Assembly (NCBI GenBank): GCA_016870865.1
Contig: VGAC01000005.1
Location: 1 to 64,000 of the forward strand
DNA from: Actinomycetota bacterium
GTDB lineage: Bacteria; Actinomycetota; Acidimicrobiia; Acidimicrobiales; Ilumatobacteraceae
Direction: 5' to 3'
DNA length: 64,000 nucleotides
The translations under genes and the position numbers were made by a program. Positions 1 through 64,000 of this stretch are shown one piece after another (the stretch's first letter is position 1; each line of letters begins with the position of its first letter). The notes beneath the pieces were generated by a model that saw nothing but the letters and a program-made list of their open reading frames with translations, made no database searches and had not been told where the DNA came from.

Positions 1-96
1 GTCGTCACCCTTGCCTCGCTCGTCATGTTGTGGGCCACACCGCGTCGGCAGGCCGTGTGGGACTACATCGGCACGACGGTGGTCGTTCGCCGGTAA
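1..96 (+). CDS. C-terminal end of an RDD-like membrane protein (partial)
   Basis: The reading frame is open from base 1 and stops with TAA at 94-96, leaving the last 31 residues of a gene that starts outside the window. It shows a short hydrophobic stretch (LASLVMLW) and then RRQAVWDYIGTTVVVRR. The pattern of Asp, a short gap, Gly-Thr and a run of valines before a basic end resembles the C-terminus of RDD-family membrane proteins. That family match is an inference from a very short piece. Between 97 and 309 no convincing gene was found. Confidence 0.5.
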   Translation, partial: VVTLASLVMLWATPRRQAVWDYIGTTVVVRR

Positions 97-309
97 CTGC
101 TGACGGGGCGCTTCCGGCGCTTGCGCACCCACTCCGCGCCGCCACGGCCCGCAGCCGCAAGAAAGATGCCCAACGTCAGTCGTCGGTTCACCCAATCGGC
201 TCGCTGCACATTCGGTGAAGGCACCGACGACGACGGAGAAGTCGACGACAACAACAATCAAGAAATGATGTTGTCGTGATCCGACACAGCCGTATCAACA
301 CGCGACAAG

Positions 310-381
310 TGCGCCCCCTGGGATTCGAACCCAGAACCTGCGGATTAAGAGTCCGTTGCTCTGCCGTTGAGCTAGAGGCGC
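310..381 (-). tRNA. tRNA-Lys (CTT)
   Basis: The minus strand folds into a complete cloverleaf: a 7-bp acceptor stem beginning GCGCCTC, a D arm GCTC/GAGC, an anticodon loop CTCTTAA with anticodon CTT, a 5-nt variable loop, a T loop TTCGAAT and an A discriminator at 310. The CCA end is not encoded. It lies downstream of tRNA-His on the same strand. Confidence 0.95.
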
Positions 382-454
382 GACGCGAGAACTATACGAC
401 ACGCGAGCGGGAAACAAATAAAGAGAGCAGCGAGCGGTTTCTCCCGAAAGCAGA

Positions 455-485
455 GAACCCGACCGGCGAAGCGCCGATCGGGTTC
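455..485 (-). terminator. Hairpin between tRNA-His and tRNA-Lys
   Basis: An 8-bp outer stem (GAACCCGA at 455-462 with TCGGGTTC at 478-485) and a 5-bp inner stem (CGGCG/CGCCG) are separated by one mismatch and closed by a 3-nt loop. It begins 6 nt after the encoded CCA of tRNA-His. It could terminate tRNA-His or mark a processing site in a His-Lys transcript. Confidence 0.6.
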
Positions 486-490
486 CCGTT

Positions 491-569
491 TGGGGTGAGC
501 GAGGGGACTTGAACCCCCGGCCTTCAGGGCCACAACCTGACGCTCTAACCAGGCTGAGCTACGCCCACC
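491..569 (-). tRNA. tRNA-His (GTG)
   Basis: The minus strand gives a full cloverleaf with anticodon loop TTGTGGC (anticodon GTG). It has the histidine-specific extra G(-1), at 569, paired with C73 at 494. The CCA end is encoded at 491-493, unlike in the other three tRNAs of this window. Confidence 0.95.
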
Positions 570-671
570 AAGAATGAAAAGTGTGCCATGAAGGGTGGGC
601 ATTGCCAACCGCAAGAAGCCCCGGAACCACGAGGTGTGCAGGCACGGTATTTTCGCGTTCGGGGGGTGCGT

Positions 672-1541
672 ATGGAGGCGCAGGAAATCGACTGGGAGTC
701 ACGGATTACGCCCGAGGCGGTCGAGCAGTTCCGGACTGATGGCGTGGTCTTTTTCGAGCAGTTGATTCATCCCCTGTGGCTGCAACTGGTGGAGATGGGC
801 ATCAGTCGCATCATGAACAATTCGAGCCGCAAGCAAATGTTCTTCGCGGGTGAAGAAGGTGCCTTCGTCGACACCGTACGAAACTGGGACCTGACGCCCG
901 AGTTCCAGCGCCTGACCTACGACTCGCCGATCGCCGACATCCTCGGCCGACTGATCGGTTCCCCCCGAGTGTGGCTGTTGTTCGACCACGTGTTCGTGAA
1001 AGACGCCGGAAACTGCAAGCGCACGCCATGGCACCAGGACCTCACGTACTGGCCTGTCGCGGGAACTCAGATCGCCTCGATGTGGATCACGATCGACCCG
1101 GTACCCAAGCACGAATGCCTCGAATACGTCGCGGGTTCGCACCGCGGTCCGCTGTACGACGGGTTCGACCCGCCACGTGCAGGGGAGGACCCGACGTTGC
1201 CGTTCTACGGCGAGGGCTTTCCGCGCCTTCCCGACATCGAAGGCGATCGTTCGCGGTGGGACATCCGCTCGTGGGACATCACCCCGGGCGACGTCATCGT
1301 GTTCCATCCGGGAGTGCTGCACGGTGGCGGCCCGACCAGTCAGGGGCGCAAACGCCGCACGCTGTCGGTACGTGTGTTCGGCGAGGACGTCGTGTTCGCT
1401 TCCCGCCCGCCGACGCGACCCACCGCGCCACGTACCCCGGGGTTGCAGTTGCAGTTGAAGCCGGGCGACCCGCTGCGCCATCCGTACTACCCGCGGCTGC
1501 GCCCGCTCCCAGAAAACCAACGCGCAGACTTCTACGAATGA
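672..1541 (+). CDS. Phytanoyl-CoA dioxygenase (PhyH) family oxygenase
   Basis: This 289-residue protein looks like a non-haem Fe(II)/2-oxoglutarate-dependent oxygenase of the PhyH family. The iron-binding facial triad is visible as HQD (His121, Asp123) in TPWHQDLTYWP and a distal His217 in FHPGVLHGGG. It is followed by a basic RKRRTLSVR segment that fits 2-oxoglutarate binding. The ATG at 672 is preferred over the in-frame ATG at 588, because residues before it are not family-like and a G-rich stretch precedes 672. The substrate cannot be read from sequence; family members hydroxylate fatty acyl-CoAs and many small metabolites. The aminotransferase 106 nt downstream could be functionally linked, but this is only suggested by position. 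Confidence 0.85.
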   Translation: MEAQEIDWESRITPEAVEQFRTDGVVFFEQLIHPLWLQLVEMGISRIMNNSSRKQMFFAGEEGAFVDTVRNWDLTPEFQRLTYDSPIADILGRLIGSPRVWLLFDHVFVKDAGNCKRTPWHQDLTYWPVAGTQIASMWITIDPVPKHECLEYVAGSHRGPLYDGFDPPRAGEDPTLPFYGEGFPRLPDIEGDRSRWDIRSWDITPGDVIVFHPGVLHGGGPTSQGRKRRTLSVRVFGEDVVFASRPPTRPTAPRTPGLQLQLKPGDPLRHPYYPRLRPLPENQRADFYE

Positions 1542-1647
1542 CGCAGACTTTCGCCGAAAGGCGACGGTTCATGCACCTTTTTGGTCCCGTCGCGCGCCAT
1601 TCCTTTGCCTGGTAGTCTTCCAAGGGAGAAATTCGGCGGAGAACGAT

Positions 1648-3048
1648 ATGAACGCGACGAACACAACGTTGCAATCGAAATCTCGGGTGCGCCCCGACCA
1701 GGAGCGGCTCGTTGAACGGGCCAAAGAGATCACTGCGACCGAGTTGCAGGTCTACGCACAGCGCACCCCCGGCTCGCAGAAGGCCAACGCACGGGCGCGC
1801 AGAGTGCTGCCGCTGGGTGTGCCCTCCAGCTTCCAGGCCTACGACCCGTACCCCATCGTGGTGCGCCGGTCGGAGGGCGCCTCCATGGAAGACGTCGACG
1901 GCAACCGCTACGTCGACTTTGACATGGGCTTCGGTGCTTTGTTCTCGGGTCACGGCAACCCTGCCGTGCGCGCCGCTGTCGATGCGCAGTTGGCCAACGG
2001 CACCCTCTTCGTGACGCCGTGCGAACTCAACGCCGTCGTCGCCGAACTGTTGGGCGAACGCTACGGATTGCCGATGTGGCGGTTCACGAACTCGGGCACC
2101 GAGGCCACGATGGACGCAATCCGTGTGGCACGAGGTGTGACCGGTCGTGACAAGATCGTGAAGGTCGAAGGCGGGTACCACGGCCATCACGACGAGGTGA
2201 TGATTTCGATGAAGCCGCCGCTCGACAAGGCAGGTCCGGCCGACGCGCCGATTCCGGTTCCCTCAACCGCCGGCGTCACGCGGGCGGTTCTGGGTGACAC
2301 GATCGTCGTGCCGTACAACGATGCCGCGGCGCTCGAGCGTGCTCTCGCCAACAACGACGTCGCGTGTTTCATCGTCGAGCCCGTGATGGAGAACATCGGC
2401 ATCTGCCTGCCGCAGTCGGGCTACCTGCAGCAGGTGCGCGAGATCACGCAACGCCACGGGACGCTGCTCATTTTCGACGAGGTGAAGACGGGTATCACCG
2501 CGGGTTGGGCAGGTGCGACCGGTGTACTCGGCGTACAGCCGGATCTGGTTGCGCTCGCCAAGAGCATCGGTGGGGGTTTGCCACTCGGCGCATTCGGTGG
2601 CAAGGCCGAGTACATGGACGTGATCACTCAAGGCAAGGTCATCCATCTCGGTACCTACAACGGCAATCCATTGGTAATGGCCGCAGCGCAGGCCGTGTTG
2701 TCGGAGGTGTGCACGCCCGTCGCGACCGACGACGTGATTGCCCGCAACACACGCCTGCTTGCCGAGTGTCAGTCGGTCATCGATCAAGCGGGTCTACCGG
2801 CACACACCGTGCGGTTCGGTGCGAAGGGCTGCATTACGTGGGCCCCGCAGCAGATTCGTAACTACCGTGATTACAAGGCGACCGATTTCGACCTGGCTTT
2901 CGCGCAGTGGATCCATGGCATCAACAGGGGAGTCCTGTTGCCGCCCGGTCTCGACGAGCAGTGGTTGATCTCGATGATGCACACCGAAGCCGACGCGATG
3001 CACTACGCGGAAGTCTTCAACGACTTCGTGGCGGACCTCACACGCTGA
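1648..3048 (+). CDS. Class III aminotransferase, glutamate-1-semialdehyde aminomutase-like
   Basis: A PLP-dependent fold-type I enzyme of 466 residues related to glutamate-1-semialdehyde 2,1-aminomutase. Visible signatures are NSGTEATMDAIRVAR in the cofactor phosphate-binding region, GGYHGHHD, the FDEVKTG aspartate that contacts the pyridine nitrogen, and the Schiff-base lysine at about residue 305 in LVALAKSIGGG. A long N-terminal extension of about 50 residues precedes the usual start of the domain. A GGCGGAG Shine-Dalgarno sequence lies just before ATG 1648, and a TAGTCT -10-like element is at 1613-1618. HemL itself is usually shorter and sits with other haem genes, so this is more likely a catabolic or biosynthetic paralogue of unknown substrate. 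Confidence 0.85.
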   Translation: MNATNTTLQSKSRVRPDQERLVERAKEITATELQVYAQRTPGSQKANARARRVLPLGVPSSFQAYDPYPIVVRRSEGASMEDVDGNRYVDFDMGFGALFSGHGNPAVRAAVDAQLANGTLFVTPCELNAVVAELLGERYGLPMWRFTNSGTEATMDAIRVARGVTGRDKIVKVEGGYHGHHDEVMISMKPPLDKAGPADAPIPVPSTAGVTRAVLGDTIVVPYNDAAALERALANNDVACFIVEPVMENIGICLPQSGYLQQVREITQRHGTLLIFDEVKTGITAGWAGATGVLGVQPDLVALAKSIGGGLPLGAFGGKAEYMDVITQGKVIHLGTYNGNPLVMAAAQAVLSEVCTPVATDDVIARNTRLLAECQSVIDQAGLPAHTVRFGAKGCITWAPQQIRNYRDYKATDFDLAFAQWIHGINRGVLLPPGLDEQWLISMMHTEADAMHYAEVFNDFVADLTR

Positions 3049-3103
3049 GGTGACCGGGCCCCTCCCGCAGGCCCCGCGCGGGTCGGGCCGGCGGTTGAGC
3101 TCT

Positions 3104-3119
3104 CTGGGGGGCTCCCCAG
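3104..3119 (+). terminator. Hairpin after the aminotransferase gene
   Basis: CTGGGG (3104-3109) pairs with CCCCAG (3114-3119) around a 4-nt loop, 56 nt after the aminotransferase stop. There is no T-tract, so it would be a GC-rich, weakly supported terminator. Confidence 0.4.
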
Positions 3120-3156
3120 CCCGATCGCCGGGTCGCTACGGCCGCCCCCCAAATGC

Positions 3157-3186
3157 TTGACCCGAACACCTGTTCGTAACTACAGT
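3157..3186 (+). promoter_or_regulatory. SOS promoter and LexA operator of recA
   Basis: A -35 element TTGACC (3157-3162) and a -10 element TACAGT (3181-3186) are 18 nt apart. A perfect palindromic LexA-type box CGAACACCTGTTCG (3163-3176) lies between them. The same box occurs upstream of lexA/LysM in this window. LexA bound here would block RNA polymerase directly. A second small palindrome, TGTTCGAACA (3192-3201), sits at the expected transcription start. Confidence 0.9.
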
Positions 3187-3318
3187 ACGGGTGTTCGAAC
3201 AGCCCCGTGCAACACCCTCTCCGTAGGGTCCGCACACACTCAACAAGTCCCACCGTCGCCCCTCGGGGCCGTTCCAGAGTCAATTCCAGCGAAACAAACA
3301 CAGAAAGACGGGCACATC

Positions 3319-4407
3319 ATGGCCAGCTCAGCAAGCAACCGCTCCGGCGACATCGTGAACAACTCGAACAACGCGGGCGACCGCGACAAAGCCCTCGACG
3401 CGGCTCTGGCCCAAATCGACAAGCAGTTCGGCAAGGGCTCGATCATGCGCATGGGCGAGAAAACCGGCATGGCGATCGAGTCCATCAGCACCGGAGCGAT
3501 CCCGCTCGACATCGCCCTCGGCGTGGGCGGCCTGCCCCGCGGCCGCGTGGTCGAGATCTACGGTCCCGAATCCTCGGGAAAGTCCACCCTCGCGATGCAC
3601 GTCGTCGCCGAGGCCCAGCGCAACGGCGGCGTCTGCGCCTACATCGACGCCGAACACGCGATGGACCCCATCTATGCCCGCTCCATCGGTGTCGACATCG
3701 ACCAGTTGCTGATTTCGCAGCCGGATACCGGTGAACAGGCGCTCGAAATCGCCGACATGCTCATCCGCTCGGGTGCGCTCGACGTCGTCGTCATCGACTC
3801 GGTTGCGGCACTCACACCGCGTGCCGAAATCGAAGGTGAAATGGGCGACAGCCACGTGGGTCTACAGGCCCGCCTCATGAGCCAAGCGTTGCGCAAAATC
3901 ACGGCCAATCTGAACAAGACAAACACGATTGCGATCTTCATCAACCAGTTGCGCGAAAAGATCGGTGTCATGTTCGGTTCGCCCGAAACAACGCCCGGCG
4001 GGCGTGCGCTCAAGTTCTACTCGTCGGTGCGTCTCGACATCCGTCGCATCGAGTCGATCAAGGACGGAGCCGAAGTGGTGGGCAACCGCACGCGCGTCAA
4101 GGTGGTGAAGAACAAGGTCTCGCCACCTTTCCGCCAGGCCGAGTTCGACATCATGTACGGCAAGGGCATCAGCCGCGAAGGTGCGCTGCTCGACTTGGCA
4201 GTCGAGATGGGGATCGCCAAGAAGTCGGGTGCTTGGTTCACCTACGAGGGCGAACAACTCGGCCAGGGGCGCGAGAACGCCAAGTCGTTCCTCACCGACA
4301 ATCCCGAAATCATGATGGAAATCTCCGAAAAGATCCGCAACCAGGCGGGTCTGAACGGCGGTGCCGAATTCACCCCGGCCGACGACGAACCCATCGACCT
4401 CGACTGA
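3319..4407 (+). CDS. recA: Recombinase RecA
   Basis: RecA forms filaments on single-stranded DNA, drives strand exchange, and triggers LexA self-cleavage during the SOS response. The protein has 362 residues, typical of the family. It shows the Walker A motif GPESSGKST (residues 82-90), Walker [13 protein letters not shown] (about 154-165), the L2 region with [14 protein letters not shown], and an acidic C-terminal tail ending PIDLD. The ATG at 3319 was chosen because upstream in-frame residues are not RecA-like and lie in the SOS promoter region. In most actinobacteria recX follows recA; here miaB follows and no recX is seen. Confidence 0.98.
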
Positions 4408-4459
4408 CGCCACAAGTCCTCTCCCCGGCTGCACGCCACTGTCTGTGCGGGAACATCGC

Positions 4460-4483
4460 GGCCCGGGCCCGACGGCCCGGGCT
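4460..4483 (+). terminator. GC-rich hairpin between recA and miaB
   Basis: CCCGGGCC (4462-4469) pairs with GGCCCGGG (4474-4481) around loop CGAC, with two further pairs (G-C, G-U) outside. It lies 53 nt after the recA stop. There is no U-tract, as is common for actinobacterial terminators. Confidence 0.65.
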
Positions 4484-4512
4484 GTGTGCTGCTCGGTAGC
4501 CTGATTTTCAAG

Positions 4513-5928
4513 ATGGCAGGCAAATACGTCGTACGCACCCACGGGTGTCAAATGAACGAGCACGACTCCGAGCGAATCGCGGGTCTGCTCGAGGCCGATG
4601 GCTACGCCCGTGCTGCGGGCGACGATGACGCCGATGTGATCGTGGTGAACACCTGTTGCATTCGCGAAAATGCCGACATGCGGCTTTATGGCCAGTTGGG
4701 TTGGCTGAAGTCGTGGAAGGACGAGTCGCCGGGACGCCAGATCGTTGTGTCGGGTTGCCTCTCGCAAAAAGACAAGGACATCGTGCTGCAGAAGGCCGGC
4801 TGGGTTGACGTTGTCATGGGAACGCACAACGTGCACCGTGCAGCCGAACTACTGCGTGAGTCCCGCACCAAGGGCCCGATCGTGGAAATTCTCGACGAGG
4901 CAGTCGTCGACGACCATGCAATGTTCCCGAGTGCGCTGCCCGCACGACGTGAAACAACGTACAACGCATGGGTCACCATCCAGATCGGATGCGACAACAC
5001 GTGCGCATTCTGCATTGTGCCGGCGGTTCGCGGTCGCGAAATGTCGCGTCCATTCGCAGAAATCGTCGACGAGGTTCGTGTGCTCGCGTCGCAGGGGGTC
5101 ACCGAGGTCACCCTGTTGGGACAGAACGTGAACTCATATGGTCGGGATCTTGCAATCGACATGCGGCGCTCAGGGGCGGACGCAAAGTTGCGGCCGATGT
5201 TTGCCGAACTTCTCCGGGCCGTCGGTTCGGTCGACGGCATCCGCCGCGTGCGCTTCACCAGCCCGCACCCAAAGGACATGCGCCCCGAAACTTTCGCGGC
5301 CATGGCCACCACGGCATCCGTGTGCGAGCACCTGCACTATCCGCTCCAGTCAGGCAGCAACCCGGTCCTGGCGGCGATGCACCGCGGATATTCCGCCGAG
5401 CGCTACCTCGAGCGGCTCGCCGAGGCGCGCCGGGTCGTTCCCGACCTTGCCGTGACGAGCGACATCATCGTTGGGTTCCCCGGTGAGACCGAGGCCGATT
5501 TCCAGCAGACCATGGCGGTGGCAGCCGAGGCGTGTTTCGACTCGGCCTACGAATTCGAGTTCTCGCCGCGTCCCGGCACCGAGGCGGCCGACATGCACGA
5601 TCACTTCGTCGACCCGAAGATCGTCAACGAACGCTTCGAGCGATTGCGCGTGGTGCTCGAACACAGTGCCGCGATCAAACACCAAGGTCGCGTCGGTCGC
5701 ATCGAAGAGGTGGTGATCGAGGGTGTCAGCAAGCGCAACGAGGGCGTTGTCACGGGCCGAACCCGACAGAACAAACTGCTGCACTTCCCGTCACCCGAAC
5801 CGATTCGTGTCGGCAGCTATGCCGATGTTCTCGTCACCTCCGCAGCCCGCCACTTTCTGCGGGGTGAACTGCGGGAAGTCACTGCGGCTCCCACGCACAA
5901 GGTGCGACTGGCCGTCGCGTCGACCTGA
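4513..5928 (+). CDS. miaB: tRNA-2-methylthio-N6-dimethylallyladenosine synthase MiaB
   Basis: MiaB is a radical SAM methylthiotransferase that adds a 2-methylthio group to i6A37 in tRNAs, the step after MiaA, encoded next door. The 471-residue protein has the N-terminal UPF0004 domain with cluster cysteines (Cys12 in THGCQMN, the VVNTCCIREN motif, SGCLSQ), then the radical SAM motif CDNTCAFC (Cys160, 164, 167), and a C-terminal TRAM-like region. The start is ATG 4513, because TAGCCT at 4497-4502 looks like a -10 element leaving at most a few leader bases. MiaA starts 2 nt after the stop, so both are probably co-transcribed. Confidence 0.95.
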   Translation: MAGKYVVRTHGCQMNEHDSERIAGLLEADGYARAAGDDDADVIVVNTCCIRENADMRLYGQLGWLKSWKDESPGRQIVVSGCLSQKDKDIVLQKAGWVDVVMGTHNVHRAAELLRESRTKGPIVEILDEAVVDDHAMFPSALPARRETTYNAWVTIQIGCDNTCAFCIVPAVRGREMSRPFAEIVDEVRVLASQGVTEVTLLGQNVNSYGRDLAIDMRRSGADAKLRPMFAELLRAVGSVDGIRRVRFTSPHPKDMRPETFAAMATTASVCEHLHYPLQSGSNPVLAAMHRGYSAERYLERLAEARRVVPDLAVTSDIIVGFPGETEADFQQTMAVAAEACFDSAYEFEFSPRPGTEAADMHDHFVDPKIVNERFERLRVVLEHSAAIKHQGRVGRIEEVVIEGVSKRNEGVVTGRTRQNKLLHFPSPEPIRVGSYADVLVTSAARHFLRGELREVTAAPTHKVRLAVAST

Positions 5929-5930
5929 GA

Positions 5931-6857
5931 ATGCGACCCGCCGACGCACCACGACGCGTGGTGGTTCTCGGGCCGACCGCTTCGGGCAAGTCGGCGGTGG
6001 CGATGCAGGCGGCGTCCGAGTTCAGTGATGTCGACATCGTCGCAGTCGATGCGATGCAGGTGTATCGGGGCATGAATGTCGGTACCGCGAAGCCGACCGC
6101 CGATGATCAGCGACGCGTACCGCACCATTGCCTCGACCTGGTCGAGCCCTCCATGCGTTTCACTGCGACTCAGTTCCAAGCCGCGGCCGGTGTGGCCCTC
6201 GATGCGATCCACGGTGCAGGTCGGCGAGCCCTGCTGGTTGGTGGCACGGGCCTGTATCTCACCGCAGTGATCGACGAACTCGTCTTCCCGGGGGAGTGGC
6301 CCGAGATCCGAGCCGAACTCGAGGCCGACAGCGACACGCAGGGTTTGCACCGGCGTCTTGTCGAACTCGATGCACCCGCGGCGGCGAAGATCGAACCCAA
6401 CAACCGGCGGCGCATCGTTCGCGCACTCGAGGTGTGCCTCGGAAGTGGTGTGCGCTTCAGCGACGCGGGGCCCGGCACCGCATCGTTCCCCGACAATGGG
6501 GTGGTTCAGATCGGCATCCGCCGGTCGCGCGAGGACCTGTCGCGGCGCATCGCGGCGCGTGTCGACCAAATGATCGCCGAAGGACTGGTCGACGAAGTGC
6601 ACGGGTTGCTCGCGCTCGACCCGCCGATGTCGCGAACCGCGGCGCAAGCCCTGGGTTACAAGGAAATGATCGACCACATCGGGGGTCGCGTGTCACTTTC
6701 GGCCGCGCGCGACGAAATCGTGTTGCGCACGACGCAATTCGCGGTGCGACAAGAGCGTTGGTACCGCCGCGACCCGCGCATCCGGTGGATCGACGTCACG
6801 GGCGAGGATCCCGTGGCGTTGGTAAGTCCCGCGGTTGTCGCCGCCTTCGGGCAATAG
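5931..6857 (+). CDS. miaA: tRNA dimethylallyltransferase MiaA
   Basis: MiaA transfers a dimethylallyl group to adenosine 37 of tRNAs that read UNN codons, making the substrate for MiaB. The protein has 308 residues, close to the family norm. It shows the P-loop GPTASGKS (residues 14-21), the DAMQVYRGMNVGTAKP region that follows it, and LLVGGTGLYLTAV. The gene begins 2 nt after the miaB stop and is followed by dapF after 9 nt, but dapF has its own -10-like element. Confidence 0.96.
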   Translation: MRPADAPRRVVVLGPTASGKSAVAMQAASEFSDVDIVAVDAMQVYRGMNVGTAKPTADDQRRVPHHCLDLVEPSMRFTATQFQAAAGVALDAIHGAGRRALLVGGTGLYLTAVIDELVFPGEWPEIRAELEADSDTQGLHRRLVELDAPAAAKIEPNNRRRIVRALEVCLGSGVRFSDAGPGTASFPDNGVVQIGIRRSREDLSRRIAARVDQMIAEGLVDEVHGLLALDPPMSRTAAQALGYKEMIDHIGGRVSLSAARDEIVLRTTQFAVRQERWYRRDPRIRWIDVTGEDPVALVSPAVVAAFGQ

Positions 6858-6866
6858 GGTGTCAGC

Positions 6867-7688
6867 GTGCAGGTGACCCTCACGAAGCATCAGGCCCTGG
6901 GCAACGACTTTCTCGTCTATGACCTTCGCCAGGGCGCCCCGGCCGCGGCGTGGGACGACCTTGCGCGCCGGTGGTGCGACCGACGTTCGGGCGTCGGTGC
7001 CGACGGGTTGTTGATCCTCGAGAACCACGGCGAGCGTCACCTCGCGATGGTTCTCTACAACGCCGACGGCAGCCGTGCCGAAATCAGCGGCAACGGCATT
7101 CGATGTCTGGTCCAGGCAGCCCACCAATCCGATGGTCGTCCCCCCGGCGTGACGTACGTCGTTGCGACGGAGGCCGGCGTGCGCCGCGTGGAAGTCGTCG
7201 GTGACGACGGCACGAACACGATTCAAGCAAGCGTCTCGATGGGTGTCGTCGGCGATCTTTCGGTCCCGGAGGGATGGGAGAGGCTCGGGTGCCATCCCGA
7301 CCGTCCCGTTGCGCACTTGTCGCTGGGCAACCCGCACTCGGTGGTCGGGGTGGACGACGTCGAGGGTGTCAGTCTCACGGAACTGGGAGAAAAAGTCCCG
7401 CAGATCAACCTCGAGATTGTCGCGCCGGGGCCGGAAAACGACGCCATCACGATGCGTGTCCACGAGCGTGGCGTGGGCATCACCCCGGCGTGTGGTTCGG
7501 GTGCGTGTGCGGGTGCCTTTGCTGCACTGAGTTGGGGCCTCGTGCCCTCGAATGCCAAGGCCGAGGTTCAGGAAGTCACCGTTCACATGGACGGGGGCGA
7601 CACCCGTGTCCGCATCAACAGAACGACCCGAGAGGCGGTTCTCGTTGGTCCCTCTGCCTTCGTGGCCACGCTGACGGTCGACGCGTGA
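6867..7688 (+). CDS. dapF: Diaminopimelate epimerase
   Basis: DapF converts LL-diaminopimelate to meso-diaminopimelate, used in peptidoglycan and as the lysine precursor. It is a PLP-independent two-cysteine racemase. Both catalytic cysteines are present, Cys80 in SGNGIRC and Cys209 in TPACGSGACAG. The length of 273 residues is typical. The GTG start at 6867 lies 6 nt after TAGGGT (6855-6860), a likely -10 element, suggesting a leaderless mRNA. The stop overlaps the hflX start (GTGA), so hflX and dapC are probably translated in coupling with dapF. Confidence 0.96.
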   Translation: MQVTLTKHQALGNDFLVYDLRQGAPAAAWDDLARRWCDRRSGVGADGLLILENHGERHLAMVLYNADGSRAEISGNGIRCLVQAAHQSDGRPPGVTYVVATEAGVRRVEVVGDDGTNTIQASVSMGVVGDLSVPEGWERLGCHPDRPVAHLSLGNPHSVVGVDDVEGVSLTELGEKVPQINLEIVAPGPENDAITMRVHERGVGITPACGSGACAGAFAALSWGLVPSNAKAEVQEVTVHMDGGDTRVRINRTTREAVLVGPSAFVATLTVDA

Positions 7689-8992
7689 GCGATCCCTACC
7701 AGGAGGCGCTCAGCCAGACGCTCATCGAGCGCGCGTTCCGCGAGCGCATCGTGCTCGTGGGTGTCACGCTCCCGCCGCACAGTGATGAGGAAACCGACGC
7801 AAGCCTCGACGAACTCGCTCTTCTCGTCGACACCGCCGGTGCCGACGCCGTCGCAACGCTGACGCAGCGCCGCGACGCCCCGGACCCGGCGTGGTACCTC
7901 GGCAAGGGCAAGGCCGAAGCGCTGCGCCGCATCTGCCTCGACGTCGATGCCGACACCGTGGTCTTCGACAACGAATTGTCACCCGCGCAGCAGTACAACC
8001 TGGAAAAACTGCTCGGTCGCACGGCGCTCGATCGCACCGCGGTGATCCTCGACATTTTCGCCCAGAACGCCCACACGCTGGAGGGCAAAGCGCAGGTCGA
8101 ACTGGCGCTTTTGCGTTACCGCCTACCGCGACTGCGGCGCGGCACCAAGGGTGCCTTCAGCCAGCAAGGCGCCGGCATCGGCACGCGCGGGCCGGGCGAA
8201 ACGAAGCTCGAGGTCGACCGCCGCCGCATCACCCGCCGCATCGCAAAGCTCGAGGGTGAATTGCGCGAACTCGGTCGCACGCGTGAAAACCAGCGCAAGG
8301 GCCGCGAGCGCAGCGGGCTGTCGTCGGTGACCATCGTCGGCTACACGAACGCCGGAAAGTCGACCCTGCTGAACCGTCTCACGGAATCCGGTGTGCTCGT
8401 CCAGGACCGGCTGTTCGCGACGCTCGACCCCACGACACGTCGGTTGTCCTTGCCGGGTGGTGAGCCCGTGTTGCTCACCGACACGGTCGGATTCGTGCGT
8501 CGGCTGCCGCACGGCCTCATCGAGGCGTTCAAGAGCACGCTTGAAGTTGCCAGTCAGGCCGACTTTCTCGTCCATGTCGTCGACGCCGGCGCAGCCGACC
8601 CGCAGGGCCAGATCGAGGCCGTCCACGAGGTGCTCGACGAGATCGACGCCGACCGTGTGCCCGAACTTCTGGTGTTCAACAAAGCCGACCTCCTCGAGCC
8701 CGCTACCCTCGCGATGCTGATCGCGGATCATCCCGGCTCGCTCGCCGTGTCCGCCGTGACGGGCGAGGGTCTCGATGCGTTGCTACGCACCCTCAGCGAC
8801 CGTCTGCGAGCCCTGTCGCGGGTCGTCGAGTTGCTGATTCCCTACGAGAACGGCGAAGCCCTTGCAATGGTGCACCGTGAGGGTGAAGTCGTCTCGATCG
8901 GCCACGAAGAGTCGGCCACCCGCATACGCGCCAGGTTGTCTGACGCGTCGGTGGGTCGATTGCGCGACTACGTCTGCGGTGGGGCAAAGTGA
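7685..8992 (+). CDS. hflX: GTPase HflX
   Basis: HflX is a ribosome-associated GTPase that splits stalled 70S ribosomes. The 435-residue protein has the N-terminal HflX domain with a glycine-rich GPGETKLEVDRRRI segment, a coiled linker, and a G domain with P-loop GYTNAGKST (residues 219-227), DTVGF and NKADLL, plus a short C-terminal domain. The GTG start at 7685 overlaps the dapF stop by 4 nt. An in-frame open stretch extends back to 7274, but it lies inside dapF and is not HflX-like. The 3' end overlaps the dapC start. Confidence 0.95.
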   Translation: MSDPYQEALSQTLIERAFRERIVLVGVTLPPHSDEETDASLDELALLVDTAGADAVATLTQRRDAPDPAWYLGKGKAEALRRICLDVDADTVVFDNELSPAQQYNLEKLLGRTALDRTAVILDIFAQNAHTLEGKAQVELALLRYRLPRLRRGTKGAFSQQGAGIGTRGPGETKLEVDRRRITRRIAKLEGELRELGRTRENQRKGRERSGLSSVTIVGYTNAGKSTLLNRLTESGVLVQDRLFATLDPTTRRLSLPGGEPVLLTDTVGFVRRLPHGLIEAFKSTLEVASQADFLVHVVDAGAADPQGQIEAVHEVLDEIDADRVPELLVFNKADLLEPATLAMLIADHPGSLAVSAVTGEGLDALLRTLSDRLRALSRVVELLIPYENGEALAMVHREGEVVSIGHEESATRIRARLSDASVGRLRDYVCGGAK

Positions 8993-10128
8993 CGGGGATG
9001 GGCGAGGGGACTGCGGTGAACAAGGGTTTCGTCCCGCCGCCGTACCCCTACGACCGTCTCGACGCTTTCGCCGCGCATGGTCGCGCGATGGAGGGTGGCT
9101 TGGTCGACCTTTCCATCGGTACTCCGTGCGACCCGCCGTTGGCCGCGGTGGTCGCCGCACTCTCGAACTCGAACACCGAACGCGGCTACCCCGCCAGCAT
9201 CGGCAGTGACGCGTTGCGGCGCGCGGCCCTCGATTGGATGAAGCGCCGTTTCGACCTCGACGTTCCCGCCGCCGACGTTGCCGCCTGTATCGGCAGCAAG
9301 GAGTTCGTGGCAACGACGCCGCACTGGCTGCGCCTGCGCACCCCCGACAAGGACACCGTGCTGTACCCCGCGGTGGCCTATCCCACTTACGAGATGGGAG
9401 CGACGTTGGCCAACTGCCGGGCGGTCGCCGTGCCGATGCGTGCCGACGGAACGATGGACCTCGATGCCATCACCGCCGAAGACGCCTCGCGAGCACTGAT
9501 GCTGTGGGTCAACAGCCCCAGCAATCCAACAGGCCACCTCGACGACCTCGGTGCGGCCGTTTCCTGGGGTCGAGCGAACGCGGTTCCTGTCTTTAGCGAC
9601 GAGTGCTACGCCGAATTCACCTGGACCACGTCGCCCACGTCGGCACTTCAGTATTCGCTCGAGGGAGTGGTAGCCGTGCACTCGTTGTCGAAGCGATCGA
9701 ACCTCGCGGGTCTTCGGGTCGGCTTCTATGCGGGCGACCACGACATCGTGGATTATTTGAAAGAGGTGCGCAAGCACGTCGGCATGATGCTGCCGGGACC
9801 CGCGCAAGCCGCCGGTGTTGCCGCTCTGGCCGACAACGCGCACGTGGCCGAACAACGCGATCGCTACCTGCGTCGCCTCGAGACCGTTCGCGCAGTGGTG
9901 GGGAAGTGGTCCGGGTTCGACATTGCGATGCCGGCGGGCGGGTTCTATCTCTGGTTCGATGCACATGATGGCTGGGCATTTGCCGAGCGTCTTGCGCGCG
10001 AGGCCGGCACGCTCGTGTCGCCGGGCGACTTCTACGGGGCAGGTGGTGCGAACAATGTGCGCATCGCCGTCGTGCAGCCCGACGACAAGATTGCCCTCAT
10101 GGCCAAGCGCCTCGGCATCAGCATCTGA
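8989..10128 (+). CDS. dapC: Succinyldiaminopimelate aminotransferase (DapC type)
   Basis: A fold-type I PLP aminotransferase of 379 residues, assigned to the N-succinyl-LL-diaminopimelate aminotransferase step. It has NSPSNPTGHLDDL (family asparagine), SDECYAEF and the Schiff-base lysine at about residue 235 in HSLSKRSNLAGLRVG. Linkage to dapF and the typical actinobacterial DapC sequence pattern support the assignment over a general aspartate aminotransferase. The GTG at 8989 overlaps the hflX stop; an ATG at 8998 is a possible alternative start. Confidence 0.85.
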   Translation: MTGMGEGTAVNKGFVPPPYPYDRLDAFAAHGRAMEGGLVDLSIGTPCDPPLAAVVAALSNSNTERGYPASIGSDALRRAALDWMKRRFDLDVPAADVAACIGSKEFVATTPHWLRLRTPDKDTVLYPAVAYPTYEMGATLANCRAVAVPMRADGTMDLDAITAEDASRALMLWVNSPSNPTGHLDDLGAAVSWGRANAVPVFSDECYAEFTWTTSPTSALQYSLEGVVAVHSLSKRSNLAGLRVGFYAGDHDIVDYLKEVRKHVGMMLPGPAQAAGVAALADNAHVAEQRDRYLRRLETVRAVVGKWSGFDIAMPAGGFYLWFDAHDGWAFAERLAREAGTLVSPGDFYGAGGANNVRIAVVQPDDKIALMAKRLGISI

Positions 10129-10143
10129 GGCGTCGGCACGACG

Positions 10144-10782
10144 ATGAGCGACGTCCCGGCGTTTCCGGCACCCGACCCCGAGTCGCGGCGGCAGCCGCCA
10201 TCACAGGGTCTTTCGCAAACAAGGCCGCGGCGGCGGCGGCGGTGGTTTGCGTTCGTGATGCTCGTTGTGACGCTCGCCGCGGCTGGTGCTCTCTTCACCG
10301 AGGGCACACGCCGCGCGGGCAACGCTGCCGCGGGAATGGTTCGCATCAGCGCGGGCTGCCGTGTGCCGGTGACGCTGCGTGATTCGGGTGATTTCTTCGT
10401 CTACATCGAACAGGGCCCGGTGCCGATGCCCGACAGTGCCAACTGCACGAACGCGGGTCTCCCAATGACGAACCCCCACGGCATTCCGATGATCGGCTTT
10501 GCCGTTGCGACCCCCGACGGGGTCGAGCGCCGTGTCACCCAAGTGCGCCCGAATCGTCGCTACGACCTTGGTCGCAACGACGGGTTGCTCACGTCGCGCT
10601 TTACTGGTCGCGCGGGCGAAACAGTCATCGTCGGACTGGTCGCCGACTCACCCGATGTGGCTGTCGCCATCGGTGAGAACGTGTTTTCCCTGCGTCTGCC
10701 GTGGCGCATCGCCTCCGGCATCGTTCTCGCGATCGGTCTGTTGTTGACGGTGGCGCTCTTTAGAGCCGGCGCAAAACGGTGA
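10144..10782 (+). CDS. Hypothetical membrane protein with two transmembrane segments
   Basis: A 212-residue protein with no family recognised. It begins with a Pro/Arg-rich cytoplasmic stretch ending in RPRRRRRW, followed by a first transmembrane segment at about 34-52. An extracytoplasmic domain of about 130 residues with two cysteines (SAGCRVPV, ANCTNAG) comes next, then a second transmembrane segment near 187-206. It starts 15 nt after dapC and its 3' end overlaps the end of lexA on the other strand by 23 nt. The topology suggests a surface-facing domain held by both ends. Confidence 0.75.
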   Translation: MSDVPAFPAPDPESRRQPPSQGLSQTRPRRRRRWFAFVMLVVTLAAAGALFTEGTRRAGNAAAGMVRISAGCRVPVTLRDSGDFFVYIEQGPVPMPDSANCTNAGLPMTNPHGIPMIGFAVATPDGVERRVTQVRPNRRYDLGRNDGLLTSRFTGRAGETVIVGLVADSPDVAVAIGENVFSLRLPWRIASGIVLAIGLLLTVALFRAGAKR

Positions 10783-11389
10783 CAACCTTGCCGAAGACCG
10801 ACACTTCGGCGGCGGGGAACACCATGGGTTGGAGGCGCGGGTTGGCGGGGATGAGCGTGATGTTCGCCCCGGACTTCTTGAAAGTCTTGACCGTCGCTTC
10901 GTCGCCGGGAATGCCGGCCACGACGATGTCGCCGTTGCGCGGTGTCGACTCCTGGCGCACGACCACGTAGTCGCCGTCGAAAATGCCGGCCTCGACCATC
11001 GAGTCGCCGCGCACGCGCAACATGAACAGTTCACCCTCGCCGGTGAAGTCAACGGGCAGGGGAATCAACTCCTCGACGTTCTCGTTGGCCAGAACGTCGG
11101 TGCCCGCGGCGACATCGCCCACGAGTGGTATGTGGCGCGCCGGGCGGCGTTCCATGGCAACCCCGATGCTGGAGTCGAAGCGCACCTCGAGGGCGCGGGG
11201 CTTGGTGGGGTCTCGTCGCAGGTAGCCGAGCTTTTGCAGCGTTGCGAGGTGATTGTGCACCGTTGCCGGGCTGTTGAGACTCACCGCCTCGCCGATCTCC
11301 CGCACGGAGGGGGGGTAGCCCCGATCGCGCATGCTGGTGTCAATGAACTCGAGAATGGCCCGTTGACGGGCGGTGAGGGCTACGGCCAT
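10760..11389 (-). CDS. lexA: SOS repressor LexA
   Basis: LexA represses SOS genes and cleaves itself when RecA filaments form. The 209-residue protein has an N-terminal winged helix (REIGEAVSLNSPATVHNHLATL, seen in pieces at about residues 30-50). The Ala95-Gly96 cleavage site lies in DVAAGTD, and the Ser130/Lys168 catalytic dyad in RGDSM and EATVKTF. ATG 11389 is chosen over the longer in-frame start at 11509, because the extra residues run through the operator region. Three LexA boxes lie upstream, so the gene is surely autoregulated. It is divergent from an SOS-type LysM gene. Confidence 0.97.
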   Translation of the reverse strand: MAVALTARQRAILEFIDTSMRDRGYPPSVREIGEAVSLNSPATVHNHLATLQKLGYLRRDPTKPRALEVRFDSSIGVAMERRPARHIPLVGDVAAGTDVLANENVEELIPLPVDFTGEGELFMLRVRGDSMVEAGIFDGDYVVVRQESTPRNGDIVVAGIPGDEATVKTFKKSGANITLIPANPRLQPMVFPAAEVSVFGKVVTVLRRL

Positions 11390-11397
11390 ATGCCCAG

Positions 11398-11411
11398 CGT
11401 ACGCCTGTTCG
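11398..11411. promoter_or_regulatory. Degenerate fourth LexA-like box
   Basis: CGTACGCCTGTTCG keeps one perfect half-site (GTTCG) and a degraded partner. It is 8 nt upstream of the lexA start codon. It may be a weak operator or a relic. Confidence 0.35.
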
Positions 11412-11421
11412 CCCCCCAAAT

Positions 11422-11435
11422 CAAACACCTGTTCG
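11422..11435. promoter_or_regulatory. LexA operator 1 (lexA proximal)
   Basis: CAAACACCTGTTCG differs by one base from the perfect box CGAACACCTGTTCG found at recA. It lies 32 nt upstream of lexA and would lie in the leader or core promoter of the minus-strand transcript. Confidence 0.75.
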
Positions 11436-11443
11436 CCCTGGCC

Positions 11444-11472
11444 TTGACAATCGAACACCTGTTCGGTAATTT
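11444..11472 (+). promoter_or_regulatory. SOS promoter of the LysM gene with LexA operator 2
   Basis: TTGACA (11444-11449) and TAATTT (11467-11472) are separated by 17 nt, a near-ideal sigma-A promoter on the plus strand. A perfect LexA box CGAACACCTGTTCG (11452-11465) fills the spacer, the same layout as at recA. Confidence 0.9.
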
Positions 11473-11475
11473 GAG

Positions 11476-11489
11476 CGAACACCCGTTCG
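11476..11489. promoter_or_regulatory. LexA operator 3
   Basis: CGAACACCCGTTCG, a palindromic LexA-type box starting 24 nt from operator 2. It is just downstream of the LysM-gene -10 element and about 90 nt upstream of lexA. Confidence 0.85.
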
Positions 11490-11545
11490 TTATCGTTCCC
11501 ACAACCCACCCAAACCGTTTACCCGCCCCCCACCAAAGGAGCCCG

Positions 11546-11896
11546 ATGATGGCCGTTGTTTTCAACACCCAGACGATTCCTTCCACCAGTTTTGGCCCAC
11601 AGTTGGCTCGCCCCCGCCGGCCCCAGAGGGTCTATGTTCGCCGGCGGGTCGCCGTGGCGGCATTCTGCGCGCTCCTGGTGGCCGTTGGTCTCTTTGCCCG
11701 CGGCGCGGGTGCCGAAAACACCCGTCCCATCGGCGCGGTCGAGATGCCGCGCACGATCACTGCCGTACAGGGCGACACCCTGTGGGCCATCGCCCACCGT
11801 CTGGCGCCACGGGGTGATGTCATGGGGTTTTTGGATCGTCTCGTTGAATTGAACGGCGCCCGCCTCATGCCCGGCCAACAGATCCGTATCCCCTAG
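11546..11896 (+). CDS. SOS-controlled LysM membrane protein (YneA/ChiZ-like)
   Basis: A 116-residue protein with a basic N-terminus (RVYVRRR), one transmembrane segment at about 34-51 and a C-terminal LysM peptidoglycan-binding domain at about 70-115 (VQGDTLWAIAHRL, then LMPGQQIRIP). It is divergent from lexA and has a perfect LexA box in its promoter. This matches Bacillus YneA and mycobacterial ChiZ (Rv2719c), small LysM proteins beside lexA that stop cell division during SOS. The division-inhibitor role is inferred from that context. A strong AAAGGAG Shine-Dalgarno sequence (11535-11541) supports the ATG at 11546; a second ATG follows at once. Confidence 0.88.
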   Translation: MMAVVFNTQTIPSTSFGPQLARPRRPQRVYVRRRVAVAAFCALLVAVGLFARGAGAENTRPIGAVEMPRTITAVQGDTLWAIAHRLAPRGDVMGFLDRLVELNGARLMPGQQIRIP

Positions 11897-11919
11897 GAAA
11901 CCCTCCCTACGATGGGGTG

Positions 11920-12369
11920 ATGCGCTGTCCGGTGTGCGCCTCCGATGACACCAAGGTCATCGACTCTCGGGTGGCCGAGGAGGGAGCCTCCATCCGTCGG
12001 CGTCGGCAGTGCCCGCTGTGCGGTTTTCGATTCACCACCCGCGAACGCCTCGAAGAGGTCTCGCTCACGGTCACCAAGCGCAGCGGGTCACGGGTGCCGT
12101 TCGACCGGGCCAAGGTCACCGCAGGTGTCAGCGCCGCCACCAAGGGCCGGCCCGTCGATGCGGCGACCATCGAAGCGCTCGCCGATCGAGTCGAGGAAAT
12201 CCTCCGCGCCATTGGCAACGAGGTGACTTCGGCGCAGGTGGGTCACGCCGTACTCGAACAGTTGCGGGGCCTCGACGAAGTTGCGTACCTGCGTTTCGCA
12301 AGCGTCTACAAGAACTTCGACCAGGCCGCCGACTTCCGTCGCGAGCTTGCGTTGCTCGAAAAAAATTGA
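11920..12369 (+). CDS. nrdR: Transcriptional repressor NrdR
   Basis: NrdR senses ATP/dATP and represses ribonucleotide reductase genes. The 149-residue protein has the N-terminal zinc ribbon with Cys3, Cys6, Cys31 and Cys34 (CPVC, CPLC) and the ATP-cone domain (VTKRSGSRVPFDRAKV onward). TACGAT at 11908-11913 ends 6 nt before ATG 11920, suggesting a leaderless transcript; GTG at 11917 is an alternative. nrdJ lies about 3.4 kb downstream and carries NrdR-type boxes. Confidence 0.96.
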   Translation: MRCPVCASDDTKVIDSRVAEEGASIRRRRQCPLCGFRFTTRERLEEVSLTVTKRSGSRVPFDRAKVTAGVSAATKGRPVDAATIEALADRVEEILRAIGNEVTSAQVGHAVLEQLRGLDEVAYLRFASVYKNFDQAADFRRELALLEKN

Positions 12370-12372
12370 ACT

Positions 12373-13023
12373 TCACGCCCGCGAATAGCGGAGGAACAAG
12401 AACCCGTCGTCTTCGAGAACGTGTTGCAGCACGAATCGGCGGAGCAACTCTCGCGCACCGTTCGTTACGCGCGGTGATTCGCCGCCCACGACGTTCGGGG
12501 AAATCGTGAGGTTGATTTCGTCGACCAAGTCCGCATCGATCATTGCGGCATTCAACTGCGCGCCACCCTCGAGCTGCAGCAACCGTCCGCCCGCCGTGGA
12601 TACGACGGAGAACAAGTCGACCACCCCGCTTGTCTCGGGGGTCACGAGGTATCCCGCACCCGAGGTAAAGAGGGGAGTCGTCGTGTCGACACGGCCCGAG
12701 CGGGACACCACCGCCACGCGCTGGCCTTGTTTGGACGGCTTGCCGTAGCCGTCGGAGCGGGCGGTTTGTGCCCCGACCAGGACGGTGTCGGCCACGCGTC
12801 GAAGCGCGAGCAAAACGCCCTGATCGGTAGGGCTGGAAAGCGGCCGTGAACTGCCGCCGACGGCGATCGAACCGTCGATGCTGGCCACCATGCACATGCC
12901 CACCCAGGGCCGCGGTCCGCGCGGGTCATTTGGGGTGGGGCGCTCGACGCCGTAGGCCTCGTCATGGGTGATTTCTCGTCCGACGCGGCCGAGAAAATCG
13001 TGGTAGGAGTAGAGCAGCTTCAC
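12373..13023 (-). CDS. RibD C-terminal/dihydrofolate reductase-like pyrimidine reductase
   Basis: A 216-residue NADPH-dependent reductase of the RibD_C family. It contains MCMVASIDGSIAVGGSSRPLSSPTD near residue 45 (shown in part), LRRVADTVLVGAQTARSDGYG, and LEGGAQLNAAMIDADLVDEI near the C-terminus, all typical of RibD_C reductases. No deaminase domain is attached. It could supply 5-amino-6-ribosylaminouracil phosphate reduction for riboflavin, or act on another substrate, as many stand-alone actinobacterial members do. The GTG start at 13023 lies 9 nt after TAGCCT (minus, 13038-13033). It converges with nrdR, with a 3-nt gap. Confidence 0.8.
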   Translation of the reverse strand: MKLLYSYHDFLGRVGREITHDEAYGVERPTPNDPRGPRPWVGMCMVASIDGSIAVGGSSRPLSSPTDQGVLLALRRVADTVLVGAQTARSDGYGKPSKQGQRVAVVSRSGRVDTTTPLFTSGAGYLVTPETSGVVDLFSVVSTAGGRLLQLEGGAQLNAAMIDADLVDEINLTISPNVVGGESPRVTNGARELLRRFVLQHVLEDDGFLFLRYSRA

Positions 13024-13074
13024 AGTACGGCGAGGCTACAGGTGGCCGGTGAAAGAGCGGGGGCGAAGGCGACC

Positions 13075-15333
13075 ATGAACGGATTCACGAAAAACGGCAC
13101 GGCCTTGCGCACCTGTCCGCTCTGTGAAGCGGGCTGCGGACTCGAAATCACCGTGAAGAACGGTTCGGTCGCGCGCATTCGCGGTGACATCGACGACGTC
13201 TTTTCGCACGGGTACATCTGCCCGAAAGGAAGCACGCTCAAACAATTGCACGACGACCCCGATCGTCTCCGCAAGCCGTTGGTGAAGCGCGACGGCGTCC
13301 ATGTCGAAGTCGAATGGGACGAGGCTTGGCGCGAGGTCGAACGAGGCTTGAGCGACGTCATCACGCGTCACGGTCGTGACGCGATTGCGACCTACATGGG
13401 GAATCCCTCCGCGCACAACCTCGGATCGATGACTTTTGGTCGCGTGGCGTTGCAGGGAATCGGCACGCGACAGCGCTACAGCGCCTCGAGTGTCGACCAG
13501 GCGCCGAAGCAACTCACCGGCGGGTTGATGTTCGGCACGGTGCAATCGGTGCCGATTCCCGACATCGACCACACCCACTATCTCCTCATGCTGGGAGCGA
13601 ACCCGTACGCGTCGAACGGCAGTCTGTGCACCGCCCCCGACTTTCCCGGTCGCCTCGAGGCGATTCTCGCCCGCGGAGGAAAGGTCGTCGTTGTCGACCC
13701 ACGACGCAGTGAAACCGCACAGAAGGCGAGCGAGTGGCTGCCCATCATTCCGAACGGCGACGCGCTGTTCCTCGCGGCGATCGCGCATGTGCTCTTCGCC
13801 GACGGGTTGGTGTCGGTCGGTGCGCACATTGCCCCGCATCTGAACGGTCTCGATGACATCCGCGCCGCAATGGAACGTTTCGCTCCGGAGGCGGTCGAGC
13901 GTGCATGCGGCATCGGTGCGCCGACAATTCGTCGAATTGCGCACGAACTCGCCAAGGCACCCACGGCAACGGTTTACGGGCGCATCGGCACCACGACCAC
14001 GGCTTTCGGTTCGACGACTTCTTGGTTGGTCGACGTGGTCAACACCCTCACCGGCAATCTTGACCGCGAGGGTGGTTCGCTCTTCACGCTGCCCGCCGCA
14101 GGCGGCGCCACGACCAAGGGTCAACCGGGCCGTGGCAAGGGTTTCGCATACGGCAAAGGCCATTCGCGCATCAAGGGTCTGCCGGAACTGATGGGTGAGT
14201 TCCCTGTCGCGATTCTTGCCGACGAAATCTTGACCGCGGGCGACGGACAAATCCGCGCAATGGTCACGCTCGCGGGGAATCCCGTGCTGTCGAATCCGAA
14301 CAGCGGAAAACTCGACCGTGCGCTCGCGTCGCTCGACTTCATGGTCAGTGTCGACATCTACCTGAACGAAACAACTCGGCACGCCGACGTCATTCTCCCG
14401 CCGCCCTCGCACCTACAGCGCGATCACTACGACGTGTTTCTCCTCGCGTTCGCCGTGCGCAACGTTGCGAACTACAGCCCCGCCGTGCTTCCCCTCGACG
14501 AAGGCCAACCCGACGAGTGGGAGATACTCGCCAAGCTCGGCATGATCGCCCAAGGTGCGGGTGCGAACGCCGACCCTGCCGTGGCCGACGACATGGCAAT
14601 CGCCAGCCTTGTTGGTTCCGCGGTGCGGGACCCTTCGTCGAACGTCTGCGGGCGCGACGCCGAGGAGCTCGTTGCGTCGCTCTCATCGACGGGCCGAAGG
14701 GGTCCGGCGCGAATGATCGATTTCATGTTGCGCACGGGTCCGTACGGCGATGCGTTTGGCGCCGCACCTGAGGGCTTGTCGCTCGACGTGTTGCTTGCAA
14801 ATCCGCACGGTGTGGACCTCGGTGCACTGCGTCCGCGCATTCCCGAAGTCATCCGAACCGCGTCGGGTCGTATCGAACTGGCGCCACCGCAGTTGCTCGC
14901 CGACGTCGATCGGTTGTGGGCGCATGCGACCGCAGTCGATGACGACAAGTTGATGCTCATTGGTCGACGGCACATTCGTTCGAACAACTCGTGGATGCAC
15001 AACATCAAGGTTCTCGTGAAGGGCAAGCCCCGCTGCACGCTGCAAATGCATCCAACCGATGCCGATGCGCGTGGCATCTCGGCCGGTCAAGCGGTTCGTG
15101 TGCGCAGCCGCGTGGGTGAGGTGCTCGCGCCTGTCGAGATCACCGACGACATCAGACCGGGCGTCGTGTCGCTGCCGCACGGTTGGGGTCACTCGGTGGC
15201 CGGTACGCGGCTGTCGGTTGCCGGCGAATACGCGGGGGTGAACTCGAACGTGCTCACCGACGAAGATCTCTTCGACCCCGTGTCGGGGACCAGCGTCCTC
15301 AACGGCATCCCCGTGGCGGTGAGGGCCGGCTGA
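13075..15333 (+). CDS. Molybdopterin-dependent oxidoreductase (DMSO reductase family)
   Basis: A 752-residue molybdenum bis-MGD enzyme of the formate dehydrogenase/nitrate reductase/BisC group. The N-terminal [4Fe-4S] motif is complete: Cys14, Cys17, Cys21 (CPLCEAGC) and Cys49 (YICPKG). Pterin-binding segments follow (MLGANPYASNGSL, VVVDPRRSETAQKASEWLPI in part), and a C-terminal molydop-binding domain begins near 625 (IGRRHIRSNNSWMHN). No Tat signal and no membrane or electron-transfer subunit is encoded nearby, so it is probably a cytoplasmic single-subunit enzyme of unknown substrate. The ATG at 13075 avoids overlap with the divergent gene. Confidence 0.85.
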   Translation: MNGFTKNGTALRTCPLCEAGCGLEITVKNGSVARIRGDIDDVFSHGYICPKGSTLKQLHDDPDRLRKPLVKRDGVHVEVEWDEAWREVERGLSDVITRHGRDAIATYMGNPSAHNLGSMTFGRVALQGIGTRQRYSASSVDQAPKQLTGGLMFGTVQSVPIPDIDHTHYLLMLGANPYASNGSLCTAPDFPGRLEAILARGGKVVVVDPRRSETAQKASEWLPIIPNGDALFLAAIAHVLFADGLVSVGAHIAPHLNGLDDIRAAMERFAPEAVERACGIGAPTIRRIAHELAKAPTATVYGRIGTTTTAFGSTTSWLVDVVNTLTGNLDREGGSLFTLPAAGGATTKGQPGRGKGFAYGKGHSRIKGLPELMGEFPVAILADEILTAGDGQIRAMVTLAGNPVLSNPNSGKLDRALASLDFMVSVDIYLNETTRHADVILPPPSHLQRDHYDVFLLAFAVRNVANYSPAVLPLDEGQPDEWEILAKLGMIAQGAGANADPAVADDMAIASLVGSAVRDPSSNVCGRDAEELVASLSSTGRRGPARMIDFMLRTGPYGDAFGAAPEGLSLDVLLANPHGVDLGALRPRIPEVIRTASGRIELAPPQLLADVDRLWAHATAVDDDKLMLIGRRHIRSNNSWMHNIKVLVKGKPRCTLQMHPTDADARGISAGQAVRVRSRVGEVLAPVEITDDIRPGVVSLPHGWGHSVAGTRLSVAGEYAGVNSNVLTDEDLFDPVSGTSVLNGIPVAVRAG

Positions 15334-15480
15334 CCCTGTCGAGGCCCGCCGTCCACACACGTCCACAGCGCAATCCCCCGAAAAACGGGGAAATTCACAC
15401 GGTTTTCCACTTCCCCCACACAGGCCCGCCCCCGTATCCTGAGCCTCCGCGGCGGTGTGTCGGCCAACGGGCGACAATCG

Positions 15481-15510
15481 TTGACAAAAGGTGAACAACA
15501 ATGCTGTAAT
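15481..15510 (+). promoter_or_regulatory. nrdJ promoter
   Basis: TTGACA (15481-15486) and TGTAAT (15505-15510) are separated by 18 nt. This is a strong sigma-A type promoter placing the start near 15517, inside the first NrdR-type box. Confidence 0.8.
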
Positions 15511-15511
15511 T

Positions 15512-15527
15512 ACCCAACCAGTTGTGG
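15512..15527. promoter_or_regulatory. NrdR-type box 1 (imperfect)
   Basis: ACCCAACCAGTTGTGG shares 13 of 16 positions with the perfect palindrome 42 nt downstream. It overlaps the likely transcription start of nrdJ. Confidence 0.65.
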
Positions 15528-15553
15528 ATCGCACCGCAATCGGGGGCGGAGAA

Positions 15554-15569
15554 CCACAACATGTTGTGG
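15554..15569. promoter_or_regulatory. NrdR-type box 2 (perfect palindrome)
   Basis: CCACAACATGTTGTGG is a perfect 16-bp palindrome. It fits the general NrdR box pattern CAC-W-A-N-AT-N-T-W-GTG. The centre-to-centre distance to box 1 is 42 bp, about four helical turns. Confidence 0.75.
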
Positions 15570-15758
15570 ATCCAGCGTCTTTGGAGACCTCTCCGGGGCG
15601 TCGGGGTCAACTTTGTTGATGTGGTGGTCTACTGCGCCCTCCTAGCGGAGTCCGTGGGTGACGCAAGTCACAAGCAATCGATTACCAAAGATAAAAACCA
15701 AGTCCGCACTCACGGAACACTCACAAAGTTCTCACGAAGAAAGCAAGGAAGGAACGAA

Positions 15759-18620
15759 ATGTCCCTCGCACCTGATCGTTTGTTCATCGGTATCCGTCGT
15801 CATTTCACCGATGCCGCCATGCACCCGTACGACACGGTCGTTTGGGAGCGGCGCGACGCCCGTATCACGAACTGGAAAGACGGCTCCGTTGCCTTCGAGC
15901 AGCGCGACGTCGAGATCCCTGCTTCATGGTCGCTCAACGCAACCAACATCGTTGCCCAGAAGTACTTCCGGGGGACGCTCGGCACGCCCGAGCGCGAGAC
16001 GTCGCTTCGCCAGGTCATTGATCGCGTGGCCGACACGATCGCCGACTGGGGCATCGAGGGCGGCTATTTCGTCGATGCCGACGAGGCCGAGGCGTTCCGC
16101 AACGAGTTGAAATTCATCCTCGTCACCCAGCGCGCAGCGTTCAACAGCCCCGTTTGGTTCAACATCGGTGTGAAGGGTGTGCCCCAGCAGGCGAGTGCGT
16201 GCTTCATCCTCGCCGTCGAAGACACGATGGCCGGAATTCTCAACTGGTACCGCGAGGAGGGCACGATCTTCAAGGGTGGCTCGGGTTCGGGCATCAACCT
16301 GTCGAACATCCGCTCCAGTTACGAGCACCTGCAGGGGGGCGGCACCGCGTCGGGTCCGGTCTCGTTCATGCGTGGCGCCGACGCGAGTGCGGGCACCATC
16401 AAGTCGGGTGGCAAGACGCGTCGTGCCGCGAAAATGGTCATCTTGAACGTCGACCACCCCGACGTCGAAGAATTCATCTGGTGCAAGGCCAAGGAAGAGC
16501 GCAAGGCCCGCGTGTTGCGCGACGCCGGTTTCGACATGGACCTCGACGGCGTCGACTCGTTCTCGATCCAGTACCAGAACGCGAACAACTCGGTGCGCAT
16601 CACCGACGACTTCATGAACGCCGTCATAGAAGACCGCGACTGGAACATGAAGGCTGTCACCGACGGCTCTACCGTGAGGACCGTGCGCGCCCGTGATCTG
16701 TGGCGTGAAATCGCCACGGCCGCGTGGGAATGCGCCGACCCCGGTCTGCAGTTCGACACCACGATCAACAAGTGGCACACCGCGCACGCGACGGGACGCA
16801 TCAACGGTTCGAACCCGTGTTCGGAGTACATGCACATCGACAATTCGGCCTGCAACCTCGCATCGTTGAACCTGCTCAAGTACCTAGACGAGAACGACAC
16901 GTTCAACGTCGAGGCGTTCAAGCACTCGGTCGAAGTGATGTTCACGGCCCAGGAAATCCTCGTCGGCCGCGCCGATTACCCGACCGAGAAGATCGGCGAG
17001 AACAGCGGCCTGTTCCGCCAGCTCGGCATCGGATACGCCAACCTTGGCGCATTGCTGATGGCGCTCGGCCTTCCCTACGACAGCAAGGAAGGCCGCTCGT
17101 GGGCGGCGTCGATCACCTCACTCATGACCGGCCACTCGTACGCAACCTCGGCTCGCACGGCCAGTCGCATGGGGCCCTTCGCTGGTTTCGCCGAGAACGA
17201 GAAGTACATGTTGAACGTTCTGCGGATGCACCGCGACGCCTCGTACGAGATCGAGAATCCCGATGTCGTACAGGCCGATCTGCTCCAGGCAGGACGTGAG
17301 GCGTGGGAAGCGGCAGTCCGCGACGGCGAGGAATACGGCGTACGCAACAGCCAGGCCAGTGTTCTCGCCCCGACCGGCACCATCGGTCTGATGATGGACT
17401 GTGACACCACGGGTATCGAGCCCGACCTTGGTCTGGTCAAGATCAAGAAGTTGGTGGGTGGCGGCACGATGTCGATCGTGAACCAAACGATCCCGCGTGC
17501 CCTGCGCCGTCTCGGCTACACGCCCCAGCAGGTCGACGACGTCATCGCCTACATCGACACGAACAAGAGCATCATCGGAGCGCCGGCCCTCAAGGCCGAG
17601 CACCTGCCGGTGTTCGCGTGCTCGATGGGTGACAACACGATCCACTACGAGGGTCACGTCCGCATGATGGGAGCGGTGCAGCCGTTCCTGTCGGGCGCCA
17701 TCTCAAAGACGGTCAACATGCCCGAAGAGGCGACCATCGAGGAGATCGAGGAGTTGCACGAGTTGTCCTGGCGTCTCGGCCTCAAGGCCGTGGCGATCTA
17801 CCGCGACAACTGCAAGGTCGCCCAGCCGCTCTCGACTGCAAAAAAGGACGACGAGACCACCGACGATGAGACCGACGCACCGACTGCAGTGTCCGCGGCG
17901 ACCAGCGTCGTCGAGCGGATCGTCGAGCGCGTCGTGGCCCAGCCCGTGCGCCAGAAGCTGCCCCGTTCACGCCGTGGTCGCACGTTCGAGTTCCGTGTCG
18001 CTGACTGCAAAGGCTTCGCCACGATCGGCGAGTACGAAGATGGTCGCCCGGGTGAGGTGTTCCTCACCGTGTCGAAACAGGGCTCGACCCTGTCGGGCAT
18101 CATGGACGCCTTCGCCAAGAGCATCAGTTACGGCCTGCAGTACGGCGTGCCGCTGCGGGCGTTCGTCGAGGCGTTCACCAACATGCGTTTCGAGCCGGCA
18201 GGCATGACCGACGATCCGGACATCCGCATTGCTTCGTCGATCATGGACTACCTCTTCCGTCGCCTCGCACTCGAGTACCTGAACTACGACGAGCGCGCCG
18301 AACTCGGCATCTTCAGCCGCGACGAGCGTCTGCAGCCGACCTTGCCCGGTGTCGAAGAGACGATTGTCGAGACCAGCATGGGCTCGGAGGTTGTCGCAGA
18401 CCCGAAGAGCGTCCCGACCGCCGCTGACCTCGCCGCGCAGTTGAAGTACGGTCTCGCACCGTCGGCGCCGAGTACAGACGACTCGCCGGCGGTGGGTATG
18501 CAGCGTCCGGCGGCCAAACTCAGCGATGCACCGATGTGCATGCAGTGTGGCATTCAGATGCAGCGCGCCGGCTCGTGCCACGCGTGCCCGTCGTGCGGTT
18601 CGACTTCCGGTTGCTCCTAA
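15759..18620 (+). CDS. nrdJ: Vitamin B12-dependent (class II) ribonucleotide reductase
   Basis: NrdJ reduces ribonucleotides to deoxyribonucleotides with adenosylcobalamin as radical source, without needing oxygen. The 953-residue protein shows the RNR barrel signatures NPCSEYMHIDNSACNL near residue 350, FKGGSGSGINLSNIRS, and APTGTIGLMMDCDTTGIEPD. Its C-terminal tail is cysteine-rich (CMQCGIQM, CHACPSCGS), as expected for the thiol relay. A 40-50 residue acidic and linker segment precedes the C-terminal part. ATG 15759 has a good AAGGAAGGAA ribosome site; the open frame upstream lies in the leader. NrdR boxes in the promoter indicate repression by NrdR. Confidence 0.96.
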   Translation: MSLAPDRLFIGIRRHFTDAAMHPYDTVVWERRDARITNWKDGSVAFEQRDVEIPASWSLNATNIVAQKYFRGTLGTPERETSLRQVIDRVADTIADWGIEGGYFVDADEAEAFRNELKFILVTQRAAFNSPVWFNIGVKGVPQQASACFILAVEDTMAGILNWYREEGTIFKGGSGSGINLSNIRSSYEHLQGGGTASGPVSFMRGADASAGTIKSGGKTRRAAKMVILNVDHPDVEEFIWCKAKEERKARVLRDAGFDMDLDGVDSFSIQYQNANNSVRITDDFMNAVIEDRDWNMKAVTDGSTVRTVRARDLWREIATAAWECADPGLQFDTTINKWHTAHATGRINGSNPCSEYMHIDNSACNLASLNLLKYLDENDTFNVEAFKHSVEVMFTAQEILVGRADYPTEKIGENSGLFRQLGIGYANLGALLMALGLPYDSKEGRSWAASITSLMTGHSYATSARTASRMGPFAGFAENEKYMLNVLRMHRDASYEIENPDVVQADLLQAGREAWEAAVRDGEEYGVRNSQASVLAPTGTIGLMMDCDTTGIEPDLGLVKIKKLVGGGTMSIVNQTIPRALRRLGYTPQQVDDVIAYIDTNKSIIGAPALKAEHLPVFACSMGDNTIHYEGHVRMMGAVQPFLSGAISKTVNMPEEATIEEIEELHELSWRLGLKAVAIYRDNCKVAQPLSTAKKDDETTDDETDAPTAVSAATSVVERIVERVVAQPVRQKLPRSRRGRTFEFRVADCKGFATIGEYEDGRPGEVFLTVSKQGSTLSGIMDAFAKSISYGLQYGVPLRAFVEAFTNMRFEPAGMTDDPDIRIASSIMDYLFRRLALEYLNYDERAELGIFSRDERLQPTLPGVEETIVETSMGSEVVADPKSVPTAADLAAQLKYGLAPSAPSTDDSPAVGMQRPAAKLSDAPMCMQCGIQMQRAGSCHACPSCGSTSGCS

Positions 18621-18694
18621 CCCGAGCGTTCTCGTCACGCGGAGGCGTAGCTCTCGTCAAGGATTGCGCCGAAAAAAAGCACGTCTGAACTTGG

Positions 18695-18725
18695 CGGGAA
18701 GGCAAGGCCTTGTGCCTTCCCGTTT
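18695..18725 (+). terminator. Intrinsic terminator of nrdJ
   Basis: A perfect 10-bp stem CGGGAAGGCA (18695-18704)/TGCCTTCCCG (18713-18722) with an 8-nt loop is followed by TTT. It lies 75 nt after the nrdJ stop. Confidence 0.85.
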
Positions 18726-18810
18726 CCATTCGAATCCCGGGTGTGTCGCGGCGCGTGTCTGCGCAAAGCCCGCACCTGCGTGTGCCGAGAACCCTCGGTA
18801 GGGTGCGGGT

Positions 18811-19797
18811 GTGAAGAGAGAACTGCCGCCCGGCTACCGCGAGCAACTGGAGTTGGGTTACGTCTTCGGTAGCACGTTGACGTTCGCGCAGCGTCCTTTG
18901 GTTCCCGACCCCGGGATGCTCGCCGAGTGGGCTCCCGATGCCGCGATTATCGGCGCCCCGTTCGACCTCGGAACGACGAATCGTCCGGGGGCGCGGTTCG
19001 GGCCACGCGGGGTGAGGGTGAATGCGTACGAGTCGGGCACGTACCATCTCGACCTTCGCATCGAGATCTTCGATCATCTCGAGGTTGTCGACGCCGGCGA
19101 TGCCCACTGTCCCCACGGCATGGTCGAGGCCAGCCTCGACAACGTGAAAAAAAAGATCGCCGAGGTCGTGAATCTCGGCATCACGCCGATCGTCATTGGG
19201 GGAGACCACACGATCACCTGGCCGTCGGCGACCGCGGTGGCCGAGAAGTACGGCTTTGGTCGAGTTGGCATGGTGCACTTCGATGCGCATGCCGATACCG
19301 CCGACACGATCGACGGGAACCTCGCCAGCCACGGGACGCCGATGCGGCGCTTGATCGAAAGTGGTGCGATACCTGCGAAGAACTTCGTGCAAATCGGGTT
19401 GCGTGGCTATTGGCCGGGTCCCGACGTATGGAAGTGGATGGGCGACCAAGGAATGAAGTGGCACATGATGGACGAGGTGCATCGTCGTGGTCTCGATGCC
19501 GTCATCACCGACGCGATTGCCGAGGCGATGGACGGCGTGGACCACCTCTACGTGAGCGTCGACATCGATTCACTCGACCCGGTCCATGCCCCCGGGACAG
19601 GAACGCCCGAGCCCGGCGGTATAACAAGTGTGGAAATGCTGCGCGCAATGCGTCGCCTCGCGCTCGAGACGCCCGTCGTTGCCTTCGACGTGATGGAGGT
19701 GGCACCCGCCTACGACCATGCCGACTGCACGGTGAACATCGCCCACCGTCTGATCATGGAGGTGCTGGCGGGTCTGGCCGCAAAGAAGCGCGGTTGA
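18811..19797 (+). CDS. Agmatinase/ureohydrolase family protein
   Basis: A dinuclear manganese (or nickel) ureohydrolase of 328 residues. Metal ligands are visible: His133 in GGDHT, Asp158/His160/Asp162 in DAHAD, and Asp251/Asp253 in SVDIDSLDP, the complete ureohydrolase set. The family includes agmatinase, guanidinobutyrase, guanidinopropionase and guanidine hydrolases. The substrate cannot be fixed from sequence, and the insertion LRGYWPGPDVWKWMGDQGM differs from classical SpeB. No polyamine genes are adjacent. The GTG start at 18811 lies 6 nt after TAGGGT (18799-18804), suggesting leaderless transcription. Confidence 0.85.
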   Translation: MKRELPPGYREQLELGYVFGSTLTFAQRPLVPDPGMLAEWAPDAAIIGAPFDLGTTNRPGARFGPRGVRVNAYESGTYHLDLRIEIFDHLEVVDAGDAHCPHGMVEASLDNVKKKIAEVVNLGITPIVIGGDHTITWPSATAVAEKYGFGRVGMVHFDAHADTADTIDGNLASHGTPMRRLIESGAIPAKNFVQIGLRGYWPGPDVWKWMGDQGMKWHMMDEVHRRGLDAVITDAIAEAMDGVDHLYVSVDIDSLDPVHAPGTGTPEPGGITSVEMLRAMRRLALETPVVAFDVMEVAPAYDHADCTVNIAHRLIMEVLAGLAAKKRG

Positions 19798-19800
19798 GAG

Positions 19801-21072
19801 CTATTTGAAAGAGCACGGCATGCGCTTGATGCCGTTGATGAAGTTGCTCTGCAGATACGCGGGTTCTCCCGTGATTTCCATGTCGGGCAGACGACGGCGG
19901 ATCTCGTCGAACATGACCGCGATCTCGCGTCGTGCGAGGTTCGCCCCGAGGCAGAAGTGCGGACCACCGGCACCGAAGCCGACCTGGGGCGGCTGGATGT
20001 TGCGACGGACGTCAAAGGTGTCGGGGTTCGGGTACACGCGCTCATCACGATTGCCCGCGAGATACCACATCACCACCTTCTGACCCTCCTTCACGGGAAA
20101 GCCGTTGATGTCGGTGTCTTGCGTGACGGTGCGACGGAAGTGAATGACCGGCGTGGAATATCTCACTATTTCCTCCACAGCCGATTTGGTGTGGGTCTCA
20201 AAATCGCCGAACCAGATCTTTCGCTGATCACGATGGTCGGTGAGGAGCTTCATCCCGTGACTGATGGCGTTGCGCGTAGTCTCGTTGCCCGCCACGACGA
20301 GCAGAATGAAAAACGACCCGAATTCCTGGGAAGTCAGGCGTTGACCGTCGACTTCGGCATTCATCATCACCGAAGTGATGTCGTCGACGGGGTTCTTGAT
20401 GCGATCCTCGCCCAGTGCCTGTGCGTAGTTGAACATGCTGAGGCCCGCATTGAGCAGGTCGTCGAGGCTGGTGACCAGTTCGGGGTCACCGACGCCCAGG
20501 ATCGTGTTCGTCCATGTGAGGACCTGCTTGTAGTCGTCTTGCGGGATACCCATCATCTCGCAGATGATTTCAAGTGGGAAACGGGAGGCGATTTCCTCGA
20601 CGAAGTCAAACTCCGTGCCCGAGAATCGTTCGATCGCGCTGTCGACGACTTCTCTCGCCTTCGTCACCACGTACTCTTCGACGCGCTTGATTTCACGTGG
20701 GGCGAAGCCGCGCGAGACGATCGATCGCAGGCGGAAGTGCTTCGGGTCGTCCATGTTGATCATCGAGCCGAAGAACTCGTTCAGTTCGACGGTGAGATCG
20801 CCGATGTTCGCGCCCTTGCCGCTGCAGAAAAGTTCGGGTTGCCGGCTGACGTGCCAGATGTCGTCGTGTCGCGTGAGGGCGATGTAGCCCGGGCCTCGCG
20901 GGATCGGCGAGTTCTCAAATTCCCACTCCTCGAAGAAGTGGTAGGGCGACTCGTCACGCAGCGTTTTGAACGCGCCGTAGCGCCACGCGCGATCCCGCAA
21001 CCAGAACTCGGGGTCCGAGAGGTGGATGTCCGAGAGGGGAACTTTGGGCAACGATGGGGCCGGTGATGACAT
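19801..21072 (-). CDS. Cytochrome P450 (CYP124/125/142-like)
   Basis: A haem-thiolate monooxygenase of 423 residues. The I-helix motif VVAGNETTRN, the K-helix ExxR (EEIVRYSTP) and the haem-binding loop FGAGGPHFCLGANLARRE with Cys374 are all intact. The AGNETTRN form and overall pattern resemble mycobacterial CYP124/125/142, which hydroxylate steroid or branched-lipid side chains; the substrate here is inferred only. The ATG at 21072 is 6 nt after TAGTCT (minus, 21084-21079). The divergent 113-aa gene starts only 19 nt away. No ferredoxin gene is next to it. Confidence 0.93.
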   Translation of the reverse strand: MSSPAPSLPKVPLSDIHLSDPEFWLRDRAWRYGAFKTLRDESPYHFFEEWEFENSPIPRGPGYIALTRHDDIWHVSRQPELFCSGKGANIGDLTVELNEFFGSMINMDDPKHFRLRSIVSRGFAPREIKRVEEYVVTKAREVVDSAIERFSGTEFDFVEEIASRFPLEIICEMMGIPQDDYKQVLTWTNTILGVGDPELVTSLDDLLNAGLSMFNYAQALGEDRIKNPVDDITSVMMNAEVDGQRLTSQEFGSFFILLVVAGNETTRNAISHGMKLLTDHRDQRKIWFGDFETHTKSAVEEIVRYSTPVIHFRRTVTQDTDINGFPVKEGQKVVMWYLAGNRDERVYPNPDTFDVRRNIQPPQVGFGAGGPHFCLGANLARREIAVMFDEIRRRLPDMEITGEPAYLQSNFINGIKRMPCSFK

Positions 21073-21091
21073 TCCGTGAGACTATTCGCTC

Positions 21092-21433
21092 GTGGAGAAC
21101 GACCACGAAGCCCTCCCCGAGGTTCGACTGATCGAATTCACGTTCTTCGTCGACGCCGAGACATATCTGATGTCGGGGGGCGAACTCACCGCAACGGAAG
21201 ACGAACTGTTCGACGCTGGTATCGAGCACATCGACGTACCCACGGAATTCGCCCGCGACCTCGGCGACCGTGTGCCTGTGCGGGTGGTCGGCTCGGCCCG
21301 AGGCCTGCGCTGGTACGCAGGTCTCTTGAACCTCCACGATCCGATCCAGCGAGAGGAACTCGACAGGGTGATCTCGGCGCAGAACCGTGCAGAAGGTGCA
21401 CCTCGGCGCGCCAAGAAACCGTGGGGCGCGTAA
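21092..21433 (+). CDS. Conserved-looking small protein, function unknown (113 aa)
   Basis: An acidic 113-residue protein with a basic tail (RRAKKPWGA). No family was recognised. It contains a possible beta-rich core (VRLIEFTFFVDAETYLMSGG, VPVRVVGSARGLRWYAGLL) and no signal or membrane segment. The GTG start at 21092 is divergent from the P450 start with a 19-nt gap. A GACTAT element at 21080-21085 ends 6 nt before it, so both genes could be transcribed leaderless from back-to-back promoters. A role connected with the P450 is possible from position only. Confidence 0.65.
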   Translation: MENDHEALPEVRLIEFTFFVDAETYLMSGGELTATEDELFDAGIEHIDVPTEFARDLGDRVPVRVVGSARGLRWYAGLLNLHDPIQREELDRVISAQNRAEGAPRRAKKPWGA

Positions 21434-21546
21434 GTTTTGCCGCCGCAGTTGACATCACGGGGAACCACGGCCCGAGCCGTCATCGTCGCAACCACTCGCG
21501 GCCCGGGCCAAAATGAGGGTCGACGACCTCGAGCGGCCCAGCCGCG

Positions 21547-22716
21547 TCAGATCAGGCTGTGACGCCGCGCCATGGTCTGTGCCACGAGTGACAGCGTCAA
21601 CATCGCCAAAGAGATGACGCCGAAGGCCCAGACGGGTCCGTGTGCGCCGTAGATCCACGGGCTGACGAAGGCCGTTGCTGCAGCCCCGACGAGGTTGGCT
21701 GCCCCCGACAAACCTTGGGCAGCCGCAGCCCGTCCCTCGGGTGCGACATGCGACATGCTGGCCTGTGAAGCGGGGATGGTCACTGCTTGCACGACGCCTT
21801 CGATCACCGAGACGATGATGATCGCAAGTGGCGTGGCGGCCAGGCCGTAGCCCGTGACGACCGGCGTCAGGATGAAGATCGCATAGAGGGCGGTGCGCAG
21901 GGCACCCCACTTGTCGGCCAAGCGGCCGCCGAGCCGTGCGAGCAGGATGAAGGGAATGCCGTAGATCAGAAACGACAGGCCGACGACGAAATTCGAGGCA
22001 CCGCGGTCGGTGAGGTAACGGTCCCACAAAGCGTCGTACACGCCGATCGGGAGGTAGAGGCTCATCGTGGTGAGTGCGACGGTGCGCACCCCGGGATACC
22101 GCAGCAATGTGAGGCTTATGCGGCGCGACTCACCCGATGAGGGGAGCATCGGAAGCGCCTTGGCGGCGAGAGCCAAGGATGCCACAGCCGCCACGATCGC
22201 GAAAAAGACGAAGGTCCAGCGCAAACCGAGGGGATCGAGCATGATGCCGCCGATGAACGGTCCGCCGACGATTCCCGCGGTCTCCACGCCGGCGAGTTTG
22301 CCCAACCGTTCGGCGGCGCGGCCCATGTCGAGGTTGGCCGCAATGGCGCGTGCAGCGGGTTGTGTGCAGCCAAACGAAACCCCCACGATGGCGCGTCCGA
22401 TCACGAACTGCCACAACGAGTCACCGAGCGCAAAGACGAGTGAACCCAATGCGGCGAAGACGAGGCCGATCACCATGAGGTTCTTGGGCTTGTGGGTATC
22501 GGCAAGCGGAGCGACGAACACCTGCGTCACGAGGCCGGCAAGGAACCCGATGCCGGCAATGAGGCCCAGACCGAAATCGGCGAAACCGTAGTTGTCTTGG
22601 AGGTCGCCCAGCGCGGCGAAGATGATGCTGTTCGACACCGCCGTTGCACCCGAGGCAAACATCAAGACGCTCAGCGTCGCCCCGGCGTGATCGGTGGATG
22701 ATGTCGACACTGACAC
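21547..22716 (-). CDS. Major facilitator superfamily transporter
   Basis: A membrane transporter of about 389 residues with roughly 12 hydrophobic segments. It has the MFS loop signature ADTHKPKNLM between helices 2 and 3 and its repeat GGRLADKWGALRT in the second half. The GTG at 22716 is chosen because it lies just after the stop of the upstream serine hydrolase; the longer frame to 22755 would overlap that gene. It is the last gene of a likely four-gene minus-strand operon (sigma factor, DAHP synthase, serine hydrolase, transporter). The substrate is unknown; drug efflux is possible. Confidence 0.85.
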   Translation of the reverse strand: MSVSTSSTDHAGATLSVLMFASGATAVSNSIIFAALGDLQDNYGFADFGLGLIAGIGFLAGLVTQVFVAPLADTHKPKNLMVIGLVFAALGSLVFALGDSLWQFVIGRAIVGVSFGCTQPAARAIAANLDMGRAAERLGKLAGVETAGIVGGPFIGGIMLDPLGLRWTFVFFAIVAAVASLALAAKALPMLPSSGESRRISLTLLRYPGVRTVALTTMSLYLPIGVYDALWDRYLTDRGASNFVVGLSFLIYGIPFILLARLGGRLADKWGALRTALYAIFILTPVVTGYGLAATPLAIIIVSVIEGVVQAVTIPASQASMSHVAPEGRAAAAQGLSGAANLVGAAATAFVSPWIYGAHGPVWAFGVISLAMLTLSLVAQTMARRHSLI

Positions 22717-22720
22717 CGGC

Positions 22721-23491
22721 TCAGCCCCGCTGGCTCGCCTCGGCGAGCACCGCATCGTTGAACGGTGGCCAGAACTCCATGCCCCATTGGGTGAAGTCGC
22801 GATTCGACAACATCACGCAGGCAACGTCGGCCACCGGGTCGACCCACAGGAAGGTGCCGGTGCCTCCGAAGTGTCCCCACGTGGCAGACGAGCCTGTCGG
22901 CGCGGTCCAGTGCGGGTGCTTGGTCCCACGGATCTCGGGGCCAAGACCCCACGGGCAAGGATCAAACCGTCCGAGGCCGGGCACGACGCCTTCGAGTGCG
23001 GGGAACTGCACGGAAGTCATCTCACCCAGGGTCTCGCGCGAAAGGAGGGTCGGTCGACGCAGTTCGGCTGCGAATTTTGCACAGTCATCCACGTTGCTCA
23101 GGACATCTTTTGCCGCCGAACCGTCGAGGGACGTCGAGGTGAGTCCGAGCGGCTCGCACACCGCTTCGCGCAGGTAGTCGGCAAAATCGAGACCGGCACG
23201 TTCGCCGACATGGGCGGCCAGAAGTTCGATCCCGGTGTTCGAATAGATGCGCTTGCGAGCCGGCGACGTGATGGGGTTGATGCCGTCAAACGAGTAGCCA
23301 CCCGCATGGGCCAGCAGGTGACGGACCGTGCAGTCTTCCTGGCCGACCGGTTGCGAGAGGGAAGTGGTTCCTTCTTCGACGGCGATCATCGTGGCCCACG
23401 CCGCAAAGAGCTTGCTCACCGACGCGATGCGAACCATTCTTTGGGTATCGCCGTGGGTATGGAGCGTGCCGTGCCGATCGATCACCGCCAC
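22721..23491 (-). CDS. Serine hydrolase, beta-lactamase/class C family
   Basis: A penicillin-binding-protein-like serine hydrolase of at least 256 residues. It has the SxxK motif ASVSK (Ser24, Lys27), the YSN motif in RIYSNTG, and a third motif HFGGTG. It has no signal peptide, so it is probably cytoplasmic, and the substrate is unknown (esterase or peptidase-like). The start is doubtful. In-frame residues upstream (IKAFGHVSGWPVEFTS) look like the normal family N-terminus, but no ATG, GTG or TTG lies between them and an upstream stop. GTG 23491 is therefore given. It begins 47 nt after the DAHP synthase stop. Confidence 0.8.
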   Translation of the reverse strand: MAVIDRHGTLHTHGDTQRMVRIASVSKLFAAWATMIAVEEGTTSLSQPVGQEDCTVRHLLAHAGGYSFDGINPITSPARKRIYSNTGIELLAAHVGERAGLDFADYLREAVCEPLGLTSTSLDGSAAKDVLSNVDDCAKFAAELRRPTLLSRETLGEMTSVQFPALEGVVPGLGRFDPCPWGLGPEIRGTKHPHWTAPTGSSATWGHFGGTGTFLWVDPVADVACVMLSNRDFTQWGMEFWPPFNDAVLAEASQRG

Positions 23492-23538
23492 TGACGTGAA
23501 CTCGACCGGCCAGCCAGAGACATGACCGAAGGCTTTGA

Positions 23539-24891
23539 TTAGTTCAGGTTAGAACGAATCAGTTCGGCGACACGGAACGCCAGGTCGACGCTCTGGCGAC
23601 CATTCAAACGTGGGTCGCACACGGTTTGGTACCGATCATCCAGGTCCTCGTCGGCGAGCGAGTGCGAGCCGCCGAGGCACTCGGTGACGTCGTCGCCGGT
23701 CAACTCGACATGGATGCCGCCCGGCCATGTGTGTTCGGCGCGGTGTGCACGCACGAAACCCGCGATTTCTGCCACCACGTTGTCGAGGTGGCGGGTCTTG
23801 CGACCCGTGGTCGATGTGAAGGTGTTGCCATGCATCGGGTCGCACGCCCACACGACGGGATGACCAGAGACGTGCACCGCGCGGAGCAGCGGACGCAGTT
23901 TGTCCTCGACATTCTCTGCACCCATGCGCGAGATCAGGGTCAGGCGGCCCGGTATGCGTGCCGGGTTCAATACCTGACAGAGTTCGAGCACGAACTCGGG
24001 CGTTGCCGTCGGTCCAACTTTGCAGCCGATCGGGTTGCCGACACCCCGCAAGAACTCGATATGGGCACCGTCAAGCTGGCGCGTGCGTTCGCCGATCCAG
24101 AGCATGTGGGCCGAACAGTCGTACCAATCGCCCGTCAAGGAGTCGCGCCGGGTGAGGGCCTCTTCATAACCGAGAATCAATGCCTCGTGCGACGTGAAGA
24201 CGTCGACTTGGTGGAGGGCCGGGTTGTTCTCGGTGTCGATGCCACAGGCGCGCATGAAGGCGAGGGCACTTTCGATTTCGGTGGCGAGAGCCTGGTAGCG
24301 CTGGCCCTCGGGCGAGCTTTCGATGAACTCCTGGGTCCATGCGTGCACCCTGTTGAGGTGTGCAAAACCCCCCTTGGTGAAGGCGCGCAGAAGGTTCAGG
24401 GTGCTGGCCGACTGGTGGTAGGCCTGAACGAGGCGCTCTGCGTCGGGTCGGCGGGCCGCCTCGGTGGGCGAAGGGTCGTTCACGATGTGCCCACGGAACG
24501 CAGGCAGTTCGGTGTCTCCGAGACGCTCGAAGGGTTGCGATCGTGGCTTGGCGAACTGGCCTGCCATTCGTCCAACTTTCACGACCGGAACGCCCAGTGA
24601 GTACGTCAGCACGACGGCCATCTGCAGGATGACACGCAACTTTTCACGGATGTTGTTGGCCGAAAACTCCTCGAAGCTCTCGGCGCAGTCGCCCGCCTGC
24701 AACAAAAAGGCGTTTCCGGCGGCTACCTGCCCGAGGGCTGACTGCAGACTGCGTGCCTCGCCGGCGAAAACCAGCGGCGGCAGCGAACCGATCTGCTTGA
24801 GGGCCCGATCAAGTTCGCCGGCGTCGGGCCATTCCGGCTGTTGCTCGGCGAGAAGGCCGTGCCATGAATCAGGAGACCAGGATCGAGGCAT
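23539..24891 (-). CDS. aroG: 3-deoxy-7-phosphoheptulonate synthase, class II
   Basis: Class II DAHP synthase condenses phosphoenolpyruvate and erythrose 4-phosphate, the first step of the shikimate pathway. The 450-residue protein has the metal-binding cysteine region LLQAGDCAESF, VKVGRMAGQFAKPRS, GCKVGPT, LISRMGAENVEDKLRPLL and WACDPMHGNT. These are characteristic of the plant/mycobacterial AroG type. It starts 3 nt after the sigma factor stop, so the two are almost certainly one transcript. A chorismate mutase-containing gene occurs elsewhere in the window (38372-39145). Confidence 0.96.
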   Translation of the reverse strand: MPRSWSPDSWHGLLAEQQPEWPDAGELDRALKQIGSLPPLVFAGEARSLQSALGQVAAGNAFLLQAGDCAESFEEFSANNIREKLRVILQMAVVLTYSLGVPVVKVGRMAGQFAKPRSQPFERLGDTELPAFRGHIVNDPSPTEAARRPDAERLVQAYHQSASTLNLLRAFTKGGFAHLNRVHAWTQEFIESSPEGQRYQALATEIESALAFMRACGIDTENNPALHQVDVFTSHEALILGYEEALTRRDSLTGDWYDCSAHMLWIGERTRQLDGAHIEFLRGVGNPIGCKVGPTATPEFVLELCQVLNPARIPGRLTLISRMGAENVEDKLRPLLRAVHVSGHPVVWACDPMHGNTFTSTTGRKTRHLDNVVAEIAGFVRAHRAEHTWPGGIHVELTGDDVTECLGGSHSLADEDLDDRYQTVCDPRLNGRQSVDLAFRVAELIRSNLN

Positions 24892-24894
24892 GCG

Positions 24895-25722
24895 CTAGGC
24901 AGCGTAGATGCGCTCCGCGTCCTCACGCAGGCCATTTACGGCGCGGCTGACCAAACGACGTGCGGCTTCAGCCGTCACCCCGAGGGCTTCGCCGACCTCG
25001 CGGAAGGACTTGCGCTCGCCGTCGCGCAGACCGAAACGGGCCTCGACTGCATAGCGGGCGCGCTCGTCGAGCGTATCGAGGAGTTCGTTGAGCAGTTCAC
25101 TATCGACCAACGCCATGACGACGTCTTCGGGAGTGCCCTGGCCGTTGTCGACGAGGTCGCCGAGCGTCGCATCGCCGTCGTCGCCGACGGTCTTGTCGAG
25201 CGAGACCGGGGTGGTGAGGATGTGCAGTTCGTGGTTGTTCGCGTCGAGGTTCTCGCCATCCCCCGACGACTGACGCAAGGCGGCGCGCAGGCTGGCCGAG
25301 CGGTCGCCCGGGATTCGAATCAGGGATGCCTTTTGATCGAGCGCACGGCCGATGGCCTGGCGGATCCAGAAGGTCGCGTAGGTCGAGAACTTGAAGCCAC
25401 GGCGCCAGTCGAACTTGTCGACTGCGTGCTCGAGGCCAAGGTTGCCTTCCTGAATGAGATCCAGGAGGTCCATGCCCTGGGGCAGCGGATAGCGGCGTGC
25501 AATCGACACGACGAGGCGCAGGTTGGCGCGGATGAAGCGATCCTTGGCGGCGGCGGCAGCCTTCATGTCGTTGCGCAACTGCGCCGAGCGCCCACCGGCG
25601 GCAAGACAGGCTGCGGACTCGCGACCCTTTTCAATGGCCTTGGAGAGCGTGCGCTCGTCTTCGGCGGTGAGGAGGGCAACTTTGCCGATGTCGTTGAGGT
25701 AGAGACCTATTGCGTCGTTCAT
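24895..25722 (-). CDS. Sigma-70 family RNA polymerase sigma factor (group 2-like)
   Basis: A 275-residue sigma factor with region 1.2 (DAIGLYLNDIGKVALLTAEDE), region 2 (RANLRLVVSIARRY, DLIQEGNLGLEHAVDKFDW, FSTYATFWIRQAIGRAL), region 3 and region 4 (LDERARYAVEARFGL then REVGEALGVTAEAARRLVSRA). It lacks the long region 1.1 and N-terminal extension of a primary sigma factor, so it is likely a non-essential, primary-like factor. A near-consensus promoter (TTAACA-N17-TATAGT, minus strand) lies about 155 nt upstream, leaving a structured leader. It heads an operon with DAHP synthase. Confidence 0.92.
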   Translation of the reverse strand: MNDAIGLYLNDIGKVALLTAEDERTLSKAIEKGRESAACLAAGGRSAQLRNDMKAAAAAKDRFIRANLRLVVSIARRYPLPQGMDLLDLIQEGNLGLEHAVDKFDWRRGFKFSTYATFWIRQAIGRALDQKASLIRIPGDRSASLRAALRQSSGDGENLDANNHELHILTTPVSLDKTVGDDGDATLGDLVDNGQGTPEDVVMALVDSELLNELLDTLDERARYAVEARFGLRDGERKSFREVGEALGVTAEAARRLVSRAVNGLREDAERIYAA

Positions 25723-25776
25723 GTGTCAATCCGTGTTCTTTGTGATGGGGGGTGGGTGTTGCTCTGTCGGGGGCGA

Positions 25777-25803
25777 CTTGGCTTGAGAGCGCGCAAAGCC
25801 AAG
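25777..25803 (-). other. Stem-loop in the sigma-factor leader
   Basis: A perfect 8-bp stem, CTTGGCTT (25777-25784) with AAGCCAAG (25796-25803), encloses an 11-nt loop. It lies in the untranslated leader between the sigma-gene promoter and its ATG. A second small stem GTCG/CGAC (25766-25777) adjoins it. Confidence 0.55.
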
Positions 25804-25882
25804 AGGATTCGTGAGATCAATCTGAGGGGATTTTTTTGGGGGTCAGGTTGGAATTCGCATCCGCAACTTGTAGGGGTTCGTA

Positions 25883-25911
25883 ACTATAGCAAATGGGTGT
25901 AATGCTGTTAA
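25883..25911 (-). promoter_or_regulatory. Promoter of the sigma-factor operon
   Basis: On the minus strand TTAACA (25911-25906) and TATAGT (25888-25883) are separated by 17 nt. Both elements are close to the sigma-A consensus. The expected start near 25876 gives a leader of about 155 nt. Confidence 0.75.
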
Positions 25912-25917
25912 GGGGTA

Positions 25918-25956
25918 CGGCACAAAAAGTGCCGAGCCTTGTGCCGCAAGGCTTTT
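25918..25956 (+). terminator. Paired hairpins with a T-run upstream of nadD
   Basis: The first hairpin is CGGCAC/GTGCCG (25918-25934) with an AAAAA loop. The second is GCCTTG/CAAGGC (25936-25952) followed by TTTT, which reads as an intrinsic terminator on the plus strand. GGCACAA (25919-25925) can also pair with TTGTGCC (25939-25945), which would break both hairpins, as in an attenuator. No plus-strand gene or clear promoter is seen before it. Confidence 0.55.
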
Positions 25957-25997
25957 GAGGGTATCTCAGGGGGTTTTCACACCTAGACTTGGTCTCC

Positions 25998-26597
25998 GTG
26001 GCCTTGCGAATCGGTCTCTTCGGCGGAACTTTTGACCCCCCACATCTAGGGCACTTGGTGACCGCCATCAACGTCCGTCACGCACTGTCGCTTGATCTCG
26101 TGGTTCTGATGGTCGCCAACGACCCCTGGCAGAAAACGGGGGCACGCACCGTGTCGCCCGCTGCCGATCGGCTGGCGATGGTGCAGGCCGCTGTCGATGG
26201 AGTCGAGGGTCTTGAAGCGGGCGCTGATGAAATTCAGCGGGGCGGCCCCAGCTACACCGCCGACACGCTCAAGGTCCTCGGTGTGAAGCATCCCGGTGCC
26301 CGATTCTTCACCGTCGTCGGCGACGACGCTGCGACGAACATCCTCACCTGGGAGCGCGTGGACGAAGTCGCGGCCATGTCGACCCTCGTCGTGGTCGATC
26401 GCCCCGGAGCCCCGGTAGACCTTCCCGACAACTTCGATTGGCGTCGCGTGGAGGTCCCGCGACTCGAGGTGTCGAGCACGGACCTGCGTCGTCGCGTCAC
26501 CGATGGCAGACCGCTCGACTATCTCCTTCCCGAGCCGGTCGTTGCCATCATCCGAAAGCGCGGGCTTTACGGCCTGCGTATCGGTGCGCAACTGTGA
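25998..26597 (+). CDS. nadD: Nicotinate-nucleotide adenylyltransferase
   Basis: NadD adenylates nicotinic acid mononucleotide in NAD biosynthesis. The 199-residue protein begins with the nucleotidyltransferase motif GLFGGTFDPPHLGH and ends with the VSSTDLRRRV motif (ISSTxxR type). The GTG at 25998 lies 8 nt after TAGACT (25984-25989), fitting a leaderless start; a TTG at 25989 is in frame but overlaps that element. The stop overlaps the start of the LCP-like gene (GTGA). The order nadD, LytR-like gene, rsfS is common in actinobacteria. Confidence 0.94.
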   Translation: MALRIGLFGGTFDPPHLGHLVTAINVRHALSLDLVVLMVANDPWQKTGARTVSPAADRLAMVQAAVDGVEGLEAGADEIQRGGPSYTADTLKVLGVKHPGARFFTVVGDDAATNILTWERVDEVAAMSTLVVVDRPGAPVDLPDNFDWRRVEVPRLEVSSTDLRRRVTDGRPLDYLLPEPVVAIIRKRGLYGLRIGAQL

Positions 26598-27853
26598 CGG
26601 CGATCGAATCACGTCGCAGACGTCGTACGACAGGGGCGCTCGTGTGCGGTCTCGTCGGTGCGATCATGCTGCCGTCGGGGCTCGTTCTCTCCGCCAACTC
26701 GCTTCTGAACTCGACCGACGGTGAGAGCGTCGACGCATCCGACATCGTGCGCATTCCCTCCACACCCGCAGCCCTCCTCGCTGTTGTCGACGCGGGTGGT
26801 CTTCTTGCGTCGCTGCAGATGATTGCACTCGCGCCGGGTGGCATCGGTGGAACCGTCGTGTCGATCCCCGTCAATAGCGCCGCACTCGTCGGCGAAGGTG
26901 AAATTCCACGACGCCTCTACGACTCGTTCCTCTCCGGCGGAATCACGGCGCTCACCTCCGACGTCGAGGGCCTGCTCAATGTCACGTTCACAACCGGCGT
27001 CGCAGTCACCGCGGGCGATCTCGCCCCATGGCTGGCCGCGATCACCAACGTGAAGGTCGAGTTCGACCGGCCCATAAGGGGCGTGCTCGGGGGAGTCGTC
27101 ACCGATGTTCTCCCGACCGGTCGCCAGTCGTTCACCGCCGAACAGGTGGCAGCGGCCCTTGCGGCAATCGAGCCGAATGCCGCCGAAGCCGACCGGCTGC
27201 CCATGTTGAAGTCCCTGTGGGTGGGGGTGGGGGCGAGTCAACGCAATCCGCAGATCGACCTGACAGCAACGGCCACGGGTGACGTTGCGGGTGACACGAC
27301 AACCACCGCCCCCACCGCGCCGACCATCGGCATGAAGGAGTTCATCGACCGGCTGCTGGCTGGTCAGGTGCAGGTCTGGCAGTTCGCCGCGACGGCGCTC
27401 CCGCAAGGAGACACGAATCCGAACGGTCTTGACTGGTACGCACTCGACAGAGCCGAAATCATTCTCGTCACCGCCAGTGTCGTGCCGTCGTCGGTGTCTT
27501 CGCTCCTGGCATCGATCAACGTCCAGATTGACACCCCCTTCAACGACGCAGCCATCACTCGTGAGGCGATCCTGCGATTCATGTCACTCGGTGTGAACAT
27601 CGTTCTCATTCGCGAAATCACCGACCCACCGGAGCAGGCCACCATCGCCGCCATCGCCGATGTCGCCCTCGAATCAGAGGTCGCCGGCTACGCTCCCGCG
27701 CTCGGTGCAATGGAAATCCACCGGCAGAGGGTTCCGGTCGAGGGTGTGGACCTGCGCCTGACCCTCGGTATCGACTTCGAGAACTTTGTTCGCACCAATC
27801 CCTCCGATGGATTGATTTCAGCCTCGACCGGCATGACAGCAGGCGAACAGTGA
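26594..27853 (+). CDS. Degenerate LytR-CpsA-Psr-like membrane protein
   Basis: A 419-residue protein with an N-terminal basic stretch (ESRRRRRTT) and one transmembrane anchor at about 15-35. An extracytoplasmic region weakly resembling an LCP domain follows, then a C-terminal half that may be LytR_C-like. The segment MIALAPGGIGGTVVSIPVNSAAL (in part) sits where LCP proteins have LSIPRD; the conserved arginine is missing, so glycopolymer transferase activity is doubtful. Position between nadD and rsfS, where LytR-family genes are usual in actinobacteria, supports the call. A Thr/Pro-rich linker lies near residues 230-245. It overlaps both neighbours by 4 nt. Confidence 0.65.
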   Translation: MTAIESRRRRRTTGALVCGLVGAIMLPSGLVLSANSLLNSTDGESVDASDIVRIPSTPAALLAVVDAGGLLASLQMIALAPGGIGGTVVSIPVNSAALVGEGEIPRRLYDSFLSGGITALTSDVEGLLNVTFTTGVAVTAGDLAPWLAAITNVKVEFDRPIRGVLGGVVTDVLPTGRQSFTAEQVAAALAAIEPNAAEADRLPMLKSLWVGVGASQRNPQIDLTATATGDVAGDTTTTAPTAPTIGMKEFIDRLLAGQVQVWQFAATALPQGDTNPNGLDWYALDRAEIILVTASVVPSSVSSLLASINVQIDTPFNDAAITREAILRFMSLGVNIVLIREITDPPEQATIAAIADVALESEVAGYAPALGAMEIHRQRVPVEGVDLRLTLGIDFENFVRTNPSDGLISASTGMTAGEQ

Positions 27854-28215
27854 CCGACGTCGAGTCCCGAGACTTTGCAGTCGAAATTGCCAGAATCGCC
27901 GATGACAAGAAGGCCGACGATGTTCTCATCATCGCCGTCGGTGACATTCTCTCGATCACCGAATACTTCGTCCTCGCCAGCGCAAGCAACCGACGCCTCG
28001 TCGCGACGGTTGCCGACGAAGTAACGGCCCGAATTCGCGAAACCCATGGTCGGTCGCCGCTGCGCACGGAGGGCACGGGCGAGCAACTGTGGGTACTCGT
28101 CGACTACGGCGATGTCGTTGTCCACGTCTTTGCAGAAGAGACGCGCCGCTACTACGAAATCGAACGTCTCTACAAAGACGTCCCCAAGATCGACTGGAAA
28201 TCCCCCGCGGCCTGA
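27850..28215 (+). CDS. rsfS: Ribosome silencing factor RsfS
   Basis: RsfS binds ribosomal protein uL14 and blocks subunit joining when nutrients are short. The 121-residue protein has the family core: KKADDVLIIAVGDILSITEYFVLASASN (in part), followed by RTEGTGEQLWVLVDYGDVVVHVFAEETRRYYEIERLY (in part). The GTG start overlaps the preceding stop, so it is translated in coupling with the LCP-like gene. tRNA-Ala follows 51 nt downstream. Confidence 0.95.
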   Translation: MTDVESRDFAVEIARIADDKKADDVLIIAVGDILSITEYFVLASASNRRLVATVADEVTARIRETHGRSPLRTEGTGEQLWVLVDYGDVVVHVFAEETRRYYEIERLYKDVPKIDWKSPAA

Positions 28216-28266
28216 TTCCCCGTGGGTAATTGCGTAGCGTTGCGCTAGAGTCTCGGCACTTCGTAC

Positions 28267-28339
28267 GGGGCTATAGCTCAGTTGGTAGAGCGCTTCCATG
28301 GCATGGAAGAGGCCAGGGGTTCGATTCCCCTTAGCTCCA
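28267..28339 (+). tRNA. tRNA-Ala (GGC)
   Basis: A complete cloverleaf with acceptor stem GGGGCTA/TAGCTCC, anticodon stem CTTCC/GGAAG, anticodon loop ATGGCAT (anticodon GGC), T loop TTCGATT and A discriminator. The 3' CCA is not encoded. A TAGAGT -10-like element lies at 28246-28251. Confidence 0.97.
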
Positions 28340-28424
28340 CGTTGCTCGCCTGTGCCTCGACAACTGGGCACCGCCAGTCCCGAAGCGCGGGGGATTGGGC
28401 CGGAGGGGTGCTAGAGCCCGAGGC

Positions 28425-30455
28425 CTATCTCTGGCCGCCCGGACCGGGATTCTGGCCGCCCGGACCGGGATTCTGGCCGCCCGGACCGGGATTCTGGCCG
28501 CCCGGACCGGGATTCTGGCCGCCCGGACCGGGATTCTGGCCGCCCGGACCGGGATTCTGGCCGCCCTGACCAGGCTGGGGTTTGGCGGTGTTCGGTTGCC
28601 CGGCTCCGCCTTGGCCACCCTTTTGCCATTTGAAGTGCGTCGAGTTCTTACCGTTGTCAAAGGCAGCCACGGACCATTGTCCGACCGTGGCACCAGCACC
28701 ACACGATGTCGTGTCGGCGGTGATCTCGATGAAGTTGCTCGCGGCCGGGGTCGCATCGGTTGCAGTGTCGACGATCATGCTCCCCGACTTGCCCCCGACG
28801 TCTTTCGTCGTTGGCGTGATGGACGTTCCGTTGCTGAGTTTGGCCGACTTGATGGCGCACGGACCCGACGGACCCGCGAAGCTGTAGGTGAGCCCTCCGA
28901 CATCCTGCCAGGAGGATTCGTCGTTCATCGGCGCACGCTGCGGGCGCCAGAACGTGAGTGTCACCTCGCCCGACGGGGATTGCATATCGTCGGGGACGGT
29001 GTAAGAACCACCCGACGAGTGAATAAGCGTTCCCTTCCATGACCGCACCGACGGGGCTGTTTGGATGACGCCTGAGATGACCTGGGTGGAGGAGTCGACG
29101 AGCGCCTTCGATGAGTCACTGAGCGCGAAGCGGATCGCATCACCCACTCGCAGGCCGTCGGGGCCGGCCATGCGCGGCTTGATCTCATTGACCCACTCCG
29201 CGCCGCTGTTGATCGTCCCCTTGGACGGAATGATGTTGGGCAACTTGTCCTCGTCGGGATCGCACGAACCGAACACCCACTCGTCCATCCCGCTGTCGTA
29301 TGCCGTCGCGGTGCCCGCATCGTTCTTCGGCCAAGCCGAGGGCGCAACGCTGCTGTTGGCGAGGTCTTTTGCAATGACACCCGAACCGCACAGCGCCGTG
29401 TAGGACTTCTCACCATCCTTGAGTGGCAGCGCATTGTTGGCCGGCTGCGTGCCGTTGTCGTAATCAGGCGAGATTGTCACTGCCTTCGAGGTGGATCCGC
29501 TGCACCAAGCGATACCGGTGCAGTCGACGTTGAAGAAGCCGAAGTTGCGGTCGGGGCGTTTGGGGAAAGACTTCCCCACTGCCGAGCTTCCGTAGGCGAA
29601 GAACACGCCCTGGAACGTGTTGATCATTTGCTTCAACGCCTTGTCGGCTGCGGGACTGTCCTCGGGTTTCGTGATGCCAAAGGCATTCAGGTTCACGCAT
29701 TCACCACCACAAATCAGGGCGGTGTAGAGGCCTGCGTCGCCATTGACGTTCTTGTCGGTGCTCACTGGGGTGTCAAAGAACTTGTCATCAACGAGATCGA
29801 GTTTGCCGTCGTTGTCGTCATCGACGTCCGCAAAGGCCATGATGCCGTCGGCATCCGCGTCGTCACCCAGAGCATTTTCGGTGGGATTGGCGAACTTTCT
29901 GATCCCAGTCGCCTTGACGCCGCTTGTGCGGCCCAGCGACTTGGCTGCCGGAGGGGCGCCCGCGGTGACCTCGACGGTCTTGCCCGACACGGCAACCGGA
30001 GGTTTGGCGACGTTCACGTAGGCAAACTTGGCCGTTGTGTTGACCGTGATCTTCTTGAGATCGACCGTCGCCTTTGTTGCTCTTTTCATGCGCAGGAAGC
30101 CGAACTTGGCAGCACCCAAGGACTTCGCAGCCTTCTTTCCTCCCGCATCGGTGGAGTACTTCAGAATCACCGGACCGACGTAGCCGCCGGACGTCGAGAG
30201 GATCGAGAAGCTCATACCATTGGTGTCGGCCGCCGCCACGTTGGCAATCGACACCTTGCCCGACGCGGCTGTCGCGAGATACGACTTACCCGATTTGGCC
30301 GTTGCAAGGAGGCGGTAGCCGGATGCAAGCTGTGCCCTGATCGTCACTTTTGCGGGTGCAGCCGCGGCAGGTGCGAGTGTCGTCATCGGCGCGGCAACAG
30401 CCAGCGCACACGCGATGCCCACCAATTTCGAAACGAGTCGACGTGATTGGCTCAT
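28425..30455 (-). CDS. Secreted protein with calcium-binding-type repeats and a Gly-Gln-Asn-Pro tail
   Basis: A 676-residue exported protein. A signal peptide is clear: SRRLVSKLVG, then a hydrophobic ALAVAAPMTTLAP and an AAA cleavage region. About residue 195-225 an Asp-rich block (DDADADGIMAFADVDDDNDGKLD, in part) resembles thrombospondin type 3/EF-hand calcium sites. The central region is cysteine-containing and of unknown fold. The C-terminus carries six or more GGQNPGP heptads encoded by an exact 21-bp tandem repeat. No sortase motif or membrane anchor is seen. ATG 30455 has a GGGAGGG ribosome site. Function unknown; a cell-surface or matrix role is possible. Confidence 0.8.
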   Translation of the reverse strand: MSQSRRLVSKLVGIACALAVAAPMTTLAPAAAAPAKVTIRAQLASGYRLLATAKSGKSYLATAASGKVSIANVAAADTNGMSFSILSTSGGYVGPVILKYSTDAGGKKAAKSLGAAKFGFLRMKRATKATVDLKKITVNTTAKFAYVNVAKPPVAVSGKTVEVTAGAPPAAKSLGRTSGVKATGIRKFANPTENALGDDADADGIMAFADVDDDNDGKLDLVDDKFFDTPVSTDKNVNGDAGLYTALICGGECVNLNAFGITKPEDSPAADKALKQMINTFQGVFFAYGSSAVGKSFPKRPDRNFGFFNVDCTGIAWCSGSTSKAVTISPDYDNGTQPANNALPLKDGEKSYTALCGSGVIAKDLANSSVAPSAWPKNDAGTATAYDSGMDEWVFGSCDPDEDKLPNIIPSKGTINSGAEWVNEIKPRMAGPDGLRVGDAIRFALSDSSKALVDSSTQVISGVIQTAPSVRSWKGTLIHSSGGSYTVPDDMQSPSGEVTLTFWRPQRAPMNDESSWQDVGGLTYSFAGPSGPCAIKSAKLSNGTSITPTTKDVGGKSGSMIVDTATDATPAASNFIEITADTTSCGAGATVGQWSVAAFDNGKNSTHFKWQKGGQGGAGQPNTAKPQPGQGGQNPGPGGQNPGPGGQNPGPGGQNPGPGGQNPGPGGQNPGPGGQR
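28431..28570. repeat. 21-bp tandem repeat encoding the C-terminal heptads
   Basis: Six exact copies of a 21-bp unit beginning CTGGCCGCCCGGACCG run from 28431 to 28556, followed by a diverged partial copy to 28570. On the minus strand each unit encodes one GGQNPGP heptad. Identity at synonymous positions points to recent expansion by slippage or recombination. Confidence 0.95.
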
Positions 30456-30760
30456 AAACCCTCCCCCAAGTCGTGCGCAACAGCAGAACTTGAACAATGC
30501 TCAGAGTATTCACCACGAGAGGGGCATTACAAGGGTTCCGAGGAATGCGCAAGATGGCCTGAAGGGTCTCGAAACATCACTGAACGTTGGGTTTTTGTTC
30601 CAAATACACGTCACATTGGTCGACCCGGTGGTCATTGCCTACGGCCCCGCGGGCGGCTGGCACGGCGCAGCCCGACGTGCCAGCCCTCATTCGCCACCGA
30701 TGACGGCACATCCATCCATGCCCTCTACCCCGGCCTCATGTCGCCGGGCGCCGGTGGTCC
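30456..30760. other. Intergenic region between the secreted-protein gene and leuS
   Basis: This 305-nt gap has no convincing gene. It contains the promoter region and a GGGAGGG ribosome site for the minus-strand secreted-protein gene, and a strong hairpin at 30655-30685 downstream of leuS. The rest shows no structure that I can interpret. Confidence 0.6.
30655..30685 (-). terminator. Hairpin downstream of leuS
   Basis: A perfect 10-bp stem, GGCTGGCACG (30655-30664) with CGTGCCAGCC (30676-30685), has an 11-nt loop. It is 75 nt after the leuS stop and upstream of the next minus-strand gene. There is no T-tract; it is probably a GC-rich terminator. Confidence 0.65.
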
Positions 30761-33592
30761 TCAAAGGACGAAGTTCACCAATCGTCCCGGGACGATGACC
30801 TCTTTTTTGGGGGTCGCACCGGCGAGCAACTCGATGACCTTGGGGTCGGACATCGCGACGGCCTTCGTTGTTGCTTGGTCGGCTCCGACAGCGACGTTGA
30901 TGCGGTGCTTGACCTTGCCGTTGATCTGCACGGGAATCTCCATGGTGTCGCTGGCGAGCAGTGCCGGGTCGGCGGTGGGGAACGACTCGTAGGTGATTGT
31001 TGACGTGCGACCCAGGCGGCTCCAGATTTCCTCGGCAATGTGCGGGCAGAGAGGCGAGAGCATGATCGCCAGCGGCTCGGCGACCTCTCGCGGGCACGTG
31101 CCGCGTTCGGTGACGAAGGGAGTGAGGGCGTTGTTGAGTTCGATCAACTTGGCGATCGCGGTGTTGAAGCGCAGGTTGTCCATGTCCGCGCCGACACCGT
31201 CGATGCACTTGTGCAGGGCGCGGCGGATGTCGTCGGAGGCCGGGTCGTCGGATATGCGTGTTTCACCCGAATCTTCGTCGACGAGGTTGCGCCACACGCG
31301 CTGAAGGAAGCGCTGCATGCCCACGACGTCCCGGGTGTTCCAGGGACGGCTGGCCTCGAGCGGACCCATCGACATCTCATAGAGACGGAAAGTGTCGGCG
31401 CCGTATTCGGCGTACATGTCGTCGGGTGTGACGATGTTCTTTAGGCTCTTGCCCATCTTCCCGTACTCACGGGTCACCTCTTCGCCTTCGAAGAAGTAAG
31501 TGCCGCCGCGTTCCTCGACCTCGTTCGCGGGAACGGGCTGGCCGCGCATGTCGCGGTAGGCGTAGGCCTGGATATAGCCCTGGTTGAAGAGACGATGGAA
31601 CGGCTCTTCTGACGAGACGTGGCCGAGGTCGAAGAGAACCTTGTGCCAAAAGCGCGAATAGAGAAGGTGCAGTACCGCATGCTCGACGCCACCCACGTAG
31701 AGGTCCACGCCGCCGGTGTGGCCGGGTTCTTTCGGGCCCATCCAATAACGCTCGACGTCCTTGTCGACGAACGCCGCCGAGTTGGTCGGGTCAAGGTAGC
31801 GCAGTTCGTACCAGCACGAACCGGCCCACTGCGGCATCACGTTCACCTCGCGGCGGTACGTCTGTGCACCGTCACCAAGGTCGAGCGTCACGGTCATCCA
31901 CTCCTTGGTTCGGGCAAGCGGCGGGATCGGCTCACTCGCGGCATCGTTCGGGTCGAGGCCCTGCGGTTTGAAGTCGGCAAGTTCGGGAAGCAGAACCGGC
32001 AACTCGTCGTCAGGGACCGCGTGCGGGTTGCCGTCATCGTCGAAGACGATCGGGAAGGGCTCGCCCCAGTAGCGCTGGCGGGCGAAGAGCCAGTCGCGCA
32101 GTTTGTAGGTGATCGCAGCGGTGCCCTTGTTCTGCGATTCGAGCCAGGCATTCATCGCCGAGTTGGCTTGTGCGACCGTGGTGAACGTCTCGAGCGAGAT
32201 CGCGTCGTTCTTCGAGTTCACGTACGGGCCATCGCCCACGTAGGCATCGGGCCACGCCGCGCAGTCGAGGCCTGCGGCGATGCCGTGGGAATCGAACCAC
32301 TGTTGCGGTGGATGTTGCGTAGCGACGATGGGAAGCGAGTACCTGCGGGCGAAGGCGAAGTCGCGCTCGTCGCCCGACGGAACGGCCATGATCGCACCGG
32401 TGCCGTAACCCATCAGCACGTAGTCGGCCACCCACACGGGAACGTCGCCACCCGTGACCGGGTTGGTGGCCAATGAGCCGGTGAAGACACCGGTCTTCTC
32501 GCGCGGGTCATCGGTCCCGTCGTCATCTTTTGTTGCCCCGGCCTGCGCGCGGTAGGCGTCGACGGCCGCACGCTGGTCGGCCGTGGTGAGCGCATCGACG
32601 AGCGGATGCTCGGGTGAGAGCACCATGAACGTGGCGCCGAACAAAGTGTCGGGGCGGGTGGTGAAAACCTCGATGTCACCGGCCGGCGAGGGGAAACGCA
32701 CGCGGGCACCTTCGCTGCGTCCGATCCAGTTGCGTTGCATCAACTTGATGGGCTCGGGCCAGTCGAGTCGGTCGAGGTCGTCGATCAAGCGGTCGGCGTA
32801 GGCGGTGATGCGCATCATCCACTGGCGCATGTTGCGTTTGAAGACGGGGAAATTGCCGATGTCGCTGCGACCTTCGGCGGTCACCTCTTCGTTGGCGAGG
32901 ATGGTGCCGAGACCCGGACACCAGTTCACCGGTGCGTCGGTGAGGTAGACGAGGCGATGCGGGTCGACAATCTTGCGCTGCTCGTTGCGGGTGAGCGAAC
33001 CCCAGGCCCGGCCATCGGGTGTCGGCCGCTTGCCCGAGGCGAATTCGGCCTCGAGTTCGGTCACCGGACGCGCTCTCTTGCTTTCTTCGTCGTACCACGA
33101 CCCGAAAATTTGCAGGAAGATCCACTGCGTCCAGCGGTAGTAAGCCTCGTCGGTCGTGCTGATGCTGCGACGGGCGTCGTGGCCGAGGCCGAGGCGGCGC
33201 AACTGACGACGCATGTTCGCGACGTTTGCATCGGTGTTGACCCGCGGATGTATACCCGTCGCGATCGCGTGCTGTTCGGCAGGAAGACCGAAACTGTCGT
33301 AACCAAGGGAGTGGAGAACGTTGTATCCCGTCATGCGCTTGTAACGCGCGAAGACATCCGTGCCGATGTAGCCGAGTGGATGGCCGACGTGGAGTCCCGC
33401 GCCCGACGGATAGGGAAACATGTCGAGTACGAACAACTTTGGGCGACCTGCGACCTTGTCAGGTTCGGCAAGCGGTCCGGCCGGATTCGGTGCCTCGAAA
33501 GTACCGTTCGCCTCCCAGTGTTCTTGCCACTTGACTTCGATCGTGTCGGCGAAGGCGGCGCTGTACCGGTAGCGAGGGGTGTTGGCGGCCAT
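30761..33592 (-). CDS. leuS: Leucyl-tRNA synthetase
   Basis: LeuS charges tRNA-Leu with leucine and edits mischarged products. The 943-residue class I synthetase has the HIGH-type motif [20 protein letters not shown] (HVGH), a long CP1 editing insertion, and the KMSKS loop present as KMGKS in [11 protein letters not shown]. The anticodon-binding and C-terminal domains are complete. ATG 33592 is chosen over the longer frame to 33694, because it matches the family start ([17 protein letters not shown]) and lies 8 nt after TACGAT (minus, 33606-33601). It is divergent from rbfA. Confidence 0.97.
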
Positions 33593-33633
33593 GGCGCCCA
33601 ATCGTACGGGCAAGCGACGGTAGCGTGACGCCC

Positions 33634-34041
33634 ATGTCGCGGCCGAGAAAGCGTTCCACCAATTCCGCGGCGCACCGCTATCCACGCGAGGCACGGCTCA
33701 ACGAGATACTGCGTGAGGTGATCGCCGATGAGCTCACTCGCATCGACGACGAGCGCCTCGAATTCGTCACGGTGACATCCGTCGACGTCGACGCGGAGCT
33801 CAACCGCGGCATCGTCTTTTTTGATTCACTCGCCGGCGAGGCGGGCGACAAGACGATTCTCGGGGTGCTCGAGGAGCATCGCCGGCGGATCCAGTCGTCG
33901 ATTGGCAGGCAACTTCGCGCCAAGAAGACCCCGGTCCTCGAGTTCCGGCCCGACGAGGTCATCCGCGCGGCCGAACGCATCGACGAGGTTCTGCGCGCCG
34001 ATCGCGAGCGTCGCGACCGTATGGCCCGCGACGACGACTGA
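33634..34041 (+). CDS. rbfA: Ribosome-binding factor A
   Basis: RbfA is a small KH-like factor that matures the 5' end of 16S rRNA in the 30S subunit. The 135-residue protein shows [19 protein letters not shown] near the N-terminus, [19 protein letters not shown] and [21 protein letters not shown], all typical. ATG 33634 lies 7 nt after TAGCGT (33621-33626), consistent with a leaderless mRNA. It overlaps truB by 1 nt (TGATG). The infB and nusA genes that often precede rbfA are absent; leuS lies there instead, divergent. Confidence 0.93.
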
Positions 34042-34943
34042 TGGCCAAGAGACGGCCCCCCGTCGTGCATGGCATGGTGGTCATCGACAAGCCGGCGGGG
34101 ATGACCAGCCACGACGTCGTGGGAAAACTGCGCAAGGCATTGGGGGAACGGCGCATCGGCCACGCCGGGACGCTCGACCCCGACGCGACCGGTGTCCTGG
34201 TGGTTGGCGTCGGTCGTGCGACACGGCTGATGCAGTGGGTGACGGGTGCCGACAAGGACTACTCATGTGAGGTCGTCTTGGGTCTGCAAACGTCGACCCT
34301 CGACGACTCGGGCGAGGTTCTCGAAAGGATCGACATGTCGTCGGTGTCGATCGATGAGGGTCTGGCGGTGATCAGGGATCACTTGCTGGGCGACATCGAA
34401 CAGGTGCCGCCGATGGTGTCGGCGTTGAAGGTCGACGGCAAGCGGCTGCACGAGTACGCACGCGAGGGCGTGGAGGTCGAGCGCAAGGCGCGGCCCGTGC
34501 GCATCGATCGCTTCGACATCGAACAAACGAACCAGGCCGGCGTGTGGAGGATGCTCGTGACGTGTTCCTCGGGCACCTATGTGCGAAGCCTCGGCGATGA
34601 TCTGGGTCGGCTGCTCGGGGGAGCGGCACACATTCGCAACCTGCGACGGCACCGAGTGGGGCGATTCAGCGATGCAATGTGCTCCACACTCGACTCGCCC
34701 GTTCTGCTCGACGAGGAGGAAATGGTCGCCCATCTCGCGCGGGTCGATGTCGACGGCGCCACGGCCGCAAGGATCGCAAAAGGTGCGATGTTGGCGAGCG
34801 TTTTCGGCTTCGTCGGCGAAGGTCCCTGGCGCGTGCACGGCCCCGACGGCGCCTTGCTCGCGGTGTACGAATCAAGCGGCAGGGTGGCCGACGACGGCGG
34901 GGTCTTGGTGAAGCCATCTGTCGTGTTGAGCGTCGGGGGATAG
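34041..34943 (+). CDS. truB: tRNA pseudouridine(55) synthase TruB
   Basis: TruB makes pseudouridine 55 in the T loop of nearly all tRNAs. The 300-residue protein has the motif I segment GMTSHDVVGKLRKALGERRIGHAGTLDPDATG (in part) with the catalytic aspartate in TLDPDATG, plus PPMVSALKVDGKRLHEYAREG and a C-terminal domain. Its start overlaps the rbfA stop, and ribF begins 10 nt after its stop. Confidence 0.96.
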   Translation: MAKRRPPVVHGMVVIDKPAGMTSHDVVGKLRKALGERRIGHAGTLDPDATGVLVVGVGRATRLMQWVTGADKDYSCEVVLGLQTSTLDDSGEVLERIDMSSVSIDEGLAVIRDHLLGDIEQVPPMVSALKVDGKRLHEYAREGVEVERKARPVRIDRFDIEQTNQAGVWRMLVTCSSGTYVRSLGDDLGRLLGGAAHIRNLRRHRVGRFSDAMCSTLDSPVLLDEEEMVAHLARVDVDGATAARIAKGAMLASVFGFVGEGPWRVHGPDGALLAVYESSGRVADDGGVLVKPSVVLSVGG

Positions 34944-34953
34944 CGTTGCGGGG

Positions 34954-35919
34954 ATGCTCCTCGTGCGCGACCTCTCGAGATCACCGTGGCCCGGCCGACA
35001 TGCCGTGGCCACGATCGGAGCCTACGACGGAGTCCATCTCGGGCATCAGTCGGTGATTGCGGCCGTGCGTGCCCGGGCGGCCGCCGACGGCGCGTTGAGT
35101 GCGGTCGTCACCTTCGACCGGCATCCTGCATCGGTCGTGCGGCCAGAGTCCGCACCGCTGCTCCTCACCGACCTGGACCAGAAGCTCGAACTCTTGGAGG
35201 CAACCGGGGTCGATGCCGTGGTCGTCGTTCCTTTCGACGCGCTGCAGGCCTCCGAGGAGCCCCACGAGTTCGTCAAGCGCGTCCTTGTCGATTGTCTTGC
35301 GGTCAGCCACGTTGCGGTGGGTGAGGACTTTCATTTCGGTCGCAACCGCGCGGGCGACGTCACGATGTTGCGTGAGCAGGGAGCCAGGAACAACTTCACC
35401 GTCGGCCCCCTGGAGTTGTTGCAACGGGATGACGGCGTCGACGAGCCGGTCAGTTCGACCGCCATCCGTCGTGCGCTCAAGGGTGGCGACGTGGCGGTCG
35501 CATCGCGGATGCTCGGCCGTTGGTTCGAGGCGCGCGGGCCGGTCGTGGACGGCGACCACCGTGGTCGCGCGATCGGGTTCGCAACCGCCAACGTGCAAGT
35601 GCCCGGTTTCATCTGTCTCCCCGCCGATGGCGTGTATGCGGGCGTGTACACCAGACCCGATGGTTCGCGGTGGGCCTGTGCCATCAACCTCGGTCGTCGT
35701 CCGACCTTCTACGAGCACAGTGACTCGTCACTGCTCGAAGCCCACCTCATCGACGCGTCGGTGAACCTCTACGGCGAGGCCGCACGCGTTCAGTTCACGC
35801 ATTTCCTGCGCTCGGAGCGCAAGTTCAACGGACCCGATGCGCTGATCGCACAGGTCAAACTCGACATCGATCATGCGCGCGAGTTGGTCAGTTCCCTGCC
35901 GCCCGACGTGCGGCCATAG
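34954..35919 (+). CDS. ribF: Bifunctional riboflavin kinase/FAD synthetase
   Basis: RibF converts riboflavin to FMN and then FAD. The 321-residue protein has an N-terminal nucleotidyltransferase domain (TIGAYDGVHLGHQSVI, VGEDFHFGRNRAGDV, SSTAIRRAL) and a C-terminal riboflavin kinase domain (GFATANVQVPG, DGVYAGVY, INLGRRPTF). ATG 34954 lies 7 nt after TAGCGT (34941-34946), so it has its own promoter within the rbfA-truB-ribF run. The final 49 nt overlap the end of fbiC on the other strand. Confidence 0.96.
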   Translation: MLLVRDLSRSPWPGRHAVATIGAYDGVHLGHQSVIAAVRARAAADGALSAVVTFDRHPASVVRPESAPLLLTDLDQKLELLEATGVDAVVVVPFDALQASEEPHEFVKRVLVDCLAVSHVAVGEDFHFGRNRAGDVTMLREQGARNNFTVGPLELLQRDDGVDEPVSSTAIRRALKGGDVAVASRMLGRWFEARGPVVDGDHRGRAIGFATANVQVPGFICLPADGVYAGVYTRPDGSRWACAINLGRRPTFYEHSDSSLLEAHLIDASVNLYGEAARVQFTHFLRSERKFNGPDALIAQVKLDIDHARELVSSLPPDVRP

Positions 35920-38252
35920 AGGGTCGTGCGCTGCTCGAGCGTGCGACCAAGCGGTGACACAACCGCCCCGAACGAATCCTCGCTCATCTTCTGGCCGTGG
36001 GCGGCGCCCGCTGCGCGCGAGATGTTCTCGTCCATCAGTGTGCCACCGAGGTCGTTGCAGCCCGCCTGGAGGAGTTGACGCGCGCCATCAACGCCGACCT
36101 TCACCCACGAGACCTGGATGTTGTCGATCAGGCCGTGGTAGGCGATGCGGGCGATCGCATGCATCAGGACGGTCTCACGGAACGTCGGTCCGCGTCGCGC
36201 TCCACGCTGCAGGTAGATGGGTGAAGCCATGTGCACGAAGGGGAGGCCGACGAACTCGGTGAATCCACCCGTCTCGCGCTGGAGGTCGCGCGTGACGACC
36301 ATGTGGCGTGCCCACGAGTCGATGCCCTCGATGCTGCCGAACATGATGGTGATGTTCGAACGAAGACCAACCGAGTGCGCCACCCGATGGCATTCCAGCC
36401 ACTCTTCGGTGTTGATCTTGTCGGGGCAGAGAACCGCGCGAACCTTGTCGTGGAGAATCTCGGCCGCGGTGCCCGGCAGTGAGGCGAGACCGGCCTGCTT
36501 GAGGCGGGTGAGGTAGGACTGCAGCGACTCCTCGAGTCGGCGGGCGCCTTCGGTGACCTCGAGAGCCGTGAAGCCGTGCACGTGGATGGCGGGAACCGCA
36601 TCCTTCACGGCCTGTGCGACGTCGATGTAGTAGTTGCCGTCGAAATCGGGGTGGATTCCACCCTGCAGGGTGACTTCGGTGGCGCCCATAGCGGCGGCCT
36701 CGGCGGCGCGGTGGGCGATGTCGTCGAGGGTGAGCAGATACGGGGTGCCGCGCAGGTTCAACGACAACTTGCCCTTGGCGAATCCACAGAAGCGGCATTT
36801 GAAGGTGCACACATTCGTGTAGTTGATGTTGCGGTTGTGTACCCATGTCACCACGTCGCCGACGGCTTCGCGGCGCAAGTGATCGGCGAACTCGGCGATA
36901 GCGGTGACTTCGCGGCCGCGTGCGCGGAACATCCGTACGATCTGCGACTCGTCGGGAAGCTCGCCACGACCCACACCGTCGAAGATCTCCGCGAGGTCGA
37001 GAGGAGTCTTTGGGGCCCCGGGAAGAAGCATCGGTGCGGGGTTGGTTGCACCCGAGTACCACTGCGTGGACTTGTGTCCGACGAGGACCACCTCGGCGCC
37101 GTCCTGCACCACGTCGGCGGCACTGACCGTTTCGGGCCAGACAGAACCCGGATCGTCGCGCCCGAGCATTTCGGCGTCACAGCGGTCCTGCACCGCGAAG
37201 CGAAGCGAGGGCGCCAGCCATTCGTCGGGACGCGAGACGTACTCGGGGTAGATGGTGAGGCGCGGAGCGAGTTCGAAGCCACGCTCGTTGCTCGCCGTGC
37301 GCAGAAGATCGAGCGCGGGCCACGGGCGCTCGGGGTTGACGTGGTCGGCGGTCACCGGCGAGACACCGCCCCAGTCGTCGATGCCCGCATCGAGAAGAAC
37401 GCCGAAGTCGTCAGAGAGGTTCGGTGGCGCCTGCAGGTGGATCGAGTCGGGAAGAAGCAGGCGTGCGACTGCTATCGACCACATGTAGTCGTCGGCCGGA
37501 CATGCCGCGGTGTGCTGCATCGCGGTGCGCGGTTTGGGAAGGAAGTTCTGGACGATGACCTCCTGCACGTGGCCGTGTCGGTCATGCGAGGCCGCGATCG
37601 CCTCGAGCGCGGCGATGCGATCGGCGCGGCTCTCGCCGATGCCAACGAGGATGCCGGTCGTAAAGGGGATCCTCAGTTCCCCCGCCCACTCGAGCGTGTC
37701 GAGGCGACGCTGCGGAACCTTGTCGGGCGCGCCGCGGTGGCAGGCAAGGTCGTCGCGGAGGGACTCGACCATCATTCCCTGCGACGGTGACACGTCGCGC
37801 AGGAGTTCCAACTCGTCGCGGTACAGCGCCCCGGCGTTCGCATGGGGGAGGAGGCCGGTCTCGTCGAGAACCAACTTTGCCATCGCGTGGACGTAGTGCA
37901 CCGTCGATTCGTAACCATTCGCGGCCAACCACTTCGCGGCAACGTCGTAGCGCAACTCGGGACGCTCACCGAGGGTGAAGAGCGCTTCGTGGCAACCGTT
38001 GCGCGCACCCTCACGGGCGATGGCCAACACCTGGTCGGCGGTGAGGTAAGGATTTTCCAGCCGGGCCGGTGGTTGGGCGAAGGTGCAGTAGCCGCACGTA
38101 TCGCGGCACAGCATCGTGAGGGGAATGAACACCTTCGGAGAAAAAGTGACGCGCGAACCGAAAAGCGTGTTGCGCCGGGCGGATGCGAGGGCGAGCAAGT
38201 CGTCAAGCGAAGCGGAAAGAAGAAAGTCGTGCGACGGGCGCTGGGACGACAT
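35871..38252 (-). CDS. fbiC: FO synthase FbiC (CofG-CofH fusion)
   Basis: FbiC makes 7,8-didemethyl-8-hydroxy-5-deazariboflavin (FO), the chromophore of coenzyme F420, from tyrosine and the riboflavin intermediate 5-amino-6-ribitylaminouracil. The 793-residue protein carries two radical SAM domains. The N-terminal CofG half has CRDTCGYC, and the C-terminal CofH half, starting near residue 450, has CTFKCRFC. Such fusion is typical of actinobacteria. ATG 38252 has a nearby AGAGG ribosome site; the longer frame to 38321 is leader sequence. TAGTCT at 38363-38358 (minus) is a candidate -10 element about 100 nt upstream. Confidence 0.97.
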   Translation of the reverse strand: MSSQRPSHDFLLSASLDDLLALASARRNTLFGSRVTFSPKVFIPLTMLCRDTCGYCTFAQPPARLENPYLTADQVLAIAREGARNGCHEALFTLGERPELRYDVAAKWLAANGYESTVHYVHAMAKLVLDETGLLPHANAGALYRDELELLRDVSPSQGMMVESLRDDLACHRGAPDKVPQRRLDTLEWAGELRIPFTTGILVGIGESRADRIAALEAIAASHDRHGHVQEVIVQNFLPKPRTAMQHTAACPADDYMWSIAVARLLLPDSIHLQAPPNLSDDFGVLLDAGIDDWGGVSPVTADHVNPERPWPALDLLRTASNERGFELAPRLTIYPEYVSRPDEWLAPSLRFAVQDRCDAEMLGRDDPGSVWPETVSAADVVQDGAEVVLVGHKSTQWYSGATNPAPMLLPGAPKTPLDLAEIFDGVGRGELPDESQIVRMFRARGREVTAIAEFADHLRREAVGDVVTWVHNRNINYTNVCTFKCRFCGFAKGKLSLNLRGTPYLLTLDDIAHRAAEAAAMGATEVTLQGGIHPDFDGNYYIDVAQAVKDAVPAIHVHGFTALEVTEGARRLEESLQSYLTRLKQAGLASLPGTAAEILHDKVRAVLCPDKINTEEWLECHRVAHSVGLRSNITIMFGSIEGIDSWARHMVVTRDLQRETGGFTEFVGLPFVHMASPIYLQRGARRGPTFRETVLMHAIARIAYHGLIDNIQVSWVKVGVDGARQLLQAGCNDLGGTLMDENISRAAGAAHGQKMSEDSFGAVVSPLGRTLEQRTTLYGRTSGGRELTNSRA

Positions 38253-38371
38253 GTGAGAACCTCTCATGAGGATCGACTCGGATGTGAATGCCAGCGCCAG
38301 ACGGAAGATGACCGGGAGCAAGAAATCCGGCCGACCCCCTAGATGTCGGACGGGTAAAGACTAGCCGAGGT

Positions 38372-39145
38372 TCAGCGATGAAGCGCAGTGAAGAGGGCCC
38401 GCACGTTGTGGCTGCTCATCGGCAGGCGGTGGCCGGTGCGGCTGATGAAGCCCAGTTGCACCCCGGTGGCCGGATCGAGCACCGTGAAGAGTTGCTCGTG
38501 GCCGTCCTGGTCGACGATGACGTCTGTCAGCAAAGGCACGCCCGTGCGGGCGAGGGCCTGCTGGGTGAAGCCCGCGTTGAGAACCTCGATCGCGATGTGC
38601 TGGACGCCCGAGCCGTATTCCTCCAGATGGGCGGCCACGGCCGGGTCGTTGCCCGCGCCGAGCAGGACAACGGTCACACCACCCGCCTCGGCGAGGAACA
38701 TCGCGGGGTCGTCCGTCGCTTCGATGCGAAAGCCCATTTTCGCAAAAAACGTGCGTGCGGCATCGATGTCGAGGACGGCAACGACCACGTGGTCGATGCG
38801 GCATGCGACGGTGTCGAGTTCGGTGTCGCCGTTCGGTTCGGCAATCTTCACGGGGGCCGACTCGGGGCGTTCGTGGGCGACCTCGATGCGGTGCGTCTCG
38901 GAGAGCAGTGAGCGGAAGATCTGCTCGGCAAAGTCGGCGTCGATGCCCTCGTCGATGGCCCACTGTCGCCGGCTCGTCAAAACCTGACGCACGCGTTCGG
39001 GTTGAATCACCGATGTTGAGTTCCTCGATTTCACCTCGGCGACTCGACGGCACACATCGAGACGGCGTGCAAGCAATTCGACGATGCCGCGGTCGATCTC
39101 GTCGATCTCGTTGCGGAGCGCCCCAAGGTCGTCGTTGGTGCTCAT
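38372..39145 (-). CDS. Chorismate mutase-VOC domain fusion protein
   Basis: A 257-residue two-domain protein. Residues 1 to about 90 form an AroQ-type chorismate mutase (LRNEIDEIDRGIVELLARRLDVCRRVAEVK, in part), the enzyme that makes prephenate for Phe/Tyr. Residues from about 115 to 245 form a vicinal-oxygen-chelate domain (CRIDHVVVAVLDIDAARTFF; SGVQHIAIEV; TDVIVDQDGHEQLFTVLDPATGVQLGF). The latter resembles one half of 4-hydroxyphenylpyruvate dioxygenase or 4-hydroxymandelate synthase. His118 or so (IDHV), His183 or so (QHIA) and a later Glu/Gln (QLGF) would be the metal-ligand positions; the last being Gln would be unusual. It overlaps riboflavin synthase by 4 nt (ATGA). The catalytic role of the VOC part is not known. 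Confidence 0.82.
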   Translation of the reverse strand: MSTNDDLGALRNEIDEIDRGIVELLARRLDVCRRVAEVKSRNSTSVIQPERVRQVLTSRRQWAIDEGIDADFAEQIFRSLLSETHRIEVAHERPESAPVKIAEPNGDTELDTVACRIDHVVVAVLDIDAARTFFAKMGFRIEATDDPAMFLAEAGGVTVVLLGAGNDPAVAAHLEEYGSGVQHIAIEVLNAGFTQQALARTGVPLLTDVIVDQDGHEQLFTVLDPATGVQLGFISRTGHRLPMSSHNVRALFTALHR

Positions 39146-39711
39146 GATGCGTGTGGTTCGATCAACCGTTCGATGTGCTTTGCGAGAACGTCCATTTCGA
39201 TGTTTACGCGGTCACCGGCGCGGCGCACTCCGAGCGTGGTGACGTCGGTGGTGTGGGGGATCACTGCGACGTCGAAGGTGTCGGAACCGAGATTGAACGC
39301 GGTGAGACTGATGCCGTCGACCGTGACCGAACCCTTTTCGACGAGATAACGCATCAGGTGCGAGGGGATGCGGACGCGGAGATCGGGTGCAGGATTGACG
39401 ACCGTGCCGACGCCGTCCACGTGTCCGAGCACGATGTGTCCGCCGAGGCGTTCGCCGAGTGCCATCGGACGCTCGAGGTTGACGCGATCGCCGGCCCGGG
39501 CATCGGCGAGGTTGGTGCGGGAGTAGGTCTCGTCGCTCACCTCGGCCTCCCACCAATCGTCCCCCGAGGCAACAAGGGTGAGGCAGCAGCCGTTCACCGC
39601 GATCGAAGCTCCCAGGCCGCTGCCGTCGAGGACGGTCGTTGCCGCGATGCGCAGACGTGACCCGTCGCGGGTGGCGATGGTGCCGAGCTCTTCGACAATT
39701 CCCGTGAACAC
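39142..39711 (-). CDS. ribE: Riboflavin synthase alpha chain
   Basis: Riboflavin synthase dismutates 6,7-dimethyl-8-ribityllumazine to riboflavin. The 189-residue protein starts with the hallmark MFTGIVEELG and shows the internal duplication of two beta-barrel lumazine-binding domains (VNGCCLTLV in the first, VDGISLTAFN in the second). The GTG start at 39711 lies 7 nt after TAGGGT (minus, 39724-39719), consistent with a leaderless mRNA, so no FMN riboswitch is expected. It is followed by the chorismate mutase-VOC gene and fbiC. The name ribE follows E. coli usage; ribC or ribB is used in other species. Confidence 0.95.
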   Translation of the reverse strand: MFTGIVEELGTIATRDGSRLRIAATTVLDGSGLGASIAVNGCCLTLVASGDDWWEAEVSDETYSRTNLADARAGDRVNLERPMALGERLGGHIVLGHVDGVGTVVNPAPDLRVRIPSHLMRYLVEKGSVTVDGISLTAFNLGSDTFDVAVIPHTTDVTTLGVRRAGDRVNIEMDVLAKHIERLIEPHAS

Positions 39712-39866
39712 GCGCCAAACCCTAATGCCGCGAACCCTCCCGCCGAAGGGGTTGGGGGAGGCCCACCCGTTCCGTAGCCTTTAAGGGTCCGTCACGGCTC
39801 CACCTGTGGCGGATGCCCGGGTCACCCGACCCGAGCGTCCCGTTCAACAAAAGACACGAGGCAGAC

Positions 39867-40133
39867 ATGCCGGAGAAATCCAGCAAGCAGACCACGATTG
39901 CTGCGCACCAGCAGCACGGCACCGACACCGGTTCCCCCGACGTTCAGATTGCGCTCTTGACCGACCGCATCGAGGAACTGACCGAGCACCTCAAGACCCA
40001 CCCGAAGGACCACCACTCTCGTCGTGGTCTTTTGATGTTGGTCGGTCGTCGCCGCCGCATGCTCGACTACGTCCGCGATCGTGACGTCCAGCGCTACCGC
40101 GAACTCATCGCCAAGCTGGGCCTGCGCCGCTGA
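39867..40133 (+). CDS. rpsO: 30S ribosomal protein S15
   Basis: An 88-residue S15 that binds 16S rRNA helices 20-22. Hallmarks are [36 protein letters not shown] (in part) and [24 protein letters not shown] (in part). ATG 39867 is preceded by GAGG; a candidate -10 element TAGCCT at 39775-39780 gives a leader of about 85 nt. pnp follows after 239 nt, the common rpsO-pnp order. Confidence 0.97.
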
Positions 40134-40143
40134 TTCTCCGGGC

Positions 40144-40175
40144 GCGGGTATCCCACCAGGATGGTGGTTGCCCGC
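40144..40175 (+). terminator. Stem-loop after rpsO
   Basis: GCGGG/CCCGC (40144-40148 with 40171-40175) encloses an inner CCACCA/TGGTGG stem with a 3-nt loop. It starts 11 nt after the rpsO stop. It could be an attenuator or an RNase processing site in an rpsO-pnp transcript, as known in other bacteria. A second small hairpin GGCGGA/TCCGCC lies at 40305-40330. Confidence 0.6.
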
Positions 40176-40372
40176 ACCACAATTGAATTGCACCGAAGCA
40201 CGTACGCATCGGTTGTCAGTCGCCGAACCCGCGGACACGAGTCGATCCGCGAGATTGCCGACTGGGAACCGACGCCCGCTCCGGTGCGCACGTTTCGCCA
40301 AGCCGGCGGAGCGCACACACACGTTCCGCCGAGGAGATCAACGAAGCGGAACCATAGACAAGGAGTAGACAG

Positions 40373-42862
40373 ATGGCCGATGCCATACGCGTCTCTGGTG
40401 CCGTTTCGGGCACCGACAAGATCCTCGCCTTCGAGACGGGGAAACTTGCACAGCAATCACAGGGTGCCGTCGTTGCGAGCCTCGGCCGCACGACGGTGCT
40501 CGCCACCGCCAACGCGGCGAAGGGCGTGCGTGACGGGATCGATTTCTTTCCGTTGACCGTCGACGTCGAAGAGCGGGCCTACGCCGCGGGCAAGATCCCC
40601 GGCGCGTTCTTCCGACGCGAGGGCCGGCCGACCGAGATGGCGATTCTCACGTGCCGACTCACCGACCGCCCGTTGCGTCCCGCCTTCCCCGACGGCTACC
40701 GCAACGAGACACAGATCGTGCTCACAATCATCGGTGCCGACCAGACGAACCCGCACGACGTGTTGTCGATCAATGCAGCGTCGGCCTCGCTCATGATCAG
40801 TGGCATTCCCTTCGAAGGTCCGATCGGTGCGGTACGCGTGGCGTTCTCGACCGACGGTGAGTGGATACCCCATCCCACGTTCGAGGAAAGTGAAACTTCG
40901 ACCTTTGAACTTGTCGTCGCGGGCCGTGAACTCGAAGACGGTGACGTCGCCATCATGATGGTCGAGGCGGGTGGAACCGAGAAGAGTTTCACGTTCTACG
41001 AGGCCGGTGCACCAAAGGTGAACGAAGGTGTGCTGGCCGGTGGTCTCGAGGCATCAAAGACCTGGATCAAAGAGTCGATCGCACTGCAGCGTCAACTTGT
41101 GGCCAGTGTGATCGCGACCAAGGGTCCGATCGAACCGCTGTCGTACACCCCGGTCCTCGACTACACCCCCGAAGTGTTCGCGGCGGTCGAAGCCTCCGCA
41201 ACCGCCAAGTTGGGCCCGGCGGTCGGCATCTCGCTCAAGAGCGCGCGCAACGAGGCAATCGACAAGGCAACCGCCGAAACCGTCGCTGAACTGTGCGGTT
41301 CGTCCGCTGCCCCGGGTCGTTTCGCCGGCCAGGAAAAGGGCGTGAAGGAGGCCGTGCGCAGCCTCACGAAGAAACTGGTGCGCAAGCGCATCGTGGAGGA
41401 GGGCATGCGCATCGATGGTCGTGGACCGCGCGACCTGCGTGCGTTGTCGTCGGAGGTCGGCATTCTGCCCACCGCACACGGCACGGGCCTCTTCCAGCGC
41501 GGTGAAACCCAGGTCATGAACGTCTGCACACTCGCCATGCCGCGCATGAACCAGATGCTCGACACGCTGACGCCCGACACGGAGAAGCGCTTCATCCACC
41601 ACTACAACATGGCTCCGTGGGCAAACGGTGAAACCGGCCGCGTCGGCTCGCCCAAGCGCCGCGAAATCGGCCATGGTGCGTTGGCTGAGCGCGCCCTCCT
41701 GCCGGTGGTGCCGAGCCAAGAAGACTTCGCGTACACGATTCGTCTCGTCAGCGAAGTGCTGTCGTCGAACGGTTCGACCTCCATGGGTTCGGTCTGCTCG
41801 TCGAGCCTGTCGCTGATGGATGCGGGTGTGCCGATCAAGGCACCCGTGGCAGGTATCGCCATGGGTCTCGTCTACGCCGAAGGCAAGTACACCACCCTCA
41901 CCGACATCCTCGGTGCCGAGGACGCATTCGGTGACATGGACTTCAAAGTGGCCGGAACCGCCGATGCGGTGACGGCCCTGCAACTCGACACGAAGATCGA
42001 CGGCATTCCCGCCGACGTTCTCGCTGCCGCGCTCGACCAGGCGAAGGAGGCGCGTCTCGCCATTCTTGACGTGATGAACCGTGCGATTGCGGCGCCCCGC
42101 GCCGAGGTCGCAGAGACCGCACCGAAGATCGTGTCCTTCACGATTCCCCTCGACAAGGTCGGCGAGGTCATCGGGCCCAAGGGCAAGGTCATCAACACCA
42201 TCCAGCAGGAGACCGGAGCCGACATCGCGATCAGCGACGACGGAGCCGTGGGCATCGTGACCATCGGTTCGCCCGACTCGCTGAAGGTCAACGACGCGCG
42301 TGAGCGCATCATGAACATCGTCCAGCCCCCGACCGCCGACCTCGGTGCCACCTACAAGGGGCGTGTCGTGTCGATCACGAAGTTCGGCGCGTTCGTCAAC
42401 ATCCTCCCCGGCCGCGATGGCCTCGTGCACATCTCGAAGCTGGGCAAGGGCAAGCGCATCAACAACGTGGAAGACGTCCTGCAGTTGGGTGACGAGATCG
42501 ACGTTCGTGTCGACGACATCGACGACAAGGGCAAGGTCAGTCTCACCCCGGTGGGCGAGGGTTACGAGAATCTGCCCGTGGACAACGGTGGCGAACGCCG
42601 CGAGCGTGGCCCGCGTGAGGATCGCGGTGGACGTGGTGATCGCGGTGGTCGTGGTGAGCGTGGTGAGCGTGGCGGCCGCGGTGGACGTGAGGATCGTGGC
42701 CCGCGCGAAGACCGCGGGGAGCGCCGTGCGCCGACGTCCAACGGCGGCGGCAGCGACGACGCGGTGTCGGTCAGTTTCGAGGACGAGTTCGAAAACGAAC
42801 TCTCCGAGCAACTCGGCGACCTCGGCCCCGGCCGCGGTTCGGGACGCCGCCGCCACCGCTGA
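40373..42862 (+). CDS. pnp: Polyribonucleotide nucleotidyltransferase (PNPase)
   Basis: PNPase degrades RNA 3' to 5' by phosphorolysis and can add tails. The 829-residue protein has two RNase PH domains (second one with ETQVMNVCTLAMPR and SSNGSTSMGSVCSSSLSLMDAGVP, in part), a KH domain (IGPKGKVINTIQQETG) and an S1 domain (YKGRVVSITKFGAFVNILPGRDGLVHISKL, in part). Beyond S1, from about residue 738, is an unusual Arg-Gly-rich tail (GGRGDRGGRGERGERGG) followed by an acidic end. The ATG has an AAGGAG ribosome site. Confidence 0.97.
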   Translation: MADAIRVSGAVSGTDKILAFETGKLAQQSQGAVVASLGRTTVLATANAAKGVRDGIDFFPLTVDVEERAYAAGKIPGAFFRREGRPTEMAILTCRLTDRPLRPAFPDGYRNETQIVLTIIGADQTNPHDVLSINAASASLMISGIPFEGPIGAVRVAFSTDGEWIPHPTFEESETSTFELVVAGRELEDGDVAIMMVEAGGTEKSFTFYEAGAPKVNEGVLAGGLEASKTWIKESIALQRQLVASVIATKGPIEPLSYTPVLDYTPEVFAAVEASATAKLGPAVGISLKSARNEAIDKATAETVAELCGSSAAPGRFAGQEKGVKEAVRSLTKKLVRKRIVEEGMRIDGRGPRDLRALSSEVGILPTAHGTGLFQRGETQVMNVCTLAMPRMNQMLDTLTPDTEKRFIHHYNMAPWANGETGRVGSPKRREIGHGALAERALLPVVPSQEDFAYTIRLVSEVLSSNGSTSMGSVCSSSLSLMDAGVPIKAPVAGIAMGLVYAEGKYTTLTDILGAEDAFGDMDFKVAGTADAVTALQLDTKIDGIPADVLAAALDQAKEARLAILDVMNRAIAAPRAEVAETAPKIVSFTIPLDKVGEVIGPKGKVINTIQQETGADIAISDDGAVGIVTIGSPDSLKVNDARERIMNIVQPPTADLGATYKGRVVSITKFGAFVNILPGRDGLVHISKLGKGKRINNVEDVLQLGDEIDVRVDDIDDKGKVSLTPVGEGYENLPVDNGGERRERGPREDRGGRGDRGGRGERGERGGRGGREDRGPREDRGERRAPTSNGGGSDDAVSVSFEDEFENELSEQLGDLGPGRGSGRRRHR

Positions 42863-42890
42863 CACCAGCGAACAAACCAAAACAAGCCTC

Positions 42891-42918
42891 CGACCCCGAC
42901 CGACTACGGTCGGGGTCG
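42891..42918 (+). terminator. Terminator hairpin of pnp overlapping the dapB promoter
   Basis: A perfect 12-bp stem, CGACCCCGACCG (42891-42902) with CGGTCGGGGTCG (42907-42918), has loop ACTA. It lies 28 nt after the pnp stop. TACGGT (42905-42910), inside the loop and 3' arm, fits the -10 element of dapB, and the hairpin ends on the first base of the dapB GTG. Confidence 0.8.
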
Positions 42919-43691
42919 TGGTGTCTTCCGGAACAATTCGCGTCGGTGTTGTCGGTGCGGGCGGGCGCATGGGTGCCACGGTGTGCGATGCAGTCGCGGC
43001 CGACCCGCAACTCGAGCTGGTCGCAGCCGTGGATCCCGCGCACGTCGGGGTGTCGATTCACGGTGTCACGGTCGGCGGTGAGCTGCGGGTGCTCGCCGAC
43101 GCCAAGTGTGACGTTGTCGTCGACTTCACGGTTGCCGCCGCTGCGCGCACGACGTTGCCCTGGCTCGCACTGCACGGCATGCACGCCGTGGTGGGAACCA
43201 CCGGGTTCAGCAACGACGACATCGACGGCTTTCGCGCGGTGTTCACGGCCAGCAATTGCCTGATAGCTGCGAACTTTGCGATTGGTGCGGTGTTGATGAT
43301 GAAGTTCGCCGAGCAGGCGGCCCCGTATTTCGACACGGCCGAGATCATCGAACTGCATCACAACGCCAAGGCCGACGCCCCCAGTGGGACGGCGGTGGCC
43401 ACGGCGCAGCGCATGGCGGCCTCGAGTGGCCAGTGGGCGACCGACCCGACGACCCACGAGGTCTACCCGGGCGCGCGCGGCGGCGAGGGTCCCGCGGGGA
43501 TTCGCATTCATTCGGTGCGCATGGTCGGAATGACCGCACACCAAGAGGTCATTCTCGGTGGTGCGGGTCAGACTCTGACGATCCGCCACGACAGTTTCGA
43601 CCGCGCCAGTTTCATGCCGGGCGTCGTCTTGGCGTGCAAGAAGGTCGCACAGACTTCGGGCCTCACGCTCGGCCTAGACGCCATTCTTTGA
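42918..43691 (+). CDS. dapB: 4-hydroxy-tetrahydrodipicolinate reductase
   Basis: DapB reduces hydroxy-tetrahydrodipicolinate in the diaminopimelate/lysine pathway. The 257-residue protein has the NAD(P)-binding GVVGAGGRMG, VVGTTGFSNDD, the catalytic ELHHNAKADAPSGTA segment and a C-terminal GVVLACKKV helix. GTG 42918 is chosen because TACGGT ends 7 nt before it, the spacing seen for other leaderless genes here; GTG 42921 is equally possible by homology. The GGGG upstream would be buried in the hairpin, so initiation is unlikely to rely on a Shine-Dalgarno sequence. Confidence 0.94.
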   Translation: MVSSGTIRVGVVGAGGRMGATVCDAVAADPQLELVAAVDPAHVGVSIHGVTVGGELRVLADAKCDVVVDFTVAAAARTTLPWLALHGMHAVVGTTGFSNDDIDGFRAVFTASNCLIAANFAIGAVLMMKFAEQAAPYFDTAEIIELHHNAKADAPSGTAVATAQRMAASSGQWATDPTTHEVYPGARGGEGPAGIRIHSVRMVGMTAHQEVILGGAGQTLTIRHDSFDRASFMPGVVLACKKVAQTSGLTLGLDAIL

Positions 43692-43695
43692 CCGT

Positions 43696-44313
43696 CTAGC
43701 GCGTCGGTGGGGCCTCGTCGTTGGAGGGCGGGTTGAGTGGGCGGCGCTTGCGGGCCTGGATTGCCGATATGCCGAACAGGGCGATGACGACCCACCATTG
43801 GTAACGCTCGATCGACTTCAAGAACCACCGCACCTGGTCCTCGAAGATGTCGCCACCGATACGCAGCACGATCAACTTGATGATGATGCCCAGCACAAGG
43901 CAGGGCAGGTACTTCGCGAACGACATCTTGCGGTGGCCGAGAAGCACACAGACCACGTTGCTGCCCGGCATCAGGATGACGGCCAAGCCGCCGGCCTTGT
44001 CGACGGCGCGTTCGACCCAGCGATAGATCGCAGGAGTCTCGCCGACCGTCTTTTCGACCCACCGCACGGTGCGTTCGCCGTACCAGCGTCCGACGAAGAA
44101 CAACGCGACACCCGCGGCAAGGACGCGCAGGAAACCGATGATGAACCAGGGAACGGGGGATGTGAACGGCACCGAGCCGAACAGATTCCTGTTGCGCGAC
44201 GACAAGACGAGCATCGGCACCGGGTGTTCGTCGACCACCGCGGGGCCGATGTTGGAGCCGATGGTTCCCGCGATGAAAAGAAGCGATGTGATCGCGAGAA
44301 CGGCCTTGCGCAC
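43696..44313 (-). CDS. DedA/VTT-like membrane protein
   Basis: A 205-residue membrane protein with about four to five hydrophobic segments. FLRVLAAGVALFFVGRWYGERTVRWVEKTVG and LAVILMPGSNVVCVLLG (both in part) resemble the VTT/SNARE-associated (DedA) fold, whose members move lipids or carriers across the membrane. The usual acidic and arginine motifs are only partly visible, so the call is moderate. The GTG start at 44313 lies 6 nt after TAGTTT (minus, 44325-44320). It converges with dapB, with a 4-nt gap. Confidence 0.65.
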   Translation of the reverse strand: MRKAVLAITSLLFIAGTIGSNIGPAVVDEHPVPMLVLSSRNRNLFGSVPFTSPVPWFIIGFLRVLAAGVALFFVGRWYGERTVRWVEKTVGETPAIYRWVERAVDKAGGLAVILMPGSNVVCVLLGHRKMSFAKYLPCLVLGIIIKLIVLRIGGDIFEDQVRWFLKSIERYQWWVVIALFGISAIQARKRRPLNPPSNDEAPPTR

Positions 44314-44387
44314 GGGCGAAAACTAACCGACCGAACGCAATTCGACGCCATTCAACCCGCCGTTCGGGGCTGGCTACCCTTTCTCGC

Positions 44388-46013
44388 ATGCGCGGACTCA
44401 TGCAAAACACACCGTTGACGATCGTTCACCTCTTCGAGCGAGCGGAGAAGTACCACCGTGACAAGACCATCACCACTTCTTCGCCCCGCGGCAAGGAGAC
44501 CGCGACCTACGCCGAGTGGGCCGAGCGCACGAGGAGACTCGGAGGTGTCCTCGACGACCTCGGCATTTCGGCCCACGGTCGCGTGGCGACTTTCGCGTGG
44601 AACACGCAGCGCCATCTCGAGCTGTACTTCGCGGCACCCTGCACGGGTCGCGTGTTGCACACGCTCAACATTCGTTTGTTCCCCGAGCAGGTGACGTACA
44701 TCGTCAATCACGCCCACGACGAGGTGATCTTCGCCGACAGGTCGCTCCTTGGCCTGTTGCTGCCGCTGTTTCCGACGTTCGGCTGCGTGAAGGATCTCGT
44801 GGTGATGGACGACGCCCCAGGTGAGGTGCCCGTGCTGCCCGGCGTGCGGGTGCACGACTACGAGGAACTTCTGGCCAAGGCGAAGCCGGTCGACTTCGAG
44901 GTGGATGACGAGAACCTTGCGGCGAGCATGTGCTACACCAGCGGCACGACGGGCAACCCAAAGGGCGTGGTCTACAGCCACCGCAGCACCTATCTGCACA
45001 CGATGGGGGCGATGACGGTGGACAGCCTCGGAGCGCGGGAGAGCGACATCATCCTGCCGGTGGTGCCGATGTTCCATGCGAACGCGTGGGGCCTCGCGCA
45101 CGCGGCGGTTGCCTCGGGTGCCAGCCTCGTCATGCCCGGGCCCGACCTTTCCGGAAAGGCGATCGCGAACCTCATCGTCGGTGAGAAGGTCACGGTCGCA
45201 GCCGGTGTGCCCACGATCTGGATGGGCGTGCTGCCCGAATTGAAGGGCCGCGACACGTCGGCGCTGCGGGCGATTCCGTGCGGTGGATCGGCCGTTCCGA
45301 AGGCGCTCAGCGAGGCCTACCGGGAGCAGACGGGCCTGCCGATTCTGCAGGCCTGGGGTATGACCGAGACGAGCCCCATTGCTTCGACTTGCACGCTGAG
45401 CGCCGCCGACAGGTTGCTGTCGAACGAAGAGCAGGCCGAACTGCGCACGACGGTCGGACGCATCAACTTCGGCGTCGAGTGCCGCGTCGTGGAGCCCGAC
45501 ACCACCAACCTGGTGCCCTGGGACGGCGAGACGAGTGGTGAATTGCAGTGTCGGGGTCCGTGGATCGCGGCGACCTACTACAACGACGAGCGGGCCGGGG
45601 AGAGTTTCACCGCCGACGGCTGGCTGCGCACGGGTGACGTTGCGACATTGGACGCCCAAGGTCGAGTGCGTCTCGTCGACCGCACGAAGGATCTCATCAA
45701 GAGCGGCGGCGAGTGGATCTCGTCGGTCGACGTCGAGAACGAATTGATGGCCCATCCAAAGATCAAGGAGGCCGCGGTCATCGGCGTGCCGCACCCCAAA
45801 TGGGCCGAACGGCCCCTCGCCTGCATCGTGCCAAAGGAAGGCGAATCGATCTCGAAGGCCGAAATCATCGATTTTCTCGTTCCGCGTCTGGCCAAGTGGC
45901 AGTTGCCCGACGACGTGGTGTTCATCGAAGAGGTGCCCAAGACGAGCGTCGGGAAGTTCTCGAAAAAGACCCTGCGCGACCGTTTCGCCGATTACGTGCT
46001 GCCCACGGCGTAA
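44388..46013 (+). CDS. Fatty-acyl-CoA synthetase (AMP-binding)
   Basis: An adenylate-forming ligase of 541 residues that activates a carboxylic acid, probably a medium- or long-chain fatty acid, to its CoA thioester. It has the P-loop MCYTSGTTGNPKGVVYSHRS, the A5 motif LQAWGMTETSPI, A7 GWLRTGDVATLD, A8 DRTKDLIKSGGEWIS and the A10 lysine in KTSVGKFSKKTLR. ATG 44388 lies 7 nt after TACCCT (44375-44380); ATG 44400 is an alternative. TetR-type and di-iron protein genes follow on the same strand. Confidence 0.93.
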   Translation: MRGLMQNTPLTIVHLFERAEKYHRDKTITTSSPRGKETATYAEWAERTRRLGGVLDDLGISAHGRVATFAWNTQRHLELYFAAPCTGRVLHTLNIRLFPEQVTYIVNHAHDEVIFADRSLLGLLLPLFPTFGCVKDLVVMDDAPGEVPVLPGVRVHDYEELLAKAKPVDFEVDDENLAASMCYTSGTTGNPKGVVYSHRSTYLHTMGAMTVDSLGARESDIILPVVPMFHANAWGLAHAAVASGASLVMPGPDLSGKAIANLIVGEKVTVAAGVPTIWMGVLPELKGRDTSALRAIPCGGSAVPKALSEAYREQTGLPILQAWGMTETSPIASTCTLSAADRLLSNEEQAELRTTVGRINFGVECRVVEPDTTNLVPWDGETSGELQCRGPWIAATYYNDERAGESFTADGWLRTGDVATLDAQGRVRLVDRTKDLIKSGGEWISSVDVENELMAHPKIKEAAVIGVPHPKWAERPLACIVPKEGESISKAEIIDFLVPRLAKWQLPDDVVFIEEVPKTSVGKFSKKTLRDRFADYVLPTA

Positions 46014-46148
46014 CCGGCGGCGCATCCGCAGTCGCGGGCCGATGCTGCGCGTTGCTCACACGTGCGCGCAGGGGTCGCAGACCGGCCAAGCCGGATCCAC
46101 GGCAGGACGTGCCACGACGAACAAGACGGCCGGAACAAAACAGGATTC

Positions 46149-46182
46149 TTGACCGTGAGACAAAAACGTGCCTAACGTCTCA
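46149..46182 (+). promoter_or_regulatory. Promoter and inverted-repeat operator of the TetR gene
   Basis: TTGACC (46149-46154) and TAACGT (46173-46178) are 18 nt apart. An inverted repeat, TGAGAC (46156-46161) and GTCTCA (46177-46182), spans spacer and -10 element. This fits autorepression by the TetR protein encoded 4 nt downstream. Confidence 0.65.
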
Positions 46183-46185
46183 GGG

Positions 46186-46785
46186 ATGGGGCAGGGGGCC
46201 TTCCGTGAGTCGAGTCGCGATGAAGCGCGGGTGCTGGATGCGACGCGGGCCTGTATCGACGATCTGGGCCTCACGAGGGTGACCATCGACGACATCGTCA
46301 CCCGATCAGGCCTGTCTAGGGCGACGATCTATCGCCTCTTTCCCGGCGGCCGAGAGGTGCTTTTCGAGGCGATGCGGGTGCGCGAACTCGAGGTGTTCTT
46401 CGAAAAGTTGCGTGGTGAAGCCGAGGGGGCGAGCGATCTGGGCGATTTGCTCGCGCGGTGCATCGTCCTTGCGAGCCGTGAACTTGCCCAGGACGACCAA
46501 CTCGCGATGTTGCTCGCAGCCGAGCGCGGCGAGGTGCTCGGACAACTCACCGTCGACGGGGTTCCGCGCGTGGTGTTGATGGCGACGCAGGTTCTCACGC
46601 CACTTGCCGAGCAGTACATCTCGCACGAGGCGGCACAACAGATCGTCGAGGTGCTGTCGCGTCTCGTCATCTCGTATTTCCTCGCACCGAGCATGCAGGT
46701 CGACTTCACCGACTACGCCAGTGTGCGTCAATTTCTCGACGCGTTCAATTTTCTCACACATCCATCCGTGCACATCAACGACTGA
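46186..46785 (+). CDS. TetR family transcriptional regulator
   Basis: A 199-residue TetR-type repressor. The N-terminal helix-turn-helix is clear (ARVLDATRACIDDLGLTRVTIDDIVTRSGLSRATIYRLFPGG, in part). The C-terminal ligand domain is variable and gives no ligand. ATG 46186 is chosen since TAACGT ends 7 nt before it; a GTG at 46168 lies inside the promoter. Its neighbours, acyl-CoA synthetase upstream and the di-iron protein 13 nt downstream, are likely targets. An inverted repeat covers its promoter. Confidence 0.88.
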   Translation: MGQGAFRESSRDEARVLDATRACIDDLGLTRVTIDDIVTRSGLSRATIYRLFPGGREVLFEAMRVRELEVFFEKLRGEAEGASDLGDLLARCIVLASRELAQDDQLAMLLAAERGEVLGQLTVDGVPRVVLMATQVLTPLAEQYISHEAAQQIVEVLSRLVISYFLAPSMQVDFTDYASVRQFLDAFNFLTHPSVHIND

Positions 46786-46798
46786 AAGGCAGACGACA

Positions 46799-47932
46799 AT
46801 GTCAATCACCGAAAGAGACAACCAGGACATCATCGGTCGCGGGGGCCTCGACGACATCGAGGCGATCCTCAGCATCACCAACACCGACGTCGACGAGGTG
46901 ATGCATGCGGTTCGCGACGACTCCGACGCCCTCTTCACGTGGGACTATTCCCTCGCCCGACCGAACCTGCGTCGTCTCTACGAAAAGGCCAAGGTCGGGC
47001 AGTGGAACGGCACGACCGACCTGCCCTGGGAGACCGCGGTCGACGTGGAGGCGACGATTGCGGCCGACCAAGCGGCAATCGGTGCCGGCATCGACCCCGC
47101 GCAGTACGCGGGGACGCCGCTGGCCAAGTGGGGCGACAAGGAGTGGATCGAGTTCGGCATCGAAGGCCGACGCTGGAGCCTGTCGCAGTTCCTGCACGGC
47201 GAGCAGGGGGCGTTGCTGTGCACGGCGAAGATCACCGAAACCGTTCCGTGGTACGACGCGAAGTTGTACGCGAGCACACAGGTCGTCGACGAGGCGCGAC
47301 ACGTCGAGGTCTTCGCGCGCTACCTGGACGAAAAACTGGGCGGTGGCTACCAGGTGAACGCCCATCTGCGGATGTTGCTCGACGACATCATCCAAGACAG
47401 CCGCTGGGACATGACCTACCTCGGTATGCAGGTCATGGTTGAGGGGCTCGCACTCGCCGCATTCGGCTTCATGCACCAGTTGACGGGCGAACCGTTGCTC
47501 AAGCAGTTGCTGCGCTACGTGATGAGCGACGAGGCCCGCCACGTGGCTTTTGGTGTGTTGTCGCTCCAGGAGGCATACAGCGAGATGACCGATGCGGAGA
47601 TCAAGGAACGCCAGGAGTTCGCCTACGAGGCGAGCGTGCGCATGCGTGACCGTTTCCTGCAACAAGAAGTGTGGGAGCGCATGGGGGTCAAGCCCAAGGA
47701 AATCGTCCCGCTCGTCCTGCAGGATCCGACCCGGACGATTTTCCAGCAGATGTTGTTCGCCAAGATCGTTCCGAACTGCAAGAAGTTGGGCCTCCTCGAC
47801 CGCAACGAGGGTTGGCTGCGCCACCGCTACGAAGAGATGGGCGTCATCCAATTCGAGAACTGGGAGAACACCGGCGACGAGTACCTGCAGTTCGAACTGG
47901 GCAAGGACGCTCCGCCGCCCGTGCCGCACTGA
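46799..47932 (+). CDS. Ferritin-like di-iron protein
   Basis: A 377-residue helical protein of the ferritin/ribonucleotide-reductase-like superfamily. Two di-iron signatures are seen: an early Glu (HGEQGALLC) with the ExxH pair in VVDEARHVEVF, and VEGLALAAF with VMSDEARHVAFG. Together they give four Glu and two His ligands, typical of di-iron oxygenases or desaturases such as AurF or acyl-ACP desaturase. The reaction is unknown; with an acyl-CoA synthetase and TetR gene next to it, a lipid or acyl oxidation is plausible. ATG 46799 is 13 nt after the TetR stop. Confidence 0.8.
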   Translation: MSITERDNQDIIGRGGLDDIEAILSITNTDVDEVMHAVRDDSDALFTWDYSLARPNLRRLYEKAKVGQWNGTTDLPWETAVDVEATIAADQAAIGAGIDPAQYAGTPLAKWGDKEWIEFGIEGRRWSLSQFLHGEQGALLCTAKITETVPWYDAKLYASTQVVDEARHVEVFARYLDEKLGGGYQVNAHLRMLLDDIIQDSRWDMTYLGMQVMVEGLALAAFGFMHQLTGEPLLKQLLRYVMSDEARHVAFGVLSLQEAYSEMTDAEIKERQEFAYEASVRMRDRFLQQEVWERMGVKPKEIVPLVLQDPTRTIFQQMLFAKIVPNCKKLGLLDRNEGWLRHRYEEMGVIQFENWENTGDEYLQFELGKDAPPPVPH

Positions 47933-47981
47933 CGTTTTCGGTTCCCGAGCCGACTCCTCCACTCACTACGCTGAGCCGCTG

Positions 47982-48599
47982 ATGGCGCATCAATCCGAAC
48001 CCGCTTTCCGGGCGTTCCATGCCCTGCGCATCAAGGGCTTCGCCAAGCTCGACTCGGTTGCTGGCATCGCCGACCTCTCCGAGGCCGAAGCCGAGTCGCA
48101 CCTCGGGGCCCTGCTCGATCGCGGGTATGCAATGTTTCGCGAGGCCCGTGCCCTGTGGCAGATCACCCCGGCCGGCAAGGAGGCGCATCGCGACGCGCTC
48201 GCCGCGGACTCTCCCGGGTCGGTCACGGCGGCCCTCCACACCCCCTACGAGAGGTTTCTCGGTATCAACACCGCATTCAAGGGACTCTGCGGCGATTGGC
48301 AATTGCGTGACGGCCAGCCCAACGACCACCTCGATGCGGCCTACGACAGGGCAGTCATCGAGCGGCTCGTGGCGATGAAGGACGAGACGGTTCCGGTGGT
48401 GTCGGAGATGGCCGGGGTACTCGGGCGACTCGCGCCCTACGTGCCGCGTCTCGAGTCGGCGGTCAAGTGCGTGGTCGCCGGCGAGCAGAACATGTTCACG
48501 GGCGTCATGTGCGACAGCTTCCACGACGTGTGGATGGAACTGCACGAGGACCTCCTTCTCACCCAGGGCATCGACCGCGTAGCCGAGGGTTCCTTCTGA
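47982..48599 (+). CDS. Winged-helix domain protein, function unknown
   Basis: A 205-residue protein whose first 70 residues look like a winged helix (FHALRIKGFAKLDSVAGIADLSEAEAESHLGALLDRGYAM, in part, then a wing ITPAGKEAHRDAL). The C-terminal part is helical with no recognised family. It may be a DNA-binding regulator or a ligand-sensing domain. ATG 47982 lies 9 nt after TACGCT (47967-47972). It overlaps dapA by 1 nt (TGATG), which implies coupled translation. Confidence 0.65.
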   Translation: MAHQSEPAFRAFHALRIKGFAKLDSVAGIADLSEAEAESHLGALLDRGYAMFREARALWQITPAGKEAHRDALAADSPGSVTAALHTPYERFLGINTAFKGLCGDWQLRDGQPNDHLDAAYDRAVIERLVAMKDETVPVVSEMAGVLGRLAPYVPRLESAVKCVVAGEQNMFTGVMCDSFHDVWMELHEDLLLTQGIDRVAEGSF

Positions 48600-49495
48600 T
48601 GGCCGCGCGTTTCGGCAGCGTCATCACGGCGATGATCACGGCCTTCGAGGCGAACGGTCGGCTCGACGTCGCCGAGACCGTACGCATGGCGAAGTGGCTA
48701 CAGGAGCAGGGCAACGAGGGTCTCGTCGTGTCGGGGACCACGGGAGAGGCATCGACTCTCACCGACGCCGAACGCTTGGCCCTCTTCGAGGCGGTCTCGG
48801 CCGCCGTCACGGTTCCCGTCATCGCAGGCACCGGTTCGAACGACACCGCGCACTCGGTGCACCTCACCAAAGAGGCATCGAAGTTGGGCATCGCGGGCAT
48901 CCTCGCGGTCGGGCCGTACTACAACCGTCCCTCGCAGGCGGGAATCGCCGCCCACATCGGGGCGATGGCCGCAGCGACGAACCTGCCGGTCGTCGTCTAC
49001 GACATTCCCATGCGCACCGGCCGCAAGATCTCGACGGCGAATCTCGTCAAGATGGCCCGCGAGACGAAGAACATCGTCGCGCTCAAGGACGCGGGTGGCA
49101 ATCCCGGCGAGACGGCCAATGTCATCGCGTTGGCCCCGAAGGAATTCGAGGTCTACAGCGGCGACGACGGCCTCACCCTGCCGCTGCTCGCCGTCGGGGC
49201 CGTCGGTGTCATCGGGGTGGCGACGCACTGGTCGGCACCGGAACACCGTCGGATGATGGCGGCCTTCTTCTCGGGCAACGTCGTCGAAGCACAGCGCATC
49301 AACGCGGCGCTGCTCGAGAGTTACGCCTATGAAACGGGCGAAGAAGCACCGAACCCGCTGCCTTCGAAAGAGATGATGAAGCTCCACGGTTTCAGGACCG
49401 GCGACGCGCGCCTGCCGATGGGTGCCGCGCCCGAATGGGTGGCCGAACGCGCGCGTGTCGTCAAGGCAAACATCGAGTTGTTCAGGTCGAGTTGA
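48599..49495 (+). CDS. dapA: 4-hydroxy-tetrahydrodipicolinate synthase
   Basis: DapA condenses aspartate semialdehyde and pyruvate, the first committed step to diaminopimelate and lysine. The 298-residue TIM barrel has VSGTTGEASTLTDAE, GTGSNDTAHSVHLTKEA, VGPYYNRPSQAG with the active-site tyrosine, VVYDIPMRTG and the Schiff-base lysine in IVALKDAGGN. It is coupled to the winged-helix gene upstream and to RNase J downstream, whose TTG start overlaps its stop. The dapA-rnj-ftsK order is common in actinobacteria. Confidence 0.96.
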   Translation: MAARFGSVITAMITAFEANGRLDVAETVRMAKWLQEQGNEGLVVSGTTGEASTLTDAERLALFEAVSAAVTVPVIAGTGSNDTAHSVHLTKEASKLGIAGILAVGPYYNRPSQAGIAAHIGAMAAATNLPVVVYDIPMRTGRKISTANLVKMARETKNIVALKDAGGNPGETANVIALAPKEFEVYSGDDGLTLPLLAVGAVGVIGVATHWSAPEHRRMMAAFFSGNVVEAQRINAALLESYAYETGEEAPNPLPSKEMMKLHGFRTGDARLPMGAAPEWVAERARVVKANIELFRSS

Positions 49496-51156
49496 GCAAG
49501 TCCAGCGTTCGCATCTACTTTCTCGGCGGTCTGGGTGAAATCGGCCGCAACTGCATGGCTGTCGAACAGGACGGGCAGGTCGTCCTCATCGACTGTGGAC
49601 TCATGTTCCCCGACCCCGACATGCATGGGATCGATCTGGTGCTTCCCGACTTCACCTGGTTGCGCGAGAACGCCGACCGAATCGTGGGTTGCATCGCCAC
49701 GCACGGACACGAAGACCACGTCGGGGGATTGCAGTTCCTGCTGCGGGAATTGTCGATGCCGATTTTCGGCTCGGCAGTGACGCTGGGTCTGGCCCGACAC
49801 CGCATCGAAGAGGCGGGTCTTCTGGGTCGCACGGATCTGGTCACCGTCGCAGACGGCGAGACGTGTCGCATCGGTCCCTTCGACGTTGAGTTCATCGCCG
49901 TGACCCACTCGGTGCCCCACGCTCATGCCGTTGCTCTCCACACTGCGCAGGGAATCGTGCTGCACTCGGGGGACTTCAAGATCGACCTCACACCTGTCGA
50001 TGGTCGGCGCACCGACTTGTCGCGACTCGGGGCGCTGGCCCATGGCCCGGGAATCCGGCTGTTGCTGGCCGACAGCACGAACGCCGAGGAGAAGGGCCAC
50101 GCGCCGAGCGAAAGCGAGGTGGGACACGTCCTGCGGGGCCTTTTTGCCGAACACGTCGGTCGGCGCATCATCACCGCCAGTTTCGCCAGCCACATCCACC
50201 GTGTGCAGCAGATCGCCGATGCGGCCGTTGCAAACGGTCGTGTGGTGGCGACGATGGGCAGATCGATGAACAACAACGTGCGTATGGCGCGCGACCTCGG
50301 GATTTTGCGGATCCCCGACAGGTCGCTGATCGACATCGATCAGATCGACGACCATGCACCCGAGAACGTATGCATCATTTCGACCGGTTCGCAGGGCGAA
50401 CCGATGTCGGCGCTCGCTTTGCTGGCTCGCGGTGACAACAAGTGGGTGAAGGTCGGCGAGCGCGACACCGTGATCCTCTCGAGTCACCCGATACCGGGTA
50501 ACGAGATGTACGTCAGCCGTGTCATCGACGGCTTGTTGCGAGCGGGTGCCGAAGTCGTGCATTCGGGCATCGTCGACGTGCATGCAACGGGACACGCCCA
50601 GGCCGACGACCTCAAGACGTATTTCAACGTGACCCAACCCGAGTGGTTCATCCCCATTCACGGTGAGTTCCGCCACATGATGGCGAACGCCCGCCTGGCA
50701 GAGACGATGGGAGTCGCTCGCAATCGGATCACGATGTGCGAGGACGGCGACGTGGTCGAATTGAGCGACGACGGGGTGGAGGCCGTCGGGCGCATTCCCG
50801 CGGGTTATCTCTACGTCGATGGTGTCGTGGGTGATGTCGGCCACGGCGTGCTGCGCGACCGCCGGGTCTTGGCCGAAGAGGGCGTGGTCGTCGTCGTGGT
50901 GACGGTCGATGTCTCGTCGGGGCGGGTCATCACGGGTCCCGAGATCATCACGCGCGGTTGGGTCTACGCCCCTGAAGCGGAGGATCTCCTGGACGAAGCA
51001 TGTGACACGGTTGCCGCGGCGGTGGAGGGCGCACTCGCCGAGGGCGAGCGAAATGTCGATGCGCTCGAACAGGTCGTGCGCCGCGCAACGGGCAAGTTCG
51101 TCAACACGCGTACCAAGCGCCGTCCGATGATCGTGCCCGTCGTCATGGAGACATGA
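49492..51156 (+). CDS. rnj: Ribonuclease J
   Basis: RNase J is a metallo-beta-lactamase-fold enzyme with endonuclease and 5'-exonuclease activity in mRNA turnover and rRNA maturation. The 554-residue protein shows GGLGEIGRNCMAVE near the N-terminus, the zinc-binding THGHEDHVGG, the beta-CASP region ADSTNAEEKGH, and the C-terminal part with HATGHA. The start is taken as TTG 49492, overlapping the dapA TGA, since the family sequence begins at SKSSVRIYFLGG and no ATG or GTG fits. Upstream in-frame sequence lies inside dapA. Confidence 0.93.
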   Translation: MSKSSVRIYFLGGLGEIGRNCMAVEQDGQVVLIDCGLMFPDPDMHGIDLVLPDFTWLRENADRIVGCIATHGHEDHVGGLQFLLRELSMPIFGSAVTLGLARHRIEEAGLLGRTDLVTVADGETCRIGPFDVEFIAVTHSVPHAHAVALHTAQGIVLHSGDFKIDLTPVDGRRTDLSRLGALAHGPGIRLLLADSTNAEEKGHAPSESEVGHVLRGLFAEHVGRRIITASFASHIHRVQQIADAAVANGRVVATMGRSMNNNVRMARDLGILRIPDRSLIDIDQIDDHAPENVCIISTGSQGEPMSALALLARGDNKWVKVGERDTVILSSHPIPGNEMYVSRVIDGLLRAGAEVVHSGIVDVHATGHAQADDLKTYFNVTQPEWFIPIHGEFRHMMANARLAETMGVARNRITMCEDGDVVELSDDGVEAVGRIPAGYLYVDGVVGDVGHGVLRDRRVLAEEGVVVVVVTVDVSSGRVITGPEIITRGWVYAPEAEDLLDEACDTVAAAVEGALAEGERNVDALEQVVRRATGKFVNTRTKRRPMIVPVVMET

Positions 51157-51662
51157 GGCGCCATCTCCAAACGGCGATGATCGCGGCGGCCCTCATGACC
51201 GTCCAGGCGGCCTCGGCATGCGGCGGAGACGGGGATGTCACCCTGCTCGTGGACGAGATCGACGATGCGGTTGGTGCGGTCAGCGCGCTGACGGGTCGAC
51301 CCCCCAACTTCTTCGAAATCAACGCCACGCCCGAGCTCATCAACCTTTTCCTCGATGACGGAAAGGGAAGTGCGATCAACTTCGTGTGGGAGAACGGGTC
51401 GCTGCGGGACGAGACCGAAGCAGCGAAGGCCGACGGGCGTGCGTTCGATGCTTCGAAGATGGTGTTCTCGCCCGGGGTGTACGCGCGGGTCGAAGCCGAA
51501 TTGCCCGACTCGCTGTTGCGCGCCTTTACTCTGACTGCCGACGGCCCCAACGATGAAGTGCAACATCGCGTCGTCGTGCAATCCGAACGCGGCGGGCAGT
51601 TCGCGGTCCTTGTTGACTCGCTGGGCAAAATTCTGGGTTCGGATCCCCTTACGGGGCCATGA
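51153..51662 (+). CDS. Small exported protein, function unknown
   Basis: A 169-residue protein with a signal peptide (RRHLQTAMIAAALMTVQAASACGGD). A cysteine right after ASA suggests a lipoprotein, but the -3 residue is Ala rather than Leu, so the lipobox is weak. The mature part (VDEIDDAVGAVSALTGRPPNFFEINA, in part) has no recognised family. The ATG overlaps the RNase J stop (ATGA), and ftsK begins 63 nt downstream. Confidence 0.7.
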   Translation: MRRHLQTAMIAAALMTVQAASACGGDGDVTLLVDEIDDAVGAVSALTGRPPNFFEINATPELINLFLDDGKGSAINFVWENGSLRDETEAAKADGRAFDASKMVFSPGVYARVEAELPDSLLRAFTLTADGPNDEVQHRVVVQSERGGQFAVLVDSLGKILGSDPLTGP

Positions 51663-51725
51663 CGACGCGCCGCCACCCGAGGGGTATTCCCGAATCGGTG
51701 GGTACCCCGTTGGTACCTTTGGTTC

Positions 51726-54146
51726 ATGTCAAAACAGGCCTCGCGACCACGTCCCGCCGGCAAGGCGCGTGACGCCAAGCCGCGCGAGCATGCGGCCGTG
51801 AAGGCTGCCGTGGGGGGCCGCGAGAACGAGTTCCGCGGCATCGCCATCGTGGTTGCGGGTGTCCTGGCAGCCCTTGGTGTCTACCTTCAAATCGCTGGTC
51901 CGGTCGGCGACGCGATCGACACCTCTCTGGGCTGGGTTCTGGGTCTTGGACGGTTCTTGTTGCCACCCGCGCTGGTCGCGCTGGGGGTCGTCGTGGTCCG
52001 CCGCAGCGAATCAGAACATCGCCTACGTCTTGCGGTCGGGTCGGTCGTGATCGTGCTCGCGATGCTCGGTTTGTTGCACCTTGCGCGTGGCGAGGGTCGA
52101 GTGACGGCCTCGGTCGATGCTCTCAAGCCCGCAGGCGGTTGGATCGGAGCGCTCATTGGTGAACCGCTGCGCACCCTCTTGAGCGTCGTCGGGGCGGTCG
52201 TGGTCTTGCTCGCCGTCATCCTCGGCGGCGCCCTCATCGTCACCGGGATGTCGTTGCCGTTGCTGTCCAGGCGTCTGCGTGCCTACTTCGCGTCCGCTGC
52301 GCAGCCCACCGCACGCGTGGCGAAAAAGGTGTTCAGCGAGATGAAGACGACCGACGACGTTCGCGGTGTCGAGCCGGACGCCCCCATCTTTTTCGACCAG
52401 GCCGAACCCGATGTGCCCCCCGGATTCGGGGTGGGCGAGGAACTTGACACGTCCCACGTGCCGGTATTCGACCCCGGTGCGCCCAAGCCGATGCTCTACG
52501 ACTTCGAAACCGAAGAGGGAGGGGCCACCAAGCCCGCCAAACCGCGCCGTCAGCCCGCTCATGCATCGGCCGAGGAGCAAGAGTTCCCACCGCGACCCAA
52601 GCGCCGCCTCTCCGACCGCGACGCCGCGTCGGTGACGAACGGCGACGAACTCGCCCTTGGACCCGCGGCGCGCAGGGGATCCTGGGCGCTGCCCCCCGCG
52701 AATCTGCTCACCGTGAGTCCGACGCAGGCCGTCGACCGTGCTGCGGCCCAAGAGCGCGGACATCTTCTCGAGTCGTCGCTCGCTTCACACGGTGTCGACA
52801 CCCGGTTGGTCGGCATGACAGTCGGCCCGACCGTTACACGCTACGAACTCGAACTTGGCTCGGGTGTCAAGGTCGCCCGTGTCACGAGCCTCGACCGTGA
52901 CATCGCCTATGCGATGGCCGCCACCGACGTGCGAATCCTTGCGCCCATCCCGGGCCGCTCGGCTATCGGCGTCGAAGTGCCGAACCCTTCGCGCCAACTC
53001 GTTTCGCTCGGGGACCTGATGACGTCGCCCGAGGCGAAGGCCGCGACGCACCCCCTCGACGTCGCCGTCGGCAAGGACATCGCCGGTCGTGCGGTCTTCA
53101 TGAACCTCGCCACGACGCCGCATCTCCTCATCGCCGGAGCCACCGGCGCGGGTAAGTCGAGCGGACTCAACTGCATCATCACCTCGATCCTGATGCGCAC
53201 GACGCCCGATCAAGTGCGCCTCATCCTCATCGATCCCAAGCAGGTCGAGATGGGCCAGTATGCACGCCTGCCGCACCTTCTCACCCAACCGGTGACGAAC
53301 CCGAAGAGGGCGGCGAATGCCCTCGGTTGGGCGGTCAAGGAGATGGAGCGGCGTTACGACCTCCTCGTCGAGGTCGGCTTCCGCGACGTCACGGGCTACA
53401 ACGCCGCCTACGACCGCGGCGATCTGGTTGCCGAACAGAGCGGCGAACGCGAGCACGAACGCCTGCCGTACATCGTTGTCGTCGTCGACGAATTGAACGA
53501 CCTCATGATGGTGGCCGCACGCGACGTGGAGGATTCGATCACGCGCATCGCCCAAAAGGCGCGCGCCGTCGGCATACACCTGATCATCGCCACGCAGCGC
53601 CCCAGCGTCAACGTCATCACCGGGGTGATCAAGGCCAACATTCCCGCACGTGTTGCCTTTGCGGTCTCGAGCCTCACCGACAGTCGGGTCATTCTCGATC
53701 GCCCGGGTGCCGAGAAGTTGGTCGGCAAAGGCGACATGCTGCTGCTGCCCGGCAACACGAATGTGGCGCAGCGCGTTCAGGGATCATGGGTCACCGAGGA
53801 AGAGGTGCGCATGGTCGTTGCCCACTGGCGTCGTCAGGCACCCGAGGTGGTGTACGTGGGCGGTATCGAGGGCGAAGGCGCTGCGTCGGGGAGCGGACTC
53901 GTCGGCGGATCGACGGGCGACGACGATGACGACGATTTGTTGAAGCAAGCGATCGAATTGGTGGTCACATCGGGTCTCGGCAGTACGTCGATGTTGCAAC
54001 GCAAGTTGAAGGTCGGCTTTGCGCGTGCAGGTCGTTTGATGGACCTGCTCGAAGAGCGCGGCATCGTCGGCCCGGGTGAAGGCTCCAAGGCGCGTCAGGT
54101 GCTGATGACACCCGAAGAGTACGCCTTCCTGCAACAAAGCAACTGA
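51726..54146 (+). CDS. ftsK: DNA translocase FtsK
   Basis: FtsK pumps chromosomal DNA at the division septum to complete segregation. The 806-residue protein has four N-terminal transmembrane segments (roughly 40-170), a short charged linker, the motor with Walker A GATGAGKSSGLN and Walker B IVVVVDELNDLM, and the gamma winged helix at the C-terminus (VVTSGLGSTSMLQRKLKVGFARAGRLMDLLEERG, in part). ATG 51726 lies 6 nt after TACCTT (51714-51719), fitting a leaderless transcript. The linker is shorter than in E. coli, as is usual in actinobacteria. Confidence 0.96.
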   Translation: MSKQASRPRPAGKARDAKPREHAAVKAAVGGRENEFRGIAIVVAGVLAALGVYLQIAGPVGDAIDTSLGWVLGLGRFLLPPALVALGVVVVRRSESEHRLRLAVGSVVIVLAMLGLLHLARGEGRVTASVDALKPAGGWIGALIGEPLRTLLSVVGAVVVLLAVILGGALIVTGMSLPLLSRRLRAYFASAAQPTARVAKKVFSEMKTTDDVRGVEPDAPIFFDQAEPDVPPGFGVGEELDTSHVPVFDPGAPKPMLYDFETEEGGATKPAKPRRQPAHASAEEQEFPPRPKRRLSDRDAASVTNGDELALGPAARRGSWALPPANLLTVSPTQAVDRAAAQERGHLLESSLASHGVDTRLVGMTVGPTVTRYELELGSGVKVARVTSLDRDIAYAMAATDVRILAPIPGRSAIGVEVPNPSRQLVSLGDLMTSPEAKAATHPLDVAVGKDIAGRAVFMNLATTPHLLIAGATGAGKSSGLNCIITSILMRTTPDQVRLILIDPKQVEMGQYARLPHLLTQPVTNPKRAANALGWAVKEMERRYDLLVEVGFRDVTGYNAAYDRGDLVAEQSGEREHERLPYIVVVVDELNDLMMVAARDVEDSITRIAQKARAVGIHLIIATQRPSVNVITGVIKANIPARVAFAVSSLTDSRVILDRPGAEKLVGKGDMLLLPGNTNVAQRVQGSWVTEEEVRMVVAHWRRQAPEVVYVGGIEGEGAASGSGLVGGSTGDDDDDDLLKQAIELVVTSGLGSTSMLQRKLKVGFARAGRLMDLLEERGIVGPGEGSKARQVLMTPEEYAFLQQSN

Positions 54147-54151
54147 CGGAT

Positions 54152-54164
54152 GCCCCGAAGGGGC
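54152..54164 (+). terminator. Short hairpin after ftsK
   Basis: GCCCC (54152-54156) pairs with GGGGC (54160-54164) around a GAA loop, 5 nt after the ftsK stop. It is small and lacks a T-run, so only a weak terminator candidate. Confidence 0.4.
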
Positions 54165-54183
54165 GCTCGGTAGACTCGCACAC

Positions 54184-55467
54184 GTGTCAGATCCGGCGCA
54201 GCCGCAGCGCTTCTACGTCGAGACCCTGGGTTGTCCGAAGAACGAGGTCGATTCCGAAAAGATCATCGGTCTTCTCCATGGCGACGGACTTGAGCGCACC
54301 GACGACCCGTCGTGTGCCGATGTCGTCGTCGTCAACACGTGTGCGTTCATCGAAGAGGCACGGCAAGAGAGCATCGACACCATCCTGGCGTTGTCCGACC
54401 GCAGGAAAGACGGGGCACGGTTGGTCGTCACGGGTTGCATGGCCGAGCGGTACGGCGACGAACTCGCAACAGAACTCCCCGAGGTCGACCAGGTGGCCGG
54501 TTTCGGTGTTCCGGTGGCACTCGGACGCAAACCGGCGGGTCTCTCCGTCACGCCGGCGCCGGCCTTCGATCTGCTCAACCTGGCGCGTCCGAAGGCCTCG
54601 GCGCCCTGGGCCTACGTCAAGATTGCCGAGGGGTGTGATCGCAACTGCGGCTTTTGTGCCATTCCGTCGTTCCGCGGGCCGCAACGCAGTCGCGACATCG
54701 AATCGATTCTCCGCGAAGTCGACCAATTGGGTGCCCGCGAAATCGTGTTGGTCGCACAGGACCTGGCGAGCTACGGCAGGGATCGTCCGGGCGATCTCGG
54801 CGCCGGCGCCATCGTGCCGTTGGTGCGACGTGTCACCGAACGCACCGATCGTGTGCGGCTGCTGTACCTCTATCCCAGCGACCTGAGCGACGAACTCATA
54901 GAGGCGATTCTCGACACCGGGGTTGCCTATTTCGACCTCTCGTTGCAGCACGTATCGAAGGCCCATCTCCGTCGCATGCGTCGCTGGGGTGACGGTCGAC
55001 GTTTTCTTTCGCGAATCGACGACATCAGGTCGCGCGAGGCCGACGCGGTGTTTCGCTCCAACTTCATCGTGGGATACCCGGGTGAAACCGAAGCCGACCA
55101 CGACGAACTGCTCTCTTTCGTCGACGCGGCGCAGCTCGATTGGTGCGGTTTTTTCGCCTTCAGCCCCGAGGAGGGAACCCACGCGTTGAACCTGCCCGAC
55201 CGCGTCGCCGACGACGTCATGCGTTCGCGCCTCGCGGAGTTGCGTGAATTGCAGGACCACATCACGGCCCGTCGACGCGACGACTGCATCGGGTCGACAC
55301 AGCGCGTCTTGGTCGACGAGCCGGGGGTGGCGCGGAGCCACCGCGAGGCTCCCGAAATCGACGGAGTGGTGAACGTTCCCGAGAGCCTTGAGGCCGGGCA
55401 ATTCCACGACGTCGAGATCGTCGATGCGATGGGGCCGGACCTTGTTGGTGTTGGGGTGGGGTGCTGA
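54184..55467 (+). CDS. rimO: Ribosomal protein S12 methylthiotransferase RimO
   Basis: RimO adds a methylthio group to an aspartate of ribosomal protein S12. The 427-residue protein shares the MiaB architecture: cluster cysteines in ETLGCPKNEVDSE, VVNTCAFIEEA and VTGCMAERY, the radical SAM motif CDRNCGFC, and a TRAM domain. LGCPKNEVDSE and IPSFRGPQRSR separate it from MiaB, which is present elsewhere in the window. GTG 54184 lies 7 nt after TAGACT (54171-54176). pgsA follows after 1 nt. Confidence 0.95.
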   Translation: MSDPAQPQRFYVETLGCPKNEVDSEKIIGLLHGDGLERTDDPSCADVVVVNTCAFIEEARQESIDTILALSDRRKDGARLVVTGCMAERYGDELATELPEVDQVAGFGVPVALGRKPAGLSVTPAPAFDLLNLARPKASAPWAYVKIAEGCDRNCGFCAIPSFRGPQRSRDIESILREVDQLGAREIVLVAQDLASYGRDRPGDLGAGAIVPLVRRVTERTDRVRLLYLYPSDLSDELIEAILDTGVAYFDLSLQHVSKAHLRRMRRWGDGRRFLSRIDDIRSREADAVFRSNFIVGYPGETEADHDELLSFVDAAQLDWCGFFAFSPEEGTHALNLPDRVADDVMRSRLAELRELQDHITARRRDDCIGSTQRVLVDEPGVARSHREAPEIDGVVNVPESLEAGQFHDVEIVDAMGPDLVGVGVGC

Positions 55468-55468
55468 C

Positions 55469-56035
55469 GTGCCCGTCGACCCGAACGCCGTCGCCACGTG
55501 GGCCAACATGGTCACGGTTGGCCGAATTCTCATATCGCCGATCCTCTTCGCGCTGATCCCGAGCGACTCGTACGGCTCGTGGGTTGCGTTCGTCATGTGG
55601 TTCTTTCTCTGCGTCAGTGACGGGTTCGACGGGTACCTGGCGCGGCGTCACGGCACCACGAAGTCGGGAGCATTCCTCGACCCGCTTGCCGACAAGGTGC
55701 TCGTTCTCGGCGCAATGTTCACGCTTGTCAGCCGTGGACTCTTTCCACTGTTGCCCGTCCTGATCATCGCTGTGCGAGAGGTTGCCATCAGCATCTATCG
55801 CGTGCTCGTCGGCTCGAAGGGCATCTCGGTGCCGGCGAGTCGTCTGGCGAAAGTCAAGACGTTCAGTCAACAAATCGCCGTTGGTTTCGCGCTCGCACCA
55901 CTCACCGTCATCGATGCCGACTGGACGTGGAAGATACTGCTGTGGTTCTCGGTCGTACTCGCCCTGATCAGCGCCGGTCAGTACGCGGTGCGGGCGGTAC
56001 GTCGGCGCCAGTTCCAGCGGGCTATCGGGGACTGA
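55469..56035 (+). CDS. pgsA: CDP-alcohol phosphatidyltransferase, PgsA type
   Basis: Transfers glycerol 3-phosphate (or a related alcohol) to CDP-diacylglycerol to start phosphatidylglycerol synthesis. The 188-residue membrane protein has the family motif SDGFDGYLARRHGTTKSGAFLDPLADK (in part; D-G-x2-A-R-x8-G-x3-D-x3-D), and about five transmembrane segments. GTG 55469 lies 1 nt after the rimO stop. It is followed 2 nt later by cinA. The order rimO-pgsA-cinA is common in actinobacteria and supports the PgsA assignment over other members. Confidence 0.9.
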   Translation: MPVDPNAVATWANMVTVGRILISPILFALIPSDSYGSWVAFVMWFFLCVSDGFDGYLARRHGTTKSGAFLDPLADKVLVLGAMFTLVSRGLFPLLPVLIIAVREVAISIYRVLVGSKGISVPASRLAKVKTFSQQIAVGFALAPLTVIDADWTWKILLWFSVVLALISAGQYAVRAVRRRQFQRAIGD

Positions 56036-56037
56036 TC

Positions 56038-57282
56038 GTGCGCTGCGACGTCATTGCCGTGGGGACGGAACTTCTGCTCGGCCAGATCGTCGACACCAAT
56101 TCCAGCTGGATCGGTGAACAACTCGCGGCACACGGTATCTCGAGTCATGTGCAGGTGAAAGTGGGTGACAACATCGCTCGTATCACCGACCAATTGAGCA
56201 GGCGTTTGGACGAGGCCGATGCGGTGATCATGTGCGGCGGCCTCGGGCCGACCCACGATGACCTCACCCGTCAAGCAATCGCGGCAGTGATGGGTGTCGA
56301 CCTGGTCCACGACGACGACGTTGCCGAAGTGATCCTCGGGATGTTTGCTTCGCGCGGTCGCCGTATGGCGGCCAACAATCTGCGCCAGGCACTCGTGCCG
56401 CGCGGCGCGGTGGTGATTCCCCAGAAGCGGGGAACGGCACCCGGACTCATCTGTCCTGTCGGTGAAAAAGTGGTCTACGCGGTTCCGGGTGTGTCACACG
56501 AGATGTACGAGATGATGACGCGGGCGATACTTCCCGATCTCGTTCGTCGCAGTGGCCGTACCTCGGTGATCCGCAGTCGCGTCTTGCGGACCTGGGGTGA
56601 GAGCGAAAGCGGCCTCAACGAGCGTCTCGATGCCGTCATTGCCGAACTCGACGAACCCGGTGATGGCAAGCCCACCCTTGCATTTCTCGCCAGCGGCTGG
56701 GAAGGGATCAAGGTGCGGCTGACCGCCGCTGCCGCGAGCGCCGCCGATGCTGATGCAATTCTCGATGCGTGGGAAGGGCGCCTGCGGGCGATCATCCACG
56801 ACGTGGTTTTCGGGGTCGATGACGACACCATGGAGTCGGTCGTCATCGCCCTGCTCGCGGCGCGTGGTCAGACACTGGCCGTTGCCGAATCGGTGACCGG
56901 GGGTCTCGTGACCGGACGGTTGACCGCGGTTCCGGGTGCGAGTCGTGTTCTGCGTGGTGGAGTCGTCAGTTATGCGTCCGAGGTGAAATTCGACGTCCTC
57001 GGCGTGACTTCGGGTCCCGTTGTGACACAGCAGGCAGCGATCGAAATGGCGCACGGGGTGCGCATGCGTCTGGGCGCCACGGTGGGTTTGTCCCTCACCG
57101 GCGTGGCCGGCCCCGATGAACAGGATGGGGTCGCGGTCGGCACGCTCCACGTGGGATTGGTAACTGCTGATGGTGCCGAGCACGTCATGACCTACCGACT
57201 GCCCGCGACCCGCGATCAGATGCGCCAGATGAGCGTGATCTCGGCACTCAACTTCTTGCGCTTAGAGCTCGCAGCAAACTGA
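56038..57282 (+). CDS. cinA: CinA family protein (NMN amidohydrolase/ADP-ribose pyrophosphatase)
   Basis: A 414-residue protein with an N-terminal COG1058 molybdopterin-binding-like domain (AVGTELLLGQIVDTNSSWI, CGGLGPTHDDLTRQA, VPGVSHEMYEMM) and a C-terminal CinA amidase domain (LAVAESVTGGLVTGRLTAVPGAS in part, GLSLTGVAGPDEQDG). Known members act in pyridine nucleotide recycling. GTG 56038 starts 2 nt after pgsA. The last 35 nt overlap the end of the convergent tandem TetR gene. Confidence 0.94.
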   Translation: MRCDVIAVGTELLLGQIVDTNSSWIGEQLAAHGISSHVQVKVGDNIARITDQLSRRLDEADAVIMCGGLGPTHDDLTRQAIAAVMGVDLVHDDDVAEVILGMFASRGRRMAANNLRQALVPRGAVVIPQKRGTAPGLICPVGEKVVYAVPGVSHEMYEMMTRAILPDLVRRSGRTSVIRSRVLRTWGESESGLNERLDAVIAELDEPGDGKPTLAFLASGWEGIKVRLTAAAASAADADAILDAWEGRLRAIIHDVVFGVDDDTMESVVIALLAARGQTLAVAESVTGGLVTGRLTAVPGASRVLRGGVVSYASEVKFDVLGVTSGPVVTQQAAIEMAHGVRMRLGATVGLSLTGVAGPDEQDGVAVGTLHVGLVTADGAEHVMTYRLPATRDQMRQMSVISALNFLRLELAAN

Positions 57283-58468
57283 TCAGGGTCGAGGAAAAGG
57301 GGTGGAAGTTCAGGTCGTCGAGATCGGTTTCGTACGACTCGACCAGCGACAATCCGAGGGGAATCGACTGCCCGCCGCGCGCCACGAGTCGAACCATTTC
57401 GCCACTCATCTTCGACTGCTCGTCGAGCATGTCGTGGTAGCGAACGATGCCGGCCGCATGCACCCTCCGGAGCGCGGCGCGCGGCTCTTTGCGTGTGCGC
57501 GCAGCGACGTAGGTCTCGAGCCTGAACTGGCGCCACGGCCGTCGCACGGGTGCGACCCCCAGGGAGTAAATCTTGCCGACCGATTCACCAAGGTCGCCCC
57601 CAGTGACCCCGTGTGCGGTCAATTCATTCGTGCCAGATATCGCGCCACCCAGGAGTGTGTCGAGTGTGTCGATGATGAGGTCGTCCTTCGAGTCGTAGCG
57701 CGTGTAGACGGCACCACCCGTCAACTTCGCACGTCGACCGATGCGTGACACCGTGGCCCGTTCGTAACCTGTTCGTCCGATGACGTTCGCTGTGGCGGTG
57801 ATCAGCGCATCGCGCAGCGGCTCGCCGGTTCCCGGCGTCACCTCGACGTTGGGAAGTTCCTCACCGATTGTGGGCGGCTTGGCGAAGGTCGTCCCGGGGG
57901 TCTCGCGGATCGCCGTCGACATGATCCCAAAGACCCGGTTCCAGTCCGCCAACTTCGGCTCGGCGAATCCGTAGACGAAGGCTCCGAGGATCGTCGAGAG
58001 TGCCACCACGTTGAGGGCCCGCGCGGCGTGGTCGGCCTTCGCATCGAGACCCCATTTTTCGCACCATGTGGCAAAGTCGTCACCCACCTCTTCGCCCAGG
58101 GCGTCGTTGCGGCGTCCGACGACGAGGGCCTCGAGGGCGACAGCGAGGTGTTTCGGCGGGTTGGCCACCGTGGCAGCCACAGGTCCGACGCCCGGCGCAC
58201 CTTCGACGCCGAGCATCGCGCCCATCGCATTCGACAGGAAGTCAAAGAGGGGAGTGCACAAACGCTCGGACCAAATCGACGCAAGGAAGTCGTCGGTGTC
58301 TTCGTAGCGCCCGTAGATCGCGCCGCTGGTCAGGTCGCAGCGGCGGACGACGGCACGCAACGCGATCCGATCGAGGCCAACCGCATGGGCCTCGGCGATG
58401 CCCGCGTCGAGAATCCGTGCGTCGTTTTCCCTTGTCGCCTTTGACTTGGCGCGCGGCTGGAGTGGCAC
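57248..58468 (-). CDS. Tandem TetR-type regulator
   Basis: A 406-residue protein containing two TetR-like units in one chain. The first helix-turn-helix lies at about 15-60 (ENDARILDAGIAEAHAVGLDRIALRAVVRRCDLTSGAIYGRY, in part). The second lies at about 220-265 (LRDALITATANVIGRTGYERATVSRIGRRAKLTGGAVYTRY, in part). Each is followed by a helical domain. Usual TetR proteins are about 200 residues and dimerise, so this may be a covalent pseudo-dimer. The start is GTG 58468. No target gene is evident; tRNA-Arg lies divergently upstream and cinA converges. Confidence 0.85.
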   Translation of the reverse strand: MPLQPRAKSKATRENDARILDAGIAEAHAVGLDRIALRAVVRRCDLTSGAIYGRYEDTDDFLASIWSERLCTPLFDFLSNAMGAMLGVEGAPGVGPVAATVANPPKHLAVALEALVVGRRNDALGEEVGDDFATWCEKWGLDAKADHAARALNVVALSTILGAFVYGFAEPKLADWNRVFGIMSTAIRETPGTTFAKPPTIGEELPNVEVTPGTGEPLRDALITATANVIGRTGYERATVSRIGRRAKLTGGAVYTRYDSKDDLIIDTLDTLLGGAISGTNELTAHGVTGGDLGESVGKIYSLGVAPVRRPWRQFRLETYVAARTRKEPRAALRRVHAAGIVRYHDMLDEQSKMSGEMVRLVARGGQSIPLGLSLVESYETDLDDLNFHPFSSTLISLLRALSARS

Positions 58469-58506
58469 CCCAATGTTTTAGCAGCGTCTCGGTACGATGG
58501 GAGTAG

Positions 58507-58581
58507 GCCCCCGTAGCTCAGCCCGGATAGAGCAACGGCCTTCTAATCCGTTTGGCGCAGGTTCAAATCCTGCCGGGGGCA
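58507..58581 (+). tRNA. tRNA-Arg (TCT)
   Basis: A complete cloverleaf: acceptor GCCCCCG/CGGGGGC, D arm GCTC/GAGC with a 10-nt loop, anticodon loop CTTCTAA (anticodon TCT), T loop TTCAAAT, A discriminator. CCA is not encoded. TACGAT at 58493-58498 is a likely -10 element. Confidence 0.96.
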
Positions 58582-58654
58582 CAAGTGATGCGAACAACTT
58601 CACTCTGCGCCTTTGCCTGAGTAAAGACGACTCCCTGCGTCTAGCCTCACCTGT

Positions 58655-59407
58655 GTGAATTTCAAGAAGGGTGACACAGTCATCTACCCCCAACACGGTG
58701 CCTGCATCATCCACGGAATCAAGAAGATGAAGGCCTTCGGGGCGAACCAGGAATACCTCATCTTGAAGACCGTCATCAACGAGATGACCTTGTCGGTACC
58801 CACCTCAAAGGCCGCCGAAGTCGGTGTACGGCCTCCGGTGTCACAAGACGAGCTCGAGGACCTGGTGTCGCACCTCTCCAAGGCCGACCCTCGGGTGCCG
58901 TCGAACTGGTCCCGTCGATTCAAGAACCACCAGGAGAAGTTGAAGAGCGGCGACGTCTACCAAGTGGCCGAGGTCGTGCGCAACCTTGCGGCCCGCAATC
59001 GCGATGCATCGCTGTCGGCAGCAGAACGCACGATGTACGACCGGGCACGCATCAACCTGATCTCTGAAATTGCACCCGCGCTGAAGGTCTCGACCGAGGA
59101 AGCCGAGGCGTTCCTCGATGATGCCCTGGCGAAGGGAGTCCTCAAACCCACGAGGGCGAAGAAGACCGCGGCCCCTGCCCCCGTGAACAAGGCCGGTGCC
59201 GCATCGGCCGGGGCTGATGCCACGGCGAGCCACGGCAAGCCCCAAGCCCCAGCCAAGAAGACAGTTGCTGCAAAGCCGAAGGCGCCGACACAGACAAAGG
59301 TGGCTGCCACGAAGCCGAAGGCACCAGCGAAGTCCAAGACACCACCAAAGCCCAAGACGCGAGCGAGGCCGCAGGCCTCGGCGAAATCGGGCGGCAGGAA
59401 GGCCTGA
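58655..59407 (+). CDS. carD: CarD family transcriptional regulator with a basic C-terminal tail
   Basis: CarD binds the RNA polymerase beta subunit and stabilises open promoter complexes. Residues 1-60 form the RNAP-interaction domain (FKKGDTVIYPQHGACIIHGI, LSVPTSKAAEVGVRPPVS) and about 65-160 the helical DNA-contact domain (SGDVYQVAEVVRNLAARNRDASLSAAERTMYDRA, in part). Typical CarD ends near residue 162; this one continues with about 85 residues rich in Lys, Ala and Pro (KPKAPTQTK, KPKAPAKSKTPPKPKTRARPQ), resembling histone H1-like tails. GTG 58655 lies 7 nt after TAGCCT (58642-58647). Confidence 0.93.
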   Translation: MNFKKGDTVIYPQHGACIIHGIKKMKAFGANQEYLILKTVINEMTLSVPTSKAAEVGVRPPVSQDELEDLVSHLSKADPRVPSNWSRRFKNHQEKLKSGDVYQVAEVVRNLAARNRDASLSAAERTMYDRARINLISEIAPALKVSTEEAEAFLDDALAKGVLKPTRAKKTAAPAPVNKAGAASAGADATASHGKPQAPAKKTVAAKPKAPTQTKVAATKPKAPAKSKTPPKPKTRARPQASAKSGGRKA

Positions 59408-59445
59408 GTCGGCTGTCGTACGGTGCGACGCGGCGGGGAGGGGTC

Positions 59446-60816
59446 ATGGCGTCAGGTAAGGCACTCGACAGGGCGGCGCTCACGAAACTGATCGAGGCGG
59501 GTGACATCGACACCGTCGTGATGGCGTTCCCCGACCTCTTTGGCAGGCTCGTGGGCAAGCGCACCACCGGTCGGTTTTTCGTCGAGCACGTCGCCGAGCA
59601 CGGCACCGAGAACTGCGACTATCTCATCGCATGCGACATCGAGAACAATCCCGTGCCGGGGTACCGGTTCGCCAGTTACGACCAGGGCTACGGCGACATG
59701 GTGGCGCGCGCCGATTGGACTGCGGCGTGGCGCGTGCCGTGGGTGGAGGCGACCGCGCTCGTCATCTGTGATGTCTTCGACGTCGAATCGGGTGCTCTCG
59801 TCAACGAAGCGCCCCGATCGATCCTGCGCGCGCAGGTCGATGCCGCGGCACGGTCGGGATATCGCCCGATGATCGGCAGCGAGATCGAGTTCTTTCTTTT
59901 CGACACCACCTATTCCGAGGCCCACGCCTCGGGCTACGGCTCGCTCACACCCTCAGGGGACTGGGTGCAGGACTACCACGTGGTTCAGACAACGCGAGAC
60001 GAGCCTGTGATCGGGGCGATCCGCCGGGGTCTCGAGGCGGCAGGAGTACCCGTCGAATTCACGAAAGGCGAGGCGGGGCGCGGTCAACACGAGATCAACC
60101 TCGACTACACCGACGCGTTGGCGATGGCCGATCGCAACGTTCTCTACAAGACAGCTGCAAAAGAAATAGCAGCACAACACGGAAAGTCCGCGACGTTCAT
60201 GGCCAAGTACGACTTCGCCGAAACGGGCTCGTCGTGTCACGTGCACAGCAGTCTGTGGTCCTCCGACGGGTCGCGCGCACTCTTTCATGACGACTCGACA
60301 CACGGCACGAGTGATCTCTTTCGTCACTATCTCGCGGGATTGCTCGCCACGGCTCGCGAGTTTTCGTTGTTGTGGGCGCCGACGATCAACAGTTACAAAC
60401 GCTTCCAGCCCGGCTCGTGGGCTCCGACGGGCGTCGCGTGGGGCATCGACAATCGCACCCTGGGTTTCCGGCAGGTTGGCCACGGCGCGTCATTGCGTGT
60501 CGAGAACCGGGTGCCGGGTGCCGACGCGAACAGTTATCTCGCCTTTGCCGGAGTGCTCGGAGGGGGTCTCTACGGCATCCGTCACGAATTACCCCTCGCT
60601 GGTCCATTCGTCGGCAACGGCTACGAGGCCGACCTGCCGCGTGTTCCCTCCAGCCTCGTCGAAGCGATCGAATTGTGGCGTGGCAGTTCGATCGCTCGCG
60701 AAGTATTCGGCGACGACGTCCACCACCACATCCTGGTGATGGCCGAGGCCGAGTGGCGGGCATTCAACAAGACGGTCACCGACTGGGAACGCCGCCGATA
60801 CTTCGAACTCATCTAG
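59446..60816 (+). CDS. Glutamine synthetase family protein (GlnA-like)
   Basis: An ATP-dependent gamma-glutamyl ligase of 456 residues. GSEIEFFLF, GEAGRGQHEINLDY, TFMAKYDFAETGSSCHVHSSL and the RVENRVPGADANSYLAFA segment match the glutamine synthetase active-site strands. The adenylylation-loop signature of GlnA I is not apparent and the N-terminus differs, so it more likely makes a gamma-glutamylated amine (GlnA2-4 or PuuA type) than bulk glutamine. A GGGGAGGGG ribosome site precedes ATG 59446. An SDR gene follows after 22 nt and may act in the same pathway. Confidence 0.85.
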   Translation: MASGKALDRAALTKLIEAGDIDTVVMAFPDLFGRLVGKRTTGRFFVEHVAEHGTENCDYLIACDIENNPVPGYRFASYDQGYGDMVARADWTAAWRVPWVEATALVICDVFDVESGALVNEAPRSILRAQVDAAARSGYRPMIGSEIEFFLFDTTYSEAHASGYGSLTPSGDWVQDYHVVQTTRDEPVIGAIRRGLEAAGVPVEFTKGEAGRGQHEINLDYTDALAMADRNVLYKTAAKEIAAQHGKSATFMAKYDFAETGSSCHVHSSLWSSDGSRALFHDDSTHGTSDLFRHYLAGLLATAREFSLLWAPTINSYKRFQPGSWAPTGVAWGIDNRTLGFRQVGHGASLRVENRVPGADANSYLAFAGVLGGGLYGIRHELPLAGPFVGNGYEADLPRVPSSLVEAIELWRGSSIAREVFGDDVHHHILVMAEAEWRAFNKTVTDWERRRYFELI

Positions 60817-60838
60817 CGACCACCGAAAGCAGACATTC

Positions 60839-61612
60839 ATGGAACGACTCACCGGCAAGGTAGTGCTCATCACTGGTGCGGCCTCGGGTCTCGGCAGGGT
60901 CGCCGCGGAACTTTTTGCTGGCGAGGGGGCTCGCGTCGTGGTCGCCGACGTCGTCGACGGATCGGACGCCGTCGATGCGATCACCACTGCGGGCGGTACC
61001 GCCTCCTACACGTACTGTGACGTCACGAACGAGGACAGCGTCGTCTCGGCCGTGCGCCACGCCGTTGACACCCACGGTCTGCTCGACGTCATGTACAACA
61101 ACGCCGGAGTCATGTTGTCCGATGACGACGACCCCGTGTCGACGCCGATGGCGACCTACGAACGCACGATGGATATCAACGTGAAGGGCGTGTTGCTCGG
61201 GTGTCGCGCGGCGATTCCCGTGATGCAGGCACAGGGACGCGGTTCGATCATCAACGTCTCCTCGTTCGTGGCGCACATGGGCGCGGCCACGGCCCAGATC
61301 GCCTACACCGCCTCCAAGGGGGCGGTACTCGCAATGACCCGCGAGATCGCCGTCATCTACGCCCGTCAAGGCATCCGGGCCAATGCGCTGTGTCCCGGGC
61401 CGGTCATGACTCCGCTCCTGGCGAAGTTTCTCTCCGATGACGCGAAGCGTGAACGGCGGCTCGTGCACATTCCGATGGGACGTTTCGGTGCACCCGAGGA
61501 GATCGCGAGGGGGGCATTGTTTCTGGCGTCGGATGACTCGTCGTGGATGACCGGTCAATCACTGATCATCGATGGCGGTATCACGGCGGCCTACGTCACC
61601 GCGGAAGGTTGA
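60839..61612 (+). CDS. Short-chain dehydrogenase/reductase
   Basis: A classical SDR of 257 residues. It has the nucleotide-binding TGAASGLGR near the N-terminus, NNAGV, the catalytic Ser in INVSSFVA and the YTASK motif (Tyr-x-x-x-Lys), with a C-terminal DGGITAAYV. The acidic VADVVDG after the second strand suggests NAD rather than NADP. The substrate is unknown. It is 22 nt downstream of the glutamine synthetase-like gene and probably co-transcribed. Confidence 0.9.
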   Translation: MERLTGKVVLITGAASGLGRVAAELFAGEGARVVVADVVDGSDAVDAITTAGGTASYTYCDVTNEDSVVSAVRHAVDTHGLLDVMYNNAGVMLSDDDDPVSTPMATYERTMDINVKGVLLGCRAAIPVMQAQGRGSIINVSSFVAHMGAATAQIAYTASKGAVLAMTREIAVIYARQGIRANALCPGPVMTPLLAKFLSDDAKRERRLVHIPMGRFGAPEEIARGALFLASDDSSWMTGQSLIIDGGITAAYVTAEG

Positions 61613-61615
61613 GCC

Positions 61616-62137
61616 TCAGCGTCGTGTGATGTCCCGCACAGGGTCGCTGCCGTCCCAGGTTTCGTGCGCCGAACGAACCATGGCATAGAAGCCCAACAGG
61701 CCGGGGCTCGATTCGTACAGCTCCCAATAGTGCCCATGGCGTGCCACATCGTCGACGAAGACGAATGTCGTCGCACCGGCTTTCGCGCTCTGTGCCACCT
61801 CGAGTCCGATACGCGCCGCCGCATCGAGTGCCCGGTCGAGATTCGGAACGATGCACGCCATGTGGTGCAGGCCCTCGTCGCCCACCGCGAAACGCTCGCG
61901 CACGGCGGTCATGTCCAAATTGTGCTGGCAGAACAACTCGACCATGATCGACCCCCACCAGCCGTAGGCAGACGTGTGGTCGAACACCGAAGGCCGACCG
62001 CGGTGCACCACGTCGGTGACGGGGATGTGGCGGTTCAAGAAGAACGGACCGGCCCCGAAGTTCCGCGCCCAGGCGTGTGCGGCCTGCTGCGGGTCGTCGA
62101 CCACGTAGGCGATCTGGACCGCGGGACCAAAGATCAT
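61616..62137 (-). CDS. VOC family (glyoxalase/bleomycin resistance) protein
   Basis: A 173-residue vicinal-oxygen-chelate protein. VQIAYVVDDPQQAAHAWARNFGAGPF forms the first beta-alpha unit (in part), with a conserved GLHHMACIVPNLDRALDAA and a Glu in HYWELYESS (likely metal ligands His and Glu). The strand carrying the first histidine instead has Tyr (IAYVV). The substrate is unknown. ATG 62137 overlaps the stop of a 57-aa ORF upstream by 4 nt. It converges with the SDR gene, with a 3-nt gap. Confidence 0.82.
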   Translation of the reverse strand: MIFGPAVQIAYVVDDPQQAAHAWARNFGAGPFFLNRHIPVTDVVHRGRPSVFDHTSAYGWWGSIMVELFCQHNLDMTAVRERFAVGDEGLHHMACIVPNLDRALDAAARIGLEVAQSAKAGATTFVFVDDVARHGHYWELYESSPGLLGFYAMVRSAHETWDGSDPVRDITRR

Positions 62138-62307
62138 CGGATTTTCGCGACGAACAGGCTGAGGAGACCGACGAAGGCCCCGCCGAACGAGGTGACGGCG
62201 GTCGAGCGCTTCGTGACCAGGGCGTCGGGTCGGGTGTCGATGTGAAGAACGCAGGCGACACCGGCCCACCCGCTCGGCGGGCGGTGTTCCATCAAAGCAC
62301 CGCACAC
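62134..62307 (-). CDS. Candidate 57-aa small protein upstream of the VOC gene
   Basis: A short ORF starting with GTG at 62307 and ending with a TGA that overlaps the VOC start codon (ATGA). TAGAGT (minus, 62319-62314) ends 6 nt before the GTG, the spacing seen for other leaderless genes here. The peptide ends in a hydrophobic segment (VTSFGGAFVGLLSLFVAKIR), which could be a membrane helix. An in-frame ATG at 62292 gives a 52-aa version. No family is known. The main alternative is that this region is just a leader. Confidence 0.5.
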   Translation of the reverse strand: MCGALMEHRPPSGWAGVACVLHIDTRPDALVTKRSTAVTSFGGAFVGLLSLFVAKIR

Positions 62308-62399
62308 GTCGTCACTCTAGACCCCTTGCTCATCGCCGCACAGGTGGTCGTCGTGTCGGGTCCGGGTGTGCGTTGCGGAAGGTCTGACAGACTGACGTC

Positions 62400-63266
62400 A
62401 TGACGCGTGTGGGGTTCGTGGGTCTCGGTGTGATGGGCTATCCGATGGCGGGACATCTGGTCAACGCGGGCCACGACGTGAGCGTGTTCAACAGGTCGCC
62501 CGACAAGGCCGGGAAGTGGGCGCAGCACCACGTTGGTCGTGCGTTGCCCACACCGCGTGAGGTCGCCGCGGTGAGCGACGTGGTGATGGTGTGCGTGGGC
62601 AACGACGATGACGTGCGCAGTGTCGTCAACGGCCCGGATGGTGTGCTCGCCGGACTAAACAAGGGTGGGATCCTCGTCGACCACACCACGACGTCGGCGA
62701 CCCTGGCCCGCGAACTAGCCGTCGTCGCGGCGGCTGCGGGGGTGGGTTTCGTCGATGCTCCTGTGTCGGGCGGGCAGGCGGGGGCCGAGAACGGCTCGTT
62801 GACGGTGATGTGCGGTGCCAACGACGAAGGTGTCTACGGCCGGGCGCGTGAAGTCGTCATGTCGTATGCGCGGGCCTGTGAACGTCTGGGCGGGGCGGGT
62901 AGTGGTCAACTCGCCAAGATGGTCAACCAGATCTGCATCGCGGGTATCGTCGAGGGCCTGTCCGAGGGGATCAATTTTGCGCAGCGCGCGGGACTCGACA
63001 TCGAGCAGTTGATCGGCGTGATCTCCCAGGGCGCGGCTGGATCGTGGCAGATGGTGAACCGTTCGTCGACAATGGCGCGCAACGAATTCGATTTCGGGTT
63101 CGCGGTCGAGTGGATGCGCAAGGATCTCGGCTTCTGCCTCGACGAGGCACGCCGCAACGACACCCGTCTGCCCCTCATCGAACTCGTCGACGGGTTCTAC
63201 GCCGAGGTCGAGGCGATGGGTGGCCGACGCTGGGACACCAGCAGCCTCATCGCGCGACTGCGCTGA
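62400..63266 (+). CDS. 3-hydroxyisobutyrate dehydrogenase family protein
   Basis: A beta-hydroxyacid dehydrogenase of 288 residues. It has the N-terminal Rossmann motif VGFVGLGVMGYPMAGHL, the substrate-binding DAPVSGGQAGAENGSLTVM and the catalytic lysine in GSGQLAKMVNQIC. The family includes 3-hydroxyisobutyrate, tartronate semialdehyde and glyoxylate/succinic semialdehyde reductases. The exact substrate cannot be told. CAGACT at 62388-62393 lies 6 nt before ATG 62400 and may be its -10 element. Confidence 0.9.
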   Translation: MTRVGFVGLGVMGYPMAGHLVNAGHDVSVFNRSPDKAGKWAQHHVGRALPTPREVAAVSDVVMVCVGNDDDVRSVVNGPDGVLAGLNKGGILVDHTTTSATLARELAVVAAAAGVGFVDAPVSGGQAGAENGSLTVMCGANDEGVYGRAREVVMSYARACERLGGAGSGQLAKMVNQICIAGIVEGLSEGINFAQRAGLDIEQLIGVISQGAAGSWQMVNRSSTMARNEFDFGFAVEWMRKDLGFCLDEARRNDTRLPLIELVDGFYAEVEAMGGRRWDTSSLIARLR

Positions 63267-63269
63267 GGT

Positions 63270-64000
63270 TCAACCCAGCGTCGGCTCGGGCAGACGAGTG
63301 GTGGGCTGGCCGGGAAACACGACCCAGTGGGCACCCGGGGTGGGTTCTGCGATCGCCAGCTGCGCGGCCTCGACAACGCGGTCGACCGTGAGAACCTCGA
63401 AGCCGGTCTCACGTATCTGCGCCTGCTGTTCTTTGGGTACGAGCGGCGTGTCGACGAAGAACGGGCAGATCGCCGAGAGGCACACACCGCGTTCGTGAAG
63501 TGCGGGCGCAAGGGACTTCACGAAACCGCTGACCGCGTGCTTGGAGAGCCCGTAGATGGGGTCCGCGGGAATGGGGTAGATGCTCGCCATCGACGCCGTG
63601 ACGAGGATGTCCCCCGAGCCGCGGGCGACCATTGCCGGAGCAAGGTGAGCTATGCCGAAAACGACACCGTCGACGTTGACGCCGAGTGTTCGGCGGTAGG
63701 CGGCGAGATCAAACGACGAGAAGGGCGAGGTATCGGGGGCGCCGAAGACGAGGTCGCCCGTCGCGACGCCGGCATTCAAAAAGACGACGTCAAAGGCGTC
63801 GTTGGCCACCGCGAACCTTCGCCATTCCGTTTCGTCGCGCACATCGAGACGAAAATAGGCGCAGCCGAGTTCGGTGGCGAGTGTCTTGCCGTCGAAGTCG
63901 TTCACGTCGGTGATGGTGACGTCGTGACCGAGGTTCGACCAGTGTCTGGCGATGGCGGCTCCGATACCGCTGGCACCGCCCGTCACGAGGATGCGCGAAG
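63270..64000 (-). CDS. Short-chain dehydrogenase/reductase (5' end beyond window)
   Basis: An SDR reading toward lower coordinates whose frame stays open to the window edge. Residues RILVTGGASGIGAAIARHW give the nucleotide-binding glycine motif, so only a few N-terminal residues are missing. NAG in FLNAGVATG, Ser in VTASMASIYP and YGLSK (Tyr-x-x-x-Lys) complete the active site. GTG 63986 is a possible start, but it would fall inside the first beta strand, so the true start is outside. It converges with the dehydrogenase before it, with a 3-nt gap. Confidence 0.88.
   Translation of the reverse strand, partial: SRILVTGGASGIGAAIARHWSNLGHDVTITDVNDFDGKTLATELGCAYFRLDVRDETEWRRFAVANDAFDVVFLNAGVATGDLVFGAPDTSPFSSFDLAAYRRTLGVNVDGVVFGIAHLAPAMVARGSGDILVTASMASIYPIPADPIYGLSKHAVSGFVKSLAPALHERGVCLSAICPFFVDTPLVPKEQQAQIRETGFEVLTVDRVVEAAQLAIAEPTPGAHWVVFPGQPTTRLPEPTLG

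Follow-up and report, generated by a model that had tools for sequence, protein, structure and literature searches.

In the genome of a freshwater actinobacterium of the family Ilumatobacteraceae (order Acidimicrobiales), we found lexA divergent from a gene for a small LysM protein with one predicted transmembrane (TM) helix, and 92 bp between the two genes that hold four LexA boxes, two of them perfect and two with one mismatch. This TM-LysM gene is best read as an SOS septation inhibitor of the ChiZ/YneA type in Ilumatobacteraceae, whose product the cell very probably makes in response to DNA damage so as to halt division for a time; the inhibition of division itself we infer from the position and layout of the gene and from experiments on other species. 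The same arrangement has been found before in Bacillus and in Mycobacterium tuberculosis, and division-inhibitor genes syntenic with lexA have been described in print for Bacillus, Listeria, Mycobacterium, Corynebacterium and Staphylococcus (PMC6851548). What is new is its case in Acidimicrobiales, by which the lexA-divergent division-inhibitor module is extended to a large and mostly uncultured order; our comparison shows it to be distributed across the phylum Actinomycetota. A literature search among open-licence papers returned none on a lexA-LysM module in Acidimicrobiales and none on lexA together with nrdR and LysM.

The region between lexA and the LysM gene

The window, i.e. the whole stretch of 64,000 nucleotides that was analysed, contains lexA on the minus strand (10760..11389, 209 aa; NCBIfam lexA equivalog, 227.6 bits with a cut-off of 110.95; Pfam LexA_DNA_bind and Peptidase_S24), whose product is the sole LexA_DNA_bind match in the 1.95-Mb genome. 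The TM-LysM gene follows on the plus strand (11546..11896; 116 aa, or 115 from the second ATG). Searching with the pattern CGAACN4GTTCG and at most one mismatch, we located box A (11398..11411, CGTACGCCTGTTCG, one mismatch), box B (11422..11435, CAAACACCTGTTCG, one mismatch), box D (11452..11465, CGAACACCTGTTCG, no mismatch) and box E (11476..11489, CGAACACCCGTTCG, no mismatch). With eight such sites in the whole window, against a shuffle mean of 6.7, the total is not unusual; four of the eight, however, crowd into these 92 bp, and a chance cluster is ruled out by 200 dinucleotide shuffles, in which a 100-bp stretch never held more than two sites (the maximum was one in 193 shuffles and two in 7). 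An earlier note on this DNA had described lexA divergent from a LysM gene with three or four LexA boxes, which is borne out with the number four. All four sites that it listed are present, including the one at 11398 that it called degenerate; this box deviates at a single position, as does the one at 11422, and the idea that either is a decayed copy had to be given up, as the deviating bases are conserved and are themselves bases of promoter hexamers. The box that it had placed between the -35 and -10 elements of the LysM gene is indeed there, and is the 11452 box itself in the 17-nt spacer rather than a fifth one. A single strict period of the box array was not found, the spacings grouping at 24, 15 and 28-31.

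For comparison we used an order set (LexA in 138 of 148 genomes; 129 lexA loci from 128 genomes analysed, 10 genomes being omitted for partial or distant LexA matches or a lexA on another contig), a named set of 80 lexA loci of named LexA relatives, and a phylum set sampled evenly from Actinomycetota (LexA in 85 of 90 genomes; 76 lexA loci analysed, nine genomes being omitted, four of them already in the order set and five because their LexA matches were partial, distant or multiple). The closest named LexA relatives, at 92-94 percent identity (the next at 81 and below), come from metagenome bins, many of which are labelled Actinomycetota, Acidimicrobiales or Ilumatobacteraceae. LexA proteins 70-81 percent identical, together with the same module, also occur in public bins titled Bifidobacterium breve (L034, L036, L045, L049, L052, L083, L087), titles that look wrong.

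The lexA promoter consists of a -10 element TACGCT (11396..11401, minus strand), located 6 nt ahead of the ATG, and a -35 element TTGATT (11419..11424, minus strand), separated by a spacer of 17 nt. Box A overlaps the -10, to which its odd base belongs, and box B, which reads CGAACN4GTTTG on the lexA strand, overlaps the -35 such that its terminal TTG starts the hexamer. Boxes A and B thus look degenerate because their odd bases are promoter bases, and this fusion of operator and promoter accounts for which 'degenerate' LexA boxes are real. It is widely conserved: a TANNNT follows the box B form at exactly 17 nt in 57/68 cases in the order set, 62/71 in the named set and 32/40 in the phylum set, other spacers being rare. 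Among boxes with one mismatch in the order and phylum sets, A at position 2 was met 108 times and the mirror-image deviation 25 times, and of the 70 order and named loci whose lexA start looks leaderless, 58 have a box of the A form overlapping the -10. Since box A overlaps a -10 that lies 6 nt before the start codon, the lexA mRNA is probably leaderless in the clade of the window. In the named set the -10 is followed by an in-frame start at a distance of 4-9 nt at 52 of 66 loci, against 0.3 per control window, whereas the counts were near control in the order set (10/59 vs 7.7) and the phylum set (3/37 vs 4.7), so that a leaderless lexA as an order or phylum rule is unsupported. The same picture came from a previous version of this test (named 55/80 vs 1; order 15/127 vs 15; phylum 5/74 vs 10). 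For M. tuberculosis, experiments described in PMC2897130 place the beginning of lexA translation at the transcription start, i.e. the mRNA is leaderless.

On the other side, the LysM gene has a candidate promoter TTGACA-17-TAATTT on the plus strand (11444..11472; -35 at 11444-11449, -10 at 11467-11472), with box D within the spacer and box E over the expected transcription start, and a Shine-Dalgarno sequence AAAGGAG (11535..11541, plus strand). A strict sigma-70 scan requiring at least 4/6 matches in each hexamer did not flag this candidate, because TAATTT matches TATAAT at 3/6 positions. As, in addition, the layout of a TTGACA-type hexamer, a box in the spacer and a TANNNT recurs in just 13/109 order loci and 12/76 named loci, the real -10 may be another hexamer, for example the conserved TA-rich one right after box E (TATCGT, 11491-11496; mostly TACGGT in the relatives). 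No Rfam match was found within 9000-16500.

Boxes of the same kind mark other SOS genes. The genome has 13 perfect CGAACN4GTTCG sites, five of which have a purine as the sixth and a pyrimidine as the ninth base (R..Y), the form shown by 364 of the 397 order-set boxes. These five lie upstream of recA (3163..3176; RecA domain in 3100-4250 by Pfam), between lexA and the LysM gene (two sites), upstream of a cluster with a polymerase-IV-like protein, and upstream of a homologue of DNA polymerase III alpha that we read as dnaE2; the first gene of this polymerase-IV-like/dnaE2 cluster had no Pfam match. A one-mismatch box overlaps the ruvC start. For an actinobacterium this SOS set is ordinary. SOS regulation, as claimed in the earlier note, finds support in the clustering of the boxes, in the fact that throughout the order they keep their position and number, and in perfect boxes of this form at recA and upstream of the polymerase-IV-like/dnaE2 cluster, along with the one-mismatch box at ruvC. 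Judged from these sequence features, LexA control of both lexA and the LysM gene is strongly supported. We linked no SOS gene to the box-like sites at C7:53968, which falls within a typA/bipA gene, and at C16:21716, and a perfect box at 16810-16823, which has the centre CCGT instead of R..Y and lies inside the long ORF 15522-18620 (from its sequence presumably a ribonucleotide reductase gene), is probably due to chance. Behind recA, which ends at 4407, the stretch 4408-4485 leaves no room for recX before the next ORF starts at 4486; this ORF we take, from its sequence, to be miaB-like. Elsewhere the genome contains two adjoining WYL-domain genes (G000:C2:4203-5329; L292, L293), which possibly encode a further regulator of the damage response, PafB with PafC.

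Conservation across order and phylum

With the LysM protein as query we obtained matches in 104 of the 148 genomes of the order, and of the best 30 loci (the window included) 29 have a divergent lexA adjoining, while one stops at the contig end. Taking the order and named sets together, the LysM gene is divergent from lexA at 185 of 209 loci; where at least 350 nt lie upstream of lexA, as also for the box counts in the 300 nt upstream, the figures are 109/127 in the order set and 76/78 in the named set. The LysM model behind the presence counts, those of the phylum set included, was derived from the window protein together with its matches at the loci examined, so these counts favour its relatives. 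Order loci with a divergent LysM gene have 3.2 boxes on average, and the 300 nt upstream of lexA mostly contain 3 to 5 boxes with at most one mismatch, whereas a control stretch 600-900 nt away was free of boxes at 119 of 124 order loci.

The phylum set, in which 35 of 76 lexA loci have the LysM gene, shows that the number of boxes goes with this gene. Where at least 800 nt were available upstream, the mean number of boxes was 2.88 with LysM (n=34) vs 0.97 without (n=39; one box at 22 loci and none at 11), a difference with a Mann-Whitney p of 2e-9 that is merely a guide, the loci being related. Within the order the difference is small (3.2 with LysM vs 2.3 without, p 0.016), one reason being that a number of loci lacking LysM have retained a different gene in its slot. 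This slot, which the LysM gene occupies in the window, lies between lexA and nrdR, the usual next gene (11920..12369, plus strand; NCBIfam NrdR equivalog, 159.1 bits with a cut-off of 124.65). Given at least 1200 nt upstream, nrdR was found downstream on the same strand at 77/108 order loci and 14/34 phylum loci with LysM; it also stands next to Rv2719c in M. tuberculosis.

The TM-LysM protein and its known relatives

The protein encoded in the window begins with a basic N-terminus that closes with RRR before a single hydrophobic helix (residues about 27-53), and ends with a LysM domain (73-116) that reaches the last residue (Pfam, E 4.9e-5, 23.6 bits with a cut-off of 20.9). R33 and G76 are invariant in an alignment of 49 proteins, and the LysM domain has intact GDT and IxIP motifs. 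A structure prediction of modest confidence (mean pLDDT 67.4, pTM 0.36) gave a helix at 27-53 followed by beta-alpha-alpha-beta; fold comparison against the PDB yielded no match at E 0.001, though several of the best matches were LysM domains. From the basic residues and the predicted helix, the N-terminus would lie inside and the C-terminal part outside. Apart from LysM, Pfam and NCBIfam revealed no catalytic domain. The best NCBIfam match is YneA (NF010723, E 1.4e-5), extending over TM helix and LysM (profile positions 11-85 of 87), but at 24.9 bits it does not reach the curated cut-off of 60 for this equivalog. The likeness to ChiZ and YneA therefore lies in layout and probable action, and not in sequence membership of the YneA equivalog. 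Features of the YneA/ChiZ kind are the divergent position next to lexA, the four putative operators in a shared promoter region and the predicted single TM helix.

ChiZ (Rv2719c) of Mycobacterium tuberculosis occupies the same slot divergent from lexA with several SOS boxes between and, by the descriptions in PMC7355643 and PMC8151990, resembles the window protein also in the basic cytoplasmic N-terminus, the single TM helix and the C-terminal LysM. It is larger, however, with 165 residues and an N-terminus of 64, compared with 116 and about 30. According to PMC8151990 one SOS box in M. tuberculosis serves lexA and three more drive the Rv2719c operon; we took the designation Rv2019c-Rv2017c in that paper as misprints, because the legend of its Figure S6 has the rv2719c operon. 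The N-terminus and TM helix of ChiZ are reported to be sufficient for filamentation (PMC7355643), and in an older review its LysM is apparently not necessary (PMC3989709). YneA of Bacillus subtilis is likewise the product of a lexA-divergent SOS gene and has one TM helix and an outside LysM; besides falling short of the equivalog cut-off, the window protein differs from it in a longer basic N-terminus, and in the window the operator is fused to the lexA promoter. YneA is described as acting on FtsW, its TM helix binding TM7, and its glycan binding as requiring the LysM residues D46, T47 and I81 (PMC13396833). DivS of Corynebacterium glutamicum and SosA of Staphylococcus aureus are, in the account of PMC6851548, lexA-adjacent SOS division inhibitors; like the window protein they have a single TM helix, but in contrast to it no LysM.

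Proposed action, alternatives and slot proteins without LysM

We consider it likely that lexA and the LysM gene form a divergent SOS checkpoint module, in which LexA represses both promoters, DNA damage frees them and the TM-LysM protein pauses septation. In the undamaged cell LexA would occupy all four boxes, covering the lexA -10 and -35 at A and B, and the spacer of the LysM promoter and its start region at D and E, and would keep both genes off or low. Upon DNA damage, RecA-stimulated self-cleavage of LexA would open both promoters, and translation would proceed from the good Shine-Dalgarno site for the LysM gene and from a probably leaderless mRNA for lexA. The product would be inserted through its one TM helix with the N-terminus in and the C-terminus out, the basic N-terminus and the TM helix might join the septal wall-synthesis complex (FtsW/FtsI/FtsQ), and the LysM tip might grip nascent septal glycan, so that septation would be halted until LexA returns.

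An SOS-induced LysM protein might instead remodel or reinforce the wall during repair, with division not stopped. LysM domains bind wall glycans and the family is established in this role, and ChiZ was originally described as a wall hydrolase (PMC3989709). This claim has, however, been called a likely false positive (PMC7355643), the window protein has no catalytic domain beyond its LysM, and the natural slot proteins without LysM argue against wall binding as the sole role; we regard such a function as rather unlikely. More doubtful still is a LexA-independent damage control of the LysM gene by PafBC, whether as an addition to LexA or as the main control. Rv2719c is reportedly damage-inducible without dependence on RecA, and the genome has the two neighbouring WYL-domain genes mentioned above. 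A PafBC-like motif, which according to PMC8151990 is part of the control of Rv2719c, is nevertheless absent from the window promoter and was detected at 2/129 order loci and 10/76 phylum loci, making this control very improbable here. That all boxes serve the autoregulation of lexA alone, the LysM gene being a constitutive neighbour, we hardly believe: box B does go with lexA even at loci without a LysM gene, but in the phylum set such loci carry roughly one box instead of about three, and in the window one perfect box is inside the LysM promoter and another directly behind it.

At eight lexA loci with multiple boxes (at least 800 nt upstream), a single-TM protein without LysM takes the slot of the TM-LysM protein, with 2 to 7 LexA boxes kept. 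Those of L118, L124 and L128 (family f44), L119 (f24) and L121 (f3) have 89-147 residues and one strong TM segment, lie between the boxes and nrdR, and showed no LysM match in Pfam; f3 relatives of L121 (in G002, G061 and G101) match the LysM protein. At the phylum loci L267, L269 and L276 the slot protein ends in a TM segment, and a Pfam scan of those of L267 and L276 detected no LysM. Other multi-box loci without LysM, e.g. L127, L205, L208, L221 and L230, show no such protein. The eight proteins resemble DivS and SosA, which also have no LysM, and position, boxes and TM segment suggest that they are functional counterparts of the TM-LysM protein. There is perhaps an even chance that the lexA-nrdR slot has long housed an SOS checkpoint in Actinomycetota, with ChiZ not specific to mycobacteria, and that the cytoplasmic N-terminus and TM helix are the indispensable part of its protein, the LysM tip having been lost repeatedly while gene and LexA array were kept (L118/L124/L128, L121, L119), with a TM-ending protein in L267, L269 and L276 and box B providing the TTG of the lexA -35 phylum-wide. 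YneA needs its LysM and ChiZ reportedly does not; the natural proteins without LysM offer a set for deciding which part stops septation.
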